64,000 bases of DNA from Thermosphaera aggregans (GTDB lineage: Archaea > Thermoproteota > Thermoprotei_A > Sulfolobales > Desulfurococcaceae), in contig NZ_CP063144.1 in NCBI RefSeq assembly GCF_014962245.1, positions 610,582-674,581 of the forward strand, given 5' to 3'. Numbering within the stretch: the first letter of the stretch is position 1; each line of letters starts with the position of its first letter. The notes below the pieces were generated by a model, which saw nothing but the letters and a program-made list of their open reading frames with translations, was not told the DNA's origin and did not search any database. Below, piece by piece: positions 1 to 64,000 of this stretch. The position numbers were made by a program, and so were the translations under genes.

Positions 1-150
1 AACGGGTTCCCGGCTTATAGGTAGTGGTAGAGTCGAAAGGAATTCCTAGCAGGCTCCACCCTGAATGAGCCTTTGGAAGGCATGCGAAGCTAATGGTTTC
101 CTGTGCCAGCAGCTCTAACACTCCCATTTCAAACACCGCCTGCTATAAAT

Positions 151-160
151 GCTTATATAA
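151..160 (+). promoter_or_regulatory. TATA box of the glycyl-tRNA synthetase gene
   Basis: An AT-rich TATA element (gcttatataa) lies about 45 bp before the GTG at 201. It predicts a transcript start near 182 and a short leader that carries a strong Shine-Dalgarno stretch (gaggggggt, 189-197). The first 140 bases of the window hold no gene that I can recognise. Confidence 0.6.
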
Positions 161-200
161 AGTTAATTAAATTATCATTCCGTAATTAGAGGGGGGTTTA

Positions 201-1946
201 GTGAGCAGTAGTGAAGAGATTTATGACGCAGTAATGGATCTTGCAAGGAGAAGAGGCTTCTTCTGGGGTTCTTTCGAAATATACGGGGGAGTTGCCGGTT
301 TCTACGATTACGGCCCTCTCGGTGTTTTACTTAAGAGGAGGATCCAGGATTTATGGCTGAAGCATTTCGTCTACTCAAACGACATGGTTGTGGAAGTGGA
401 GACCCCTATTATTAATCCTAGAGTCGTATTCAAGGCCAGCGGGCACGAGGAAAGCTTCACAGACCCGGTTACCGAGTGTTTAAAGTGTGGAAGGATCTAC
501 AGGGTTGACCATCTTCTCAAGGAGGTTCTCGGGGTAGAAGCAGAGGGGTTGTCTCCTGAGGAATACAAAAAGATTATTGTCGAGAGAAACGTTAAATGCC
601 CAGTATGTAATGGAGAGCTGGCCGAGCCCTCTTACACGCTTCTACTGTTTAAAACAGAGATAGGACCCTACAAGGGCTCACTGGGTTATTTAAGGCCGGA
701 GAACGCCCAGGGCATGTTCGTGAATTTCGCTAATGTTCTAAGAATAACCAGGAATAAGCTACCTTTAGGCATTGCTCAGGTGGGGAGGGTTGCGAGGAAT
801 GAGATATCGCCGAGGCAGGGCTTACTCAGGCTGAGAGAGTTCACCATTATGGAGATAGAGTTCTTTTTCGACCCTGAAACCGTTGCCGAGGATATTCGCG
901 AATACCTGTCTCAAGACATCCTTGATGAAAAACTGAATGTTCTGACAGCGGAGGACAGGGAGAAAGGGGTTTCGGAACCTAGGACGTACACTGTTAGAGA
1001 GCTTATAGAAAACGGCGTAGTGAAGACTCCATGGCTTGCTTTATGGATGGGTGTTGGAAGCAGGTTCCTAAGGGATATTGGAATAGATCCCGCGAGAACA
1101 AGGTTTATCGAGAAGCTTCCAAAAGAGAGAGCACACTACTCTGCGCAAACATTTGACCAGGAGGTTAAGACCGAGAAGTATGGGTGGATCGAGGTAGCAG
1201 GCTACGCCTACAGGACCACGTACGACCTGGAGAGACACATAATGTTCAGTAATGCAGACCTAACCTTTTTCAAACGGTTCGAGAAGCCTATGGAGAAGAC
1301 GGTGAGAAAGGCTTTTCCAAACGTTTCAAAAATACGTGAAGCCTTCGGAGACAAGTACTCCGAGTTCATGAAGAAGCTGTCAGAGAAGCGGCCTTCAGAA
1401 CTTTACGAGGAGCTTGAGAAGGCAGGCTTCATAGAGGTTAATGGTTCAAGGCTGGGCAAGGAGTTCTTCACGTTTAAAGAGGAGGTTGAGAAAATCCACG
1501 GAGTCAAGATAATCCCCCATGTGGTTGAACCATCGTTCGGTCTGGAAAGGCTTCTCTACGTTGTGCTGGAAAACAACCTCAAGATAAGGGAGGAGAAAAC
1601 CGTTCTAACCCTCCCACCGCAAATAGCTCCATACCATGTAGCGGTTTTCCCGTTGGTGACTGGTTCGAGACCCGAACATAAGAAAATCGTGGAGTTAGCG
1701 AGGAAAGTATACTGGGATCTCGTCAGGGCAGGCTTCAACTGTATTTACGACGACGACGGCAGTATTGGGAGGAGGTATGCAAGGGTTGATGAGATAGGAG
1801 TTCCCTTGGCGATAACTGTGGACTACCAGAGCATTGAAGACAACACTGTAACAGTGAGGGACAGGGATACTACTCAGCAAGAGAGAGTTCATTTAAACGA
1901 CTTGAAGAAACACCTGGCCGAGAAGCTTGGGATCACTGTTTTTTAA
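201..1946 (+). CDS. glyS: Glycyl-tRNA synthetase (archaeal/eukaryotic dimeric type)
   Basis: Charges tRNA-Gly with glycine in the cytoplasm. It is a 581-residue class II synthetase. The N-terminal GFFWGSFEIYGG and YDYGPLG stretches, the LRPENAQGMF segment (about 164-173), the motif 2 region RNEISPRQGLLRLREF (from about 198) and the motif 3 region EPSFGLERLLY near 445 identify the family. Two Cys pairs (C93/C96 and C133/C136) form a probable zinc site in the insertion typical of the archaeal form. The C-terminal 110 residues are the anticodon-binding domain. The start is GTG, chosen because gaggggggt lies four bases upstream. The gene stands alone with its own TATA box. Confidence 0.96.
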   Translation: MSSSEEIYDAVMDLARRRGFFWGSFEIYGGVAGFYDYGPLGVLLKRRIQDLWLKHFVYSNDMVVEVETPIINPRVVFKASGHEESFTDPVTECLKCGRIYRVDHLLKEVLGVEAEGLSPEEYKKIIVERNVKCPVCNGELAEPSYTLLLFKTEIGPYKGSLGYLRPENAQGMFVNFANVLRITRNKLPLGIAQVGRVARNEISPRQGLLRLREFTIMEIEFFFDPETVAEDIREYLSQDILDEKLNVLTAEDREKGVSEPRTYTVRELIENGVVKTPWLALWMGVGSRFLRDIGIDPARTRFIEKLPKERAHYSAQTFDQEVKTEKYGWIEVAGYAYRTTYDLERHIMFSNADLTFFKRFEKPMEKTVRKAFPNVSKIREAFGDKYSEFMKKLSEKRPSELYEELEKAGFIEVNGSRLGKEFFTFKEEVEKIHGVKIIPHVVEPSFGLERLLYVVLENNLKIREEKTVLTLPPQIAPYHVAVFPLVTGSRPEHKKIVELARKVYWDLVRAGFNCIYDDDGSIGRRYARVDEIGVPLAITVDYQSIEDNTVTVRDRDTTQQERVHLNDLKKHLAEKLGITVF

Positions 1947-1997
1947 CCAGCATAATCTAAAACTAAGATATGACATATATAATTATGGTGGAATCCG

Positions 1998-2375
1998 ATG
2001 AGTGAGGGAGAACAGGTTAAGAACACTCAGGAGCGGCAACAGAAACCAGATATTTCAAAACTAGTCTCGATCATACCGCCAGCTTCCGAGCTGAAGAAGA
2101 AAGAAAAGATACTTTCCGAGAAAAGATTAAGGGTAAAGTATGATGAATCTTTGAAGGAGCCATTGGCCAAGATCCCCAAGCCTATTGCCGGAATGCTTGG
2201 GATTAAGGACGGGGATAGCGTTGAAGTAGTCGTTGCCGGTAGGAAAAAATTCATGTTTAAAGCACTGGTTATTGAATCACAGGAAGAGAACACTATTTAC
2301 GTACACCCGGATGAGCTTAAGTTGAACGGGGTGGCTGACAATAGCATCGCAACCCTTAGAAAATCGAGACAATGA
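1998..2375 (+). CDS. Conserved hypothetical protein with an AbrB-like C-terminal half
   Basis: A 125-residue basic protein. The first 60 residues are polar and rich in Lys, Glu and Gln and are probably disordered. The rest (about 60-125) has the look of a small swapped-hairpin or double-psi barrel: a run KPIAGMLGIKDGDSVEVVV resembles the (I)P-x-x-(I)-(R)-x-x-L-x-(I)-K-x-G-D-x-V pattern of AbrB-type DNA-binding domains, but the match is loose. A TATA-like element (catatataatt) lies shortly upstream. The next gene follows within 30 bp, so the two are probably cotranscribed. Function not recognised. Confidence 0.6.
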   Translation: MSEGEQVKNTQERQQKPDISKLVSIIPPASELKKKEKILSEKRLRVKYDESLKEPLAKIPKPIAGMLGIKDGDSVEVVVAGRKKFMFKALVIESQEENTIYVHPDELKLNGVADNSIATLRKSRQ

Positions 2376-2400
2376 TGTTGATGAGACATCCCTGTACTCC

Positions 2401-2781
2401 TTGATGAAGTCGCTAGTTGACAAGTACGAGGAAACTCTTTCACAAGCTAAGGTAGCAACGGGTTATGTTGGAGTAGACGATAACCGGGTAATGGTCTTCC
2501 TTAAAGGGCTGGATAAGCTACTGGAGGAGTCAGCTCTTCTATCCTTGAACCCTGATAGATTCTCAAAACAATATTTGACGAGCAATTTGGGGAGATTCGT
2601 TAGAGCGTACTATAGCTACTTAAAGATTATCGGGATACCGTATTTAATAGACTTGCTGGAAGAGCTTCTTGAAAAGCTTGAAAACTCGACTTGCAAGGAG
2701 TGTGTTGACAAGACAAGGAGTTTAATAACTGGTTTCAATCAGCTCCTGGGCACTCTACGATCTCGAGAAGAACCCCTTTAA
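2401..2781 (+). CDS. Hypothetical helical protein
   Basis: A 126-residue protein, predicted mostly alpha-helical, with one Cys pair (STCKECVDK) near residue 97. The first codons are TTG-ATG with no clear Shine-Dalgarno, so the exact start is uncertain. It follows the preceding small gene by 25 bp, and its last 47 bases overlap the 3' end of the convergent radical SAM gene. I do not recognise the family. Confidence 0.5.
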   Translation: MMKSLVDKYEETLSQAKVATGYVGVDDNRVMVFLKGLDKLLEESALLSLNPDRFSKQYLTSNLGRFVRAYYSYLKIIGIPYLIDLLEELLEKLENSTCKECVDKTRSLITGFNQLLGTLRSREEPL

Positions 2782-4342
2782 CATACCTGGGGGCAACCTC
2801 CTTTATCAGGACTCTTGCCTTGCAACCGTCAATCTTTCCCGAGAACTTGGGTCCTTTTTCAACGAAGACAACCGGTCCATGTTTGACCGGGTACCCGTAC
2901 ACACCTCTCTCAGTCTCCAACAGGAATACTTCTACGGTGCTCCCTTGAAGAGTTTTCTTCATTGCATAATTATATTCTTCTACACGCTTTTTCATTAACG
3001 ATATGATCTCCTTGTTAAACCCTAGCGGGAGCCTCCTCATCGAGAACGAGGTCTGCGGCAATGGAATGTATTTGTACAGCGTTATTTTCTCCACGTTGGT
3101 GCCGGCCAGCTCGTCTACGAGGTTTAGAGTTTTCAAGTAGGTTCTCGAATCCATGAAAGGCAAACCGTACATTAGGTAGACGTAAGGTCTCAAACCATTT
3201 TCGCTCAGGAGTTTCGAGGCCTTGACAACGTCTCCGGGGCTTATGGGCTTGCCCAGGACGCGGTTGTTGAACTCTGCATCCCCTGTCTCACAACCTATGT
3301 GAATGGTTGTGCCTTTCAAGTACTTCCCCAGGAGAGAAGCCACCTCTTGGTTCACGAGGCATGCCTTAACATTCTCAATGCTGATTGTAACGGATCCTTT
3401 TTCAACCTCCCTGATTGATGCGAGCTGGCTTAACAGTTCTTCAATCGCCTCGATATTAGCAGGGGGGTTGCACGGGTCTGTCAGAACTCCAGCTTCGCAT
3501 TTTTCCACCCTATAGTAGTCGAGAAAGTCTGGAGCGCTTAACACTATTCTCCTAGCACCGTTAGCGATCAACTCCTCCACCTCTCTCCGAACCGCCACGG
3601 GATTCCTCGACCTAGGCGGGCCGAAAAGGTATGGGACACTGCAGAACCCGCACCCGGGTGGAATGCTCGCAGGGCATTCAAGCCTTTCAGCCAGCGATCC
3701 AACCCTACACTTAAAGCACTCTAAGCATCCAAGGTTTTTTAAGAGAGGCCTATGGTAGTTGCTGCACCCCCTAACCACTTCAACGTATATGCGAAACACT
3801 GAGGGAGGTTTGTAAGATTTGTCCACCATGGTCCAAGGTTTCACAATATTTAGCAACTCCTCAGGGGTGTGCACATGTGGGCCGGTGGCCACGACCTGCC
3901 CCTTCTCCCTGTAAACTAGTGCGGGTACTTTGCTAATCTCGCAGGATTCTTCGACAACGCATTCAACGAATTTTCGCAGGGGTATCTCGGCCTCCCCAAT
4001 TATCAGGTAGTCTGCTTCCCTGTAAAGCCTCAGTATATCTGCTCCCTCGCTACTGACAGGACCTCCGAGGACTATTTTACCCTTGAACCCTTTCCTTCGC
4101 AGTTTTGAGACAAGCTTCTTGACAGCTACCTTGTCGCTAGTCATTGCTGAGACCATTACGAATTCGTAATCGAGATAGCTTGAAGGATTCCTGTAAACCT
4201 CCTCGTACGGTTTAAGAAGCGTTTCATATTTCTCGGCAAGGAGGCCTGCAACAACCCTTGGCCCGGAGCCGACGACGTCAAAGGTAGAGTACCTGCTCCC
4301 CTCAGCCCTTGCCAATGCGTCAACCACTAGAAACCTCGGCAA
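2735..4342 (-). CDS. B12-binding-type radical SAM protein
   Basis: A 535-residue protein. Residues about 1-150 resemble the cobalamin-binding Rossmann fold of B12/radical SAM enzymes (KIVLGGP, ADYLIIGEAE), although I see no canonical D-x-H-x-x-G. A Cys-rich insertion (CSNYHRP to CFKC) precedes the cluster motif, which reads C-x7-C-x2-C (CPASIPPGCGFC) rather than the common C-x3-C-x2-C. Further on come HIGCETGD and YGLPFMD, typical of the radical SAM barrel. The last 65 residues look like a TRAM-type beta-barrel. The best family guess is the archaeal MJ_0865-like B12/radical SAM group. The substrate is unknown. It stands alone and converges on the gene before it. Confidence 0.75.
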   Translation of the reverse strand: MPRFLVVDALARAEGSRYSTFDVVGSGPRVVAGLLAEKYETLLKPYEEVYRNPSSYLDYEFVMVSAMTSDKVAVKKLVSKLRRKGFKGKIVLGGPVSSEGADILRLYREADYLIIGEAEIPLRKFVECVVEESCEISKVPALVYREKGQVVATGPHVHTPEELLNIVKPWTMVDKSYKPPSVFRIYVEVVRGCSNYHRPLLKNLGCLECFKCRVGSLAERLECPASIPPGCGFCSVPYLFGPPRSRNPVAVRREVEELIANGARRIVLSAPDFLDYYRVEKCEAGVLTDPCNPPANIEAIEELLSQLASIREVEKGSVTISIENVKACLVNQEVASLLGKYLKGTTIHIGCETGDAEFNNRVLGKPISPGDVVKASKLLSENGLRPYVYLMYGLPFMDSRTYLKTLNLVDELAGTNVEKITLYKYIPLPQTSFSMRRLPLGFNKEIISLMKKRVEEYNYAMKKTLQGSTVEVFLLETERGVYGYPVKHGPVVFVEKGPKFSGKIDGCKARVLIKEVAPRYVKGVLLEIVECPGAD

Positions 4343-4410
4343 GCTTCATCACTTTGAAAAATGGTATTCTTAAATACCCTCAAATAAATTAGTAGAAAAC
4401 GGGGAGATAG

Positions 4411-5070
4411 ATGAGCGCGGTAGAAAACAGCTCGCTGGCAGAGCTGACAGCGGTCGAGTATTTAGTCAATTTTTCGAGAATCGTGGAAGAGGCTGCGAGG
4501 CTGATAGACTCACTTGTCAACGCTTATGTTGATGGAAACGATGTCCACAAGCTATATGAGAGGTTTATTGAAGTGAAAACAAAGGCTGAGGAGACGAAGA
4601 CCATAGTAATGGAGTATCTTGTTAAGAGTAGCGAGGTAATGAGGTACTCTAGAAGCTATATTGAGGTAGTGTATGATTTTGAAAAAATAATCCAGCACCT
4701 CGACGGTGTAGCATACAGGATTGTCCTGTTGAAAGATAATAATGTGCAATTAGACAGGGAGCTTGTGTCAACAATAAGAGTTATGACTAACATCATCAGG
4801 AAGCAGAGGGATTCACTAGAGCTGGCTCTTTCAAAGCTGACAACGGCTCCGAGGAAAATAATGAGCGATCTTAACGAGATAGTCAAGCTGGAAGAGGAAG
4901 CAGACGACTTGTTCAGGAGGATAACATTCCACGTGTATTCGAAACTAGCTAACAACTTGACAGGCTTAATGGTGTTGAAAGATATTATAGAGTACCTTGA
5001 AGACGTCTGCGACGATTTCAGAAACATCGGTGAGGAAGTACGGTACTTAGCCCTGGTGAGAGGGATTTAG
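4411..5070 (+). CDS. DUF47/PhoU-like protein
   Basis: A 219-residue, almost wholly helical protein, consistent with the DUF47 (TIGR00153) relatives of PhoU, which form helical bundles and often sit beside phosphate permeases. The segment LEEEADDLFRRI followed by YLEDVCDDFRNIGEEVR near the C-terminus is the clearest family mark, because it resembles the acidic metal-binding repeat of PhoU. No transporter lies next to it here. The ATG is preceded by ggggagat. Its last bases overlap the open frame of the tRNA endonuclease gene, so the two are probably cotranscribed. Confidence 0.7.
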   Translation: MSAVENSSLAELTAVEYLVNFSRIVEEAARLIDSLVNAYVDGNDVHKLYERFIEVKTKAEETKTIVMEYLVKSSEVMRYSRSYIEVVYDFEKIIQHLDGVAYRIVLLKDNNVQLDRELVSTIRVMTNIIRKQRDSLELALSKLTTAPRKIMSDLNEIVKLEEEADDLFRRITFHVYSKLANNLTGLMVLKDIIEYLEDVCDDFRNIGEEVRYLALVRGI

Positions 5071-5615
5071 AAGCGGGAGAGTGCAAAGGATTCCTCTTAC
5101 ATAATAGAGCTGTTGTCCTTGACTACAAATGTGCTAATGAACTCTACTGGGACGGTTATTTCGGCTCCTTCCTAGGCGTCGTCAAACCTAGAGAGAGGAA
5201 TATCTCCAGCCCCCTGGAGCTCTCACTGATAGAGGCAGCCTATCTCGTTGAAGCAGGGAGAATTAAAATCCTCTACTCAAACAGGGAGGTAGGCTTCAGC
5301 GAGCTTTACGAATGGGGTAGGGAGAGGATAAAAAGATTTCCAGAGCTCTACGCTGTATTCAAAGACTTGAGGACCAGGGGCTTCGTGGTGAGGAGAGGGT
5401 TGAAGTTCGGCTGTGACTACCTAGCTTACAAGCTTGGCCCAGGAATAGACCATGCACCTTTCGGCGTTCAGGTTTACAGGGGTGGGGAGGAAATAGATCC
5501 TATAGAGCTGGTGAGAATGGGGCGGTTGCTTCACTCGGTTAGGAAGAAGCTGGTAGTGGCTGTGGTGGAGAATGGCGGAGTTCAATATTATGAGTTCGAC
5601 TGGTGGAAACCCTAG
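5067..5615 (+). CDS. endA: tRNA-splicing endonuclease; start codon not identifiable
   Basis: Cleaves the bulge-helix-bulge at tRNA intron boundaries. The C-terminal catalytic domain is clear: GLKFGCDYLAYKLG supplies the Tyr, DHAPFGVQV the His and HSVRKKLVVAVV the Lys of the triad, and the protein ends in YYEFDWW. The N-terminal domain is also present in frame (KGFLLHN near 5085, LELSLIEAAYLVEAG near 5214-5258), so the protein is about 180 residues, the usual size. However, the frame is open from 5034 and has no ATG, GTG or TTG before TTG 5367, which would delete the whole N-terminal domain. A Shine-Dalgarno-like ggtgagaggga (5055-5065) sits just before the TTA at 5067, which I use as the nominal start. 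The start codon may be non-standard, mutated or misread. Confidence 0.8.
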   Translation, partial: LEAGECKGFLLHNRAVVLDYKCANELYWDGYFGSFLGVVKPRERNISSPLELSLIEAAYLVEAGRIKILYSNREVGFSELYEWGRERIKRFPELYAVFKDLRTRGFVVRRGLKFGCDYLAYKLGPGIDHAPFGVQVYRGGEEIDPIELVRMGRLLHSVRKKLVVAVVENGGVQYYEFDWWKP

Positions 5616-5710
5616 CCTAATCTATTTAAACTTTTTTAGAAATATGATTTACTCAAGTCGGTTATAATCGGAAGGGCTGGTCTGAATAAGTTGCGAGAGG
5701 GGTATGCTAC

Positions 5711-6136
5711 TTGAACAGCTACCATGGATACGAGAGAAGAGAAGGATACCATAGAGGGTATCACAAGCCCCGTGACGACTATCAGAAACAGCCATCCAGG
5801 AAGGATTACGAGCAGAGGGAGAGGGTTCTCCAGCCCCAGCCGCTTGGGGATCGCTGCAACCCGCTCTGCCCATTTTTCATATGCAACAAGGCAGCACTGT
5901 TCACGCTTAACAAGCCTTTCCGCGGAAAATACATGAGAGTAGCCTACTGCAGGCTTACAGGCGGAGAGTGCATAGGGAGCGAGTGCCAGTATTCTGGTTG
6001 CAAGATAAACGCGCTCCTGCCTGATGGAAGGTGTGCTAAGGCCTTGGAGAAGAAGACGAGGCATGTGAGTGACGAGGAGTTGTTCAGGGAGTTGCAGTCG
6101 ATCGAGGACTATGATATCTCAGATTTTGCAAGATAA
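5711..6136 (+). CDS. Small cysteine-rich hypothetical protein
   Basis: A 141-residue protein in two parts. Residues 1-45 are a low-complexity tail rich in Tyr, Arg, His, Gln and Gly. From about 48 on there is a compact domain with seven Cys: RCNPLCPFFIC, VAYCRLTGGEC, SECQYSGC and GRCAKA. The spacing suggests a zinc or iron-sulfur site. The start is TTG at 5711, preceded by gagagggg at 5696-5703; a TATA-like ctatttaaac lies near 5622. The RGG/RGY-like tail could bind nucleic acid, but this is inference. It is not a family I can name. Confidence 0.65.
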   Translation: MNSYHGYERREGYHRGYHKPRDDYQKQPSRKDYEQRERVLQPQPLGDRCNPLCPFFICNKAALFTLNKPFRGKYMRVAYCRLTGGECIGSECQYSGCKINALLPDGRCAKALEKKTRHVSDEELFRELQSIEDYDISDFAR

Positions 6137-6174
6137 TTAACAAGGGTTTTTAAGGCTGTTCTAACCCGGGGTTT

Positions 6175-6756
6175 TCAGCTAGCTTTCCATCTACGATATA
6201 TATCGTGCTCAACGCCGAGGGCGTCAAGGATTTTACCCACTATGAAGGAAACCATGTCATCTATGCTTCTTGGTTGATGGTAGAACGCGGGCGAGGCTGG
6301 GAGGATAACAGCCCCTGCCATGCTGAGCCTGTACATGTTGCGCAAGTCCACCGGGGATAACGGGGTTTCCCGTGGCACAATAACCAGTTTACCTTTAAGC
6401 CTTAGAACAGATAATGCTACACGTAAGAGAAGGTTGTCCTGGACACCAGTTGCAAGCTTTGCCACAGTATTCATCGATGCTGGTACGATAACCATGTCAG
6501 CTCCCACAAGCCTGCTACTACTTGCAAGCGGGGATTCCAGCTCATCCTCGCTGTAAACTCCTTTCAACCCGCTAACGGTTCTTAGAAACTCTGAGAGCCG
6601 TAGTCCAGTCTCCTCTATGGAAACCTTCTCAGCCGCTATCGTGTAGACAACGTAAACGTTGCTGTACTTTCTACTCAACAGGTTGGTCAGCGAGACCAGT
6701 TTAACACTATATGGTATGCCGCTGGCCCCTGTGATGCCTATCACAAGCGTGCTCAT
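6175..6756 (-). CDS. ubiX: Flavin prenyltransferase (UbiX/Pad1 family)
   Basis: Transfers dimethylallyl phosphate to reduced FMN to make prenylated FMN, the cofactor of UbiD-type decarboxylases. The 193-residue protein has the family marks in order: GITGASGIPY at the N-terminus, PASMNTVAKLATGVQDNLLLR in the middle, LVIVPRETPLS, and MAGAVILPASPAFYHQP near the C-terminus. No UbiD partner is in the window. In archaea with the modified mevalonate pathway, a UbiD-like anhydromevalonate phosphate decarboxylase needs this cofactor, which may be the role here (inference). It is a single gene with its start at the edge of a 155-bp intergenic stretch. Confidence 0.92.
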   Translation of the reverse strand: MSTLVIGITGASGIPYSVKLVSLTNLLSRKYSNVYVVYTIAAEKVSIEETGLRLSEFLRTVSGLKGVYSEDELESPLASSSRLVGADMVIVPASMNTVAKLATGVQDNLLLRVALSVLRLKGKLVIVPRETPLSPVDLRNMYRLSMAGAVILPASPAFYHQPRSIDDMVSFIVGKILDALGVEHDIYRRWKAS

Positions 6757-6910
6757 GAGGTATCAATCCTGCGCGGGGTCATCACTCTATCAGACCTTTC
6801 GAGCCCTTTCATCACTTACTTGTTATGAGTATTGGAAAATATAAAATCACTCATACAGCTTAGGTTAATACGATGAAAAAGCCTAGTTGTTGCTTGAAAG
6901 GCGATGACTT

Positions 6911-7198
6911 TTGATCACACCGCGGGGAATACCTGTCAAGGTTTTAAACAAGCTCGTGGAAGAGCTTAATCAGAGAGGATTATATGCTGAAAGACACTCT
7001 TACAGTATAAGAATGATGTATCAGGGAAGGTTTGTCGCAAGCCTTCACCTATATCCAGGGTTCAACCAAGCCGTCCTGAGAGTGTATGGGGAGAGCGAGA
7101 GAATTAATAAAACAGTTGAAGAAGTGGTAGAAGAGCTGGTTAAGAAATACCTGGGGGACTTAGAACTCAACGTCCAGGCAAAACCTCTATCTTTTTAA
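6911..7198 (+). CDS. Small conserved hypothetical protein
   Basis: A 95-residue alpha/beta protein of unknown function. The predicted order is helix, strand, strand, strand, helix: VKVLNKLVEELNQRG, then SIRMMYQGRFVASLHLYPG, then a C-terminal helix TVEEVVEELVKKYLGD. The start is TTG at 6911, because an in-frame stop lies two codons upstream and gaaagg (6897-6902) provides the ribosome site. The next gene starts about 30 bp after its end, on the same strand. Confidence 0.6.
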   Translation: MITPRGIPVKVLNKLVEELNQRGLYAERHSYSIRMMYQGRFVASLHLYPGFNQAVLRVYGESERINKTVEEVVEELVKKYLGDLELNVQAKPLSF

Positions 7199-7231
7199 TT
7201 CAAAATTAGTTAAAACTAATGGATGAGAAAT

Positions 7232-8074
7232 ATGTGCAGACTTCTCACTGCGTGGCTTGGAAAAGACGGCTTGGAAAAACTAGAGCTTATTATGGAGGCT
7301 TTCGTGAAAAGCAGTGAGCATGACAGGTATTTGGAGAAAGCCAGCGGTGGAAAATCATTATCGCACGATGATGGATGGGGGATAGCGGCTATAGGGTTGG
7401 TTGGAGGGAAGCCCAGCATCATCCAGCATAGATCGATTCGCCCTGTTTTCGACACTGAGAGCTTGAGAATGATTAATCTCATAGTGAGCAGGCTGAAACG
7501 ATATGAGGAAGCCGTGCTGCTAATCCATTCTCGAAAAGCCTCCAGAAGCGAGCCCTACGGCGAGGAGTATTTGCACCCATTCATAACACTATTAGAGAAT
7601 GGTGCCACATGGTTTGCTCACAACGGGGGAGCGGATAAGCTGAGGCTTGCCAGCCTCCTTGGAGTTTACCCATGGATCAGGGTTGACTCCGAGCTCCTAG
7701 GCTATTTCCTCATAGAAAAAATCGGAGACTGCCTGGGAGAGCAAGAGGCGCTTGACCAGTGCGTGGTTAAAGCTTATGATTCATCAAAAGAGTTCATACC
7801 ATCCTGCAACGGGTTCAACACTGGATTAATGATGCTGCTCGGTAATAATCCCCACCTGTACCTAACCCACTGGGTTGGACAACCCTGCGGTGATCAAGTA
7901 CTTCTCGACTACTACAAGATCGCCACGTTCAGGATTGCCGACTCCTTAGCCGCAGGCTCGATCACGATTTTAGACTATCTTCCACAGGACTCCTCGATAA
8001 GTGAGATCACAATTCTTGAGCCAGGCTTATATAAGGCTTCGAAAACCAGCTTCGTTAGGCTGAAGCCTTATTAA
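7232..8074 (+). CDS. Class II (Ntn-type) glutamine amidotransferase-like protein
   Basis: A stand-alone glutaminase-type amidotransferase domain of 280 residues. Class II enzymes use an N-terminal Cys freed by Met removal, so I place the start at the second ATG (7232), which gives Met-Cys-Arg-Leu-Leu; ggatgag at 7221-7227 fits as ribosome site. The earlier in-frame ATG at 7223 would bury the Cys. DDGWGIA, LLIHSRKASRSEPYGEEYLHPF, FAHNGGAD and ELLGYFLIEKIG match the family's ammonia-channel and glutamine-binding segments. Unlike GlmS or PurF there is no fused synthase domain. The amino acceptor is unknown. Confidence 0.8.
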   Translation: MCRLLTAWLGKDGLEKLELIMEAFVKSSEHDRYLEKASGGKSLSHDDGWGIAAIGLVGGKPSIIQHRSIRPVFDTESLRMINLIVSRLKRYEEAVLLIHSRKASRSEPYGEEYLHPFITLLENGATWFAHNGGADKLRLASLLGVYPWIRVDSELLGYFLIEKIGDCLGEQEALDQCVVKAYDSSKEFIPSCNGFNTGLMMLLGNNPHLYLTHWVGQPCGDQVLLDYYKIATFRIADSLAAGSITILDYLPQDSSISEITILEPGLYKASKTSFVRLKPY

Positions 8075-8091
8075 CTGGATGTGACCACGGT

Positions 8092-9204
8092 ATGAAGGTT
8101 TACAGGATAGGCTTCCTAGTTAACCCGATAGCTGGGATGGGTGGAAGGGTTGGTCTCAAGGGAACTGATGGATACGCTTTCAAGCTCGCGCTGGAAAGGG
8201 GTGCTCAGCCGGAGTCTCCTCTGAGAGCGCTACAGTTTCTGAACGAGGTAAATGCTAAAGGATTTCAGATCTTAGCAGCACCGGGGATCATGGGAGCAGA
8301 TATTGTTCGGAAAAGCAGGCACGCGAGCAGGCTGGCTGAAATCGTCGGAGAGATCGGCGAGGTCACTACAGCAGAGGATACGCGAAGGATTGCCAGGTTA
8401 ATGTTGGAGAAAGGGATAGACCTCTTGGTTTTCGTTGGAGGTGATGGAACAGCCCGCGATGTTGCAGACGCGATTGATCAAGCAGTTCCGGTGATCGGCG
8501 TGCCGAGCGGGGTTAAAATGTATAGTAGCGTGTTCGCCGTGAACCCGAGGGCTGCTGCGGCCCTACTCGAAGCCTTCCTGAAAGGTGAGGCAGCTATTGT
8601 TGAGAGAGAAGTTCTAGATATTGACGAGGAGGCATTCCGCAGGGATGAACTCGTCATCCGCCTCTACGGATATTTGAAAACCGTTTACCACCAGGAAATG
8701 ACCCAGGGAGGGAAAACATTATTCTCGAGCATCGATGATGAGGAGAATAAAGAAGCCATAGCAAGGTACGTTGTCGAGAACATGTCCCAGGACACCGTGT
8801 ATGTTCTAGGCCCCGGGTCAACTGTTAAAGCGATAGCAAGGGCTCTGGGGCTGGAGTACACTATGCTGGGAGTAGATGTCGTATTGAACGGGAAGCTACT
8901 CTACAAGGACGCGTGGGAAGCTCATTTGCTGAAACTTTTAAGGGACTATGGCAGGGTGAAAGTCATAGTAACCCCTATCGGCGGCCAAGGCTTCATATTT
9001 GGCAGAGGGAATCAGCAATTCTCCCCTAGGTTTCTCAGCGGGATTGATAAAAACGATATCATAATAGTTTCAACCGAGTCGAAAATAAGGAGTCTTGACC
9101 GTCTCCGGGTTGACACAGGGGACCCAGCGGTTGACCACCGTCTCAGAGGATATTACAGAGTTATTGTTGATTACAACAGGTATGTGGTTATGAAGGTTGT
9201 TTGA
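8092..9204 (+). CDS. ATP-NAD kinase-like protein (COG3199)
   Basis: A 370-residue protein of the COG3199 branch of the NAD kinase/diacylglycerol kinase superfamily. The N-terminal GFLVNPIAGMGGRVGLKGTDG is the signature of this branch, and FVGGDGTARDV (GGDG at about 116-119) is the nucleotide-binding core. GVPSGVKMYSSVFAVNP follows as the second conserved loop, and PIGGQGFIFGRGNQQ near 300 is also typical. The substrate (NAD or another small molecule) is not settled for this branch. It follows the amidotransferase gene by 17 bp and probably shares its transcript. Confidence 0.85.
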   Translation: MKVYRIGFLVNPIAGMGGRVGLKGTDGYAFKLALERGAQPESPLRALQFLNEVNAKGFQILAAPGIMGADIVRKSRHASRLAEIVGEIGEVTTAEDTRRIARLMLEKGIDLLVFVGGDGTARDVADAIDQAVPVIGVPSGVKMYSSVFAVNPRAAAALLEAFLKGEAAIVEREVLDIDEEAFRRDELVIRLYGYLKTVYHQEMTQGGKTLFSSIDDEENKEAIARYVVENMSQDTVYVLGPGSTVKAIARALGLEYTMLGVDVVLNGKLLYKDAWEAHLLKLLRDYGRVKVIVTPIGGQGFIFGRGNQQFSPRFLSGIDKNDIIIVSTESKIRSLDRLRVDTGDPAVDHRLRGYYRVIVDYNRYVVMKVV

Positions 9205-9268
9205 TGGAAACCTTTTAATATTCTAATAAGCCATAATATCCAGGGATAGTGTTAACTAGGTGGAGGTC

Positions 9269-9667
9269 ATGAGTAAGAACTATGAAACACTCGGCAACCT
9301 GAAACCAGGCAGCTTCATAATAATTGATGGAGAACCATGCAGGATAGTTGAAATCTCAAAGGCGAAGACAGGGAAGCATGGGAGCGCGAAGGCAAACGTA
9401 GTAGCGATCAGTCTTTTCACAGGGAACAAGAAAACGCTCGTTGCTCCAGCCGACTCGCAAGTAGAGGTTCCAATCATTGATAAGAGAGTTGGACAGATAA
9501 TCGCGGACATGGGGGAGCAGTTCCAGTTAATGGATATGGAGAGTTTTGAAACTTTCGAAGTGGACAAGTCCAGTATTGAGGAGGATTTACGGGCTAAGCT
9601 GAAGCAGGGTAGTGAGGTAGAATACTGGGTCGTAATGGGTAAAAGATTGATAATAAGGTTGAGGTAG
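9269..9667 (+). CDS. eif5A: Translation factor aIF5A (hypusine-containing)
   Basis: Promotes peptide-bond formation at difficult sequences; binds between the P and E sites of the ribosome. The 132-residue protein has an SH3-like N-terminal domain with the modification loop [13 protein letters not shown], where the Lys of GKHG (K36) is expected to become (deoxy)hypusine, and a C-terminal OB fold ([17 protein letters not shown] to [13 protein letters not shown]). The start is ATG 9269, with aggtgg at 9258-9263 as ribosome site; the in-frame GTG at 9260 overlaps that site and is unlikely. A TATA-like ttttaata lies near 9213. Confidence 0.94.
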
Positions 9668-9703
9668 CAGAATACTATTTAAAAACTCCGTTGAAAAATG
9701 TTT

Positions 9704-10057
9704 TTACTCCAGATCCGGTATGAAGGGCGGTTTCTCAGACAAGCCTATAATCGGTATTGAAACACCCGGCTTAGGCTGCTTGGCGAATTCAAACCTCTCC
9801 TCACTTGTTGAAACCACCACGTAGTTTGCCTCAGAAAGCATCGGGTGCTCAGCAGGGTTCACAATATAGTAGTAAAATAATGGGAGACCGTAATACTTGT
9901 AATAATCCCTGAAAACACCTAGAATCCCGATCACGATCTTATCTTTCAGCCGGAACCTGATAATGTAGGTTAAAGCCTGAGGCGTGACCGTTGAGACAGC
10001 CAGCCTTACGAGATCGTTAATCGAGTTGACTTTAACCGGGAGAACCTTCTCTTCCAT
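9704..10057 (-). CDS. Conserved hypothetical protein at the end of the reverse gyrase gene cluster
   Basis: A 117-residue alpha/beta protein. ALTYIIRFRLKDKIVIGILGVFRDYY is the core, followed by YYYIVNPAEHP and a C-terminal Pro-rich tail (KPGVSIPIIG, PPFIPDL). Its start overlaps the end of the nitrilase-like gene by 26 bp, which suggests translational coupling. The order on the minus strand is reverse gyrase, nitrilase-like protein, then this gene. I do not recognise the family. Confidence 0.6.
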   Translation of the reverse strand: MEEKVLPVKVNSINDLVRLAVSTVTPQALTYIIRFRLKDKIVIGILGVFRDYYKYYGLPLFYYYIVNPAEHPMLSEANYVVVSTSEERFEFAKQPKPGVSIPIIGLSEKPPFIPDLE

Positions 10058-10943
10058 GATTCAACTCCAGTTTAAACAAATCCTTAAGGTAGCTAAATAA
10101 CTTAGCTTTGACGTGTTCGGATAATTCATCCCGCGGTTTACTAGGCTCATCTCCTACAATTATCAGTGAAGGAGTTTCCTGTTCATACTTGACCACGATC
10201 TCTCCTTCTTTGGAAACAACTATTGAAGGAGTAACATGCTGGGTTTTTCCTTCCTTATCGACCACGAACCCGCCGGGTATGATTAGTTTCTGGTTGAAAA
10301 TATAGGAGAGGGATTTGGCGATTTCAACCGTTTTCCCCATGTTTTGGAGGAGCGGAGAGGCTGAAAGAATGAGTGTGGAAGCCCCTAGGAGCCTGCACGC
10401 TCTAAGTAGCTCGGGTATGAGGATTTCCTCGTCGTGCAAAACCCCGTAGGAAAAATTGCCCAGGTTGAAAACAAACAGGCTTCTTCCACGTGCAAACCCA
10501 AGCTTCTCCTCAACTGGAGATAGAAACATTTTTCTCTGGGAAAAAGGATTATTGTCCTCTGCGTGCGGTGTGTAGAGGAAGGTTGAATGATAGATTGCGT
10601 GCCCAGATACTTCTACAATGCCCGGCAGGAAAATATTTATTCCATACGTGTTAGAAGCGAATTTGAACACTTTCTGTACTAGATGCGTTTTCGAAACACC
10701 AAACCGTTTCTTCAACTCCTGCTTGCTGAGCTTTAAGGGGTTGTAGAAACCTATTACTGGGCCATGGGGCAGTGAGTAGGGAAGGATTATTGTCTTAATG
10801 TTCAACTCGTTAGCGTAGAATACAATCCTCCTTGCTTTCTCAATATTCATGTTTAACCCGTCAAGTACCACGGGTATATGAGCTATGCCTATCCTGGAGT
10901 GGCCAGTTTCCTCGGTATTTATGATTTCAAACCCGCTAGTCAT
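10032..10943 (-). CDS. Nitrilase-superfamily fold without catalytic residues
   Basis: A 303-residue protein with the order of carbon-nitrogen hydrolase motifs but with the active site replaced. The region matching the nucleophile motif G-x-x-x-C-Y-D-x-x-x-P-E reads GVLHDEEILIPE, so Cys has become Asp. The region matching the Glu motif (F-P-E) reads LPYSLP, with Tyr for Glu. The Lys segment (QRKMFLSP) is kept, and LLRACRLLGASTLILSASP matches the helix-strand after the nucleophile. It is probably a non-enzymatic or binding protein. It starts six bases after the reverse gyrase stop and overlaps the next gene, so it belongs to that operon. Confidence 0.65.
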   Translation of the reverse strand: MTSGFEIINTEETGHSRIGIAHIPVVLDGLNMNIEKARRIVFYANELNIKTIILPYSLPHGPVIGFYNPLKLSKQELKKRFGVSKTHLVQKVFKFASNTYGINIFLPGIVEVSGHAIYHSTFLYTPHAEDNNPFSQRKMFLSPVEEKLGFARGRSLFVFNLGNFSYGVLHDEEILIPELLRACRLLGASTLILSASPLLQNMGKTVEIAKSLSYIFNQKLIIPGGFVVDKEGKTQHVTPSIVVSKEGEIVVKYEQETPSLIIVGDEPSKPRDELSEHVKAKLFSYLKDLFKLELNHGREGSPG

Positions 10944-10949
10944 ACAGCA

Positions 10950-13900
10950 TCACTGTTTTCTACCGCATTTCTCAGAATACTCCTCTTCTAAACTCTTGGT
11001 AACAGGATTATCAAGGATTTTCTCGCGTAGCTCGTCGTATAGTTTCTCGAGGATTTTCATATAGCTTATCCTCCCTTTCTCGATCATTTCCATATCTTCC
11101 TCAAGCCTTCTGGTGGTTTCAACGCTTACTACTTCTCCAAACTTCTCGTTCAGGAACTTATGGATAAACATACCCCTCTCTGTTGGTCTCAAAGCCTTAT
11201 GTTTCTTGGTAACATCGACATACCTCCTATCCAGGAGGGTCTGAATAATCTTGGCATAGGTGCTAGGCCTCCCGATGCCATTTTCCTTCATCCACCTGAT
11301 AACGTCGTGATACCTAGCCATAGGGGGCTTGATCTCCACTACTTCCTTAATCTCCCCCTCGCCCTCAGTGATCCTCGCCTCTATCCTTACATCCTGGTAT
11401 ACTTCAAGGTAGCCTTTTTCAACGATTTCAACAACTCTCTCCACAGCCGTTTCAACACTGTTAATCGTTACCGTGAGGATTTGCTTTCCAATCTTTGCAG
11501 GCTTCATCTGGCTGGCTATGAAACGCCTGAATATGAGGTCGTAAACCAGTATGTGCTGCCTTGTTAATCTTCCAGTGAGCACTATAACACCTTCCCTGAC
11601 GAGCTCGGCAAGCCGGTCAGCATCTATAGGTCTTGTAGGACGTATCGCCTCGTGAGCGCCTCCCTCCCCCCATGTCCTAGGCTGGAAAACCTCCTTGTAC
11701 TTCTCGCCAAACCTTTCCTCAAGATACTGTCTCGCCACTGTTAAGCCTGCTTCACTAACCCTTGTGCTATCAGTTCTATGGTAAGTTATCAAGCCCATTT
11801 CAAACAAGTCCTGCGCAATCTCCATAGTCCTTGTCGTCGCTAATCCAAGGCTTCTTGAAGCCTCCTCAAGGAGAGCATCAGTGCTGAATGGTGGGGGAGG
11901 ATTCTTAACTTCCACGATCACTTCCTTCTCTTTTACCAACAAGCGCGGGTAATTCCTATCCTTTTTCCTTCTTTTCTCGGTGTTTTCCAGGATGCTTACT
12001 AACCCGGCGTTAACTGCTTGAACCCTGTCAATAGTGAACTGGATTTTTTCACCGTTTTTATCAGCAAGGATCCTGTACTTGTAAAGGCTCTTATCCTCTT
12101 TCTCCTTATACCTTTTTATAATGTAACCGAGTACAGGTGTTTGCACTCTGCCAGCGCTGAGGTTTCTGTTCTCCCTGCAACAGTCATGTCCTTTATCTTG
12201 GAGGTTTTCAAAACAGTATGAGGCCCAGGCATACTTCTGCACTATCCCCGAGAGTGAGAACCCTATCCACCTATCTTCTACTCTTCTCACTATTTGTGCC
12301 CCAATCAGCCGTGTATCGAAAGATCTCGGATTCCTTATAGCCTCGAGAATTGCTTTACGAGTAACCTCATGAAACTCAACCCTTCTCACATCTCTCGCGT
12401 AAGGCTCCAGCAGGACTCTTAGATCCCACCCTATCTTCTCTCCCTCGGAATCCGGGTCTGTGCCTATCAGCACCAGGTCAACCTCCCTCGTCAACTCTTT
12501 CAACGCTCTCACAATGTCCGCCTTCCTCACCACCGTGCTTGTTCCACATCTCGGGCACTTATCGGCTTCATCCACGAACTGGTGGCCGTTAACACACTTC
12601 TTTATGTCGGTGTACACTGGGATGAATCTTGAGTCAATCCGTCTGACACCGTAGTTTTCCTGTAGGTCGACGACAAGGTCGTAAACGTGTCCTGCGCTGG
12701 CAACGATTGTTAGCACGTAATCCCCTATGGTGACCTCGTAGGCCTGCAGGTTTCTTCCAAGGACTCTCACGCTAGGCTTGCCGAAGAAGTTTGCGATCGT
12801 TTTAGCCTTGTTCGGAGATTCAACGATGAGGAGGGCGGACTTGATCAGGTCTACCTGTCCCTCCGGGCGATACTCTCCTCGCAGGATTTTCCCAACAATC
12901 ACCCTCTCCTGTTCTATCTCCGCGATCAGCTTTCCCAGCTCAAGCTCTCTGAGGTCGGTTATGGATAATCCCTCGAAAACCCATCTCAACCTCTTGCTCA
13001 GCCCGTTTAACAGCCTCCTGTCGTCGACAATGATTACAGACAAGCCTTTCGTTATCCCTCCAGGATACAGCCTTGAGCATCTTCCACTAGCCTGTATATA
13101 AGTTGCCACATCCGGGATTAACAAGTATTGCCTCCCGTTCTCTCTTAACAGTCCAACATCGCCCAGCCTCGACAGCTTCTTCCAGGTCTCCTCATCTCTC
13201 AACAACTCTCGGGCTAGCTCATACGCTCTAACCAAGTCCTTTATCAAAGGGGTTTCCTCAACTAGCTCGCCTCTCAATTTTTTAGCAAAGTCTTCTCTCA
13301 ACTTGAATAATGCTCCTTGGCTAATACGCTTCAACCTATTAGACAATCTTCCCGTCAGGGATTCCAACTCCTTCTTCGAATCCTCGGGCGCGATCTCCCT
13401 TAACACGGTGATAATTCTTAGCAGGTCGCTGGGTGAGATTTCCTCAAGGGTTGTGCTGAACTTGTGTCTTGGAACCCCTAGGAACACCACATATTTAACT
13501 CTTTCAGGAAGGTCTATTCCTCGAACCATCACCCCATAATAGGTTGCAACGCCGACAAGGCAGTTTAACTCGCCTCGGGCGAAATCGTTTAAAACATCTA
13601 CTTTCTTCTTCGCATGGAATGATTCGGATTTCAAACCCCTGGTTCTAAGAAGCTCGGCAACCCTATCAGCGTATTCAACCCCCTTGTCAACGGGTACGAA
13701 AACCAGGAAGCCATCCTTCAACTTGCTAGCTATTTCGAGAAGAGCATTTTCCGGGTCATCTGCTTCCACGTAAGCATCCACGATGTTCCTAATAGCCTCA
13801 GGCTTTGAACCAGCTTCGAAATCCAGGAATACCTTGAACAGTTTAGGGTATATTCCTCGGGGTCTCCCAGTCGCGCTGTTCACTACCAGGGTTGTCTTAA

Positions 13901-14831
13901 TCCCTGATTTCACCCTGGCTACTCTCTTCTCCAGCTCTTCTATTTCAGCAGAAAGCTTCTCCTTTTCCTCACCAGTGGAGAACACGATTCTCTGGCGTAG
14001 TTTAATAAGGTTCAAGCCATCGTTTATTGCATCGTCTGTAACATTTACAAGGTTCAGGAGCTTTTTAACAGCCTTACCGCTTTTAAGCACCGCATCGACA
14101 TCATCCATTATTATGAGGGCGAAATCCTTATTCTTCAAGAGTTCAAAATTCTTGTGGAAAAACGCGCTCGTCGATAAGAGTATGTCGAAATCTCCGTTCC
14201 TCACCCGCTCCATTAACTCTTCCTTAGATTTTTTATCGCTCTTCCCATGAACCGCTAGGATTTTGAGACAGGACTTGTCTTCCGCCTCCTCACAGATCTT
14301 CAAGCCAGCGTTTACTGCGAACTGTTTTATCTTGGATTCAGCCTGGAGAAGTAGGGGAAGTGTTGGGAAGACAAGGTAGACGCGTCTCACACCTCCATTT
14401 GAAGAGGTTTTCGATGCAGTGTAGAGGGAGATGATTAAAGAGAAAACAGTCTTACCGGTCCCGGTTGGAGCTATTATGCTGAAAGACTTGTTCTTCAACA
14501 CCCTCCTGGCCCATGTCTTCTGAGCACTCCACAGCTTATTACCCTTGGTAGCTTTCTCAAAGAACTCTTCGAAATCCCCAAGTGCTAGTTCCTCGTCAAG
14601 CAACTGCTTCAAGCCTCTAGGGTCTTTTAGGCCTTCGTAGTAAGCCTCTAATACACTCCTATAATCTCGAAGAGCTCCCTCCCTAATCCTTTTCAAAACT
14701 TTTTTGAAAGCGTCCTCGCTTAAGCACTTCTCGCAAGGGGCTTTGTAGAAAAGCCGGTGATCGCTTATCTCGCCCCCGCAGTTTGGACACGCGTGTCGGT
14801 AAAATCCGTAAGGATTAAGCAAATTACTCAT
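10950..14831 (-). CDS. rgy: Reverse gyrase (helicase-topoisomerase IA fusion)
   Basis: Introduces positive supercoils; the hallmark protein of hyperthermophiles. The 1293-residue protein begins with a zinc finger (C15/C18, C33/C36), then the SF2 helicase-like half with Walker A APTGTGKT (121-128) and the DDVD box (IIMDDVDAVL), a latch region, and a type IA topoisomerase half starting at LLIVESPNKAKTIANFFG. A second zinc finger (KKCVNGHQF and KCPRCG) sits in the Toprim region, followed by the metal site TDPDSEGEKIGWD. The catalytic Tyr is Y1017 in GLITYHRTDST. All key residues are intact. It is preceded by a KaiC-like gene 46 bp upstream and followed closely by two small genes. Confidence 0.97.
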   Translation of the reverse strand: MSNLLNPYGFYRHACPNCGGEISDHRLFYKAPCEKCLSEDAFKKVLKRIREGALRDYRSVLEAYYEGLKDPRGLKQLLDEELALGDFEEFFEKATKGNKLWSAQKTWARRVLKNKSFSIIAPTGTGKTVFSLIISLYTASKTSSNGGVRRVYLVFPTLPLLLQAESKIKQFAVNAGLKICEEAEDKSCLKILAVHGKSDKKSKEELMERVRNGDFDILLSTSAFFHKNFELLKNKDFALIIMDDVDAVLKSGKAVKKLLNLVNVTDDAINDGLNLIKLRQRIVFSTGEEKEKLSAEIEELEKRVARVKSGIKTTLVVNSATGRPRGIYPKLFKVFLDFEAGSKPEAIRNIVDAYVEADDPENALLEIASKLKDGFLVFVPVDKGVEYADRVAELLRTRGLKSESFHAKKKVDVLNDFARGELNCLVGVATYYGVMVRGIDLPERVKYVVFLGVPRHKFSTTLEEISPSDLLRIITVLREIAPEDSKKELESLTGRLSNRLKRISQGALFKLREDFAKKLRGELVEETPLIKDLVRAYELARELLRDEETWKKLSRLGDVGLLRENGRQYLLIPDVATYIQASGRCSRLYPGGITKGLSVIIVDDRRLLNGLSKRLRWVFEGLSITDLRELELGKLIAEIEQERVIVGKILRGEYRPEGQVDLIKSALLIVESPNKAKTIANFFGKPSVRVLGRNLQAYEVTIGDYVLTIVASAGHVYDLVVDLQENYGVRRIDSRFIPVYTDIKKCVNGHQFVDEADKCPRCGTSTVVRKADIVRALKELTREVDLVLIGTDPDSEGEKIGWDLRVLLEPYARDVRRVEFHEVTRKAILEAIRNPRSFDTRLIGAQIVRRVEDRWIGFSLSGIVQKYAWASYCFENLQDKGHDCCRENRNLSAGRVQTPVLGYIIKRYKEKEDKSLYKYRILADKNGEKIQFTIDRVQAVNAGLVSILENTEKRRKKDRNYPRLLVKEKEVIVEVKNPPPPFSTDALLEEASRSLGLATTRTMEIAQDLFEMGLITYHRTDSTRVSEAGLTVARQYLEERFGEKYKEVFQPRTWGEGGAHEAIRPTRPIDADRLAELVREGVIVLTGRLTRQHILVYDLIFRRFIASQMKPAKIGKQILTVTINSVETAVERVVEIVEKGYLEVYQDVRIEARITEGEGEIKEVVEIKPPMARYHDVIRWMKENGIGRPSTYAKIIQTLLDRRYVDVTKKHKALRPTERGMFIHKFLNEKFGEVVSVETTRRLEEDMEMIEKGRISYMKILEKLYDELREKILDNPVTKSLEEEYSEKCGRKQ

Positions 14832-14877
14832 GCTAAATCAATCCAATTTAAAAAGGATTGTGTAAAGGTTTTAAACT

Positions 14878-15627
14878 TTATTCTGAGACAAGGTAGTACC
14901 GCTTGGTCTTCAGCACCTTGTCAGGATAGACGATTATCCCCTTGTCCGTGATGTTGAAAATATGCCTCTTCATGCTGTGCGCGGTCCCCCTCATTTTCCA
15001 AATTATCATGCTTCTCACAAGCTCTCCATCAACCTCGTCAAGATCTAACCTCACAATACCGTCCGCGGCGTGCTCTACACCGGGCCCTCCAAACCCTCTC
15101 TCCGTTACGGATACCTGTGAAACAAGTATTGAAGTAGTCCCCATGCCTGATAAGACCTTTTTCAGCTGGAGAACAATGCTCCTAGCTACAGCGGGCCTTG
15201 TCAGGTAGAGTGTTGACACACTATCCACTACAACCCTTTGAGCATTAATCTCCTTAATAGCAGTTCTCAACACGTCAACAAGCTCGTTGACATCGTCAGG
15301 GTCTTTCAACACGTATTTCTCCTTCTTAGCAGCTTCCCCGACACCTCCGGTGAAGGCGTCGACAACGGCGAACTTCCCCTCGGCTTCAAACTGCCTCACA
15401 TCCCAGCCGAACTGCCTCATGTTCACTCTTACCTGGACAGGATGTTCTTCCAAGGCAACGTATACTCCTCCCTCACCCAGGTGGAGGCCGTTCCACAGGA
15501 ACTGTGTCCCGAAAATGGATTTACCTGTCCCCGGACCCCCGCTCAGTAATACCACGTTCCTCTTTGGTATACCCCCGTTTAAAATTTCATCGAAGCCAGG
15601 AATGCCTGTCTTAACTCTCTCAACCAT
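14878..15627 (-). CDS. KaiC-like RecA-superfamily ATPase
   Basis: A single-domain 249-residue ATPase of the archaeal KaiC-like group. It starts with [17 protein letters not shown] and the Walker A loop GGPGTGKS (about 31-38); YVALEEHP holds the Glu pair typical of the group, and [13 protein letters not shown] is Walker [25 protein letters not shown] is the late conserved loop. There is no second domain, so this is not a clock protein. Members are linked to signalling and motility in archaea, but the partner here is unknown. It lies directly upstream of reverse gyrase and diverges from the CDC48 gene. Confidence 0.85.
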
Positions 15628-15707
15628 TTGGATTCACTAAATATATCCTAAGAGTTAAAATGTTATTTAAGCATTCAAAATATTAGCGTTACGGCAAGGT
15701 GTTTTAC

Positions 15708-17942
15708 ATGCCTTCACAAGGTAAGTCTGATAGAGAAATACGCTTACGCGTCGGCGAAGCTAGGCAGAGGGATGTTGGGAGGAAAATAGGCAGAATCGAC
15801 ACAGCCAGTATGAGAGCACTCGGGATAACCATAGGAGACTTCATAGAGGTTATCGGGCCCAAGGGAAGCGAGGTTGTAAAGGCTTGGAGGGCCTATCCTG
15901 AGGATGAGGATGCTGGTTTGATAAGGATTGATGGCTATGTTAGAAAAAGCATTGGGGTTTCGCCAGGAGACTACGTGACTGTTAGACCTGTAAAGGTTGA
16001 GGCTGCTACAAGGATCACGCTTGCCCCTGTGGGCAGGTTGCCGGTGATGGGTGATTTGTCAGAGTATGTTAGGGAGAGAATTATTGGCAACCCGGTGAAG
16101 AGGGGCGAGGTTGTTGAAATACCTATCTTCGGCATGGTTTTAAGGTTCGTGGTCACCAATACTCAGCCGGCTCCCATAGTCTACGTTACCGATAGGACAT
16201 ATATTGAAGTCAGGGAGGAGCCGGTTAGGCCCGAGGCTATTAGGGAGGGTGTCCCCAAGATAACCTGGGAGGACATAGGGGATTTAGAGGAGGCTAAGCA
16301 GAAGATAAGAGAGATTGTGGAGCTTCCTTTAAAGAATCCTGAGCTTTTCGAACACCTCGGCATAGAACCCCCTAAGGGGATCCTCCTCTACGGGCCCCCG
16401 GGCACCGGTAAGACCTTGCTGGCCAAGGCGCTTGCCAACGAGATTGGAGCCTACTTTACAACGATTAATGGCCCGGAGATAATGAGCAAGTTCTACGGGG
16501 AGTCCGAGGAGAGGTTGAGGAAGATTTTCGAAGAAGCAGAAGCCAACGCGCCCTCTGTCATTTTCATTGATGAGATAGACAGCATTGCCCCCAAGAGGGA
16601 GGAGGTTACGGGCGAGGTTGAGAAAAGAGTTGTAGCCCAGCTTCTAACGTTGATGGATGGTTTGAAGGAGAGAGGTAGGGTAATAGTCATAGGCGCGACG
16701 AACAGGCCGGACGCCCTGGACCCGGCTTTGAGGAGACCGGGCAGGTTTGACAGGGAGATAGAGATTCCGCCTCCCGATAAAAAAGCTAGGAGAGAGATCC
16801 TGGCTGTTCACACGAGGAATATGCCGCTGAGCGAGGATGTAGACCTGGATAAGATAGCTGATATAACGCACGGATACACCGGTGCTGACATAGCGGCGCT
16901 GGCGAAGGAGGCTGCTATTAGTGCCCTGAGAAGATTCATGCAGGAAGAGGGGATAGAGATCGGTCAACCCATACCCGCTGACAAGCTATCCAAGCTGAAG
17001 GTTACGATGAACGATTTCCTGACAGCGATGAAAAACGTGCAGCCCTCGCTAATCAGGGAGGTGTTCGTGGAGGTTCCGGAGGTGAGGTGGGCGGATATTG
17101 GAGGGTTGGAAACCGTTAAGCAAGAGCTGAAAGAAGCTGTTGAATGGCCGATGAAGTATCCCTCCGTGTTTGAGAAAATGGGTATCGAGCCTCCGAAAGG
17201 AATATTGCTGTTTGGGCCTCCTGGCACAGGTAAAACACTGCTAGCAAAGGCCGTGGCCACCGAGAGCGGTGCTAACTTCATAACTGTTAGAGGACCCGAG
17301 GTCTTGAGCAAGTGGGTTGGCGAGTCGGAGAAGGCTATTAGACAAATATTCAGAAGGGCCAAGATGGTCGCGCCATCGGTAGTATTCTTCGACGAGATCG
17401 ACTCGATAGCAGGGGCAAGAGGGTCAGACCCGAGCGGCGTCGTTGACAGGATTGTTAACCAGCTCCTCACAGAGATGGATGGTATTCAGCCGTTGAGGAA
17501 GGTAGTGGTGATAGCGGCGACGAACAGGCCGGATTTACTTGATCCAGCCCTTCTCCGCCCAGGCAGGTTTGACCGGCTAGTATATGTTCCACCGCCCGAT
17601 CTCAGGGCCAGGGTTGAGATATTTAAAGTCCACACTAGGAAAACCCCTATAGCGGAGGACGTGAACATTGAAGAGCTTGCAAGGAGAACGGAGGGATACA
17701 CAGGCGCGGACATAGCGGCAGTGTGCAGGGAGGCTGCAATGATGGCTATAAGGGAGTCCATCGGGGAGAGCGATAAGCCCTCCGTTAAGAAGGTGGAGAT
17801 GCGGCATTTCATAGAAGCATTGAAGAAAGTGCCGCCTTCACTCTCGAAGGAAGATATTGAAATGTATGAGAGGCTGGCAAGAGAGTTGAAGAGAGTGAGC
17901 GGGAGCGGCCCGGTGAGAAGAGTTTCCCTACCCTACGGGTAA
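15708..17942 (+). CDS. CDC48/VAT-type AAA+ ATPase
   Basis: Hexameric unfoldase of the p97/VAT family, feeding proteins to the proteasome or remodelling complexes. The 744-residue protein has an N-terminal double-psi barrel and substrate domain (about 1-180), AAA domain D1 (Walker A GPPGTGKT, Walker [15 protein letters not shown], then [20 protein letters not shown]) and AAA domain D2 (second [43 protein letters not shown]). Both ATP sites and both arginine-finger regions look intact. The start is ATG 15708 with aaggtg at 15696-15701; the in-frame GTG at 15699 overlaps that site. The tail (RRVSLPYG) is short and lacks an HbYX motif. Confidence 0.97.
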
Positions 17943-17965
17943 AACCTTCTCTGGGTGCTTTCTGA

Positions 17966-20371
17966 TTGCCGGAAAAGATCCCAGCATCTTTTTTAAAAAT
18001 ACTTACTAGTCATGGCAGGATCGTTGACCAGCTGGTTGAGAACAGGGTTAGGGCCCTATATGTTTTAACAGGCAGTGACACAGGTAAAATGGCTGCTGTC
18101 GCATCTAGACTCATACAATACCACTCGAAACGCTGGATGAGGCTGGGGAAGAGGGAGCTTAACGGGCTCTATATCTACCACGACGAGTTCCCTGAAGCGG
18201 AGGAGTTGAAGAAGGCTTTCGAGAAAATAATGGAGGGTTTTAAACCGGTTAGATTCCAGTTCAGCGTGTACGAGAAGAGCGATAAATACTTGGGAATGAC
18301 CTTCAGCTTTCTCGTAATGGATTTAACCAAGGATTTGAAGCCGAACGATGTTGGCAGGCTTGTCGGAATTGTTGAAGGCGGGGGGCTTATAATATTTCTA
18401 GCCCCTCCATGGTCCTCGTGGGACGGGTTGAAAACAATTTTTAAAGTAGGTTTGACTACGCCCCAGTATCCTGAGCCGAGACATGTCTTCATAACCTGGT
18501 TTAAAAAACAGTTATTGAAACATGACGGGATATGCATATACGATGTTGACAACAATCGCTTAATTAAGAAGCTGAGCTTCAAGCTGGGTTCAGCAGGACG
18601 TAGAGAGGGCATAACACTGCCTGTGGAAATGCTGTTCCCCAAAATAATTTACGAACATGCTTTAACCCAGGATCAGGTTAATGTTTTAAAACTAATGGAG
18701 AACCTGTTCGAGAAGCCTAGGAAGAGTGAGAAGACGGTGATGGTTTTAACAGCTGACAGGGGGAGGGGAAAGAGCTGCTCTATAGGAATAGGAGTGGTCG
18801 GATTAATTCACCTGCTCAGGAGGGTTAAGCCTAAGCCGAGAATTCTCGTCACAGCGCCTGAGCCGAGCAATGTTCAATCACTAATGATGCTGGCTAAGAA
18901 AGCCCTGGACTCGCTTGATTACAAGTATGAGGAGGTTAAGCGTGAGGGAAACGTTATAGAGTTGAGGAGTGAAAAGTTCAGCATAGAGTATTGGGAGCCC
19001 ATAAACATCCCGAAGATACGTGGAGACATTGTTGTTGTAGACGAGGCAGCCGGCATCCATGTACCCCTTCTATACAAGATATGGGAGGCGCATGACAGGA
19101 TTATCTTCTCGTCAACAATACACGGATATGAAGGAGCTGGAAGAGGCTTCACGGTAAGATTTCTGAAAAGAATAAGAAGCCACCAGGGCACTAGGCTCAT
19201 AGAGTATGAAATGGTTGAGCCTATAAGGTATGGTTTGAACGACCCAGTTGAGAGGTGGCAGTTTGATACCCTCCTGCTTGATGCTGAGCCAGCTGAGCTT
19301 TCCCAGGAGGATCTTGAAGCAATTGAGAAAAAAGACCTCATATATGTGAAGTACGAGCCAGCCGAGCTATTTGAAAACGAGAAAGAGCTCAGGGAGCTCT
19401 TCGGCATATACGTGCTCGCCCACTACAGGAATGAGCCCGATGACCTCGGCATGATAGCGGATGCTCCACACCACCTTATCCGTGCTGTCAAAACTAAAAC
19501 CGGTAAAATAGTGTGCGCTATGCAGGTTGCTGAGGAGGGCCCTATTGACGAGGCAACAGCGCAGGAGTTGTTGAAAGGATCTAAAATACCGGGCAACATT
19601 ATCCCCGATAGGTTTCTGAAACATATCCGAATAATTGATTTCGCCGCTACAAGGGGCTGGAGGATTGTGAGGATAGCAACCCATCCAAGCGCCCAGGGAA
19701 AAGGGATAGGGTCCTGGGCGCTTGGAAAACTGGTGGAGGAGGCTGGGGAGCGCGGGCTCGACTGGGTTGGCTCAGGGTTCGGCGTGAGCGAGGAGCTTCT
19801 ACGCTTCTGGGTTAGGAACGGGTTTACACCCCTTCACATCAGCCCTGACAGAAACCCTGTGAGCGGCGAGTACACTATTCTAGTGTTGAAGCCTATCACG
19901 GAAAGGGTTGGTGTAATGGTGGAACGAGCGAGAGAGGAGTTCAAGCATAAGCTTCTCAACAGCCTCCCGGTGAACTACAGGGAAATGGAGCCGGAGATTG
20001 CTCACATCCTCCTGTCCAGCAAGCCCTTCTACGATATCGACCTGAGCAGGCTCCTCACTCCGATACAGCTTGACAGGCTCTGGACGTACTGCCTCGGACC
20101 GATGACGTTTGAGGCTGCTGCTGACCTTATGTTCACTCTTGCTAGAACACACTGGCTTCTCCCGCCAGAGAAGAGGCCCAGGTTGACAAGACTTATGGAG
20201 TTGATCTTGATCACTAAGGGTCTCCAGGGCTTGACATGGGATGAAGCATCAAGTATTCTGAAATCCAGTCCCAAGCATCTTCAGAAGGAGGCTCACGACA
20301 TAGCGTGCACGTACTTCTCTCACATTACAGGCATATCCAGGGAGGACTACAAGCCCGGTGTTAGAATTTAG
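17966..20371 (+). CDS. tmcA: tRNA(Met) cytidine acetyltransferase TmcA
   Basis: Forms N4-acetylcytidine in tRNA, and in thermophilic archaea probably in many RNA sites. The 801-residue protein has the three parts of the family: an N-terminal DUF1726 domain, a RecD-like helicase domain with Walker A ADRGRGKS and Walker B IVVVDEAAGI, and a GNAT domain with the acetyl-CoA loop THPSAQGKGIGSWALGKL, followed by the C-terminal tRNA-binding domain. The start is TTG, 23 bp after the CDC48 stop, with gggtg 7-8 bases before it. It is probably cotranscribed with CDC48. Confidence 0.95.
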   Translation: MPEKIPASFLKILTSHGRIVDQLVENRVRALYVLTGSDTGKMAAVASRLIQYHSKRWMRLGKRELNGLYIYHDEFPEAEELKKAFEKIMEGFKPVRFQFSVYEKSDKYLGMTFSFLVMDLTKDLKPNDVGRLVGIVEGGGLIIFLAPPWSSWDGLKTIFKVGLTTPQYPEPRHVFITWFKKQLLKHDGICIYDVDNNRLIKKLSFKLGSAGRREGITLPVEMLFPKIIYEHALTQDQVNVLKLMENLFEKPRKSEKTVMVLTADRGRGKSCSIGIGVVGLIHLLRRVKPKPRILVTAPEPSNVQSLMMLAKKALDSLDYKYEEVKREGNVIELRSEKFSIEYWEPINIPKIRGDIVVVDEAAGIHVPLLYKIWEAHDRIIFSSTIHGYEGAGRGFTVRFLKRIRSHQGTRLIEYEMVEPIRYGLNDPVERWQFDTLLLDAEPAELSQEDLEAIEKKDLIYVKYEPAELFENEKELRELFGIYVLAHYRNEPDDLGMIADAPHHLIRAVKTKTGKIVCAMQVAEEGPIDEATAQELLKGSKIPGNIIPDRFLKHIRIIDFAATRGWRIVRIATHPSAQGKGIGSWALGKLVEEAGERGLDWVGSGFGVSEELLRFWVRNGFTPLHISPDRNPVSGEYTILVLKPITERVGVMVERAREEFKHKLLNSLPVNYREMEPEIAHILLSSKPFYDIDLSRLLTPIQLDRLWTYCLGPMTFEAAADLMFTLARTHWLLPPEKRPRLTRLMELILITKGLQGLTWDEASSILKSSPKHLQKEAHDIACTYFSHITGISREDYKPGVRI

Positions 20372-20436
20372 CAATCTCCCACATATTTAGCCTTTAAGCA
20401 ATAGTTATTTTACCTTATCATTGAAGATATTTAATT

Positions 20437-21831
20437 GTGGGACTCATGAGTTCTCCAGGTAGATCAGTTAAAATATCCATTATAGGAGCAGGCTCTGCAG
20501 TATGGTCCACAAGGGTTCTTGTTGACATCATGTTGAAGAAAACTCTACAGGGTGCTAAAGTATTTTTAATGGATATTGACGAGGAAAGGTTGAAACTGGT
20601 TTACGCTTTTGCGAAAAGATATGCTGGAGAGATACACGCCGACATAGAGTTCCACGCGACCACTAACCGTGTCGAGGCTATAAGCGACTCGGATTTCGTA
20701 ATCAACAGTGCAATGGCCAAGGGGCACAGGTACTATGAAATGCTGAGGGAGGCTACCGAGAGGAAGGGGTACTACAGGGGGATAAACAGTGTCGAGTGGA
20801 ACATGGTAAGCGACTACCATACCATATGGGGTTATCATCAGTTCAAGCTTGCTCTGGGCATTGCAAGGGATATTGAGGAGTATGCGCCGGATGCATGGCT
20901 TATCAATGTCGCGAACCCTGTTTTCGAGCTGACCACGTTGCTAAGCAGGATTACCAAGGTAAAGAATATAGGTATTTGCCATGGGCACATGGAGTTCTGG
21001 AATATTGTTAGAGAGCTGCGCCTTGACCCTTCAAAGGTTGAAGCAGAGATGACAGGGTTCAATCATGTAATTTGGCTTACAAAGTTTAGATACAACGGTC
21101 TCAACGGTTACGAGTTAATAGACAAGTGGATAAAGGAGGATGCTGAGAGGTACTGGGAGAGGTGGCGGGCAACCACCAGCAACCCCTTTGACATTCAGCT
21201 CTCGCCTGCCGCGGTCAACATGTACTTGAGGTATGGAATGTTCCCGATAGGAGACACGGTCAGGGGTGGTACCTGGAAATATCACTGGAATCTTGAGACG
21301 AAAAAGAGATGGTATGGACCCTACGGCGGACCCGACTCGGAGATAGGGTGGGCACTCTATACAACTTACCTTGCATATCAAATGGAGATGATTAAGGGCT
21401 TCATGCAGGCTGAGAATGCTCCATTGACAATGCTCATTCCTCCAAAACCCAGCGGTGAGCAAGTAATCGATATCGTAGAGTCTATAGTGGCTGATATACC
21501 GAGAAAATATCAAGTCAACATTTTGAACAATGGTTTGATACCTGGGTTACCCGATAGTGTAGCCGTGGAGGTTCCAGCAGTAATAGATGCCAGAGGTGTG
21601 AAAAGAATCAGCGTCACCCCGCCGAACAATAAAGTCTTGAAACAAGTGCTGTTGCCGAGAATGATGAGGATGGAGTGGGCTCTTCAAGCGTTCCTTGAAC
21701 CGGGCAGGGATGTCTTGCTGGAGTGGTTGATGTATGATGTGAGAACCAGGTCTGTTTCTCAGGCCGAGGAAGCAATAGACGCTATGTTGAAACTACCCGG
21801 CAATGAGGAGATGGCTGAGGTGTTCAAGTAG
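20437..21831 (+). CDS. Glycoside hydrolase family 4 protein (NAD- and metal-dependent)
   Basis: GH4 enzymes cleave glycosides by a redox mechanism with NAD+ and a divalent metal. The N-terminal GAGSAVWSTRVLVD is the NAD-binding Rossmann loop, VANPVFELT carries the Asn, ICHGH the metal-binding Cys and GFNHVIWL the His. As I recall, the residues after the Cys sort GH4 by substrate: C-H-S in alpha-galactosidases, C-H-E in alpha-glucosidases, C-H-G in alpha-glucuronidases and C-N/C-D in 6-phospho-glycosidases. C-H-G here would favour an alpha-glucuronidase-like or related activity. GTG 20437 could be a leaderless start (ttatttta at 20405-20412); ATG 20446 is the alternative. No transporter lies beside it. 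Confidence 0.87.
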   Translation: MGLMSSPGRSVKISIIGAGSAVWSTRVLVDIMLKKTLQGAKVFLMDIDEERLKLVYAFAKRYAGEIHADIEFHATTNRVEAISDSDFVINSAMAKGHRYYEMLREATERKGYYRGINSVEWNMVSDYHTIWGYHQFKLALGIARDIEEYAPDAWLINVANPVFELTTLLSRITKVKNIGICHGHMEFWNIVRELRLDPSKVEAEMTGFNHVIWLTKFRYNGLNGYELIDKWIKEDAERYWERWRATTSNPFDIQLSPAAVNMYLRYGMFPIGDTVRGGTWKYHWNLETKKRWYGPYGGPDSEIGWALYTTYLAYQMEMIKGFMQAENAPLTMLIPPKPSGEQVIDIVESIVADIPRKYQVNILNNGLIPGLPDSVAVEVPAVIDARGVKRISVTPPNNKVLKQVLLPRMMRMEWALQAFLEPGRDVLLEWLMYDVRTRSVSQAEEAIDAMLKLPGNEEMAEVFK

Positions 21832-21900
21832 TTTCGGCGTTAAAATTCTTCTCATTTATATATTTTTCCCTAATCAATCATGCTATCGATCCTGTAAGGG

Positions 21901-23028
21901 TTAAATAGGTATGGGACACTGTATCAGGTTCCTAGCCCATAAGCAGTCTCCGCAGGATGGTTGATTAGCCCAGCAGTCTACATCGCTAGACCTTACAAAG
22001 TCACATGAATCCCTTAGCCAGCAATCCGTGCACGACGGGTAGTAGTAGTTTCGAGTGATAAACCTGAACCTCGTGTATTCCCTGCTCATCCAGATCTCAT
22101 CTAAACCCTTATCCTTCACATTGCCGAAGGAGTAATGGTTGATCTGCTTCTCTCTTCCGAAGACATATTCTTTATAGCTGTGGAGGAAACGGTAGCACGG
22201 TGATACCTCACCATCCCATCTTACAACCGTTGACCGTGCCTCATCGAAAAAGCATCTTCTCTCAGTTTTCAAACTGAATAATGAAAGCCTGAGCCTCACG
22301 CCCCTTGAGGCTAACCTCTCCAGCTCCTCAACCACGGGCTCCATGTTCACCGAGCCATCGTAAACAATCATGTCTCGCGCAGAATGATGAACCGGTATCA
22401 GGTTTGAAACAAGAACCTCGTCTACCCCATGATTCTTCAACAATTTCACAAGTTCTGGAAGATACTTATAGTTATGCTTAGTAACAACTACTTGAACTCC
22501 TAGAAAAGGCTTTTCAGACCTGTGTTCAGCCCTCCACTCTGCAATATTTTTAATTCTTTCCAGCACGACACTAGATGATGCGTGTTGGAGATGGGTCTCT
22601 AAAAAAGGCATGTAGTCCACTGAGAAGTAGATTCCGGTTAACCCCATCTCAACCAGTTCCAACATTTCGGAAGAATTTAGGAATAATCCATTAGTGGTTA
22701 CGTATGTTTTGAAACCCATTCCACTCGCTCTCCCGATCATCTCACTAATCCGAGGGTGAACTGTCGGCTCACCTATCCCTCCGAAAACAATTGCCTCCAG
22801 CCTCGGAAACTTTGCGGCTTCTCCAAGTACTTTCTCGAACAAATCCCACTCCATATCCCCTTCCCGATCCGTCCAGTGCTGTTTAAAGCACATCTCGCAC
22901 CTCAGGTTACACCTTGTCGTGGGCTCTATGAAGAGGATTCTTAAATCAAGCCTCGGCTTCACCACGAACTCTCCATCATAGGCTGGGAAGACATAACTGG
23001 TTTCCTCTTCCCCAGGCTTAGCCGACAC
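21901..23028 (-). CDS. SPASM-domain radical SAM protein of the AOR operon
   Basis: A 375-residue radical SAM protein with cluster motif C40-x3-C44-x2-C47 (TTRCNLRCEMC) and the GGIGEPTVHP glycine-rich segment. The C-terminal third has eight or more Cys (CTDCWLRDSCDF to CGDCLWARNLIQC), the SPASM-type auxiliary cluster region. It is the last gene of an operon with a tungsten aldehyde oxidoreductase and a MoaD-like protein; homologues in this setting are known as AOR-associated maturases, so it probably matures the tungstopterin cofactor or the enzyme. The GTG start lies two bases after the MoaD stop, with ggagg in that gene's end. Confidence 0.85.
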   Translation of the reverse strand: MSAKPGEEETSYVFPAYDGEFVVKPRLDLRILFIEPTTRCNLRCEMCFKQHWTDREGDMEWDLFEKVLGEAAKFPRLEAIVFGGIGEPTVHPRISEMIGRASGMGFKTYVTTNGLFLNSSEMLELVEMGLTGIYFSVDYMPFLETHLQHASSSVVLERIKNIAEWRAEHRSEKPFLGVQVVVTKHNYKYLPELVKLLKNHGVDEVLVSNLIPVHHSARDMIVYDGSVNMEPVVEELERLASRGVRLRLSLFSLKTERRCFFDEARSTVVRWDGEVSPCYRFLHSYKEYVFGREKQINHYSFGNVKDKGLDEIWMSREYTRFRFITRNYYYPSCTDCWLRDSCDFVRSSDVDCWANQPSCGDCLWARNLIQCPIPI

Positions 23029-23030
23029 TT

Positions 23031-23285
23031 CTAGCCTCCTCCAGCTGGCGGGAAGATTGAGACTACATCTCCATCTTTGAGGCTTGTTTCAAACCCATTC
23101 AAATGCTCAATGTTCAACCCGTTTACGAGAATAGTGTATCCTCCCTCTAATTGTTTCTTGAAACCAGGGTACTGCTCGTCGAGGACGTCTAATAGCTCCT
23201 TAACAGTATCCGCTTTCTCAACGTACAGCCTTCTCTTCCCTACGAGATCGATGAGTGTTGCGAAAACCTTGACTTCTATGGGCAT
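23031..23285 (-). CDS. MoaD/ThiS-like sulfur carrier protein
   Basis: An 84-residue beta-grasp protein ending in PPAGGG, so it keeps the C-terminal Gly-Gly that becomes a thiocarboxylate. VKVFATLIDLVGKRR and the VNG-x-N-I-x-x-L segment are typical of MoaD. It would supply sulfur to the dithiolene of the tungstopterin used by the AOR encoded just before it. The start is ATG 23285, supported by aaggtg six bases upstream; the longer GTG start at 23294 would overlap that site. Confidence 0.87.
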   Translation of the reverse strand: MPIEVKVFATLIDLVGKRRLYVEKADTVKELLDVLDEQYPGFKKQLEGGYTILVNGLNIEHLNGFETSLKDGDVVSIFPPAGGG

Positions 23286-23331
23286 TGAGAACACCTTTTG
23301 GATAAGGGTTTTGTGAAAAAAGGGTTAAAAA

Positions 23332-25161
23332 CTAAGCGAACTCTTCAAGTCCCAGCTCTTTGAGTTTTTCATAGGGTATTGTCCCGTCCTCGCCCCAGCC
23401 TCTGAGCTTGTAGTACCTCGGCAACATTTCTTTCAGCCTTACAACCCTGCCCTTGTTTGGCCCGCTTGGAACAGGCTCCTCTAAAAGCCGCTTCGGGAGA
23501 GTGTCCTCCTCAAGCGGTTTTAAGCCTGCCTTAAGGTTGAAAAGCCTTTCAGCGTTCCATATTCTCTCTCCAATCTTCAAGTAGTCCTCGGTGGTGTAGT
23601 CCCATCCAAGAGCGGCGTTCAATAAGTCCCTGTAGTCATCTGCCCACAAGCCGAACGTGCTGAACAAGCACAAGCCCGACGAGTCTATGACTGCTGTCAG
23701 GTGTTGGAAGAGTATTAGCATGTTGATCTTCTCGTCGCTTATGTCGTGGGGATCCATCTTCTTCGGGTAGCCAAGTATCTCGGGGCTTATCATGTAGTTC
23801 TTAATGTGGCAGCCTCCACGATTGTTAGTAGCGTATCCCAGGCCATGTCCCTCCGCACCCCTTGGGTCGTAAGCCGGTAGCTCCAGCTTCTTAACCCCCA
23901 TGAAGTATTGTTCCCCGTTGAAGTGTTTAGCCAGCCTGTAGCCTCCCTCTGCCAGGAGGTTGCCGAAGCCCTCTCTCTTAGCAATTTTCTCAATATAGTA
24001 GTGGAGAACCTCGGTGTTTCCGAAGCGTGGAGGTGGGAAATCGCCAAGGTCTTCATCCTTTATAAGTTTCCTCTCGTAAAGCTCCATGGCTGTGGCCAAT
24101 GTCCCGCCGAGAGAAATAGTGTCGAAGCCGTATTCATCAGCCATGTGGTTTGCTTCAATGATCGTTGCCAAGTCGTTAATACCCATGTTCGAGCCTAACG
24201 CCCATATACTCTCATACTCAGGCCCCTCGGTCTCGCCAATCGTGGGCAACTTGTTAACTCTTGCACACCCTATTGGGCAGGCGTAGCACGGCTTATTCTT
24301 AACCAAGTATTTCTTAACCATCGCCTCACCGCTCTGCTCATAGGCATACTGGAACTGTGATTCCTGGAAGTTCTTATACGGATAGAGACCGTTTTCATTG
24401 ATGATGTTAACTAGCACAGATGTCCCAAACTTCGGGAGCCCTCCACCCCCAACCGGGTCATTCCTGATCTTGTTAACCTTCTCCCTCACAACGAGCATGA
24501 ATTTCTCGGGGTCTGCAACTCTCACTGTTTTACTTCCTCTCACAGCGATTGCTTTAAGCTTCTTGAACCCCATCACAGCTCCCACGCCAGCTCTACCTGC
24601 TGCTCTGTGACCATCGTTCATCACGGCTGCAAACCTGACAAGCTTCTCTCCCGCCGGTCCAACCCCCAGCACCTTGATGTGTGGGTCATTATGTTGCCTC
24701 CTAATCCAGGACTCCGTCTCAGACATCTTCAAGCCCCAGAGGGGGGTGGCGTCTTTAAGCTCTACGTGGTCGTCGTGAATGAATAGGTAGTAGGGTTTGT
24801 CGGAAGCACCCTCTACGATGATTGCGTCGTAGCCTGCCCTCTTCAACTCGGCTGCCCAGTAACCGCCCGAGTTGCTGAAGGCGATGTACCCTGTGAGCGG
24901 GCTCTTAGTGATCACGTTATACCTGGAAGCGGTCGGAGCAGAGGTTCCCGTTAAGGGCCCAGCAGATATCACTAGCTTGTTCTCAGCTGAAAGAGGCTCA
25001 ACTCCGGGATCCATCTCCTTGAGCAACAGGTATATCCCTAACCCCCTGCTGCCAATCCACTTCCTCGCTACATCCTCTCCCCATTCTTCAACCTTGATGT
25101 TTCCGGAGGACATGTCTACTCGAATGATTTTTCCCCAGTTACCGAACAAGTTATCCACCAT
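23332..25161 (-). CDS. aor: Tungsten-containing aldehyde:ferredoxin oxidoreductase
   Basis: Oxidises aldehydes to acids with ferredoxin as acceptor, using tungstobispterin and one [4Fe-4S] cluster; typical of peptide- or sugar-fermenting hyperthermophiles. In the 609-residue form, C292-x2-C295-x3-C299 and C498 are the cluster ligands, nearly at the positions of Pyrococcus AOR (288, 291, 295, 494). ETEGPEYESIWALGSN and DPRGAEGHGLGYATNNRGG are pterin-binding motifs. I start at ATG 25161 because a TATA box (25182-25189) places the transcript start at about 25159, giving a leaderless mRNA; the longer ORF to 25209 would include the TATA box. The exact subfamily (AOR, FOR or other) cannot be told by eye. 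Confidence 0.94.
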   Translation of the reverse strand: MVDNLFGNWGKIIRVDMSSGNIKVEEWGEDVARKWIGSRGLGIYLLLKEMDPGVEPLSAENKLVISAGPLTGTSAPTASRYNVITKSPLTGYIAFSNSGGYWAAELKRAGYDAIIVEGASDKPYYLFIHDDHVELKDATPLWGLKMSETESWIRRQHNDPHIKVLGVGPAGEKLVRFAAVMNDGHRAAGRAGVGAVMGFKKLKAIAVRGSKTVRVADPEKFMLVVREKVNKIRNDPVGGGGLPKFGTSVLVNIINENGLYPYKNFQESQFQYAYEQSGEAMVKKYLVKNKPCYACPIGCARVNKLPTIGETEGPEYESIWALGSNMGINDLATIIEANHMADEYGFDTISLGGTLATAMELYERKLIKDEDLGDFPPPRFGNTEVLHYYIEKIAKREGFGNLLAEGGYRLAKHFNGEQYFMGVKKLELPAYDPRGAEGHGLGYATNNRGGCHIKNYMISPEILGYPKKMDPHDISDEKINMLILFQHLTAVIDSSGLCLFSTFGLWADDYRDLLNAALGWDYTTEDYLKIGERIWNAERLFNLKAGLKPLEEDTLPKRLLEEPVPSGPNKGRVVRLKEMLPRYYKLRGWGEDGTIPYEKLKELGLEEFA

Positions 25162-25181
25162 TTCTAAATTCTTCAAACAAA

Positions 25182-25189
25182 TATATAAA
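25182..25189 (-). promoter_or_regulatory. TATA box of the AOR operon
   Basis: On the minus strand the sequence reads tttatata. Its centre is about 26 bp from the ATG at 25161, the normal TATA-to-start distance in archaea, so the aor mRNA is predicted to be leaderless. This decides between two possible AOR starts. Confidence 0.7.
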
Positions 25190-25278
25190 GCAATGTACCA
25201 ATGTCCCACTAATGTAATATAATCTTATCTAAAACTCTTTGCCTCGTTGAAAACTCCACCCTTTCCATATCATACTAC

Positions 25279-26424
25279 TTAGTAATAGTTGCCGAGCAAC
25301 CACTCATTCCCTACATATACGTTCTTTAAACCCTTGTTCACGGCTTCTTCATAAGCTTTCATGGCATGCCTCGTGCTTGTGGGAGGAAGATCCCTGAGCA
25401 GGTGGTTGGGGTGGAATGCCAGCAGGATTAAGGGTGTTTCAGGGTTCAGCGAGGAAACATATTCTGCAACGTTCGCTACCTCTACCTCGTCCACGTACCC
25501 TGGAACCAGTAGCATGCTGACAACAAGTATTGGTATTTCCCTTCTCTCATTCCAAACCTCTAATGCGGTCTTAACATTTGTTTTCAAATACTCGAGAGCT
25601 TTTACTCCATCCACGCCTGTTAAAGCCTCGTAAATCCAAGGGTTCCAAGCCTTCCAATCAACCTTTACAATGCCGCCGGATTCCAAGCTGAGCTTCACCA
25701 TCTCCTTGAATAAAGAGGGGTGGACGAGTCCATTGGTCTCCCAGCAGATTCTTTTAACAAAGCTTCTTTCACGAGCTTCCTTTAAAAGCTGTCGTGAAAA
25801 CTTGAGAGCGAACACTACGTGAGGCCCTGGGTCGCCGCCGAAGAAGCATACGCAGGTCACCTTGCTGTTCAAGCCTGCTCGTAGAAGCTCATCCACATTG
25901 AAAACAGGCCGCTTCCTTGATTCAGGCTCGGCAACCATGTCTTTATGCTCCCAGTTCTGGCAGAACAAGCAGTCTAGGCTGCATCCTGCGAAGAAAACTG
26001 CAAGGTTGTAAAACCCGTGTTCAACCCTGGGGTTTACAGCATACTTGGGATAACCCTTTCCGGTTGCGGCTGGGCAGACTGGTGTGGCAACGCAGTTCGT
26101 GGGTAAGGGGTCGAAATAATAGTAACCTATGGAAGCATCCACGCCCGCTACGGTTTTCAATAACCCTTTCTCGGAAACCCAGATCCCGCAGAACCCCTTC
26201 CCCGACTCAGGTATCACGCAATTGTTGACGCAGATACTGCATCTAACCCCTTCCTCAGCTCGCGGAGGCGTCACCGGTAACCCTAGCCCTGCCCTATACT
26301 TGGCGTGGGCTTCGCGGGCAATGCTTAACGCTTCACCCCCTCTACTTCTCAAGCATTCGGCGCATACACCGATCACACTGCTAATGACAGGGGAGGCCCT
26401 CCCGCAGAGCTTGCAGCTACCCAT
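25279..26424 (-). CDS. PflA-like radical SAM protein with N-terminal zinc ribbon
   Basis: A 381-residue protein related to pyruvate formate-lyase activating enzymes (COG1180). The N-terminus has Cys pairs CKLC and CAEC (zinc ribbon-like), then CSICVNNCVIPESGKGFCG, another Cys set usual in this archaeal group. The SAM cluster motif is GCSLDCLFCQNW, followed by FFGGDPGPH and CWETNGLVHP. Its activation or modification target is unknown; the AmmeMemoRadiSam-type proteins are relatives. ATG 26424 is chosen since ggagg lies five bases upstream (26430-26434); an in-frame TTG at 26436 overlaps that site. Confidence 0.82.
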   Translation of the reverse strand: MGSCKLCGRASPVISSVIGVCAECLRSRGGEALSIAREAHAKYRAGLGLPVTPPRAEEGVRCSICVNNCVIPESGKGFCGIWVSEKGLLKTVAGVDASIGYYYFDPLPTNCVATPVCPAATGKGYPKYAVNPRVEHGFYNLAVFFAGCSLDCLFCQNWEHKDMVAEPESRKRPVFNVDELLRAGLNSKVTCVCFFGGDPGPHVVFALKFSRQLLKEARERSFVKRICWETNGLVHPSLFKEMVKLSLESGGIVKVDWKAWNPWIYEALTGVDGVKALEYLKTNVKTALEVWNERREIPILVVSMLLVPGYVDEVEVANVAEYVSSLNPETPLILLAFHPNHLLRDLPPTSTRHAMKAYEEAVNKGLKNVYVGNEWLLGNYY

Positions 26425-26514
26425 GGTTTCCTCCAAAATCCTATGTGTTTTAACGGGTTATTAGAAAAGGTAGCCGCTTCATGAGGCAAAAGATTTAACA
26501 CCTTGCGGAGACAA

Positions 26515-26522
26515 TTATATAT
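26515..26522 (+). promoter_or_regulatory. TATA box upstream of the TFB-like gene
   Basis: The element ttatatat predicts a transcript start near 26545. This is 55 bp before the first usable start codon (GTG 26600), and there is no ribosome site before that GTG. The predicted transcript start falls instead inside the open upstream part of the frame. Confidence 0.55.
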
Positions 26523-26599
26523 TGGTGTAGGCAATCCTGGAAGAAGAGCGTTTAAACAGGTTTAAGAATACTGTTGTCGAAATCCTTAGCGAAGTATCC

Positions 26600-27577
26600 G
26601 TGAAAACCAATACTTTCTTTCCCGAAGAATTGGTAAGTGATGCTTTAGAAGTCCTTCACAATCCTTCCTTCAAGCATGCGACCAAGCAGCTCAACGGGAG
26701 GACTAAAGTAGCTCTAGCAGTCTATGTCGCGCTCAGAAGCAGAAACATATGTATAAGCCCTAGATGCCTCGAAGCATGGGTTACAGGCGGTAGAAACCTT
26801 TTCACTTATGTTCTTAAAGCGTTAGGACTACCAGGTTGCGAACCTTTAGATTACGTTATCTATGCTTCGAAGAAGCTGAGGCTGGATCCATCCGTTGCCG
26901 GCAATGCCGTGTGGATTGTTTTGAGGCTTCTCGACCGCTTTTCCTCAACCAGGTTGAAGGTTGACCATCCTGTGAGGGCTCTAAGCAGGTCAGCTCTCGC
27001 CGCAGGAGCTCTCTACGAGTCAGGGCTCGTTACAGGGAAGAAGGTTTTCGAGAAGGATTTAGCAACAGTCTTTTGCATTTCCGAGGTGTCGGTCAGGAAC
27101 GCTGTCAAATATGTAAGGGAGTGTCTAAAGGATGAGGTTAGAACGTGGGTTGAGAAGGCTGGTCGGGAAGAGACTGAAAGGATTACCGCGGAAGCCTCCG
27201 AAGGAGCATTGTTTTTCAAACTTGCAGCACAGGGTGAATCCTGTGCGGTAATTGTCTTCAGAGAACCCTCGGGGGATGAGTGGGAGAGGCTTGCAAGAGC
27301 TGTAGGTTTACCTGTCAAAGGATCTATTCAACTACTCGACATTGTTAACACAGGCTCTGTGGACTATAAGGACCTGGCATTGGAGAAATCCCTAGCGTAT
27401 CTAGCCGCGGTTAAGGGTCTTGGACTCGGGGATTACGGGTTTGTTTGGTGTGAGAATCAGGCTTTGACAAGAATTCTTGTAAACAAAGGCTTCAGGGTTG
27501 CCGGATTAGACCCCTGGGGGAAGAAGCCTGTACTAGTTATGGATTTAAACCTCCTGTGCAGTACTCCTTTTGCCTAA
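26600..27577 (+). CDS. Divergent TFB/TFIIB-like cyclin-fold protein without zinc ribbon
   Basis: The segment ALSRSALAAGALYESG, then DLATVFCISEVSVRNAVKYV, is the second cyclin repeat of archaeal TFB, including the DNA-reading helix-turn-helix. HATKQLNGRTKVALAVYVALRSR fits the first repeat. The N-terminal zinc ribbon and B-finger that recruit RNA polymerase are missing. About 130 further residues follow the core; LEKSLAYLAAVKG to LVNKGFRVAGLDP has a faint GNAT-like look. The frame is open back to 26531, and those extra codons (EEERLNRFKNTVVEILSEV) look like the missing first cyclin helix, but no ATG/GTG/TTG lies there. It may act as a regulator or a TFB variant (inference). Confidence 0.65.
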   Translation: MKTNTFFPEELVSDALEVLHNPSFKHATKQLNGRTKVALAVYVALRSRNICISPRCLEAWVTGGRNLFTYVLKALGLPGCEPLDYVIYASKKLRLDPSVAGNAVWIVLRLLDRFSSTRLKVDHPVRALSRSALAAGALYESGLVTGKKVFEKDLATVFCISEVSVRNAVKYVRECLKDEVRTWVEKAGREETERITAEASEGALFFKLAAQGESCAVIVFREPSGDEWERLARAVGLPVKGSIQLLDIVNTGSVDYKDLALEKSLAYLAAVKGLGLGDYGFVWCENQALTRILVNKGFRVAGLDPWGKKPVLVMDLNLLCSTPFA

Positions 27578-27604
27578 CATGGTTCTTCAGGTTGATGAGT
27601 AATT

Positions 27605-28384
27605 TTAAAACCTGACCTCGCCTTCCTCGAAGTAAGGAGAAGGACTTAGCCTCCGGAGGGCATCCCCCGATATTTCGATCGGTTTTACAACAACCAAGCC
27701 TTCTCCATCCCTAACCTCTATTTCGAAAACTCTTCTATCATGGTTTGTCTGTCTCATCTTCTCGATTATGAGGAGTTTCTTGAGCACTCCTGATATGATG
27801 GCTTTCCTGAACCTTAGTATGCCGTCAGCCACGTGCTCCACTCCGAACCCGAATCCAAGGGCTGATGTAACAGCGTACTGAGCCGTAGCCACTATTGTTA
27901 AATCCCACTTCGCCAGACCTCTCTTCAACATGTAACTGTACTTTCTAGCCATCACCGGCTTATCTAGCCAGAAAGCGCTCATTGAGTCAACTACTAGCCT
28001 TGTGTGACCAGGGCCCAAGTACTTCTTGGCTTCTATCACCTTAGAGATCAACTCCTCCACATCCAGTTCCTTAATGCTCCAAACATCCCCGTACTCCCAC
28101 ATCAACGCGTCTATGATGACAAGGCTTCCTTTTCTCAAGGCGTCCTCAAAATCGAAGCCAAGCCTCGCCGCCTGGTTGATAATGCTCTCCCTCGACTCCT
28201 CCGTTGTAACGTATATGCATTTCTCACCTCTTGCTAGTCCCGTGGCTGTGAACTGTATTGAGAAAACTGTTTTGCCAGTTCCCGGTTCTCCAACAGCTAC
28301 TACCGTGAATCCCTTAGGTATTCCGCCCTCTATTAGCTCGTCAAGCCCTCTAACCCCTGTTGGAAGCCTCTCCAAAAACTCCAC
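27605..28384 (-). CDS. KaiC-like RecA-superfamily ATPase (second copy)
   Basis: A 259-residue single-domain ATPase. LPTGVRGLDELIEGGIPKGF leads into Walker A GEPGTGKT (about 32-39), with YVTTEESRESI for the catalytic Glu pair and TRLVVDSMSAFWLDKP as Walker B. VTSALGFGFGVEHVADGILRFR is the late conserved loop. It differs clearly in sequence from the copy next to reverse gyrase, so it is a separate paralogue. It is convergent with the TFB-like gene and divergent from sua5. Partner and role are unknown. Confidence 0.83.
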   Translation of the reverse strand: MEFLERLPTGVRGLDELIEGGIPKGFTVVAVGEPGTGKTVFSIQFTATGLARGEKCIYVTTEESRESIINQAARLGFDFEDALRKGSLVIIDALMWEYGDVWSIKELDVEELISKVIEAKKYLGPGHTRLVVDSMSAFWLDKPVMARKYSYMLKRGLAKWDLTIVATAQYAVTSALGFGFGVEHVADGILRFRKAIISGVLKKLLIIEKMRQTNHDRRVFEIEVRDGEGLVVVKPIEISGDALRRLSPSPYFEEGEVRF

Positions 28385-28445
28385 CGGTTAATAATTCCTT
28401 AAACACATTATTATCGTTTGACGCCCTTGGAAAGGGTGGTTAGGC

Positions 28446-29516
28446 TTGACAATTGTTTTCAGGCTGAAGGGTTTCGAGCAGGATTGTTTCGAAATACGGT
28501 ATGCCGCCGGAGTGCTCATGAGAGGCGGCTTAGTCGCGTTTCCCACAGAAACTGTTTACGGGCTTGGAGCACTGGTTTGGGATGAGGGAGCTGTCTCCAA
28601 GATTTTCCAAGTGAAGGGGAGGCCTAGCGATAATCCATTAATAGTTCACGTATCCTCTATTGAAATGGTTGAGAAGGTTGCTTCGCGGATACCTGAGGAT
28701 GCTTACAAGTTGATGGAGAAGGCTTGGCCAGGCCCTCTCACAATAGTCCTGCCTAAAAGCGAAAGGGTTCCCAGGATCGTTACAGCAGGGCTTGACACTG
28801 TTGCTGTCAGAATGCCCTCCCACCCGGTTGCTCTATCCCTTATAAGGGAGACTGGAGAGCCGGTAGCTGCTCCTAGCGCGAACCCATCAGGGAAGCCCAG
28901 TCCGACAAGCGGAACCCATGTAGTCAGGGATTTGATCGGCAGGGTTGAAGTAATCCTTGACGCTGGAGAAACCCTTTATGGGGTTGAGTCAACAGTGGTG
29001 AACATTGTCACGGAACCCCCTGTATTGTTGAGACCTGGTGCTATACCTGTTGAGGAAGTCGAGAAAATACTGGGGAGGAAGATACTTATCCCAGAGTTTG
29101 CTAAAGGCTTGGGACAGGTGGAGAAACCGCTTGCCCCAGGCATGAAGTACAGGCATTACGCTCCGGAGGCGAAGCTGGTGCTTGTCGAACCCTCTTCTTA
29201 CACTCGGGAATGCCTTAAAGCATTGGCTGAGTACATAAAGACCCAGGCCTTGGCTGGAAGCGATGGGAAACCATGCATACTGGCAACCTTGGAGACCCTT
29301 CAGCACTACTCAGGTGTTGGAGCTGAAACGTTCACGCTGGGATCTAGGGAGAACCCCTTCGAGATTGCTCGAAACCTTTTCACCATCCTGAGAAAAGTTG
29401 ATGAGGAAGAGTGCTCCATAGTGTATGCCGAGGGATTCCCTGACCAGGGGCTAGGACTAACCATTATGAACAGGCTGAGAAAAGCGGCTAGTGAAAAGCA
29501 CTTGATAAACTGTTGA
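28446..29516 (+). CDS. sua5: Threonylcarbamoyl-AMP synthase (Sua5)
   Basis: Makes threonylcarbamoyl-AMP from Thr, bicarbonate and ATP, the first step of t6A37 formation in ANN-decoding tRNAs. The 356-residue protein has the YrdC domain (about 15-210): GGLVAFPTETVYGLGA, KGRPSDNPLIVHV with the K-x-R part of the substrate site, and PVAAPSANPSGKPSPT. A linker with PGMKYRHYAP leads to the C-terminal Sua5 domain. The start is TTG (frame MTIVFRLKG). It is divergent from the KaiC-like gene. Confidence 0.94.
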   Translation: MTIVFRLKGFEQDCFEIRYAAGVLMRGGLVAFPTETVYGLGALVWDEGAVSKIFQVKGRPSDNPLIVHVSSIEMVEKVASRIPEDAYKLMEKAWPGPLTIVLPKSERVPRIVTAGLDTVAVRMPSHPVALSLIRETGEPVAAPSANPSGKPSPTSGTHVVRDLIGRVEVILDAGETLYGVESTVVNIVTEPPVLLRPGAIPVEEVEKILGRKILIPEFAKGLGQVEKPLAPGMKYRHYAPEAKLVLVEPSSYTRECLKALAEYIKTQALAGSDGKPCILATLETLQHYSGVGAETFTLGSRENPFEIARNLFTILRKVDEEECSIVYAEGFPDQGLGLTIMNRLRKAASEKHLINC

Positions 29517-29648
29517 CCACGCCCTCGCACTAGCAAGGGATTTCTCCAACAGTGTTAACATTTTCGGCAGGCTTGTCCTAACTAAGTGAACACTAATGTT
29601 TTTCTCTTTAAAACATCTATTTAATTGTGAAGGGCAAAGTGGAGAGCA

Positions 29649-29789
29649 GTGAACTTAATTGATTTCAGTAATGGTAAATCCAGCATATTGAAAGAGATGT
29701 TACTTCTGGGAGTGAGAACACCGGGGGAATATTCGGGATGCCTCGAGAGATTTCAACCTGCAGGGTGTTTGAGGTGGCACGTTAGTTGA
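29649..29789 (+). CDS. Possible 46-residue small protein coupled to the phosphoesterase gene
   Basis: A short open frame begins with GTG 29649 and encodes a protein starting MNLIDFSNGKSSILKEMLL and ending CLRWHVS. Two points support it. A TATA-like ctatttaatt (29618-29627) lies about 26 bp before the GTG, so the message could be leaderless. Its stop overlaps the TTG start of the next gene in the four-base arrangement TTGA, typical of translational coupling. It has two Cys and no recognisable domain. It may equally be a non-coding leader. Confidence 0.35.
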   Translation: MNLIDFSNGKSSILKEMLLLGVRTPGEYSGCLERFQPAGCLRWHVS

Positions 29790-30583
29790 GGGTTCTAGCC
29801 TTTAGCGATCTCCACGGCAATGTTGATGTTTTGAAAATGCTTGCGAAAAGGCTGGAAGGAGAGAATTTTGACTACATGTTGATCGCGGGTGATTTAACCA
29901 ATGCAGATTTAATCAGTGATCCAGAGAGTGTTTTGAAACAGGTGTATGAGGTTTTCCACTTAATTGAGAGTTTAGAGATCCCTTACTATTTCGTATGGGG
30001 GATTCCATTCAGGGAATTAACAATAGTGCTTTCGTTAGCTCTGAGAAAGGCTTCCAAGGATCACCCCCGTATGAAAGCGTATTCAAGAAAGGAGTACCAG
30101 GATTTGTTAAGGATAGGTAAGGAGACGGAATCACTGATTTCCTCCCTCAAGCACGGCAAGTGCTTGGAGCACGGCAGGGTTGAAAGCCTCGGCAAGTATA
30201 AGATAACATCGACGCCTCAACTGGTCGATGGTAAAACAGTGTTCCTCGTACACCATTTCAAGAAGCTTACAAACGCGTTGATCCAAATAGAAGGGCATGT
30301 CCACTATGGTCAAAAACTCAACAACTACCTGAACCTGGGCTTCCTATACAGGGATGACTCCCATGGGGCTAAGCCAATGATTGGTTGCTACTGGGTTTTA
30401 AAGTTTGATAAGACAGGCGTCAATGCTGAATGGGTTAACATGGGCGAGAATTTGAAAGAATATAAGTGCCCCCGTCATCCGGAACAAGGGGTCTTCTACA
30501 TACCTGTTAACTGGAAAAAATGCCCAGTATGCTACGACCCGAGGAAGAACAAGGAGCTGTTGCGGAGTAAGGGCTTGCATTGA
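29786..30583 (+). CDS. Metallophosphoesterase-fold protein with C-terminal zinc ribbon
   Basis: A 265-residue calcineurin-like phosphoesterase. The D-x-H motif (FSDLHGN) and G-D motif (IAGDLTN) are intact, as is the last G-H-x-H motif (EGHVHYG). The central G-N-H-(E/D) motif is degenerate: the matching place reads VWGIPFRE, so the Asn metal ligand and the catalytic His are gone, which puts activity in doubt. The last 45 residues add a probable zinc ribbon (CPRHPE and CPVCYDPR). The start is TTG with gaggtgg at 29771-29777. It overlaps a possible short ORF by four bases. Confidence 0.75.
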   Translation: MRVLAFSDLHGNVDVLKMLAKRLEGENFDYMLIAGDLTNADLISDPESVLKQVYEVFHLIESLEIPYYFVWGIPFRELTIVLSLALRKASKDHPRMKAYSRKEYQDLLRIGKETESLISSLKHGKCLEHGRVESLGKYKITSTPQLVDGKTVFLVHHFKKLTNALIQIEGHVHYGQKLNNYLNLGFLYRDDSHGAKPMIGCYWVLKFDKTGVNAEWVNMGENLKEYKCPRHPEQGVFYIPVNWKKCPVCYDPRKNKELLRSKGLH

Positions 30584-30627
30584 AGCGCTGTAACCCATTG
30601 AGCACGTGTTGAACTATATGGTTTTAA

Positions 30628-30702
30628 TGGGCCCGCGGGGATTTGAACCCCGGTCCTCCGCCGTGTGAGGGCGGCGTCCATACCAGGCTAGACGACGGGC
30701 CC
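30628..30702 (-). tRNA. tRNA-Val (anticodon CAC)
   Basis: On the minus strand a 75-nt cloverleaf folds: acceptor stem gggcccg/cgggccc with discriminator A, D arm with agcctggta, anticodon stem ccgcc/ggcgg around loop ctcacac, and T arm ccggggttcaaatcccc. The anticodon CAC reads the Val codon GUG. There is no intron, and CCA is not encoded. A TATA box (30731-30740) lies about 30 bp upstream of the 5' end. Confidence 0.96.
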
Positions 30703-30730
30703 TCTAATAGTTTAAAGAGAGTGTTGTGTT

Positions 30731-30740
30731 GTTTATAAGT
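30731..30740 (-). promoter_or_regulatory. TATA box of tRNA-Val
   Basis: On the minus strand this reads acttataaac, centred about 33 bp before the mature 5' end of the tRNA. The transcript would start near 30709 with a leader of a few bases, trimmed by RNase P. Confidence 0.5.
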
Positions 30741-30785
30741 TTTTCACCGAGGTTGAGGAAGGATTGGGTTGAAAAAAGCTTGGGT

Positions 30786-33700
30786 TTAGATGTCGAACTT
30801 CAAGTAGACAGGTATCTCGTCCCAGTAGAAGTAGACTGTTGCGTTGACGTTTAGCCAACCTGAAGTCGTAACAGGGTATTTCATCACTGCTGAGAGAGGT
30901 AGTATGTAGGATGCCTGCGGGGTCTCGCCCGTGTATGTTATTGTTGCCGTAAACCTGTACCTGCCCGAGCTGGTCAATGGGGTTCCAAGGCTCACTGATA
31001 GTCCAAGCTCGGAAACATCTTCAACATAATATGTTTCACCGGTTAATGGTGACGTGTAGACTCCTTCCCCAGTGTAGTACACCACGTCAGGCTGGAACTG
31101 GCTTGGAGCGTTGATGATGACCGTGTAGTGTATCTTGCCGGCCGCGGGGTTGTGGATCTTCACCGATGACATTGTAAGCGGGGTCAGGGTCACAGTGAAG
31201 GGCTCAACGTATTCTGCTCCCCTGAACTGTATGTTCCTCACAACAAGCCTGTATATTCCAGGACCGGACATCGGGCTAACAATAACTGACAACCCTGGGG
31301 CCACGCTATCCCAGAATCTTGTCGGGTTGTAGCTGCTTCCACCGGCTGGGTCCCTTGTCAGCTCAGCAGCCAGCTGTAGACCAGGCGCCTTGAACTCATA
31401 TACTAGCGAGGTTTCATCGTCAACCATGTAGTACGTGTAAGGCCCGTAGAAGTGTACGTCCAGGTTGCTGGCATAGTTTTCATTGTTAAAGGTTGGCCAA
31501 GTCACCTGTATGCCGAGCCCCCATATGTTCTTAAAGGTTGGAGGCACGACAACCTTGAACACTCTCCAATCTCCTGACTCATACCTCCACGTGTAGTCGA
31601 ATGCTCCTCTCAGATACGTGTTCTTCCTCGGGGTTAGCTCCTCGACAGGGTTTAACACGATCGGCCTGGTCCCTCTCAGCTCTATTGGCACGAAGAATGA
31701 GATCGGTACAAGGTATCTCAGACTCTTTGTCTTCTCAACAACCACGATGTAGCCGCTGTAGAAGCCAGGGGTTGACGGGCCCTTAACGGTAACCGTGACC
31801 GTTCTCTCGCCACCGGATAGTATGAACCTTGAGGGGCTAACAGTCACGGCATCCCAGCTCTGATACTTGTACCCTACAACCCTCACCTTCACGGGGAGGG
31901 TGCCCCTGTAGGTTGCGCCTGATACTCCAAGCCTCATAACCAGATACCTTGGATACTGTGTAGGGTCGACCCCCATCAGCTCCCTTGCAAGGTTTTCAAT
32001 CTCGGCAATGCTTCCCTCTAGGTCTCCATACTGAATCCTGAGCGCGTTGGCCCTCCTAATATCGTACATCATTCTAGCGGTTTCACTCCAGGAGAATACG
32101 CCGTCCGCGTTCCCATCTATCCAGTAGGCGAGCTCAGCTATCGATGTCCCAATCCGCAGGCTGTAAGCTCCTGCCCTGCCACCGGCTTCAAAGTACTCGT
32201 ACGGGTATATGACCTCGATCTCAAAGTAGTCGTAGGTTTTTAAAGCCTCTATGTCAAGCACTAAGTGTCCATACCTTGTAGCTGCTGTTACGCTGAAGTT
32301 TAGCTGATCACCGTTGCACGCGGTGATTACGGTTGGATCGAGCACACCGAGCGTTATATCACAAATCCCTGTAGTGTTAACCTGTTTCAAAACCATGGGA
32401 TAGATCTCGTAGCTTCCAGCACCCTTCACTGTTAACGGCCTGGTGGCTCTTGCCCCGGCCCTGACTGATGGGATGAATATTTTCGGTTCAAACCAGCTCC
32501 CTGTTAATACATCGCCATAGGTCATTAACTCATATGACAGAGCTGTCTCGCTCAACAGGTCGTTGAGAATGCTTGTTGAATAGACCAGTGGAATATTGCC
32601 ATCCAGCACTGCCTTGACGGCCTTGTAAGCGTTGACGAAGCCGGCTCCCTGGGAAAGCTCGTCGAAGCCCATGTCCTGCGCGGTATTCATTAAAATGGTC
32701 TTCAACAAGTGCGGCGGCATCCTCTCACCATACTTAGCCTTGTACGCTGAAACCACTAGTGCTCCAACACCAGCGGACATCGGGGTTGCCTGGCTGGTTC
32801 CGCTGAACAGGTTGTATGCCAGCCATCCCGTGAGGTTTCTTATGCCGTAAACATTGCCTAGGGCATCCCATGTCCTGCCGACAGCCCACGCGAAAGCTCC
32901 CACAGCTACGACGTCAGGCTTCACAACACCCAGCTCGCTTGGACCCCTGTTGCTCCACGTGATAACCTGCCTGCTCGAGCCCGGCCAGAGGTAGCCGTAG
33001 AGCGGTCTGTAGGTGAACTCCGTGGCGGCTCCAACACTTATCGCGAGGGTTGAGGCAGCGGGCGATGAAACCGTGCCGTATCCTGGACCACCATTACCGG
33101 CTGCGACGAAGTGAATTGTTCCAGACGTGATTATGGTGTAGTCGAATATCACGCTAGTGGGGTCGAAGCCTGTGTTCCAGCCCCATAGGGCCCAGCCGCT
33201 CGCGCCCCAGGAATTGCTAGTGATGTCGACCTGGTGCTCCCCGATGTATGCCCAGCTCCACGTGTAGCCTTCGAAAGCTATCCACGGGTTCGCGAGCAGG
33301 TTGGGCCAGAGATATATTGATCCCTCCCCGTACGGAGTTACTATGTCGAAACCGCTGAAGAAGTATATCGCTGTTGCCACGGTCCCGTAGTAGAGGCCTG
33401 GGGCGGCTCCAAGCTTTACTGCTGGAGCCTGGCCCGCAATGCTTCTAACCCCGTAGCCTGTTTGCGCGTAGATGCCCCTGCCTGCAGCAGTGTTCGCGCA
33501 GTATGTTCCATGGCTGTTGTAATCGTATTCTAAAACCACGTAGTCTCCTTCAGGGTCCAGACCTGGCCATATAAAGGCTACCGGCTCGCCCCTCCATATC
33601 TCAGGTATTGATAAAATCTCGGTGGTTTGGTAACCATTGAGCGGTGGGAGCGGGAGGACATAATTCCTCCAGATGCCAATCTTGTCTAAGAGTATAGCGA

Positions 33701-34970
33701 AGGCTGCATCGTAAACGCCTCCTGCAAGCGTTCCAATAGAGTAGTCTGTTAAGCCATCACCATCGAGATCTCTTGCTATCACCTCGTTCCCGTATCTAAT
33801 TGGTTCCTCGTCGGCGAAGGAGAAGTCGGGGGTTAAGCCTAGGGTTCCCGGTATGTTCACGCTACAGGGGCTTGGAGCCAGGGCCTGCCTTAACAGGTAG
33901 AGAGCGGTGGTAGTGTCAGCGTATAAGGTGTCATAGGATCCGTCGCCATCACTGTCTACCACTATAATCGGCACTGTGTAGTAAATGGTTGTTGAAGTGC
34001 CTGCGACCGAGGTTGTCATGTACTGGAGCATTAATCCAAACTTCACAGGCCCATAACGGGTTATGTTACCAATATACCATGTTGAGTTAGCGAGCCATGG
34101 AACCCATATGTTCGCGGATCTACACCCCGACACCCTGACCCACAGCTGGTTGGTCCACTTCCAAACATAGTATGGAGGCTGGAACACGTATAGCTCTGAA
34201 GCGTTTACGTAAATGTATCCTTCTCCCACATCCTGGCCTGCAACCGGTGTTAAGACTAGTCCGAGACTGCTCACGTCCAGGATTAACGGGAGACCAGTCT
34301 TTTTGTCCCTGGCTATTGAGTCTAAGCCAAGCCCGGGTGATCCGAAGTCGACACCCGTGTCTATGATTGCGAGCGTAACCTCTTCTCCAGTGATGCCGTA
34401 GGTTGCCCATGTATCCAGCGCGCCCGTTATGTTCAAGGTGTAGTGATAGCTGCTGTAGTCAAAGGCTTCTAAACCCCCGGTTTGAGCCGGCTCCTCTGCC
34501 AAGAGCTCCTGAATCGCCCTTGCCTCCTTATTTATCAAAGCATCAATCCTGACATCGGGTAGGATAGCTAGCACTCCAGGCGTCCTGGATAAGGGCTCAA
34601 CCTGATCCCTGGTAACAATCGCGAAGATCACGTTGTACAGGTGTGTGGGGAATGCTCCTAGTAACCCTGCTGTTTTTCCTTTTAAAACGCTGATAGGTGT
34701 TGCTTTATCCAACACTATTATGACTCTGCCTGTCTCCCTACCCTCGTTCACAAGCGTGAAAGGCTCTTCGGGAGCGTCAAAGGATAACAGGCTTGGATCC
34801 TCAGCATATGCTCCAATACTCCAGAATGAGTCATCGTTGAGGAACGGGCTTACGAATGCTTTACCGAAGCCAGACCTAGCTGCTACCGACTCAGATGTCA
34901 CAGGAGTAGCTACAGGGATGATTAACCCGGTTAAGAGTAGGATAGATATTAGTACAAGTATTTTCTTCAT
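30786..34970 (-). CDS. Large secreted subtilisin-family serine protease (S8)
   Basis: A 1394-residue extracellular protease, probably an S-layer or surface enzyme. A Sec signal peptide (KKILVLISILLLTGLIIPV) is followed by a propeptide-like region. The triad is D204 (AIIDTGVDFG), H487 (YNSHGTYCANTAAGRG) and S726 (FSGTSQATPMSAG), with the oxyanion Asn N626 in HFVAAGNGG. The 280-residue insert between Asp and His carries two Asp-rich calcium-type loops (DSDGDGSYDT at 339, DLDGDGLTDY at 401). About 660 residues of beta-rich C-terminal domains follow. The long Asp-His insert recalls pyrolysin and the STABLE protease of Staphylothermus. A TATA-like ctatatact and an agaggga ribosome site precede the ATG. 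Confidence 0.92.
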   Translation of the reverse strand: MKKILVLISILLLTGLIIPVATPVTSESVAARSGFGKAFVSPFLNDDSFWSIGAYAEDPSLLSFDAPEEPFTLVNEGRETGRVIIVLDKATPISVLKGKTAGLLGAFPTHLYNVIFAIVTRDQVEPLSRTPGVLAILPDVRIDALINKEARAIQELLAEEPAQTGGLEAFDYSSYHYTLNITGALDTWATYGITGEEVTLAIIDTGVDFGSPGLGLDSIARDKKTGLPLILDVSSLGLVLTPVAGQDVGEGYIYVNASELYVFQPPYYVWKWTNQLWVRVSGCRSANIWVPWLANSTWYIGNITRYGPVKFGLMLQYMTTSVAGTSTTIYYTVPIIVVDSDGDGSYDTLYADTTTALYLLRQALAPSPCSVNIPGTLGLTPDFSFADEEPIRYGNEVIARDLDGDGLTDYSIGTLAGGVYDAAFAILLDKIGIWRNYVLPLPPLNGYQTTEILSIPEIWRGEPVAFIWPGLDPEGDYVVLEYDYNSHGTYCANTAAGRGIYAQTGYGVRSIAGQAPAVKLGAAPGLYYGTVATAIYFFSGFDIVTPYGEGSIYLWPNLLANPWIAFEGYTWSWAYIGEHQVDITSNSWGASGWALWGWNTGFDPTSVIFDYTIITSGTIHFVAAGNGGPGYGTVSSPAASTLAISVGAATEFTYRPLYGYLWPGSSRQVITWSNRGPSELGVVKPDVVAVGAFAWAVGRTWDALGNVYGIRNLTGWLAYNLFSGTSQATPMSAGVGALVVSAYKAKYGERMPPHLLKTILMNTAQDMGFDELSQGAGFVNAYKAVKAVLDGNIPLVYSTSILNDLLSETALSYELMTYGDVLTGSWFEPKIFIPSVRAGARATRPLTVKGAGSYEIYPMVLKQVNTTGICDITLGVLDPTVITACNGDQLNFSVTAATRYGHLVLDIEALKTYDYFEIEVIYPYEYFEAGGRAGAYSLRIGTSIAELAYWIDGNADGVFSWSETARMMYDIRRANALRIQYGDLEGSIAEIENLARELMGVDPTQYPRYLVMRLGVSGATYRGTLPVKVRVVGYKYQSWDAVTVSPSRFILSGGERTVTVTVKGPSTPGFYSGYIVVVEKTKSLRYLVPISFFVPIELRGTRPIVLNPVEELTPRKNTYLRGAFDYTWRYESGDWRVFKVVVPPTFKNIWGLGIQVTWPTFNNENYASNLDVHFYGPYTYYMVDDETSLVYEFKAPGLQLAAELTRDPAGGSSYNPTRFWDSVAPGLSVIVSPMSGPGIYRLVVRNIQFRGAEYVEPFTVTLTPLTMSSVKIHNPAAGKIHYTVIINAPSQFQPDVVYYTGEGVYTSPLTGETYYVEDVSELGLSVSLGTPLTSSGRYRFTATITYTGETPQASYILPLSAVMKYPVTTSGWLNVNATVYFYWDEIPVYLKFDI

Positions 34971-35114
34971 ACATATCCCTCTGAATACCCACCAAGTATA
35001 TAGTTAGTGGGTTCTGCAATATTTAAGTCTTCCTAGGAACGCTGGGATTTGCTTTACATTCTCCCTTGCTGAAAAGCTTTTTAAATCCAATTGTGAATAG
35101 TTGGGCGTGGGTTC

Positions 35115-35780
35115 GTGTTCGAGGTTCAGGTTGTAAACAGGAAGTATGCTCATCACATCCTAACTCTTTTAAGGAATAAGGATTCCTCGCAGATAGAGTT
35201 CAGGAAAGGCCTCGTCAAGCTAGGCAGGATCCTTGGAATGGAGATAGCCGAGGACATGGAGACTGAGGAAGCGGTTGTTGAGACACCGCTTGGCGTTAAG
35301 GTTAAAGGGATCAGGATTAAGGACATGGATAACACGATAATCGTCACTGTCTTAAGGGCTGCATGGCCTTTGACGGAGGGACTTATAAAAGTCTTCTACA
35401 ATGCTAGGCAGGGCGTTATCGCTGCGAAAAGAGTTGAGGAGAAGGGAATGCAGAACTATGAGTTCGAAATAGATGTTTCATATGTTAAAATGCCCTCTGT
35501 AACCTCTAACGATGTAGTGATTATAAGTGACGTCATGGTTGCAACAGGCTCCACGCTTGCAAGAATTCTTGAGGAGGTTGTGAAGAAGGGGAGGGCTAAG
35601 AAGTATTATATTGCATCAGTTCTCTCAACACCTGTAGCGGTGGCAAAGCTCAGGGATAAGGCGGACGAGCTCGGCGTGGATTTGAAAATGTACGCTATAT
35701 GGATAGATCCCGAGGTGAATCAGAAAGGTTACATAGTGCCAGGGCTCGGGGACGCTGGCGACAGGGCTTTCGGATCCTAG
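35115..35780 (+). CDS. upp: Uracil phosphoribosyltransferase
   Basis: Salvages uracil to UMP with PRPP. The 221-residue protein contains VTVLRAAWPLTEG in the N-terminal half, the PRPP loop DVMVATGSTLARIL, and the uracil-binding end IVPGLGDAGDRAFG. Start is GTG 35115; a TATA-like ctttttaaa near 35077-35085 gives a transcript start about ten bases before it. It diverges from the protease gene and ends one base before the convergent nucleotidyltransferase. Confidence 0.95.
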   Translation: MFEVQVVNRKYAHHILTLLRNKDSSQIEFRKGLVKLGRILGMEIAEDMETEEAVVETPLGVKVKGIRIKDMDNTIIVTVLRAAWPLTEGLIKVFYNARQGVIAAKRVEEKGMQNYEFEIDVSYVKMPSVTSNDVVIISDVMVATGSTLARILEEVVKKGRAKKYYIASVLSTPVAVAKLRDKADELGVDLKMYAIWIDPEVNQKGYIVPGLGDAGDRAFGS

Positions 35781-35781
35781 G

Positions 35782-36522
35782 TTATACCTTGAAAAGCTCG
35801 CTCAAATAGTTGTTGTCCAGTTTTTTATACTTCTCCAAGCTTCCCACGTCGAACCAGTCCCCGCTGTAAACGTAGCCGTAAATTTTCGAACCCCTCATGA
35901 TCAACCACGGTACCAGGTCTCCCATGAAGTCGAAGTCTAATCCGAGATCCTTCTCCAACTCGTCGTCAAGCACCCTTGTCTCGAGAACGCCTACGCCTAT
36001 GGTGGCATTGATATCTAAATCAGGCTTTTCCCTCATCCCTATTATTGAGAAATCGTTGCCAAGAGTAGCCACGCCAACTGGCACCTTGTACTTCTTAGTA
36101 ACCACTAATGTTAAATCGCCCCCCTTATCCTGATGGTAGCGGAGCAGGTCTTCAACGTTCAGAGGTGCCAGTATGTCTCCATACCATATTATGGCCGTGC
36201 CTGTGAATAATCCTTCCCTGTATGCTTTAAGTATTGAGCCGCCTGTGTTGGTATACCCGTCTGGCTCGTCGATAGAGTATTTGATTTCAACGTTGAAGCG
36301 TGATCCGTCTCCGAAGTAGTTTTGAATATACTTCCACCGATAGTTAACCAGGAAGATGAACTTTTTCACGCCGAATCTGCTAAGCCATCTGACAATGTAT
36401 TCAAGAACAGGTTTCTCGTCAACACCTATTGGGATCATGGGTTTCGGAACAACCTCGGTGTAAGGATGGAAGCGTGTGCCCATCCCGCCTGCCAATACTA
36501 CAGCAGTCACTCCCTGGGTCAA
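35782..36522 (-). CDS. Sugar-phosphate nucleotidyltransferase
   Basis: A 246-residue enzyme of the NDP-sugar pyrophosphorylase family. AVVLAGGMGTRFHPYTEVVPKPMIPI is the nucleotide-binding signature at the N-terminus (G-G-x-G-T-R and P-K-P-M); WYGDILAPLN is the metal-binding Asp region and GDWFDVGSLEKY the C-terminal motif. There is no left-handed beta-helix domain, unlike the longer archaeal members. The sugar and nucleotide cannot be told by sequence; glucose-1-P or mannose-1-P are likely. It begins with TTG. No other sugar-pathway gene is adjacent. Confidence 0.87.
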   Translation of the reverse strand: MTQGVTAVVLAGGMGTRFHPYTEVVPKPMIPIGVDEKPVLEYIVRWLSRFGVKKFIFLVNYRWKYIQNYFGDGSRFNVEIKYSIDEPDGYTNTGGSILKAYREGLFTGTAIIWYGDILAPLNVEDLLRYHQDKGGDLTLVVTKKYKVPVGVATLGNDFSIIGMREKPDLDINATIGVGVLETRVLDDELEKDLGLDFDFMGDLVPWLIMRGSKIYGYVYSGDWFDVGSLEKYKKLDNNYLSELFKV

Positions 36523-36568
36523 AGGTCTTCAGCCCATGGTTTGATATCGTTATTCAATTATATAAAAC

Positions 36569-37930
36569 CTAAACATGCTTTACAGCTAGCTTATGAAACA
36601 TTCTCCTGTAAACAGCGAGGAGGATGATGCCTCTCGCATACACGTCGAGGAACATTGCCAGCCAAGGACCGATCACGCCCAGGGGTTTTGAGAGAAGTAT
36701 TGAAGGAGCCACTCTGAACAGGTAGAGGGAGGCGGTGTTGACTAGGAAGGGTATTTTAGTGTTTCCAGCCCCTCTTATCGCTCCTCCAACAACCATTGAG
36801 AGACCGAGCCCGAGCTCGCTAAGCCCTGCGATAAGCAGGTACGTGGCCGCTAATCCTGCGATCTCCTCGTCAGGCGAGAAAGGGGTTACCAGAACCCTGC
36901 CGCCAGCCGCAACCACGAGCCCCAGCAACCCCATGGTCAATGCCCCTAGCTTTATTGTTTCAAACCCTACTTTATGAGCCTCGTCAACCCTTCCTTCCCC
37001 GATCTTCTGCCCTACAAGCGTCGAAGCTGTTGTAGCGAACGCGAAGCCTGGCATATAGATGAGGCTTTCAATCCTCAGCCCTATGTTATGGGCTGCCATG
37101 ACCCGGGGGCTGATTCGAGAGATAACGCCTGCGTAAACATTGTTACCCAGGGAGAAGACTAGTCTTTCAAGGAATGCCGGGGCTCCAAGGCTGATTATTT
37201 TTGTGAAAAAGCTGTTGCCATTGCGTAGAGCGGGTTTGAGACCTAGTTTGCCGAGGTAGTGGAGCTGCAACGGGATCGTGAAAACACTGGATATTACCGT
37301 AGCGTACGCAGCACCGGCAATGCCTAGCCTAGGGAAGCCGAGGTAGCCGTATATGAGCAAGGGGTCGAGGATTATGTTAGCGGTTAAACCGAGCGTGTTC
37401 ACCAGCAGGGTTATCTTAGTCCTGGCTGTAGCTATTATCGCGGTGTCGAAACACATTGAGAAATAGAAGACCGGGAGACCGGCTACTCGTATTAAAAGAT
37501 ATGTTAGTGCGTTATCATAGACGGTGCCCGATAATCCTGACTGAACCGCTAGAAAGACTGGGGATGCTAGATAGTACGCTATTGTCACTAGGAGGATTGT
37601 AAAGCCCCCTTTCACGCAAACCTCGCCGATTACTCCGCGAGCCTTCTCTCTCAGACCAGCACCGATGGATTGGGATACAAGAATCATTAAAGGAGCTTGG
37701 AATAGTGCGAAAACCACGGTGTAAAGCCATAGAATATAGCCTGCTACTCCAACCCCTGCGAGGGCTTCCTCGCCGAGACCGGATACAAAGTAGGTGTCTG
37801 CTAGTGAGTAGAGACTGGAGACGGTTTCCACGAGGACCAAGGGTATCGTGGTTTTCAAAGCCCTGACCAGGTATGCCTCCGTAGCCGGATCCCTGGCTTT
37901 AATCTCCAGGTTTTCCTCTCCTCGCGCCAA
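36569..37930 (-). CDS. MATE family multidrug/cation exporter
   Basis: A 453-residue membrane protein with about 12 helices arranged as two repeated halves. The first helices (IPLVLVETVSSLYSLADTYFVSGLGEEALAGVGVAG) match the start of MATE proteins, and FATTASTLVGQKIGEGRVDEA is the loop in the second half. MATE proteins export organic cations or drugs in exchange for Na+ or H+. The gene stands alone, with a TATA-like element in the 165-bp divergent region shared with the CDF gene. Confidence 0.88.
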   Translation of the reverse strand: MARGEENLEIKARDPATEAYLVRALKTTIPLVLVETVSSLYSLADTYFVSGLGEEALAGVGVAGYILWLYTVVFALFQAPLMILVSQSIGAGLREKARGVIGEVCVKGGFTILLVTIAYYLASPVFLAVQSGLSGTVYDNALTYLLIRVAGLPVFYFSMCFDTAIIATARTKITLLVNTLGLTANIILDPLLIYGYLGFPRLGIAGAAYATVISSVFTIPLQLHYLGKLGLKPALRNGNSFFTKIISLGAPAFLERLVFSLGNNVYAGVISRISPRVMAAHNIGLRIESLIYMPGFAFATTASTLVGQKIGEGRVDEAHKVGFETIKLGALTMGLLGLVVAAGGRVLVTPFSPDEEIAGLAATYLLIAGLSELGLGLSMVVGGAIRGAGNTKIPFLVNTASLYLFRVAPSILLSKPLGVIGPWLAMFLDVYARGIILLAVYRRMFHKLAVKHV

Positions 37931-38095
37931 CAGCCGATCCCATTTAGCACAGTTATCGCTGGACTAGTTTAAAAGAAAAACTTATACGTAACTGGCAATA
38001 TAATATATAAGCACTATTTAGAAATAACTGTGAAGCATGATTAAACCTCGCAAGCCTTGCACTGTTTTTATGGCTTGCCTATGGGGGTGGTTTCA

Positions 38096-39013
38096 TTGGG
38101 TTTTGGACTCAGCACACGCCTCATCGAAGCTAGGAAAGCCTTCATCGCTTCAGCCCTTCTCAGTTTGTCAGGAGTGATTATTGAGGGGCTTGCCCTCACT
38201 GTTTATTCGAGCGTTATTCTCTTAACAGACTTCTTCCACTGGACTCTCGACACTATTGTCGAGTTTATCATGCTTTTCTCAATCTACTATGCTAGCAGGG
38301 TTGGTAAAAAATTTCCATGGAGCATTTTGATAGTCGAGTTTTCCACAAGCCTTCTCGTAATGATTGTTCTCCTAGCCTTCTACGGATGGGTCATGCTGGA
38401 CTATGTTAACAACCTGGTAGTGACTTACGAGGTATCAACAACAGACCCGTGGATCTCGCTCGTAACCATTGCCGGCGGCTTCATAACCTTTACAGCGTTC
38501 CTTATTCAGCGCAGGAATTTCAGGAGATATGGACTCGAGATTTTAAGGATTGACTATACTCATGCGTTAATGGACACGCTATCCTCGTTCTTTGCAACTG
38601 TTGGCGTGGTGGCAACCGCCTTGACCAGGAGTCACTCGCTGGAGATACTGTTCACAATAATCCTGCTGGTTTTCATAATCCACAGCGTGCTGGAACTGTT
38701 CAAGGATAGCTTTAAAGTATTGAGCGGTACCAACGTGGATCCAGAGTTAACGAGCAGGATCACGCTGGCCTTGGAGAAGGAGTTATACGGGGTTAGGTTG
38801 AAAACGGTGGAGGCTAGGAAGATCGGTTCATTCTACATTGTAAGCGTTGACGTATTCCTAGATCCGGAGATGCCAATATACAAGGCTCACGCTGTTAAAA
38901 GGAAAATAGTCAGGCTTGCCCGTAAGGAGTCGGAGCTCATCTACCATGTTGATGTGAGAATGTTCCCTGATCCCTTGCTGAGGAAAAGCGGGGGGAGGAA
39001 AGCGCCTAAGTAA
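38096..39013 (+). CDS. Cation diffusion facilitator family transporter
   Basis: A 305-residue protein with about six helices and a C-terminal cytosolic alpha/beta domain. The metal-site motifs are present in CDF positions: LLTDFFHWTLD in the second helix and DYTHALMD in the fifth (H-x3-D each). The Asp/His pattern does not tell whether Zn, Mn, Fe or Co is exported. The start is TTG 38096 because gggggtgg (38083-38090) sits five bases upstream; upstream in-frame starts (ATG 38081, TTG 38057) have no site and would add a leader unlike the family. Its last eight bases overlap the 3' end of arlJ. Confidence 0.82.
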   Translation: MGFGLSTRLIEARKAFIASALLSLSGVIIEGLALTVYSSVILLTDFFHWTLDTIVEFIMLFSIYYASRVGKKFPWSILIVEFSTSLLVMIVLLAFYGWVMLDYVNNLVVTYEVSTTDPWISLVTIAGGFITFTAFLIQRRNFRRYGLEILRIDYTHALMDTLSSFFATVGVVATALTRSHSLEILFTIILLVFIIHSVLELFKDSFKVLSGTNVDPELTSRITLALEKELYGVRLKTVEARKIGSFYIVSVDVFLDPEMPIYKAHAVKRKIVRLARKESELIYHVDVRMFPDPLLRKSGGRKAPK

Positions 39014-40718
39014 TTCCTCCCAGCCCCGTGGGTCCCAGGATCCCGCTTATCAGCCCGTTGATAATTATAGATCCAGCGTACATGGCTGCACCTGTTATTA
39101 TCAGCATGATACATAAGTAGTAGTATATCGCGTATTTTGACCCCGGGTTAACCGAGTAAACGGCTAAGGTATCCGCGATCGTTATCATAAGCATGATCAG
39201 GTTTGTAACCAGGGATACGTCCTGAGGGGAGACGTTGAAGAAGCCTATAATCCCAGCATACTCGCCCGGGATGCTTTCCGCGAAGCTTGCTATAACGCTG
39301 GTGAAAATGTTTATGAAGCTTCCGACAAACATAAGCAGGATTATCACGATCAAATGCATGAGGTAAAGAGTTATCTCGAAAGTTTTGAAAACCTGGACGT
39401 AGCTCGCCCTGAGCCTGAACAGTTCGTTGACATGGTCGGAGAGAAGAGCTCCCGCCTCCCCTAGGTCTCCGCCGGTTTCAACAGTATCTATGAAGATGTG
39501 AGTACCTCTTGATACCATCTCGCTCGAAGACTCATCCGCGAACAAGCTCCAGGCAATCCTTGGGTCAACCCTGTTTAGAAGCCTTGCGTAAACTCTTTTA
39601 AGGAGATTTCTAAGCTTTCCTAATTCAGCTATAAGGAGCGGTTTAAGAGATTCGATCATGTTTGGGAGAACAGCAAGGTGTTCTCCAAAGCTTCTTATGA
39701 ATGCAGGGAAAAACATGTCGTACTCGGTTATTCTTCCCTCATGAACCTTCACGAGGATGGCGGCAGGGAGCAGGGACACACCGGTCAGCATAAGGCTGAG
39801 GGCAACGTATTCAACATTGAAAATATTCAGTGAAACCACGAGGTAGACTGCTATTATTGCAAAAACGAATAAGCCGGTTAAACCTAGTAGCGAGATTAGC
39901 ATTACGAATCCGGTTTTCTTTCTAGGCTTAGACTCGAACAACGGTTTTCTCACGAACACGTAGAGGAGTAGGGCCATACTTATCAACGCGAAACCTACTC
40001 CTAGAACACCCGTGGTGATTAGCTCGGAGACGTTGCCGAAGATCATGCCGAGCAACATAAGGTTTGCAAGCATGAACGTTAATGCACCTAGGAGCGTGGT
40101 GTAAACTCCGAGAACAACTCTTAACGTGTCTATCATTCTATTGTAGGATGCCTTGTATTCTGCGAACAACGTGTTATACTCTATTCGCAAATACTCTTTA
40201 ATATCCCCGCCTGTTGCAACAATGGCTGAGAGCCGCTGGAGAAGCATTTCATCAACCTTTGAGGGAGTCTCCCGCGCAACAAGCTTGAGGGCTTCGGGAG
40301 CGCTGTAACCCCAGTTTTTAATCAAGCCTCTCAGCTTATGGAACATCCCAGAGTACTTCTTCTTATAGAATGGTGTTTCACCCACTTTTCCGAAAAGCGT
40401 TGTTAAAGGAGGATTACCTGTTACCAAACATCTTAAATGGACTAGGATGAATATTAGATCATCTGAAACAGGGACTATGCCTATTCTTTTCAGAATATTG
40501 AAGTAGTAGATGAGGAGGAAGGAGCCCAGTATGACAAATCCTCCTAGGATTATGTTTACATAGTAGGGTATTGTTGTAACTATGTAGTATACTGCTATAG
40601 AGTCTGCAATAGCTATGGCGATAGTTGACCACTTGTTAGTAACTGCTTTGAAAACAAAACTCCTCAAGTACTCTGAAAGCTTCTCCTTAATGCTGGTGAA
40701 CAACTTTCTTTTGCTCAA
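39006..40718 (-). CDS. arlJ: Archaellum membrane platform protein ArlJ
   Basis: The polytopic (TadC/type II secretion F-like) protein on which the archaellum motor sits. The 570-residue protein has two T2SF-like cytosolic repeats (YSAPEALKLVARETPSKVDE; then RVYARLLNRVDP to RGTHIFIDTVETGGDLGEAG) separated by hydrophobic helix clusters, and a hydrophobic C-terminus. The TTG start directly abuts the arlI stop codon, with gggggag nine bases or so upstream. It is the last gene of the operon. Confidence 0.9.
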   Translation of the reverse strand: MSKRKLFTSIKEKLSEYLRSFVFKAVTNKWSTIAIAIADSIAVYYIVTTIPYYVNIILGGFVILGSFLLIYYFNILKRIGIVPVSDDLIFILVHLRCLVTGNPPLTTLFGKVGETPFYKKKYSGMFHKLRGLIKNWGYSAPEALKLVARETPSKVDEMLLQRLSAIVATGGDIKEYLRIEYNTLFAEYKASYNRMIDTLRVVLGVYTTLLGALTFMLANLMLLGMIFGNVSELITTGVLGVGFALISMALLLYVFVRKPLFESKPRKKTGFVMLISLLGLTGLFVFAIIAVYLVVSLNIFNVEYVALSLMLTGVSLLPAAILVKVHEGRITEYDMFFPAFIRSFGEHLAVLPNMIESLKPLLIAELGKLRNLLKRVYARLLNRVDPRIAWSLFADESSSEMVSRGTHIFIDTVETGGDLGEAGALLSDHVNELFRLRASYVQVFKTFEITLYLMHLIVIILLMFVGSFINIFTSVIASFAESIPGEYAGIIGFFNVSPQDVSLVTNLIMLMITIADTLAVYSVNPGSKYAIYYYLCIMLIITGAAMYAGSIIINGLISGILGPTGLGGIT

Positions 40719-42419
40719 CTAGAATAACTCCCCCTTGTAAAGCCTCTTATAAGCTTCCTCCAAACCTAGCTCGTATGTTTTAATAACTGCCTTGTAAACA
40801 TCATTGTAGTCTAAAACATTCTTCTCAACCAAGAGCCTTAGGAACCTGGCTCTTAACTCCAGCTCCTCGTAAACTAGTTTAATATCTCTTCTCGAAATAC
40901 CTCTCATGACAGCTATCTTCTCCTCTAACAGGTAGCTCGAACCTCTTCCAGCAAACCTGTGAACATCTGTTGTAGGATCCCAGTTGAAAACCGGTATGGC
41001 TGCTATAGAGTCCGACCTAGGGTCGTACCCTATTATCTCGTTTATCGTGATCATTCTACGAACTAGCATTCCCCGCTTATCGTACACTGATGACTGGAAC
41101 CAGGCAATGTTTAAAGTATCTAGATTTGTCTTCGGGACGCTTATAGGCGGGTTGGTCAGCCTCTGCAACAACCTCTCCAAGTTTGCTGCGTGGAATGTTG
41201 AGAGCACGGGATGGCCGGTCTGCATTGCTTGGAAAGCAATATTGCCCTCGGCGCCCCTGATCTCTCCAACAATGATGTAGTTTGGACGCTGACGGAGGGC
41301 AGCTTTGAGGAGATCGAACATTGTGACACTGCTCTCCTGCTTTCCAGTGTCCCTTGTAAGCTCCCTAACCCAGTTCTTGTGAGGTAGGACTACTTCTGCG
41401 GTATCCTCAATAGACACAATCTTGTAATTAGGCCTTATGAAGACGGCGAGCGCGTTTAAAGCGGTTGTCTTACCGCTCGCGGTTTCACCACATATGAAAG
41501 CGCTCATTCCTTCTGCAAGCATCATCCACATGTAGGCTGCGGCGTACTCGTTGAAAGTATTCCACTTTATCAGCTGGGTAATGCTAATGGGCGTTTTAGC
41601 TACTTTACGAATAGTGAAGTTGCTTCCGAAAAGACTGACATCCGTGCCGTACACGATGTTTATTCTGCTCCCATCAGGCAGGGTTGCGTCGACAACGGGG
41701 CGCGCTCTCGATATGGGCTTTCCTATCTTCTCGCCTAGTTTAATTATGAACTCATCTAGTTCATCCTCGCTTTGAAAGCCTACATTTGTCTCCAGGGATC
41801 CGAATATCTTGTGCACAACGTATATGTTTCCTAAACCCTTAGCGCTTATATCCTCTAGGTAAGGGTCTCTGAGGAATGGTTCTATTATTCCAACCCCTAT
41901 TTTATCCCTTATCAAATGATATTTCACGTAATCAGCATCGTCTTTGTAAACGGGTATTCTGGGGAAGCCTGGTTTTACAGTTGCATAGTTAACTGGTTTA
42001 TCCTTTATGTCTAAAACATCTTCAAGAAGCTCCAGCAGGATCTTCTTCCTTTCCTCTGCGGATTCTAAAGCGTGCTCCGGCTTAATCTTCAGGGCTAAGG
42101 CCTCTTCAATAGCTTTCAACACGTTGGACGGGGGCCGCGGGGGCTCGATGGAAACATACTGGTTGTACCCTGTAACTGTTTTAACCAGGTTTGTGACGTG
42201 TATGAAAACTCCGCCCCCTACAGGGTACACTATGTTGATCCTGGACCACATCTTCATGTCTCCAGTGGGCCTATCAACAAACCTCGGTTCCTCCCCATGT
42301 TGTTTTCCAAAAGACTCCATATACGTTAGAAGGTAAGCTGGTTTCTCGCCGAAATCAGGCTCCTTAACCGCCCTTTCCTTCTTCCTGCCCTTTACCTTTA
42401 ACAATTGGAACCTGGACAT
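40719..42419 (-). CDS. arlI: Archaellum motor ATPase ArlI
   Basis: Hexameric ATPase that drives archaellum assembly and rotation. The 566-residue protein has an N-terminal domain of about 200 residues and a PilT/VirB11-type core: Walker A GETASGKTT, Asp box SIEDTAEVVLPHKNW, Walker B PNYIIVGEIRGAEG and His box STFHAANLERLLQRL. All four are intact. It lies between arlH and arlJ, as in other archaea. Confidence 0.95.
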   Translation of the reverse strand: MSRFQLLKVKGRKKERAVKEPDFGEKPAYLLTYMESFGKQHGEEPRFVDRPTGDMKMWSRINIVYPVGGGVFIHVTNLVKTVTGYNQYVSIEPPRPPSNVLKAIEEALALKIKPEHALESAEERKKILLELLEDVLDIKDKPVNYATVKPGFPRIPVYKDDADYVKYHLIRDKIGVGIIEPFLRDPYLEDISAKGLGNIYVVHKIFGSLETNVGFQSEDELDEFIIKLGEKIGKPISRARPVVDATLPDGSRINIVYGTDVSLFGSNFTIRKVAKTPISITQLIKWNTFNEYAAAYMWMMLAEGMSAFICGETASGKTTALNALAVFIRPNYKIVSIEDTAEVVLPHKNWVRELTRDTGKQESSVTMFDLLKAALRQRPNYIIVGEIRGAEGNIAFQAMQTGHPVLSTFHAANLERLLQRLTNPPISVPKTNLDTLNIAWFQSSVYDKRGMLVRRMITINEIIGYDPRSDSIAAIPVFNWDPTTDVHRFAGRGSSYLLEEKIAVMRGISRRDIKLVYEELELRARFLRLLVEKNVLDYNDVYKAVIKTYELGLEEAYKRLYKGELF

Positions 42420-42428
42420 GTTCCCACC

Positions 42429-43124
42429 CTAGACTTTCGCAAGAGCCATTGGGACGAGTTTAATACCGAATGCAGGGTCGACGTCGAAAGTTATAGTGTT
42501 CTCGAAAACAGTTGGAACCCCCTTTAGTTTTATAATGTTCATTACTTTAAGAGCCCTGCCACCCATTTCAACATTTTTTAATTCTATGTAGCCGTCCGCT
42601 ATGGCTTTCAGCCCAGCGTGCAGCGACTCCGAGAGCCCTTCTGGATGGATCGTCAGAATTATCAGCTTGCCTTTATCAACAATTTTCTTAACCACAGTAA
42701 GGAAGTTTGCAATATCTTCTCTCTTAGAACCCTTCACGAGGATGCTGAAAGAATCTATTACGAACACATCGTATTTGTCAATGTTGGAAACCATGTGTTT
42801 AAGGGTTAGGAAGAGCAGGTCCTTGCTGGTCGAGGTAACCCATTTAACCCTTGGAATCTGGGTCGAGTAAACCACTAACTGACCCCGCAAATACTCGTCG
42901 AGAACGTCGAATCCGACATTAATCATCCCTCTAACGTATCCTATAGTGGTTGTTTCAGTGGTCACCACCGTTACTTTCAACCCGCTCTTTAAAGAACCAT
43001 AAGCAAACTGTTGGACGAGAACAGATTTACCAGTACCATGTCCCCCCTCGATAACTATCAGTGCTGGAAACGGTAGCCCCCCAGCCATTTTCGTGTCGAG
43101 CTCTTCATTCCCGGTAGTGATCAT
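42429..43124 (-). CDS. arlH: Archaellum KaiC-like ATP-binding protein ArlH
   Basis: A 231-residue RecA-fold protein that binds ATP and works with ArlI in the motor complex. MITTGNEELDTKMAGG opens the domain, with Walker A EGGHGTGKS and Walker B DVFVIDSFSIL. I place the start at ATG 43124, one base after the arlF stop, since agggtt lies four bases before it and ArlH proteins start near this point. Upstream in-frame TTG 43145 and ATG 43139 have no ribosome site. Confidence 0.92.
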   Translation of the reverse strand: MITTGNEELDTKMAGGLPFPALIVIEGGHGTGKSVLVQQFAYGSLKSGLKVTVVTTETTTIGYVRGMINVGFDVLDEYLRGQLVVYSTQIPRVKWVTSTSKDLLFLTLKHMVSNIDKYDVFVIDSFSILVKGSKREDIANFLTVVKKIVDKGKLIILTIHPEGLSESLHAGLKAIADGYIELKNVEMGGRALKVMNIIKLKGVPTVFENTITFDVDPAFGIKLVPMALAKV

Positions 43125-43125
43125 T

Positions 43126-43656
43126 CTAACCCTGAGCATTAGCAAACACCCATTTAGAGTCGGAGGAGCCGTAATGCGTTGTGAACACTATTCTGAGAGG
43201 CTTTTCAACACTTAAATCGTTTATGTGAGCAAGGACTCTTATCTCTCCCAACTCCCCGCGATCTATTAGAGAGTGCTCCGTGAAGCTTACACTGTAGTTT
43301 TCGACCAGGAAAACCTTTTCAACAAGCCAGTCGGAAGGATACGAGAGCCTTATAGATTTAAGCAATCCATCAGTAGAGAAGTACTCTATGATTAAATCGC
43401 ATTCTTCTAGCTTATAAACAGGGTTGGGACCACTGTTTTCTACAAGAATCTCAGCCTCCAAAGCCCCGTCTCTGTAGTTGACGATAGCTTGCTTGATGAA
43501 AACCCTGCTCATCTTTCTTAACGAGTCTTCCTGAGCTTCTCTTACAGCGTTGACGATTAATGAGAGCGAGGTGGTTAAGACCCCCGTTACGGACAGGGCT
43601 ACCATTAGCAGTAATACGATAGCGGTGAAACCCGGTATAATGATCTCGGAGGGCAT
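43126..43656 (-). CDS. arlF: Archaellum stator protein ArlF
   Basis: A 176-residue protein with one N-terminal membrane helix (IIPGFTAIVLLLMVALSVTGVL) and a C-terminal beta-sandwich domain outside the membrane. ArlF and ArlG anchor the motor to the S-layer. The identity rests on the place between arlG and arlH and on the architecture, as the sequence is weakly conserved. ArlG/ArlF order follows the Sulfolobus operon. It lies nine bases from the arlG stop. Confidence 0.82.
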   Translation of the reverse strand: MPSEIIIPGFTAIVLLLMVALSVTGVLTTSLSLIVNAVREAQEDSLRKMSRVFIKQAIVNYRDGALEAEILVENSGPNPVYKLEECDLIIEYFSTDGLLKSIRLSYPSDWLVEKVFLVENYSVSFTEHSLIDRGELGEIRVLAHINDLSVEKPLRIVFTTHYGSSDSKWVFANAQG

Positions 43657-43665
43657 CGGGAACCC

Positions 43666-44133
43666 TCATCCAACAGTATACACTGTCGAATAACCATTAG
43701 ACAGCACCATCTTCACCTCTAGCGGAGGCGTGTAGGATCCCGGCAGCGTTATCTGGAACAGTACTGTCTCCCCTTTCTCGAACACCCCGTTTTGCATCCC
43801 GTACTCTACAACCTCTACTGTTCCACCCCTTGTTGAGAAGTAAAAGGTTTTGCCGGAGTAATCTGTTACAATGAAGTCAATGTTTCCGAGATCGCTGTAT
43901 ACTACATCCCCGGTGTTTTTAGCATACAAGTATACGGTGCTTGCCTGCCTATCCAGTGATCCATGTATAATGGTTACGCTCAACCTATAGGAATCTGATT
44001 TGCTCTTAATACTATTCGAGATTACGTTTAAGACAGTGTTAATCTGGCCTATGACTACGGCTGCGAAGAGGGAAGCCATTAACACTGCGACGATTGTCAA
44101 AATCGCGTGTGTTATTGTTGTTGATTCTCCCAT
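43666..44133 (-). CDS. arlG: Archaellum stator protein ArlG
   Basis: A 155-residue protein with an N-terminal helix (THAILTIVAVLMASLFAAVVIGQI) that looks archaellin-like, followed by a beta-rich domain (VYLYAKNTGDVVYSDLGNIDF) typical of ArlG. It is expected to form a filament-like stator with ArlF at the S-layer. It overlaps the end of the preceding coiled-coil gene by 22 bp, indicating coupled translation. Confidence 0.82.
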   Translation of the reverse strand: MGESTTITHAILTIVAVLMASLFAAVVIGQINTVLNVISNSIKSKSDSYRLSVTIIHGSLDRQASTVYLYAKNTGDVVYSDLGNIDFIVTDYSGKTFYFSTRGGTVEVVEYGMQNGVFEKGETVLFQITLPGSYTPPLEVKMVLSNGYSTVYTVG

Positions 44134-45029
44134 TTATCGCTAACACCCTGCGGTGACTCCTCCTTCCTCGCCCTTCTAGGGTGCTTCTCGCTCTTATTTT
44201 CCTCAGCCTCCACAGCATGCTGGCTCTTCGTCCTCTGTAACGCCAGGGTTTTCAAAACAGTCCTCATAACCTCGTCTTCAACACCTTCCTCCCTTATCCC
44301 GAGATTCTTCAGCAACATATACATTAGTAGCGTGTTCTCTTCCGGCGTTATGTTCTCCTCAAGTGATTGCTCAACAATGTTAATCGTTGTTCTCAAGATG
44401 CTTGCCTCCTCCTTCGACACTATTCTCAACTGTTCCATCAAGTCCAGTATTCTTTCAACACTTGCTTTAGGATAGAGCTTCCTAACCTCGTAGATCATTT
44501 TCATAAGGTTGATCGTCTGCTTGAGACTTATACTTGTAAAAGCCTCCCTCTCCTCTCTTACAACCCTACCAGCTTCGCTTAGGATGTCTACAAGCTCCTC
44601 AAAACCCTTCCCACTAGGCTTTAACTGTTTTTCAACCGGCTTCTCAGCTCTTCCCGGCTCAGCCGAGGGTCCAGGTGCTCCGCCAACCCCAGCCGGGGTT
44701 ACCGCTACCTGCTCAGCTCTATGCTGAGTTGGCTCCACCTCCTCCTTAGGCTTATAGTAGCTGTATGGTCCTGTTAGATCTGCTAGTACTGCTTTTATCT
44801 CAGCCACGGCGCTCCTAAGCTCTGAGACCGCGTTTTTCAAATCTTTCAACTCCTTACCAATATCTAGCTCCTGGGACAACTCAGTCTCACCTCCCGGAAT
44901 GACACGGGGTTCAACCCTATACACGTACGCACTTTTAACGTAGTGGGAGAGAATTCTCCTCGTGAACAACCTGCAAAACCAGCAGTCGCAGGGCCAGATC
45001 TTGTTGAGAGCTGTCTGAGCTTCAAGCAC
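44112..45029 (-). CDS. Coiled-coil protein in the arlX / arlCDE position
   Basis: A 305-residue cytosolic-looking protein. It has an N-terminal Cys cluster (PCDCWFC, about 13-19), a coiled-coil stretch (ELKDLKNAVSELRSAVAEIKAVLADL, about 60-86), a Pro/Ala/Glu-rich linker, a helical domain (about 145-270) and a charged tail. In crenarchaeal operons this position holds arlX, a ring protein with a membrane helix; in euryarchaea it holds arlCDE. The order here supports a scaffold role, but I see no membrane helix, so plain ArlX is not certain. It overlaps the previous gene by 8 bp and arlG by 22 bp. Confidence 0.6.
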   Translation of the reverse strand: MLEAQTALNKIWPCDCWFCRLFTRRILSHYVKSAYVYRVEPRVIPGGETELSQELDIGKELKDLKNAVSELRSAVAEIKAVLADLTGPYSYYKPKEEVEPTQHRAEQVAVTPAGVGGAPGPSAEPGRAEKPVEKQLKPSGKGFEELVDILSEAGRVVREEREAFTSISLKQTINLMKMIYEVRKLYPKASVERILDLMEQLRIVSKEEASILRTTINIVEQSLEENITPEENTLLMYMLLKNLGIREEGVEDEVMRTVLKTLALQRTKSQHAVEAEENKSEKHPRRARKEESPQGVSDKWENQQQ

Positions 45030-45300
45030 ATACCTCCAGCCCCCTTTCAGTAAAGTAAGATGGATTCCTTAACGCGAGAACGGAATCCACGATGACGTGT
45101 AGAATGTAGGCTGCCACTGGAAGAATGGAGAACCCAAGGGCAACTGCCAGCCCAATCCCTGTTAAACCAGGTACAACCGTTATTATCCACTGCGAGGCTA
45201 GGATGAAGCCACTCAGCAAACCGGTAAACATGCAAGCCGAGCACATGAAAACCATTTTCAAACCCCTCCTCAAAACACTTTGCTTAAAACATGAAGCCAT
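45022..45300 (-). CDS. Small two-helix membrane protein inside the archaellum operon
   Basis: A 92-residue protein with a basic start, a first membrane helix (MVFMCSACMFTGLLSGFILA), a second hydrophobic span (LTGIGLAVALGFSILPVAAYILHVIV) and a short C-terminal tail. gggtgg lies five bases before the ATG. It sits between arlB and the coiled-coil gene and overlaps the latter by 8 bp, so it is part of the operon. It may supply the membrane anchor that the ArlX-position protein lacks (inference). I know no named family. Confidence 0.6.
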   Translation of the reverse strand: MASCFKQSVLRRGLKMVFMCSACMFTGLLSGFILASQWIITVVPGLTGIGLAVALGFSILPVAAYILHVIVDSVLALRNPSYFTERGLEVCA

Positions 45301-45330
45301 GAAACCACCCGGGAAAGAGGGTAAGGGGTT

Positions 45331-45337
45331 AAAAAAA
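45331..45337 (-). terminator. Oligo-U terminator after arlB
   Basis: On the minus strand seven consecutive T, followed by further pyrimidine-rich sequence, lie about 20 bp after the arlB stop. Archaeal RNA polymerase stops at such U-runs. A partial terminator here would yield much more arlB than motor message, as known in other archaella operons. Confidence 0.55.
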
Positions 45338-45355
45338 GGTTTAGATTCAACCTGA

Positions 45356-45964
45356 TCACCCTAGGTTCACGAATTCGTCCTCTGTGAGGGTTGGAGGTAT
45401 TGTTCTCTCAACTATTAGCGGTGCTCCCTGCAACGGCCTGATCTCGACCGTGAACTTCTGGTATTGGGTTAGACCTGTAGGTAGTCCGATGACCACTATG
45501 AACTTCTCGCCCGGTTCCAGCACATAGTCAGCATCTCCCTGTACAATGTATATCTCTGCAACCGGCGTAGTAGTTGCTGAGGGCTGCAGAGTGGATAGGT
45601 CAACAGGCGCGGTTGCTTGCGTGGGATCGTTGCCCATGTTTATCTTACTGTATGCTCCGGTTGGGAGGTTGATGACTATGTCTATCTTATCGCTCGAGAA
45701 GTCTACAGCCAGTTGCCCCGGTGAAACCTTCAATGGTATGTAGATGTATGTCACCTCAGGGCCGGTTTCAACGTATCCCAATACTGACCCATCGACCTCT
45801 AGTGCTGTTGTAGCCTCGTTTAATCCTTGCTGCATTACTTCTTTGCTCTTCTGGGTTGTGTACATTCCCATGTTTATTACTACGAAGGCTAGTGCGGCCG
45901 CGACTATTACGAAGGCTATGAGAACGATCGCGGCCTCAATGCCCACGATACCCTTCTTCGCCAT
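45356..45964 (-). CDS. arlB: Archaellin (archaellum filament subunit)
   Basis: A 202-residue filament protein with a class III signal peptide: MAKKG followed by IVGIEAAIVLIAFVIVAAALAF. A PibD/ArlK-type peptidase would cut after the Gly and leave the hydrophobic helix as the filament core. The remainder is a beta-rich head domain rich in Thr, Pro, Val and Ile. The start is ATG 45964, with ggtgaa at 45971-45976; the longer ORF to 45994 has an N-terminus without family features. It is the only archaellin in the window; no prepilin peptidase is encoded nearby. Confidence 0.92.
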   Translation of the reverse strand: MAKKGIVGIEAAIVLIAFVIVAAALAFVVINMGMYTTQKSKEVMQQGLNEATTALEVDGSVLGYVETGPEVTYIYIPLKVSPGQLAVDFSSDKIDIVINLPTGAYSKINMGNDPTQATAPVDLSTLQPSATTTPVAEIYIVQGDADYVLEPGEKFIVVIGLPTGLTQYQKFTVEIRPLQGAPLIVERTIPPTLTEDEFVNLG

Positions 45965-45997
45965 ACAGGCTTCACCACGGGGATCTCTCCCCAACGT

Positions 45998-46006
45998 TAT
46001 TTAAAA
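45998..46006 (-). promoter_or_regulatory. TATA box of arlB
   Basis: On the minus strand the element reads ttttaaata with purine-rich gagggt immediately before it (BRE side). It predicts a transcript start near 45976, so the leader would be about 12 bases and begin at the ribosome site. Confidence 0.55.
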
Positions 46007-46026
46007 CCCTCACCCAGAATTCGCCC

Positions 46027-46072
46027 AGCCGGCGACGCTGAAGCATAAAGCAGGGAATCGGCAAGCCGGCGA
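46027..46072. repeat. Pair of 9-bp repeats with palindromic core upstream of arlB
   Basis: The 9-mer agccggcga occurs at 46027-46035 and again at 46064-46072. Each contains the palindrome gccggc. A further inverted pair attcgcc/ggcgaat spans 46019-46074. The sites lie just upstream of the arlB TATA/BRE, where an archaeal activator would bind, or they fold as an RNA stem. Confidence 0.5.
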
Positions 46073-46134
46073 ATCTACGAGGTTTTTCACCGATTAAGCG
46101 AACATGGTTTTTAAGGTTGACGTAAAGGATTAAG

Positions 46135-46506
46135 TTGGTGCCGGCTTTGGAGAAGGCGTTGGCATGGGAGAGCCTCAGCGCCGTGGTCGACGGTGTTGTG
46201 GTTAAATCCGTATTGATAGCAGGTTTTTCGGAGGGAATCCTGGCTTACTGGCCGCCAAGCCTGGAGGAGTCAGTTTTAAACATTTTCAACAAGCTCTACA
46301 TCCAGGTTCCAGGCCACGCTTATCTTGTTCTTTACAGTTTAAGGCTTGGCAAGAAGTTTCTCGTCATTTTAAACGAGGAGAGATTGCTTGCTCTCGAAAT
46401 TGATAAGAGGGTTAATGGTGAGAAAATGGGGGAGAGGTTGCTGAGGGCTTTGAAAAGATTGGATAGGCTATTCGGCATCGATGAAACCCAATCTGGCGAA
46501 CACTAG
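46135..46506 (+). CDS. Hypothetical protein divergent from the archaellum operon
   Basis: A 123-residue alpha/beta protein: a helix, strands SAVVDGVVVKSVLIAGFSEG and AYLVLYSLRLGKKFLVIL, and a C-terminal Arg/Lys-rich helix. The order loosely resembles roadblock/LC7 or profilin-like small proteins, which would fit GTPase or signalling control, but no firm motif exists. A TATA-like tttttaag at about 46105-46113 predicts a leaderless start at TTG 46135 or GTG 46138. Its 3' end overlaps the convergent winged-helix gene by 39 bp. Confidence 0.5.
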   Translation: MVPALEKALAWESLSAVVDGVVVKSVLIAGFSEGILAYWPPSLEESVLNIFNKLYIQVPGHAYLVLYSLRLGKKFLVILNEERLLALEIDKRVNGEKMGERLLRALKRLDRLFGIDETQSGEH

Positions 46507-47262
46507 GTTTAACCCTATAATGAGCACTGAGGTCCCTATTCCAATTGCGAGAGGGATGAAAGTTTCAAGCAGTATTGACATAGTAATGGTTCCTGCCACG
46601 AGGACTCCTAGGAAAGTGTTCAACTTGCCCGAAATTTCCCTAGCCCAGGGGCTCCCAGTTAAGACAACTAATAACCTGTAAATGGGGTTTTCCTGGAAGA
46701 CTTTGTAGTGAGGGGTCTTCTTTAAGACTTCTACCCCCTGCTTGTCAAGCATTAATACGTCTTTTCCCTTGTGCTTTGCTATCTTGAAAAACCGGGTCGG
46801 ATTTCTAGTGAAGGATTCTAGTATAATATTGATATTCCTACCCCCATCTATTACGAGCCTAGAGGCTTCTTCCAGTATTAAGTAACCCTTCCTCGATAAG
46901 CCTGCGTGAACTATTAACCTGTAGAGGTTGATCGACGTTACCAACTCTTTTGAAATGTTCAACCTAACAGGCGTGTCTAAAACCTCGTCAGAGTCCCTAA
47001 TAGGTGAGAGGAGCTCTAGAAGCTTCTTTACAAAACTCTTCCCCTGGTCGCTCAATCCCACGTATAGCTCTCCGTTTTTCTCTAACTTGGTGATTAATCC
47101 TTTCTTCTCCAATTTTCTCAGAGAGTCTAGTATTGACTTCCTGGTGTCTCCTACTACCCTCGCAACCTCTCCTACCGAGACGAGATCAGGTTGCTCCGCT
47201 AACCAGAGAATAATGGTGAACTGGTTGTTAGCCCTGGAGAAGTCGACAATGCTGTCTAAGTC
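46468..47262 (-). CDS. ArnR-like membrane-anchored winged-helix regulator; N-terminus without a start codon
   Basis: The frame encodes a winged-helix domain (SRANNQFTIILWLA, then VGEVARVVGDTRKSILDSL, then KLEKKGLI), a middle region, and two C-terminal membrane helices (FLGVLVAGTITMSILLETFI and LAIGIGTSVLIIGLNLVFA). This is the layout of ArnR/ArnR1, the membrane-bound one-component activators of archaellin genes in Sulfolobus, and the gene flanks the arl operon. The first usable start is TTG 47112, which would remove most of the helix-turn-helix. Upstream the frame is open to a TAA at 47263-47265, and beyond that stop the same frame has ATG 47313, TTG 47274 and a ggaggt site (47288-47293). So the gene is interrupted, or uses an unusual start. 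Confidence 0.65.
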   Translation of the reverse strand, partial: DLDSIVDFSRANNQFTIILWLAEQPDLVSVGEVARVVGDTRKSILDSLRKLEKKGLITKLEKNGELYVGLSDQGKSFVKKLLELLSPIRDSDEVLDTPVRLNISKELVTSINLYRLIVHAGLSRKGYLILEEASRLVIDGGRNINIILESFTRNPTRFFKIAKHKGKDVLMLDKQGVEVLKKTPHYKVFQENPIYRLLVVLTGSPWAREISGKLNTFLGVLVAGTITMSILLETFIPLAIGIGTSVLIIGLNLVFARLGFIDAE

Positions 47263-47405
47263 TTATAACAGCAATAGTTTCGCTGAGACCTCCTTGCTTG
47301 CGGCTACTGCCATCTAATCCCTTAGTATTAATCCTCAATGGGAGATGTTTTAAACCAAAGGATATTATAGTCGGATCGACCTCTACATTTTTCAGGGCTG
47401 GTCTG

Positions 47406-48935
47406 ATGGCGCGTGTTTTCAAATGGTATGATCTAGCATTGTGGGGTATCGCTAACTCAATCGCATCAGGACTGCTCATCTACTCTGTGCAGGATATTGG
47501 AAGGCAAGGCGTGTATGGTGCCGACGTAGCTATTTCTTACGTTGTTGGAGGACTAGCATTCCTCCCTATAGTGCTCACAACGATTCAAGTAGGAATGTAC
47601 GTGAGGGATATCGGGGGACCGTACGTCTTGATATCTAAGACAATTTCACCCTACATGGCCTTCATATCAACAGCCTTCTACATGTTTGCCAGCGGCGCGC
47701 TTCTCACCATAGGTTTTCTAACATCTCTTTCCATCGAGTTTTTATCCACACCAATATATCTCGCCGGATATTACTCCGGGAACGGCTTCCTGACAAGGCT
47801 CGGCCTGGTTCTAAACTCAACGGTTTCCATGATGGTTTTCTCAGTCATTGTGGTAGCATCAATCTGGATGATCAATACTGGTGGATATGGTGCTGTTAGA
47901 AAGGCTTTATACTTCACCACTCTACTCCCCCTCACAGTTTTATTCGCCCTCTACGGCTTCACAATACTATCTTTCTCAACGATTTCATTAGTTGAGAATG
48001 ATATTGTGGGGTTCCACAGTATTGCGGGAATAGTGTTTAACGGTGAGGAAGCGGCACAGCATTTTCTACAGCCGCTTTTACCCGCGGATATTAGGTCGGC
48101 CACTTTAAACTACGCCTTAATAGTTTTCTGGTCATACCTGGGTTTAGAGATACCTGCGTTTCTCTCGGGCGAGGTAAAGGAGCCAGAGAAAGCCTATGTA
48201 ATCGGAGGGTTCACGGCTTATTTCACGGTTCTTCTAACCTATCTCTTCTCAAGCAGTGTTGTGAAAGCAGCGGGGGTCGAATCACTCGCAGCATACTCAT
48301 ACCTCTATTTTAACAACCCTGATTTGCTTCAAAGGTTTATCACCCTTGAAATGATACCGCAGCCTTCGCTTTTCCTCCCATTTTATCTAACGCTTCGCAA
48401 CCCCTTACTGATTACACTGCTTGGCTTCGCAGGCTTCCTCTTCTTTTTCAACACGGCTTTGACTTCATGGGCTTCATCCTTAAGGGCGATTCATGCTTTA
48501 TCCCGCGACGGCTTCATCCCAAGCTACCTAGGCGAGTTCGACGCTGAGAAAGGAGTCTACCCGGGGGCTAACAACATAGTTTTCGTCGGCTCACTAATCG
48601 GACTTGCCTTGGGATTGATCTCTCGGGAGTTTAAGACCATTCGCTTAGCATTGCTCAGGGTTTTTAACTTCTCCTACGGGGTAATGATCACGCTTCTAGG
48701 GTTCTCACTGGCTCTTTACGGCATAGTTTCTATAGCGGGGACCGCCTCTAAGTACGGGAGGCACAAAGTCACTCTCACCGTTATCACGGGCTTGCTGTGC
48801 TCTCTTATAGGTTTGGTGATCACGGTGAGCACAGGGGTGGGGGCAACCCTCTATGATTTCATAGGAATAGTGATCGCGGGCTTGCTTATCTCCACGTTGC
48901 TGTTAATCTCGGTCCTACATGCTTCAAGGAGGTAG
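47406..48935 (+). CDS. APC family amino acid permease-like transporter
   Basis: A 509-residue membrane protein with about 12 helices. It begins FKWYDLALWGIANSIASG, the usual first helix of the APC superfamily, and contains YALIVFWSYLGLEIPAFLSGEVKEPEKA, the conserved helix 6 to loop region, and SSLRAIHALSRDGFIPSYLG in the loop before helix 9. Substrate unknown; amino acid or polyamine uptake is likely. ATG 47406 is chosen because the longer in-frame start at 47298 would run through the intergenic promoter region shared with the winged-helix gene. Its 3' end overlaps the convergent gene by 12 bp. Confidence 0.82.
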   Translation: MARVFKWYDLALWGIANSIASGLLIYSVQDIGRQGVYGADVAISYVVGGLAFLPIVLTTIQVGMYVRDIGGPYVLISKTISPYMAFISTAFYMFASGALLTIGFLTSLSIEFLSTPIYLAGYYSGNGFLTRLGLVLNSTVSMMVFSVIVVASIWMINTGGYGAVRKALYFTTLLPLTVLFALYGFTILSFSTISLVENDIVGFHSIAGIVFNGEEAAQHFLQPLLPADIRSATLNYALIVFWSYLGLEIPAFLSGEVKEPEKAYVIGGFTAYFTVLLTYLFSSSVVKAAGVESLAAYSYLYFNNPDLLQRFITLEMIPQPSLFLPFYLTLRNPLLITLLGFAGFLFFFNTALTSWASSLRAIHALSRDGFIPSYLGEFDAEKGVYPGANNIVFVGSLIGLALGLISREFKTIRLALLRVFNFSYGVMITLLGFSLALYGIVSIAGTASKYGRHKVTLTVITGLLCSLIGLVITVSTGVGATLYDFIGIVIAGLLISTLLLISVLHASRR

Positions 48936-49505
48936 CCTTTCATAGGTCCGTAAAACCCACATTGTCGCGACCACAGCGTTGAGAATGGAGAGAAATAAGA
49001 GTGGAATAGGGGATAGTACGATGTTGGCTAGAGGCGATATCTCCATGCTTATTCTCCCAAGGATCAAGATTCCAGCAGAATTTGTCTCGACACACTCCCC
49101 GATAAGGGATTCAACCACTCTCCCTATGTAAACGGTGTGAGTCATATAGAAGAAGGTTGTGGAGAATATAAAGGCCAAGGAGGTCGGGAACATTAGCCTG
49201 GCTAGTAATGGATTATGCCTCTTGTAGACCCAGTATGTAACTGAATTGAGTCCTAGGACTAGTAGGAAAAGACTGTTCAAAGTGATCGGTAGGCTGAGGC
49301 TTACGGCTTTCTCAAGCTCAGGTATTCTGACCAGTGTATCACCTATTTTCAACTGGTAGAAGGAGAAGGCTATGAAGCCCTTTAATACCCCGTCCAGGAT
49401 GTAAAGAGGTATTATTAGCACGAGGAGTATGGTTAAGCTGTAGACTATTGCAAAGCATCCTGCAATAAACTGATAGGCCAGTAAATTATTCTTATTACTT
49501 GTCAA
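48924..49505 (-). CDS. Four-helix membrane protein of the pilus-like operon
   Basis: A 193-residue protein with four likely membrane spans (FIAGCFAIVYSLTILLVLII; LPITLNSLFLLVLGLNSVTY; LAFIFSTTFFYM; LSPIPLLFLSILNAVVATMW) and one Cys in an external loop (IGECVET). Its start overlaps the end of the signal peptidase gene by 11 bp, so it is the last gene of that operon. I do not recognise a family. It may help export or anchor the secreted products (inference). Confidence 0.6.
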   Translation of the reverse strand: MTSNKNNLLAYQFIAGCFAIVYSLTILLVLIIPLYILDGVLKGFIAFSFYQLKIGDTLVRIPELEKAVSLSLPITLNSLFLLVLGLNSVTYWVYKRHNPLLARLMFPTSLAFIFSTTFFYMTHTVYIGRVVESLIGECVETNSAGILILGRISMEISPLANIVLSPIPLLFLSILNAVVATMWVLRTYERLPP

Positions 49506-50607
49506 GCCTCCCCACCCATGTAAGGGTCTGGTTCATGAAGGTGTATCTTACTTCAACATAGCCTTGTGTTGTAATCCCTGCGAGGTCGATTTCCCTGGTC
49601 TCAAAAGGCTGGAGGGTGAAGCCAGGTGCAGAGAATTCTCTAACCTCACCCATATACTGGACTCTTAGACCTTCAACGTTGCTCCTGATCTTGTAGCCGA
49701 GTATTTCAATGGGGACGGGATTAGGGTTAAAAATCACTAGTTTATCATTCATGACTGATAAAACGGGCTTCTTCCAGTCTATTACAAAGGGGTATTTCCC
49801 TATTAGGAATCCCAGGTCTAGTGAAAGTCTTAGCTTAACCATGAAAGCTGAGAGATTGTTAACGTAAAGTTGCGCGTAAAACTCGGCGGGCGGATGAACC
49901 AGAACTTTATCGCTATCGATATAGTAGCTGGAGCATTGCATTGTTAATGATTGAGAAATTAAAAGACATTCCTCAACCCCCTTTATTCTCAACTCCGTTG
50001 AGTGATAGTCTATGGTTAATGCCGAGTAACCGGCTTCTGAGAATAATCTTGCAAGGCTCATGCTAGGAAGCGATAACTTTGTCAGAGCCGGAGGGGTTTG
50101 CAAAACATAAATAGTGAGATAGGTAAGATTGAGTAGCAGAAAAATAAGGAACACGAATGTTTCCAGTACAAAGGCTTGTTTGAGACCTTTCCACGGACTT
50201 ACTGGGAAGAAGACGAATATGAGTGATATCATGATTAATGGAAGCCATATTAGCAACGGTATGGCACCTATTACTTTAAACCTTATAAGCTCGGTCGAAA
50301 TAGGGGGGTCGTTAGAAGGATTATAATCGCCCCTGGTAATAGCGTAAGTTCCGTCCACCTGTATAAGCCTATGTACGACACATGTTGATACATCGATACA
50401 ATAGATTACCACATCTCCCTCCTTATACGAACTAATGAAGGATCCCACCCCGATAACAAGGTCGCCCGGCTTCAGCGTGGGATACATTGAAAAGCCTGAA
50501 ACTGTGAAAAAACCTAGCGGAGTGGGTATGAATCTTGCTCCAATACTAAAACTTACTATTAGAATTAGGTATATTATTCGGATAATTCTTCTCATCCTCT
50601 CCTTCAC
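49495..50607 (-). CDS. Signal peptidase I (S26B-like) with a C-terminal beta domain
   Basis: A membrane serine protease that removes Sec signal peptides. After one N-terminal helix, TVSGFSMYPTLKPGDLVI carries the nucleophilic Ser, CVVHRLIQVDG the catalytic His of the archaeal/ER type (in place of Lys) and ITRGDYNPSNDPP the last conserved box. A second and third helix follow (WLPLIMISLIFVFFPV, FVLETFVFLIFLLL). About 210 more residues form a beta-rich domain not found in the housekeeping enzyme. It overlaps its upstream neighbour by 4 bp (ATGA type), so it is a dedicated peptidase like SipW of Bacillus biofilm operons. Confidence 0.85.
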   Translation of the reverse strand: MKERMRRIIRIIYLILIVSFSIGARFIPTPLGFFTVSGFSMYPTLKPGDLVIGVGSFISSYKEGDVVIYCIDVSTCVVHRLIQVDGTYAITRGDYNPSNDPPISTELIRFKVIGAIPLLIWLPLIMISLIFVFFPVSPWKGLKQAFVLETFVFLIFLLLNLTYLTIYVLQTPPALTKLSLPSMSLARLFSEAGYSALTIDYHSTELRIKGVEECLLISQSLTMQCSSYYIDSDKVLVHPPAEFYAQLYVNNLSAFMVKLRLSLDLGFLIGKYPFVIDWKKPVLSVMNDKLVIFNPNPVPIEILGYKIRSNVEGLRVQYMGEVREFSAPGFTLQPFETREIDLAGITTQGYVEVRYTFMNQTLTWVGRLDK

Positions 50608-52061
50608 GGTTCTCCACCTCCTAAACCGTAGAGAATAAGAGGATATGAGACACAGACAGATTTACTCGAAAAACAGTACTCAACGGAGAGTTTAGCCGTG
50701 TAGACGCTTCTGAAAAAGAGTCCGCTTACAGTTATTTTTAAACCTCCGTCTCGAAGGGTCAAGGTAGACGTGCGAGGGGATATTACCTCCCCGTTCACAA
50801 CCATTATCGGGTATGAACTCGTGCTTGAAGATTCCAGCGTGATATTAAATGTAGCCTCGCCTACCGCTTCAATAGATTCTAGGATGAGGCTTACCTCAAA
50901 CTCTTCTGCAAGGATTGAATACAGTTGAATTACACTTAGTTTCAGGTCGGAGGAATTAATGTAGAAGAATACTGTAGCACCTGTATACGTAGGATCTGCG
51001 TATCCCTCGAAAGCCTTAGTGCTTGAGACCAAATAATCCTCGCCACCTATCAGTGGAATAGATGTTTTCACCGAGCAAGAAGTATTATTCGAAGAGATCT
51101 GTAGTACACCGCCATCGCCCACTCCCGTGACAAGGTCTTTGACAACGCTTAGCATCGCTATCCCATTAACATCTGACAGCCCCTCCCCTACGAGGCTTCC
51201 ATTCGAATCGTATAACCGAGCAGAAGCATTGGGGGAGAGTCCTGTGACATTCAGGTATGCAGGGTTCCTTTTCGAAATGACGAAGTCGTCGAACATAGCG
51301 CTCCCCCCATCTATCTCCAACCCCACGTATTGAGCAGGGAACCTTCTGTTGCTGGTGCTTGTTGCTGAAACCGAGGTTAAGTATACACCGTTTTCCGAGT
51401 AGACTTCCGCGGTGATGACGATGGAGGTTGGACTGTACTGGTAGCGTACTATTAATGTGTACCATTGGTCAGTATAGGAGAAGTTCGGGGAAGATGCCAA
51501 TTGACTCCACCCATTAAGACTTTCAACGTTATAGCTCCAAATGTTTAGTCTTGCGCTAGCGCCAGAAGGGTTTATGGAGATCTCATACAAGCGGTTAAGG
51601 TTATTGTTAATCAAGACTATTCCAGCCCAACCTGTTCCCGCGTATCTTATTTTAACACCCACGTAGAACCCCACGTACGAGCTCAAAGCAAGGTTTAAAT
51701 AATATTGTGACGCTCCTCCTATTCCACCATTGTTATCCTGACCACTCACCCCGCCTCCTTTATGACCACTTCCAGAGATCCACCAGCTACCCCCTCTTGC
51801 CAACCAATCAGGGGAGGTTTGCTCGAAATCGCTCCAGTAAATAGTGTTGTTAGACCTCTTGGTGATATTGAAAGGCACGAGCGGGCTGTCTAAAACTGTT
51901 AAAATAACGGGAGGTGGAACAGGAGTGATTTGTGCTTGCAAAGGGTTAAACACGTAAACCCCTGCGTGCAAGCTTGTGAAGCAGGAAGCCGCAAGGAACA
52001 AGACGAGTAGGGTTTTCAATGATGTTTTAAAAAATTTGTCGAAAAAGTGGATTTGGTCCAC
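50604..52061 (-). CDS. Secreted beta-sandwich protein of the pilus-like operon
   Basis: A 485-residue exported protein. The N-terminal hydrophobic span (SLKTLLVLFLAASCFTSLHA) is followed by VFNPLQAQITPVPPPVI, which resembles the same place in the preceding gene's product. Residues about 75-270 look like a LamG/concanavalin-type jelly roll (ARGGSWWISGSG, GLEIDGGSAMFDDFVI), then two further beta domains follow (one opening NPAYLNVTGLSP). It could be a minor or tip subunit or an adhesin. The start is GTG 52061, with gaggtga about nine bases upstream inside the preceding gene's end. Confidence 0.65.
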   Translation of the reverse strand: MDQIHFFDKFFKTSLKTLLVLFLAASCFTSLHAGVYVFNPLQAQITPVPPPVILTVLDSPLVPFNITKRSNNTIYWSDFEQTSPDWLARGGSWWISGSGHKGGGVSGQDNNGGIGGASQYYLNLALSSYVGFYVGVKIRYAGTGWAGIVLINNNLNRLYEISINPSGASARLNIWSYNVESLNGWSQLASSPNFSYTDQWYTLIVRYQYSPTSIVITAEVYSENGVYLTSVSATSTSNRRFPAQYVGLEIDGGSAMFDDFVISKRNPAYLNVTGLSPNASARLYDSNGSLVGEGLSDVNGIAMLSVVKDLVTGVGDGGVLQISSNNTSCSVKTSIPLIGGEDYLVSSTKAFEGYADPTYTGATVFFYINSSDLKLSVIQLYSILAEEFEVSLILESIEAVGEATFNITLESSSTSSYPIMVVNGEVISPRTSTLTLRDGGLKITVSGLFFRSVYTAKLSVEYCFSSKSVCVSYPLILYGLGGGEP

Positions 52062-52075
52062 AATGATGATTCACC

Positions 52076-52648
52076 TCACGGCGGCGTCTCAGTGTTTACA
52101 GTGCTGTATACTAGTTCTAGAAGGATAGTCCCGCCTCCGGTTGGGGGCGTTGTTGAGCTACCTCCGTTGGTTCCGTATATGAATTCAAAGTCAATTCTAA
52201 GCTCCCCGTTGCCGTTTAGAACCACCCAGCCACCTGGTTGCAGCTGAGTTGTTAACAAGTCCACCTCTCCTACCTTGGTTGCCCCGTCGTAGAGAAGTAG
52301 TTTGGCACGAGCCAGGTTCCCATCAGTGATTGTCGAGTGGATGTTCACTTTCACGTAGTAGACCTGGGAGTCCAGGTTCTTAATTCTTAACACGTCCAAG
52401 TAGTATGTTCTCTGATAGGTGGGGTGTAGCGTGACTGATGCACTGGTACCTGTTGCATCAATGATGGTTGAAATAGTTGTCCCGTACAAGTCTCTCTGAT
52501 TGTTATTGCTTCCTTCGACAAATATGACTGGTGGTGGGGTAGGGGAGACCTGAACGCTCGCAGGATAGTATACGAATACGCTGGCGAATACTATACTTGC
52601 TAAGATCGTTGCAACGGTTAAACCCAGTATATACTTTCCGGCTTGCAT
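52076..52648 (-). CDS. TasA/bundling-pilin-like secreted protein
   Basis: A 190-residue exported protein. It starts QAGKYILGLTVATILASIVFASVFVYY, a Sec signal or membrane helix ending near Ala-Ser, then SVQVSPTPPPVIFVEGSNN and a beta-rich domain: SVTLHPTYQRTYYLDVLRI, then QVYYVKVNIHS, and LRIDFEFIY. The pattern of a single jelly-roll-like domain after a signal-peptidase-I-type leader, next to its own peptidase, matches camelysin/TasA proteins and the archaeal bundling pilin AbpA. It lacks a class III (K-G) pilin leader. It is first in the operon, with a TATA box and an agaggga ribosome site. Confidence 0.6.
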   Translation of the reverse strand: MQAGKYILGLTVATILASIVFASVFVYYPASVQVSPTPPPVIFVEGSNNNQRDLYGTTISTIIDATGTSASVTLHPTYQRTYYLDVLRIKNLDSQVYYVKVNIHSTITDGNLARAKLLLYDGATKVGEVDLLTTQLQPGGWVVLNGNGELRIDFEFIYGTNGGSSTTPPTGGGTILLELVYSTVNTETPP

Positions 52649-52686
52649 AGTCTCCCTCTTTTCAGGATCATGATTTCTCGCGGTTT

Positions 52687-52695
52687 CCTTAAAAA
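52687..52695 (-). promoter_or_regulatory. TATA box of the pilus-like operon
   Basis: On the minus strand tttttaagg lies about 43 bp before the ATG at 52648. It predicts a transcript start near 52665 and a 17-base leader with the agaggga ribosome site. Confidence 0.5.
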
Positions 52696-52730
52696 CGAGA
52701 GGACATTACTAAGGGTGTATTGAATAATGA

Positions 52731-52738
52731 ATTATAAG
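52731..52738 (+). promoter_or_regulatory. TATA box of the hemerythrin-domain gene
   Basis: The element attataag predicts a transcript start near 52760, so the leader would contain only the gaggag ribosome site before TTG 52775. It is back to back with the promoter of the pilus-like operon. Confidence 0.5.
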
Positions 52739-52774
52739 CTTGAAAATTAATTTACAAATTATGAGGAGTTGGTC

Positions 52775-53569
52775 TTGATACCAGAAGCAGGAGCCACCGA
52801 TTCATTGAGCAATGATTGTGGCGTGAGTTTTTCGCCAATGCTTCGAGACGCTTCTCAGAAGATAAGCTTAAGCAGGCTAAGAGACCTGCTTGAGCTTGAA
52901 AGACTGGAGCATCTTGGTCAAACCTTGAGGGATTTGGCACGGGAGGTTTCAAAGGCTCGGGAGGAAGATTACTTGCTATTAGATTATAGGAATGAGAAAG
53001 GTGTTAACTGCTTAATTTTGGCGAAGGCTTCAACGATCGTCAACGTTGAGTGTCTTGGGGTTGAAAAAAACGCTGATAAATACGTCGAGCTTCTTGCTCA
53101 TGCATGCATAGAAGGCAGGGGTGAGCTTCGAGTTTACAGAGTTAAACCTATCTTTATCGAGTGGTTGAAGAAGTACGAGGTCGGGATACCTGTTCTTGAC
53201 AAGGCTCATGAGAAAATGTTCACCGAATTCCAAAAGGTCTTTACCGCTATCCTAGACGGGAGAGTGGACCAGGTTCCCGGCTTGATTAAAGCAGCCTACG
53301 AGTCTATTCTGGAGCATTTCAGGGTTGAAGAGCAGTTGATGACGAAGTATAACTACCCTCGGGCTAAGAGGAGGGAGCATGAAGAAAGCCATGCAGAGTT
53401 TGAAAACATTGTTAAGAGGCTTGTTCAAACCGTGGATGAAGGCCGGTTTGTAGATCTGTACATTCAGCAGTACCAGTTCCTACTAACCTATTTAGACTAC
53501 ATGTTAAGGGAGGATAAGGAGTTCACAAGCTTTCTTCTTGAAAAATGCGGGGTTTACTGCACTGTTTAA
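52775..53569 (+). CDS. Hemerythrin-domain protein with one altered iron ligand
   Basis: A 264-residue protein. The N-terminal 125 residues form an unrecognised alpha/beta domain (YLLLDYRNEKGVNCLILAK). The C-terminal part is a four-helix hemerythrin domain: LDKAHEKMF (H145), LEHFRVEEQLM (H181, E185), HEESH (H202, H206) and LDYMLREDKE. The last motif normally reads with His where Y242 stands, so one of five His ligands is replaced by Tyr while the Asp (D247) is kept. The domain may sense O2, NO or iron. TTG 52775 is chosen as gaggag (52763-52768) lies six bases upstream. Its end overlaps the convergent gene by four bases. Confidence 0.8.
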   Translation: MIPEAGATDSLSNDCGVSFSPMLRDASQKISLSRLRDLLELERLEHLGQTLRDLAREVSKAREEDYLLLDYRNEKGVNCLILAKASTIVNVECLGVEKNADKYVELLAHACIEGRGELRVYRVKPIFIEWLKKYEVGIPVLDKAHEKMFTEFQKVFTAILDGRVDQVPGLIKAAYESILEHFRVEEQLMTKYNYPRAKRREHEESHAEFENIVKRLVQTVDEGRFVDLYIQQYQFLLTYLDYMLREDKEFTSFLLEKCGVYCTV

Positions 53570-53856
53570 CCCGTTTTAGCCTCTCCTGTCTTCTCCTCTT
53601 TAGCCTCCTGCTCAAGCTTTTTCAACTCTTCCTCAATCTCTTTCTCAATTTCCTCAATAGGTTTAGGCGGAGGCGTTGTGGCTAGAGTGTACCCTATCCA
53701 TCCCAGTATGCCGAAAACGCCGATTACAGCGATCATCAGGGTTAGCTGGACGAGTATGAAGCTGTACTCTGTAAGGAAAAGCACGTATCCGTAGACAATG
53801 ATAATTATCAACGAGGATAGTACAAGTAACCATCCTATCATTTGATCACGACTCAA
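53566..53856 (-). CDS. Small two-helix membrane protein with acidic coiled-coil tail
   Basis: A 96-residue protein with two hydrophobic helices (MIGWLLVLSSLIIIIVYGYV and LVQLTLMIAVIGVFGILGW), a Pro-rich hinge (TTPPPKP) and a Glu/Lys-rich helix (IEEIEKEIEEELKKLEQEAK). TTG 53856 is preferred because ggaggt (53865-53870) lies eight bases upstream; the in-frame TTG at 53865 overlaps that site. A TATA-like tttttatatattc sits near 53893-53905. Function not recognised. Confidence 0.55.
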   Translation of the reverse strand: MSRDQMIGWLLVLSSLIIIIVYGYVLFLTEYSFILVQLTLMIAVIGVFGILGWIGYTLATTPPPKPIEEIEKEIEEELKKLEQEAKEEKTGEAKTG

Positions 53857-53905
53857 TACCTTCAACCTCCAGGAGTTCTATCGTATTCGAATATATAAAA
53901 ATCTA

Positions 53906-54411
53906 ACTCAGGCTTTTATATCCTCTGTCCATTATTGGGGCAAAGCCTAATCATGAGTCACCTCTTAAACATCGGACCCGAACCCTGTTTCTGAATAATG
54001 CTCGTGACTAATATTTGAAGAGGCTTGATTTTGAGTGAAATCCTTGATAAAGGTGCAAGCTTCTCTAGTTTTCGCTAGAGACACCGGGGACTGGATACGA
54101 CGTAACGGCTTCGTACGAATTAAGACGATATGGAAGCCTTGCCCTGAATGCGTTTTCAAGGACTTGATACACAGTTTTTATCTTTAACAATGAATTATTA
54201 AGTAAAGATTTCGGGCAGTATTGAGCCGTAAAAAATGTTAATAGTTCTCGTACAAGCCCATGGGTCTTGAACGATATCAACGGGGAAGCAGCTCCGATTG
54301 GCTGGGTCCTGAGTATTGAATAAGACTGGGAGCATCGTCTGACCCGCTGAGTTAGCCTTGCCGAGTATCGTGTCTTATTTAAACAGTAGTGGATTTTCCA
54401 AGGATCTAGAG
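53906..54411. other. About 500 bp without a recognisable gene
   Basis: No frame here looks like a conserved protein; the longest ones have no ribosome site and unlikely composition. I see a perfect 6-bp hairpin with a 6-base loop at 54063-54080 (ctctag/ctagag) and a second short stem just after it (tacga/tcgta, near 54100), so a structured RNA is possible. The left end carries TATA-like elements for the minus-strand gene at 53856. Confidence 0.4.
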
Positions 54412-55047
54412 TTAAGCTTTGCAAGAGGCATATATTTTAGCGAAAGCCTGGAGCTGGTCCAGAAACTCTGCTAACTGCATTTTTTCAAATTTTTTCTTCA
54501 ACTCGCGAAATTCTCTCCTTAAATTGCCCGCGCAGCTTTGGTCTTTCTTGAACAAGGCTTTAGACGTTAACTCCTCTTGCAACCTCTTCTCTAGCTCGCG
54601 AATGAAGAAGATAGATTCCTCAAACTTACACATTATTGTTGAGAGATAGAGTGCGTGCACCAGCCTCACAAGAGGCTCCGGCTCGGTTAAGGAAAGGTAT
54701 AGTTCTATCTTATAAACTCTCGCCTCAAACAAGTCTCGCGAAGATAAAATACGGTTTAATTCCTTCACGGTGTCTTCGAAACCAGGTATATCCTTGCAGT
54801 ATACGTGAGTTACCTGCTCCCCGATCATGACTAGGTTGCAGTTCGAGGTAGGGCCGCGAATATCTACGTAAACCGGATAGTTTGCTGACTCCTTTACTGC
54901 GAATTCATATATCTTACGACCAGGCTGGTTGAGAGTTACTATCAATGTAACCTCAAGCTTCTGCCTGAGAATATTCAGAGGGAGTAGCTCAAAACATGTT
55001 TTAAGACTAGTAGTAGCTGTTATTTTATTAGTACCAGTCAAATTCAA
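54412..55047 (-). CDS. Hypothetical protein (ORFan)
   Basis: A 211-residue protein with an N-terminal alpha/beta part (LEVTLIVTLNQPGRKIYEF, YPVYVDIRGP) and a helical, charged C-terminal part (REFRELKKKFEKMQLAEFLDQL). Five or six Cys are scattered through it. The first residues (MNLTGTNKITATTSL) look weak, so the start may lie further in. Base composition here is more AT-rich than in neighbouring genes. I do not recognise it. Confidence 0.45.
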   Translation of the reverse strand: MNLTGTNKITATTSLKTCFELLPLNILRQKLEVTLIVTLNQPGRKIYEFAVKESANYPVYVDIRGPTSNCNLVMIGEQVTHVYCKDIPGFEDTVKELNRILSSRDLFEARVYKIELYLSLTEPEPLVRLVHALYLSTIMCKFEESIFFIRELEKRLQEELTSKALFKKDQSCAGNLRREFRELKKKFEKMQLAEFLDQLQAFAKIYASCKA

Positions 55048-55140
55048 ATCAACCTTAATCTATATTTCTTTCTGTTAAATAAAAATTTTCTACATGAATA
55101 CGCGTTCCGCGTCGTTGAAACGATCGTGAAACAATCCTTT

Positions 55141-55428
55141 TCAATCAAAATCGCATGTAGCTTTCTCCCCACTCTCAATTAACTGATATTTAGCGAAACC
55201 TTGTTTAAGATCTTCGGGTGCTTGAGAGACTAAAACTATGGAGCGTCTCGTGGGGTGTAGAGATGTGAGGGCGAAAGCCCTTACCAATCCCGCAACAGTA
55301 GCCTCTTGGAGTACTATTATCTGGTCGTTTAACTCTATCATGAATCTTGTGTGGAAGTGTCCTTGAGGAATACAAGCCACGATCTTTTTGACATCCTCGT
55401 TTCGATATATTTTGATGGGTTTTTCCAT
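55141..55428 (-). CDS. Hypothetical small protein
   Basis: A 95-residue protein: KPIKIYRNEDVKKIVACIPQGHFHTRFMIEL, then IIVLQEATVAGLVRAFALTSL and SIVLVSQAPEDLKQGF. It looks like a compact alpha/beta fold. ATG 55428 follows a ggttgatc stretch that can pair with 16S rRNA; TTG 55437 in frame is the alternative. It lies in a run of three unrecognised minus-strand genes. Confidence 0.5.
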   Translation of the reverse strand: MEKPIKIYRNEDVKKIVACIPQGHFHTRFMIELNDQIIVLQEATVAGLVRAFALTSLHPTRRSIVLVSQAPEDLKQGFAKYQLIESGEKATCDFD

Positions 55429-55518
55429 AAGGATCAACCGCTTTCCGGCAATATTTAAGTATTCGACATTTTCATTTTTATGTGTGAATCAATGCTGATC
55501 AAGTTTTCAATGAGCGAG

Positions 55519-56382
55519 TTAGAAAATGATGAATCTGCTGGTCAGCGTGATATAGCTTCTAAGAAATGAATACTTGAAGGGAATGTAGACGAATATTTCT
55601 ATGTTACTCTTCTCCAACCTATTAATTACGGCGTTAATCTGCGAAACAACATCTAGCTCCATGTTAATGTTTAAATCCGATGGCGTTATAAACAAGGTAT
55701 TTGCTTCCCATCCAGAATAAATAGTCTTCTCTCTCACAATCTCTTTAATAATATCCTCCCCGGACAATCCCTCTCCAGATTTTTCAACTGTCTCACCAAT
55801 AATTTTCAAAAGCTCAGTGAATTCGGGTCCGAACAATTTTTCAGCATTCCTCAACAACTTGCTGAGTTTTTCCAACTCCACCTGGTACTCTTCGTAGTTT
55901 TCACGTCTTAAATAATCCCTTTTTATAATCCTTATCTTCTCGGAAGTTTCCAGCAAGTCTCCTAAGAGAATTGCAGCATTAAGTCTATCCGACACAGTTG
56001 TAAAATCAACCCTTCTAGCGTATGCCAGTTTGTTAAAAATTCTCGTTACTTGAATGTTTCTAGGGCTTTTCTTCTCGTAAATAATTGTTAGCTTACCTAT
56101 TCTATGAATAGATATGAAGCTGGCAAGCATTGATAGAGTGTCGATTACCTCCCATAGCGTTGAGTCGAAGTAAACTGGAATACTGGTCAGGTAAAGGTTA
56201 TCCGGGTCGCAGTTGAATACTATATGGGATTTCAAGAATTTGAGCTCTGTTTTTAAATCTTGGTTTTCTAAAACCATTACTACCTTGCTATTAGATTTCC
56301 CCGCTCTGTACCCGTAAAAGGCGTTTTTACTCAACAGGAGTCCTACGGTTTTAGCTAGTTCAGCACAGGACATGTTACTCAT
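55519..56382 (-). CDS. Hypothetical protein coupled to the PfkB kinase gene
   Basis: A 287-residue protein of unknown family. The first half is alpha/beta (KVVMVLENQDLKTELKF, HIVFNCDPDNLYLTSIPVYF), the middle is a long charged helical stretch (DYLRRENYEEYQVELEKLSKLL), and the end is again alpha/beta (LEKSNIEIFVYIPFKYSF). Its start overlaps the end of the PfkB gene by 8 bp, so it is translated with it. It may belong to the same family as the ORFan at 54412, but the likeness is weak. Confidence 0.5.
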   Translation of the reverse strand: MSNMSCAELAKTVGLLLSKNAFYGYRAGKSNSKVVMVLENQDLKTELKFLKSHIVFNCDPDNLYLTSIPVYFDSTLWEVIDTLSMLASFISIHRIGKLTIIYEKKSPRNIQVTRIFNKLAYARRVDFTTVSDRLNAAILLGDLLETSEKIRIIKRDYLRRENYEEYQVELEKLSKLLRNAEKLFGPEFTELLKIIGETVEKSGEGLSGEDIIKEIVREKTIYSGWEANTLFITPSDLNINMELDVVSQINAVINRLEKSNIEIFVYIPFKYSFLRSYITLTSRFIIF

Positions 56383-57328
56383 TCACAATATCGCTTATGC
56401 TCCCTGATAACGGCCTAACCGTTGTCTTCATTAACTGTTTCCTGAAAACTCTCTTATCGCCACATATGAAGCTGCTTCGGCAAGAAGCTTTTAAAGCCCC
56501 GGCTGCTACAGCGTACTTCAACGCCTTCTCCACGCTCCCGGTTTCAATGTAGATCGCATTAAATAGCGCGTTGAAAGCGTCCCCGGAGCCTGTTGTATCA
56601 GCAGGTTTTTCAACAGGCTCTGCATGAGAGTACCATGCTTTACCGTGATTTATTGCCACAGCTCCTTTACTCCCTAGTTTTAACGCGATAAGCTCTACGT
56701 TCAGGTTTTCCAGCTTACTGAGAGAACCCTCGGTAAGCACCAACGCTTCATGCTTGTTGAGGAATAAGACATCTACGTGCTTCAATGTTTTCAAAACCCT
56801 GGAGCGGGCTGTGCTTACGAATCCGCCTGGATCGTATGAAACAAGGGGAACGTATTTCTCAGCCACGCTCGCTACCTCGCAGGCTAAGCTAGGGTTAACG
56901 GATGCCACGTGCAACACGTGTGCCTCTTTCAGCAAGTCCAGCGGCACGTCTCTCGGGGTCAGAGACTGGTTTGCGCCGAGATATCTGATCATCGACCTGT
57001 TGCCGTCAGGGTAAACCATGATTATAACCATGCCTGGACCGTCCTCAACTATTTTAGCAAAGGTTGTTATGACGCCTTTCTCACTGACAGCTTCAAGCGC
57101 GCTCATGGAGAGGGCGTGGTTCGATACTGATGAGATCAGGACAGCCCGGTGCCCATACCAGGAAACGGCTACAGCGTAGTTTGTAGCTGCGCCCCCTGGC
57201 CTAATCTCAAGGGAGTCGGCTATCAAGCTCTCATCGGGCTCCAAAGGCTTGCTCACGTATGTTACGATGTCAAGGTTGAGATTTCCCACGCTCACGTGAA
57301 GATAGTTCTCACTGGTTTTCAAACCCAT
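56375..57328 (-). CDS. PfkB family sugar/nucleoside kinase (candidate ribose-1-phosphate kinase)
   Basis: A 317-residue ribokinase-fold enzyme. RPGGAATNYAVAVSWYG is the N-terminal signature 1 and PADTTGSGDAFNALFNAIY signature 2 with the catalytic Asp and anion hole. LFLNKHEALVLTEG is the usual lid-side motif. The gene overlaps the uridine phosphorylase gene by 20 bp, so the substrate is probably linked to that product: ribose-1-phosphate (as for the PfkB-type R1P kinase of Thermococcus) or a nucleoside. This is inferred from context alone. Confidence 0.8.
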   Translation of the reverse strand: MGLKTSENYLHVSVGNLNLDIVTYVSKPLEPDESLIADSLEIRPGGAATNYAVAVSWYGHRAVLISSVSNHALSMSALEAVSEKGVITTFAKIVEDGPGMVIIMVYPDGNRSMIRYLGANQSLTPRDVPLDLLKEAHVLHVASVNPSLACEVASVAEKYVPLVSYDPGGFVSTARSRVLKTLKHVDVLFLNKHEALVLTEGSLSKLENLNVELIALKLGSKGAVAINHGKAWYSHAEPVEKPADTTGSGDAFNALFNAIYIETGSVEKALKYAVAAGALKASCRSSFICGDKRVFRKQLMKTTVRPLSGSISDIVNE

Positions 57329-58184
57329 TGCGCCTCTTTCCCAAAATTTCAGTAATTAATGAGGGGGTGATAATTTTCCTTCCAGATTTTTGGAGCTCGG
57401 CATCCCATTCGCTGAGGATTTTCACAGCCTCATTTGCAACTTTCACAGCTTCCTTAACTCCAGCGTTCGGTATAAAAACCTCTGTTTCACGATTAGCTAT
57501 CGCAGCGCAGACAGCCCCGGCTCTCAATCCATAAATGTTTGCCAGCGTGAATATTACTGAAGCCTCCATTTCGAAGTTTAAAACGTTAACACTCCTCAGA
57601 AACTCTATAAGCCCTTTTTGAAAAGGAGGCATGTAGCCTTTGAACCCAGGCCTCTCCTGTCCCACGTAGAAGCTGTCACTGCTCGCAGTTAACCCTACAT
57701 GATACTTAACGCCTAAGGAGTCGGCGGCCTCTATAAGAGCCAATGTAACATCTATGCTTGCGACAGCCGGGTACTCTGGGATCACGTAGTGTCTACTTGT
57801 TCCATCAAGCCTTACCGCGCCTGTTGAGATAACGAGGTCTCCTACCTCAATGTTTTTGATTAAGGCACCTGTTGTACCCACGCGGATGAAGGTGTCGGCG
57901 CCTACTCTAGCTAGTTCCTCAACGGCGATGGCGGTGGCGGGGCCCCCTATCCCTGTGCTGGTGGCAGTGATGAACACGTTTTTGTAGTAGCCGCTGTACG
58001 TTACGTATTCTCTATGCTGAGAGACTTTCCAGTTTTTCTCCCAGAAGCTGGCTATGAGCTCAACCCTTCCTGGATCACCTGGTAGTAGCACGTACCTGCT
58101 GACATCGCCTGGTTTTACTTCTAAATGGTACTGTCTTCCCTCCTCGGTTTCAGGAGTACTCGCACTCTTCAAAGTCTTAACCAT
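57309..58184 (-). CDS. udp: Uridine phosphorylase (PNP/UDP family)
   Basis: Splits uridine with phosphate into uracil and ribose-1-phosphate. The 291-residue protein shows the family marks: VLLPGDPGRVELIA at the N-terminus (phosphate site), TSTGIGGPATAIAVEEL, FIRVGTTGALIKNI and the late VLNFEMEASVIFTLA with the Glu-Met-Glu ribose-binding motif. The start is ATG 58184, because ggggagg lies 4-5 bases upstream (58187-58193); the ATG at 58202 would overlap that region. The uracil made could be reused by the uracil phosphoribosyltransferase at 35.1 kb. Confidence 0.92.
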   Translation of the reverse strand: MVKTLKSASTPETEEGRQYHLEVKPGDVSRYVLLPGDPGRVELIASFWEKNWKVSQHREYVTYSGYYKNVFITATSTGIGGPATAIAVEELARVGADTFIRVGTTGALIKNIEVGDLVISTGAVRLDGTSRHYVIPEYPAVASIDVTLALIEAADSLGVKYHVGLTASSDSFYVGQERPGFKGYMPPFQKGLIEFLRSVNVLNFEMEASVIFTLANIYGLRAGAVCAAIANRETEVFIPNAGVKEAVKVANEAVKILSEWDAELQKSGRKIITPSLITEILGKRRNGFENQ

Positions 58185-58215
58185 TAAGCCTCCCCAAATC
58201 ACATGTTATAATTTA

Positions 58216-58731
58216 CTATAGGTAGTATATTTTAGTTTCCATCGAAGCCGTGTCAACTACTCCATAGGAAACTTTACCTGTTAAATACCCGCATCCCTCG
58301 CCAGGGTTGAACAGGACCACACCATTAACATTCTCTTGGTGCGGCTGATGCGTGTGCCCATATAATACTGCGTCAACGCGTAGGCTTTTAGCAAGCGCTC
58401 TTGCTACCTCTACCGTGAAGGAGGCGTCACTCATCCCGTGGAGTAGGAAGAGCCTTCTACCATCAATCTCGTAGATTAAGGGTTCCTGGCTGAAAAACCA
58501 GCCGTAATTTCTGAAAAGCGTTGTCAAGAGGTAGACGTCGCCGTCATTGTTGCCTTTTACAGCAATCACTTTCACATCTCCAACAAGGTTTTTCATCATT
58601 TTAACTGTGAAAGGGCTTACAATATCTCCTAAGTGAATGATCGCGTTGACCCCGTGGTCTAGGAGTTCTCTAACGATTCTTTCAGTTGAAAAAATATTGT
58701 CATGAGTGTCGCTCACGACACCTAGGAGCAA
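58216..58731 (-). CDS. YfcE/MJ0936-type metallophosphodiesterase
   Basis: A 171-residue calcineurin-like phosphodiesterase with all motifs intact: VVSDTHDN (D-x-H), IIHLGDIVS (G-D), AVKGNNDGD (G-N-N-D), LFLLHG, and LYGHTHQPH (G-H-x-H). Relatives hydrolyse phosphodiesters such as bis-pNPP or 2',3'-cyclic nucleotides in vitro. TTG 58731 lies six bases after an aaggggt site; the TTG at 58737 is too close to it. It follows the Hsp20 gene within a few bases on the same strand. Confidence 0.87.
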   Translation of the reverse strand: MLLGVVSDTHDNIFSTERIVRELLDHGVNAIIHLGDIVSPFTVKMMKNLVGDVKVIAVKGNNDGDVYLLTTLFRNYGWFFSQEPLIYEIDGRRLFLLHGMSDASFTVEVARALAKSLRVDAVLYGHTHQPHQENVNGVVLFNPGEGCGYLTGKVSYGVVDTASMETKIYYL

Positions 58732-58741
58732 TAACAACCCC

Positions 58742-59305
58742 TTACTCTACGCTAATCTTAAAACCTTTCTTCTCTTTTTTCGTCTTTTTCATCTTGATTT
58801 CTAACACTCCGTTCTTGTAGACTGCTTTCGCAGAGGAGGGGTCAACCTCTGAGGGGAGTTCAACCTCTTTATAGTACTTTCTATTAGTATCGCTTGCACT
58901 TATAACCAGCGTCTTGCCATCCTCGCTTATCTTGGTCTCTATTTTATCTTTCTCAACACCGGGGATTTCAGCTACAACGGTGATCTCGTCACCGCTTTCG
59001 AACACGTCAACCAAAGGCTCTCTCTCCTCAGTTATCATGGGTCGTCCTTTAACTCTTCTAACGTTTCCAAACTCTTCCACAACCGGTCTCCCATCAGGGC
59101 CAACGGTTATTCTAAACCCGTAAACATATGGTTTAATCCCTTGTTTCTCCAGCTCCTTCTCCAGCTCTCTCAGCCTCATCGGGTTGAATAATTCCTCAAA
59201 CTCCCGCAACATGTCTTCGAACATTCTCTCAATGTCTCTTTCAATATCCCACCAGAAGTATCTTCGCCTCCTCCTGTATTCCCAGTCATCCTCCACTAAG
59301 ACCAC
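58742..59305 (-). CDS. hsp20: Small heat shock protein Hsp20 (alpha-crystallin type)
   Basis: ATP-independent chaperone that binds unfolding proteins. The 187-residue protein has an N-terminal arm rich in Arg, Trp, Phe and Glu (WEYRRRRRYFWWDIERDIERMF), an extended linker, and the alpha-crystallin domain (about 95-180): REPLVDVFESGDEITVVAEI, PGVEKDKIETKISEDGKTLVI and the A-x-x-x-N-G-V-L-E-I motif (AVYKNGVLEIKM). The usual I-x-I tail motif reads FKISVE. Confidence 0.92.
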   Translation of the reverse strand: MVLVEDDWEYRRRRRYFWWDIERDIERMFEDMLREFEELFNPMRLRELEKELEKQGIKPYVYGFRITVGPDGRPVVEEFGNVRRVKGRPMITEEREPLVDVFESGDEITVVAEIPGVEKDKIETKISEDGKTLVISASDTNRKYYKEVELPSEVDPSSAKAVYKNGVLEIKMKKTKKEKKGFKISVE

Positions 59306-59390
59306 CTTGAGTATTTCTTGTTTAGGCTAACTATAAATATTGCGTTATTAAGCCTCGCCTGCTATTAAATAGTATAAGTGGTGTTGGATT

Positions 59391-59807
59391 TTGAAAACCG
59401 TTAACAGGGTAATAAGGGTTTCAACGAAGGAGAGGTTTCAGCTCGTCAACATAACCAGGGAGGTTGAATCATTCGTGAAGGAGTCGGGGATTTGCCAGGG
59501 GATTTTAATAGTTAGTGTTCCACACGCCACGGCTAGCATAATCGTTAATGAGAACGAGCCAGGGCTTCTTTCCGATATAATCGAGAAGGTTAAGGAGATA
59601 ACTGAACCGGGAAGTAGCAAATGGCTTCACAATTCGATCGATGACAATGCTCACGCTCACATAGGTTCAGCTCTATTCGGGCATGAAAGAGTTTTCCCCA
59701 TCATCGACTGCAGGATCTTAAAAGGGATTTGGCAAGATATTTTCCTCTTAGAGATGGATGGTCCTAGAGGTGAGAGGAAAATAGTGTTAACTGTTCTGGG
59801 TGAGTAG
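59391..59807 (+). CDS. YjbQ/UPF0047 family protein
   Basis: A 138-residue protein of the YjbQ family, small trimeric proteins with reported weak thiamine-phosphate synthase-like or phosphatase activity. [25 protein letters not shown] and the acidic [20 protein letters not shown] motif, with its His cluster, define the family, and the C-terminal [22 protein letters not shown] is the standard end. The start is TTG. It lies two bases before the NaPRTase gene, on the same strand. Confidence 0.88.
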
Positions 59808-59809
59808 TT

Positions 59810-60979
59810 ATGAGGTTCTACGTAGCTTCCGAGGAGGATTTGTTGAACGGTGTGGTAACCGATATTTACTTCAAGAGGACGGTTAAAATTCTGAGAGCTA
59901 GAAATATGCGGAAAAAGGTGAGGGTGGAGTTTCATTCCATGAGCCTCCCCGAAGGTTACGAGTGGGCGGTTTTCACGGGTCTTGAAGAAGCCCTCAAGCT
60001 CCTGGAGGGGAAGCCTGTTAATGTATACTCAATGGATGAGGGAACGCTGTTTAAGCCTGGCGAGCCGTTAATGATTGTCGAGGGATACCTGGACGATTTC
60101 ATCATCTACGAGACAGCCTTGCTAGGGATTCTACGACACTATTCGAGCATCTCAACAAAAGCTGCGAGGCTGAAGAAGCTTGCAATGAATAAGACACTGC
60201 TTTTCTTCGGCTTGAGAGCAGTTCACCCGGCTCTCGCCCCCATGGTTGACAGGGCGGCGTTTATAGGTGGGATGGACGCGGTCTCGGGAGTTGCTAGCGA
60301 GAAGTATTTAGGCTTAACACCATCTGGGACGATGCCGCACGCTCTTATAGTTGTGTTCGGGGATCAAAGAGAAGCTTGGAAGGCTTTCGACGAAAACGTG
60401 GAGGAGAATGTTCCCCGTATAATGCTGGTGGATACCTTCTATGATGAAAGAACGGAGGCTTTGATGGCTGCTGAAACACTTAGGCAAAGGCTCCACGGAG
60501 TTAGGCTTGACACGCCGGGAAGTAGGAGAGGAAACATGAGGAAAATTGTTGAAGAGGTTAGGTGGACACTGGATCTGTACGGGTATAAGAATGTTAAGAT
60601 CGTTGTCAGCGGAGGCATCGACGAGGAGGAACTGGTTAAGCTGAGAGATATTGTGGACGCTTTTGGAATAGGTACGAGTGTTTCATTCCCCCCTAGCATC
60701 GATATTAGTGCTGATGTAGTTGAGGTTTACGAGAACGGGGTTTGGAAACCCGTTGCTAAAAGAGGGAAGCTCCCTGGTGCTAAGCAGGTTTACAGGAAGA
60801 GACCAGGGTTGAACGACATAGTAAGGCTTCTGGACTCTCCTGGAGAGGTTCCTCCGGGCTACCACCCACTTCTAAAACCCTATATTATCGATGGAAAGCT
60901 TGTGGGAAAGCCTCCCGCTATATCTGAAATAAGGGACTACGTGCTGGAGCAGTTGAAAGAGCTCCCGGATACTTACTAG
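59810..60979 (+). CDS. pncB: Nicotinate phosphoribosyltransferase
   Basis: Makes nicotinic acid mononucleotide from nicotinate and PRPP in NAD salvage. The 389-residue protein is of the archaeal short type: [10 protein letters not shown] at the N-terminus (tyrosine of the substrate site), [35 protein letters not shown] in the middle, [20 protein letters not shown], and [14 protein letters not shown] as the phosphate loop. It forms a probable operon with the YjbQ gene. Confidence 0.93.
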
Positions 60980-61020
60980 AGTTCTTTTTAAACCCAGTTC
61001 TACACGATCCCTCTCGCCTC

Positions 61021-61704
61021 TTACGAGACTTCACGCGGCATTTCCAAAATCTTTTCGAGTTCCAGCAGATTTTTAATAGTTGGATAGCTTCCAGCAGGAT
61101 CATCCCATGGAAAGCTCCATTGCTTCCTGAACTCTTTCCTAACGAGGAGGATGCGGGGATTATTCTCCAGTTTAACGTTGATCTTGAATAAGTTTACTGG
61201 TTTATCATCCACGTAAACGATCAGGGAGTTTTCATATTTCTTCTCTAAGTATTTTAATGCTTCATGCCTTGAGGGATAATCCTCGCCTACGACGATTATT
61301 TCGTCGAAGTAAGGGGCAAGGCCATCTGCTTCCAGCCTCCATTTCTTTAGTCCTGGTATGTCATCCATAAAGCCTACGTGAATTATTCGATAGTTTCTTT
61401 CCCTAAACCTCTCTAGAGCTGTCAATACGCCAGGTAGTATCGCGGAGTTTTCGATTCGCCTCTCCCAGTATTTCCACAATAGGTGGTTGAATAATTCTTC
61501 ATGTACTTCTATAATGCTCGGCCACCAGTCAATTCTTAAGAGGCCACATCCCTCCGTCAAGTATTCCATGTATAGAAGATACCTTCCGAACGATCTATCA
61601 AGCCCTGTCAACGCGGGCAGGTCTTCAAGGTAGAATTCTTCCAAACCATTGTAGCTGTCGACGAGTACTCCATCATAGTCAAGCGCTATGATGATTTGAT
61701 CCAT
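61021..61704 (-). CDS. HAD superfamily hydrolase-like protein
   Basis: A 227-residue haloacid dehalogenase-fold protein. ALDYDGVLVDSYNG is motif I with both Asp; LPGVLTALERFRERNYRIIHVGFMDD holds the motif II region, though with Gly in place of Thr/Ser; EDYPSRHEALKYLEKK has the Lys region and VYVDDKPVNLFKI is motif IV. The substrate is unknown, and the family's motif II is unusual, so activity is not certain. ATG 61704 follows aaggtg by six bases; the GTG at 61719 overlaps it. Confidence 0.75.
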   Translation of the reverse strand: MDQIIIALDYDGVLVDSYNGLEEFYLEDLPALTGLDRSFGRYLLYMEYLTEGCGLLRIDWWPSIIEVHEELFNHLLWKYWERRIENSAILPGVLTALERFRERNYRIIHVGFMDDIPGLKKWRLEADGLAPYFDEIIVVGEDYPSRHEALKYLEKKYENSLIVYVDDKPVNLFKINVKLENNPRILLVRKEFRKQWSFPWDDPAGSYPTIKNLLELEKILEMPREVS

Positions 61705-61766
61705 TATTACACCTTTCACAGAGGTACTAGTTTAAGATAACGTTAAGAATATTTATTAAAAACGGG

Positions 61767-62774
61767 TTGGATGGAGTGCTGGTTTCACAGGACACTGTTT
61801 TAGATCACTACTATGTTGGGACGATTGACAACTGCTACGGGGTTATAGTTGGAAACGACCATACTCCTTACTACTTTATTGGCTATTTGAAGTATTGTCC
61901 ATCTCCCGGTGAAACCTACTGGAGGAGTGGGGGTTTATCTTACGAAAGGCTTGTTAAAACCTACGACCCGTTTCAAGTCCACGAACACGCTGTTTTAAAA
62001 GAATACATCCCCTTCTACGACGCCCAGGTTCCGGTGATACCGGTTTCAATGATACGCAAGATTTACGATCCTGTTGAGCGAGCTAGGCAATTGTTATCTA
62101 AACCTGTGGATGCCTTGGAAGCGAAGGCTTCATCCCTCATTCAAGCACTACATGATTGCACAGGCTTAACCACCGGGATAGGTGTGACAGGGTCTATCCT
62201 GCCAGGAATTCACAATCCAGCTGTTAGCGATATCGACATAGTTATTTACGGTTGGAGAGAGTCGCTGAAAATCATAGAGTGTGTGAAAGAGTTAGACCTG
62301 TTTCAACCCTTCACAGAAGGGTTGATGGAAGACTGGTCTTCCAGGATTTCAAAAACATCTGGACTACCTGTGGGAATGGTGAAACACTTATATCGGAAAT
62401 ATAGGAGAGGTTTGTTCAATGGAACACCTTACTCAATCATGTTTAACTCCCGTCAAGGAGAGAACGTGTTGCTGAAGCCTCATTTCAAAAGCCTTGGCGA
62501 AATCACGTTATCCGGGATTATCAAGGGGGGTTTGGACGCGCTCTCCTATCCTTCACGAGGAGCGCTTGAAAGCTACACGGTTTTATACTCTACTGTGGAA
62601 CCGCTTTACGATGTCACTGAGATCACGAGTTTCGAATCACTATATACTTCAATACTATTCGAGGGTGGTGATGTTCTCGTAAAAGGGTTACTTCAGTGCA
62701 GTGACAGATTGGAGAGTTGCAGGGTTTTAGTAGGAGGAGTGGAGGGTAAGGGGTTTGTCAAGCCAGTCTCCTAG
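61767..62774 (+). CDS. COG2413-like predicted nucleotidyltransferase
   Basis: A 335-residue protein with a nucleotidyltransferase core: GVTGSILPGIHNPAVSDIDI carries the G-S and D-x-D pattern (positions about 139-158) that binds metal and nucleotide. The 120-residue N-terminal part contains GNDHTPYYFIGYLKYCPSPG. The function in archaea is not known. The start is uncertain: TTG 61767 and GTG 61776 are both in frame, and a TATA-like aatatttatta (about 61748-61758) would fit a leaderless start near GTG 61776. It overlaps the next gene by 20 bp. Confidence 0.65.
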   Translation: MDGVLVSQDTVLDHYYVGTIDNCYGVIVGNDHTPYYFIGYLKYCPSPGETYWRSGGLSYERLVKTYDPFQVHEHAVLKEYIPFYDAQVPVIPVSMIRKIYDPVERARQLLSKPVDALEAKASSLIQALHDCTGLTTGIGVTGSILPGIHNPAVSDIDIVIYGWRESLKIIECVKELDLFQPFTEGLMEDWSSRISKTSGLPVGMVKHLYRKYRRGLFNGTPYSIMFNSRQGENVLLKPHFKSLGEITLSGIIKGGLDALSYPSRGALESYTVLYSTVEPLYDVTEITSFESLYTSILFEGGDVLVKGLLQCSDRLESCRVLVGGVEGKGFVKPVS

Positions 62775-63348
62775 TTTAAAAATAGCTGTTGCATCCTGGC
62801 TTTACGGCGACAAGACTATTGGTAGACTCCTCTGCTACTACTTGAAAGAGAGGGGAATACGGCTCGTCGTGCTTGCCGGGAACACTGTTTCACCAAGCCT
62901 CGTGGAATGGTTGATCGATAAGTGCGGGGCAACGGTTTTAGGGGTAACAGGCAATCTTGACGATTCTTCACTAGCCTCGGTTCTCGCCTCGAAAGGATCC
63001 TTGCTCGAGACGAAACCCCACCTAATTGATAATTTAAGGTTTATTGGGCTAGGACTTACAGGATCCCAGATGGAATATTCCTGCCGCTCGAACGTGGAAG
63101 CAACAGTATTCGTCTCATTCTTGAACGGGAGATTACACAAGTGTTGCAGTGGTTTATCAACCGGGATCGTTGACGAGGTTTTAGAAAAAACTGAGGCGAA
63201 CCTTGTAATAACGGGAGCGTGCCCGCATCCCTGCGTGAATGGGAAGGTGGTCTCACCGGGCTATGCCTACCTGGGATGGGTCGGAGTGATTGAGTATTTC
63301 ACGGGAAGGTTCAACATCGTATTCGAGAACCTGAGAATGAAGATGTAG
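62755..63348 (+). CDS. Degenerate YfcE-like phosphoesterase-fold protein
   Basis: A 197-residue protein that follows the motif order of YfcE-type phosphodiesterases with the active site mostly lost. The first motif D-x-H is replaced by VASWLYGDKT, the G-N-N-D motif appears as GVTGNLDDS, and the final G-H-T-H-x-P reads TGACPHPC. Four Cys occur in the second half. It overlaps the nucleotidyltransferase gene, so the two may act together. Identification as a phosphoesterase relative is tentative. Confidence 0.45.
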   Translation: MSSQSPSLKIAVASWLYGDKTIGRLLCYYLKERGIRLVVLAGNTVSPSLVEWLIDKCGATVLGVTGNLDDSSLASVLASKGSLLETKPHLIDNLRFIGLGLTGSQMEYSCRSNVEATVFVSFLNGRLHKCCSGLSTGIVDEVLEKTEANLVITGACPHPCVNGKVVSPGYAYLGWVGVIEYFTGRFNIVFENLRMKM

Positions 63349-63372
63349 CTCACTTAAGCCACTGAATCATAA

Positions 63373-63380
63373 TTTATATA
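63373..63380 (+). promoter_or_regulatory. TATA box of the acyl-CoA synthetase gene
   Basis: The element tttatata predicts a transcript start near 63403, and the leader then holds gaggggtg (63404-63411), eight bases before ATG 63420. Confidence 0.6.
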
Positions 63381-63419
63381 TGCGAGGATAAATACGTATG
63401 AATTGAGGGGTGCTTATAA

Positions 63420-64000
63420 ATGGTAAAAGCCTTGTTCGAACCCAAAAGCATAGCGGTAGTGGGAGCAAGCAGGTCTCCCGGAAAGATCGGTCATGTAGTT
63501 CTTAAAAACATAAAATACTTCGGATACTCGGGGAAACTGTACCCGGTCAACCCAAATGCTGATGAAATCCTGGGATTGAAAGCGTATCCTTCAATCTCAA
63601 GCATTCCCGACGAGGTTGACGTAGCGGTTATCACCGTGCCAGCCCAAGAGGTTCCGCCCGTCATAGAGGAGTGTGCGCGTAAAGGTGTCAAAGTAGCGGT
63701 AGTTATAACTGCTGGTTTCTCGGAAGTCGGAAACGTTGAAACCGAGGAGAAAATGGTTGAGACCGCTAGAAAGTATGGTATGAGGATTCTAGGCCCAAAC
63801 ATATTCGGATACGCTTACACCCCGTTAAACATAAACGCGACATTCGGGCCGCTTGAGCTTTCGAAAGGTAACATAGCGTTCATCACTCAGAGCGGGGCGT
63901 TAGGCATTGCGTTAATGGGTTGGACCATAATGAACGAGATAGGCTTGTCGGCTCTCGTAAGCGTTGGCAACATGGCTGACCTGGACGTTATCGAGCTCTC
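63420..64000 (+). CDS. Acyl/acetyl-CoA synthetase (ADP-forming), alpha-type N-terminal part; cut by the window edge
   Basis: The visible 193 residues are the CoA-binding domain of ADP-forming acyl-CoA synthetases, which convert acyl-CoA, ADP and phosphate to acid, CoA and ATP in fermenting archaea. FEPKSIAVVGASRSPGKIGH is the Rossmann start, YPVNPNADEILG and ITVPAQEVPPVIEECARKGV follow, then the second ligase-type domain begins with FITQSGALGIALMGW. The phospho-His loop lies beyond the visible part. ATG 63420 has gaggggtg eight bases upstream. Whether a beta subunit is fused or separate cannot be seen. Confidence 0.9.
   Translation, partial: MVKALFEPKSIAVVGASRSPGKIGHVVLKNIKYFGYSGKLYPVNPNADEILGLKAYPSISSIPDEVDVAVITVPAQEVPPVIEECARKGVKVAVVITAGFSEVGNVETEEKMVETARKYGMRILGPNIFGYAYTPLNINATFGPLELSKGNIAFITQSGALGIALMGWTIMNEIGLSALVSVGNMADLDVIEL

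Follow-up and report, generated by a model that had tools for sequence, protein, structure and literature searches.

The closest described counterpart of the operon analysed here is the thread of Sulfolobus acidocaldarius, which has a pilin solved by cryo-EM (Saci_0406; structures 7pnb and 8rzl) and is encoded at saci_0404-0409. PibD is dispensable for threads, which use a signal peptidase I site instead, and the papers that describe them leave the assembly pathway and the roles of saci_0404, 0407, and 0408 unexplained (PMC9715654, PMC11607397). In the published account, the thread and chaperone-usher pili are considered convergent (PMC9715654). In our literature search, which did not extend to most subscription papers or to any bioRxiv preprints, we found no signal peptidase described for a thread operon. 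In bacteria, SipW is a dedicated peptidase that is co-encoded with TapA and TasA (PMC10151520), and Pyrodictium abyssi has ABPx fibres (PMC11952670). Streptococcal SipA, which has the signal peptidase fold and is co-encoded with a pilus, is essential for pilus polymerisation (PMC4049620).

The operon that we examined lies in a 64,000-nucleotide stretch of the genome of Thermosphaera aggregans (the window). The genome is a single contig of 1,305,106 bp. The operon consists of four open reading frames on the minus strand, in the order A-B-C-D:

52076..52648, minus strand: A, 190 aa, ATG start, thread-type pilin and probable filament subunit
50604..52061, minus strand: B, 485 aa, GTG start, secreted thread-associated protein, putative cap or tip adhesin
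49495-50607, minus strand: C, 370 aa, GTG start, signal peptidase I with an ectodomain
48924..49505, minus strand: D, 193 aa, TTG start, membrane protein with four transmembrane (TM) segments, putative assembly platform

A and B are separated by 14 nt, B and C overlap by 4 nt, and C and D overlap by 11 nt. An earlier reading of this DNA, made from the sequence only, had given the same coordinates and had described four overlapping or tightly spaced genes, a small secreted protein without a class III pilin leader, a signal peptidase I with an extra domain, and a four-helix membrane protein. All of this held up, on the evidence given below for each protein. No Pfam or NCBIfam family scored above its cut-off for A, B, or D.

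Among 61 relatives, either close or at the level of the order, 24 have clear homologues of A, and a profile detects them in 55 of 139 genomes of the order. We annotated the A loci of relatives with iterated profiles. Among 44 such loci, C was found near A in at least 36 (at least 28 of them with an intact Ser/His/Asp peptidase motif), D in at least 33, and B in at least 26; these counts are thresholded, and diverged partners in the Sulfolobaceae were missed. At the other 18 loci, the thresholded search detected no B near A. The gene orders among relatives include A-B-C-D, A-C-D, A-C-(DB), and A(A)-C-D-B. Because homologues of the four genes are clustered across many further genomes of the order, we consider the operon to be a module whose arrangement is not due to chance.

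By sequence, A is homologous to the thread pilin Saci_0406 along its entire length. We divided it as follows:

52583..52648, minus strand: signal peptide of A, residues 1-22, with a predicted cut after Ala22, which aligns with the pre-cut Ala of Saci_0406
52517..52582, minus strand: predicted donor strand of A, residues 23-44 (SVFVYYPASVQVSPTPPPVIFV), aligned with the donor strand of Saci_0406
52079..52516, minus strand: beta-rich head of A, residues 45-190, included in the full-length profile alignment to Saci_0406

A search with the single sequence of A gave a mere hint of this relationship (7pnb, E 1.3). A profile of 26 homologues of A matched Saci_0406 over its full length (7pnb, E 3e-9; 8rzl, E 2.4e-4), and a profile-profile comparison (hhalign) of the A family with seven thread-type proteins gave a probability of 99% and E 4e-18. 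In the reverse direction, a thread profile recovered A from the window at E 5e-11, along with most of the other A proteins. One of the proteins that we annotated as A (at locus L121 of genome G140, which is presumably S. acidocaldarius) agrees, over the aligned stretch, with the sequence of Saci_0406 in 7pnb. All 33 aligned homologues have Ala just before the cut, and in the strand that follows, V25, Y29, and the PP region are largely kept across the A alignment. We assigned a donor-strand role to residues 23-44 from the cryo-EM paper (PMC9715654).

The leaders of A and B are hydrophobic and each ends in Ala. When we searched for a class III leader of the archaellin and pilin type, the neighbouring archaellin (45356-45994) matched and A did not. 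The four-gene operon also contains no assembly ATPase or platform genes of the type IV pilus superfamily.

The sequence-only reading had assigned A to the TasA-like bundling pili. The operon does have an analogous layout, with a subunit, a second subunit, and a dedicated signal peptidase, and the A family bears a weak profile-profile likeness to an AbpX-like family (probability 56%, E 1e-4), which could reflect a very remote relationship. But the 26-member profile matched thread structures only: at E<=10, it hit no chain of TasA, AbpX, or cannulae, even though AbpX was in the structure library. The segment LDVLRIKN, which the sequence-only reading had pointed out in A, is no TasA signature but a segment (YYkDIlxIxN) that is conserved within A's own family. 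Furthermore, our survey of the other signal peptidases in this genome led to a separate operon of the TasA/AbpX type at G000:C1:371-376 kb, within a region that we call L094 (G000:C1:366000-384000):

L094:6527-9060: AbpX-type locus, with small secreted proteins, a SipW-like peptidase, and a membrane protein

The small secreted proteins of this locus have a leader of the type GVATAMWxETLxxNTY and are encoded ahead of a 396-aa peptidase and the membrane protein. A profile of these small proteins matches AbpX (E 1e-12 and 4.5e-9), and NCBIfam matches for the peptidase include SipW, below that model's cut-off. We therefore rejected A as a member of the TasA/AbpA group, and we consider it very improbable that the operon in the window encodes a bundling pilus of this type. 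With a genuine AbpX-type locus elsewhere in the genome, the operon logic of the sequence-only reading was right, but it had been attached to the other filament family. A donor-strand surface filament that is not of type IV, is distinct from the archaellum, and has a dedicated peptidase is still supported, while the TasA assignment is not. TasA, AbpA, and AbpX fibres share these traits and a second subunit with the window operon; they differ in that A does not match their family and in that C is fused to a thread-associated ectodomain.

Since A matches Saci_0406 and the AbpX-type operon is elsewhere, the operon in the window is best explained as a thread-type donor-strand filament module. We consider it quite probable that it encodes a filament of the archaeal thread type. 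Besides the homologous subunit, the two systems share the signal peptidase I site (Ala|x) and a donor-strand segment at the N-terminus. Both also encode a large protein and a four-TM protein alongside the subunit, and a further neighbour in S. acidocaldarius is probably related, via an intermediate, to the ectodomain of C. Unlike the thread of S. acidocaldarius, the window operon has a fused signal peptidase with an intact motif, a lectin-like domain in B, and an A protein that lacks N-glycan sequons and the two residues that form the intersubunit isopeptide bond in Saci_0406, Asp24 and Asn57. In A, Ser23 replaces Asp24, and there is a gap at Asn57. In our alignment of seven thread-type proteins, Asn57 is limited to the two Sulfolobus sequences, so we do not treat it as defining the family. 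Asn48, in a GSN motif, is invariant in the 26 relatives, so a different isopeptide acceptor is possible. Nor do we treat the dense N-glycosylation that was described for Saci_0406 as defining: A in the window has 0 sequons, Saci_0406 has 5, and the relatives have 0-8.

B shares features of A at its N-terminal end and, in relatives, at its C-terminal end too:

51963..52061, minus strand: signal peptide of B, residues 1-33; the A profile covers the leader and donor strand
51900..51962, minus strand: donor-strand segment of B, residues 34-54, which resembles the strand of A
51261..51863, minus strand: lectin-like jelly-roll domain of B, approximately residues 67-267, from Foldseek
50622..51044, minus strand: C-terminal beta domain of B, approximately residues 340-480, an A-like head in relatives

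The A profile matches residues 16-54 of B (leader and donor strand) at 14.4 bits, and it finds this region in most B proteins, at up to 30.5 bits; the maximum for shuffled B proteins was 4.2. Positions 54-181 of the profile match the C-terminal part of many relatives of B, at up to 23.4 bits. For B from the window, the match of the head to the A profile is below noise, and only the N-terminal match stands by itself. A and B also have the motif VxPxPPPV in common. The AlphaFold model of B (pLDDT 89) is all-beta after the leader, and its Foldseek hits include legume lectins, ConA-like modules, and the SasG A-domain, as well as the pilus proteins CfaB and CfaE. The jelly-roll domain had no match in Pfam, and a sequence search of the PDB with B gave matches at chance level. 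Overall, B resembles a thread pilin in which a lectin-like domain separates the strand from the head. By analogy with Saci_0405 and with adhesins, it is likely a cap or tip adhesin. We found no clear orthologue of saci_0405, and B may take its place.

The lectin-like domain of B, and the lack of Asp24 and Asn57 in A, would also fit thread-family proteins that bind glycans at the cell surface or associate with the S-layer without polymerising. We think that this is quite unlikely, as A and B both retain the donor-strand segment, A is similar over its full length to a pilin that does polymerise, and the two are inherited together with a membrane protein and a peptidase. Chaperone-usher pili (type 1, P, and CFA/I) share the donor-strand logic, and their adhesin-like subunits, with binding and pilin-like domains, resemble B. 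In contrast to those pili, the window operon has no usher, and sequence comparison found no homology between A and their pilins.

C combines two parts:

50272..50607, minus strand: peptidase domain of C, residues 1-112, with Ser40, His79, and Asp94/Asp100 (TIGR02228, motifs, and Foldseek)
49498..50094, minus strand: ectodomain of C, residues 172-370, two predicted Ig/FnIII-like beta domains (AlphaFold pLDDT 88)

C passes the NCBIfam model for archaeal signal peptidase I (TIGR02228; 59.8 bits, with a cut-off of 51.85), and TM segments flank the peptidase domain. We take Ser40, His79, and Asp94/Asp100 to be the archaeal type I catalytic set. In Foldseek, the peptidase domain superposes on streptococcal SipA (4n31) at 2.4 A; SipA lacks the catalytic residues, while C has retained Ser/His/Asp and also carries an ectodomain. 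We also considered the ectodomain as a PapD-like chaperone and rejected this. Pilus chaperones ranked low among the Foldseek hits and had poor rmsd values, so we describe the ectodomain just as two Ig/FnIII-like domains.

The ectodomain of C is linked to Saci_0407 and Saci_0408, which lack the peptidase, through an intermediate. A Sulfolobaceae-type protein at locus L123 matches the C profile (E 7e-7 and 2e-8), and it also matches the single-gene orthologue of Saci_0407/8 at locus L122 (E 1e-8). When the profiles of C and of the 0407/8 group of the Sulfolobaceae are compared directly, the match is weak, so the link depends on this intermediate.

The genome also encodes a general signal peptidase of 177 aa. 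If the filament is of the thread type, C might be a mere second signal peptidase whose ectodomain has no role in assembly. The peptidase domain does fit a general archaeal model, and SipW provides a precedent for a dedicated peptidase that is co-encoded with filament subunits (PMC10151520). However, the ectodomain persists without the peptidase beside A, both at four loci (L078, L080, L082, and L084) and in the Sulfolobaceae, which suggests that it has a role of its own. We consider the second-peptidase explanation unlikely.

Hydropathy indicates four hydrophobic segments in D, and D is conserved adjoining C across relatives. The profile comparison of D with the four-TM protein of S. acidocaldarius is weak, and their pairing is based on position and topology. 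At four loci (L067, L069, L077, and L140), D and B form one fused protein, with D in front. In these fusions, a hydrophobic, leader-like segment that ends in Ala lies directly before the donor strand, and the release of B from D would require a signal peptidase. D, B, and C may therefore work at a single membrane site.

Most likely, the product of the four genes is a thin, adhesive fibre on the cell surface that belongs to the archaeal thread type. A and B would be exported through Sec and tethered by their leaders. C, rather than the 177-aa general peptidase, would cut A after Ala22 and B after Ala33. Each cut would free an N-terminal strand to insert into the groove of the adjacent subunit, in the manner of the Sulfolobus thread. 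The fusion of the peptidase to a double-Ig domain, which would lie close to the membrane and next to D, could couple release to assembly, with D and the ectodomain of C passing the new strand on. B, with its lectin-like domain, may start or end the filament and bind glycans, in which case the fibre would serve adhesion or aggregation. In a more tentative version, which we consider less likely than not, the double-Ig ectodomain of the dedicated peptidase would hand the cut strand to the next subunit, and the Sulfolobaceae would have lost the peptidase and kept the ectodomain as Saci_0407/0408. If so, this would be donor-strand assembly without an usher and without a soluble chaperone.

The thread-type filament of Sulfolobus was already known. 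What the window operon adds is a dedicated signal peptidase that is fused to a putative thread-assembly domain, and with it a proposed route by which cleavage would be coupled to assembly. Together with its relatives, the operon gives genes of the saci_0404, 0407, and 0408 types testable roles: a peptidase that is tied to a domain of the 0407/0408 type, a membrane partner with four helices, and a cap or adhesin that carries a lectin-like domain. The thread family reaches well beyond Sulfolobus: of 397 genomes sampled from the phylum, 66 contain matches to A. And a single small genome can combine an archaellum with loci of the AbpX/TasA and thread types, each of which has a signal peptidase of its own.

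Saci_0407/0408 (L121:7652-8483), in the locus that we take as the Sulfolobus acidocaldarius thread locus, corresponds to a single continuous gene in a sister genome (L122:7071-7901). The gene is uninterrupted there, and therefore the S. acidocaldarius record shows a split into two overlapping frames. Adjoining saci_0408 is another gene:

L121:8694-9494, strand opposite to saci_0408, four-TM protein

This protein is homologous to the four-TM proteins that flank thread genes in the Sulfolobaceae-type loci (L122-L125). It is a possible counterpart of D, the operon's four-TM protein; its profile comparison with D from the window is weak. Two of these genomes (L124 and L125) also have ParA/MinD-like ATPase genes that adjoin the thread genes and the four-TM gene (P-loop, judged by eye):

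L124:3037-3618, ParA/MinD-like ATPase
L125:899-1486, ParA/MinD-like ATPase
L125:4253-5116, ParA/MinD-like ATPase

Divergent from A, the thread-type pilin gene, is a different neighbor:

Window 52769-53569, divergent from A, hemerythrin-domain protein

At this position, both same-genus genomes have a 264-aa ORF of equal size and orientation (L060:4618-5412 and L061:9014-9808). None of the three same-genus A proteins (window 52076-52648, L060, and L061) contains an N-glycosylation sequon, versus five in the pilin Saci_0406.

Apart from the A-D operon, the genome has a separate locus of another type:

L094:5107-10103 (contig C1, about 371100-376100), AbpX/TasA-type locus

It includes small secreted proteins, a SipW-like peptidase of 396 aa, and a DUF5305-like membrane protein, and has homologues in 30 of the 61 genomes searched. 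An Sso10a-type DNA-binding gene also lies within this cluster.

In four loci, D is fused to B, the putative cap or tip adhesin:

L140:4267-6405, D-B fusion
L067:2951-5020, D-B fusion
L069:3919-5982, D-B fusion
L077:8425-10602, D-B fusion

Before the donor strand of B, the fusions have an internal leader-like segment that ends in Ala. The D-B fusion looks like a polyprotein that a signal peptidase would cut.
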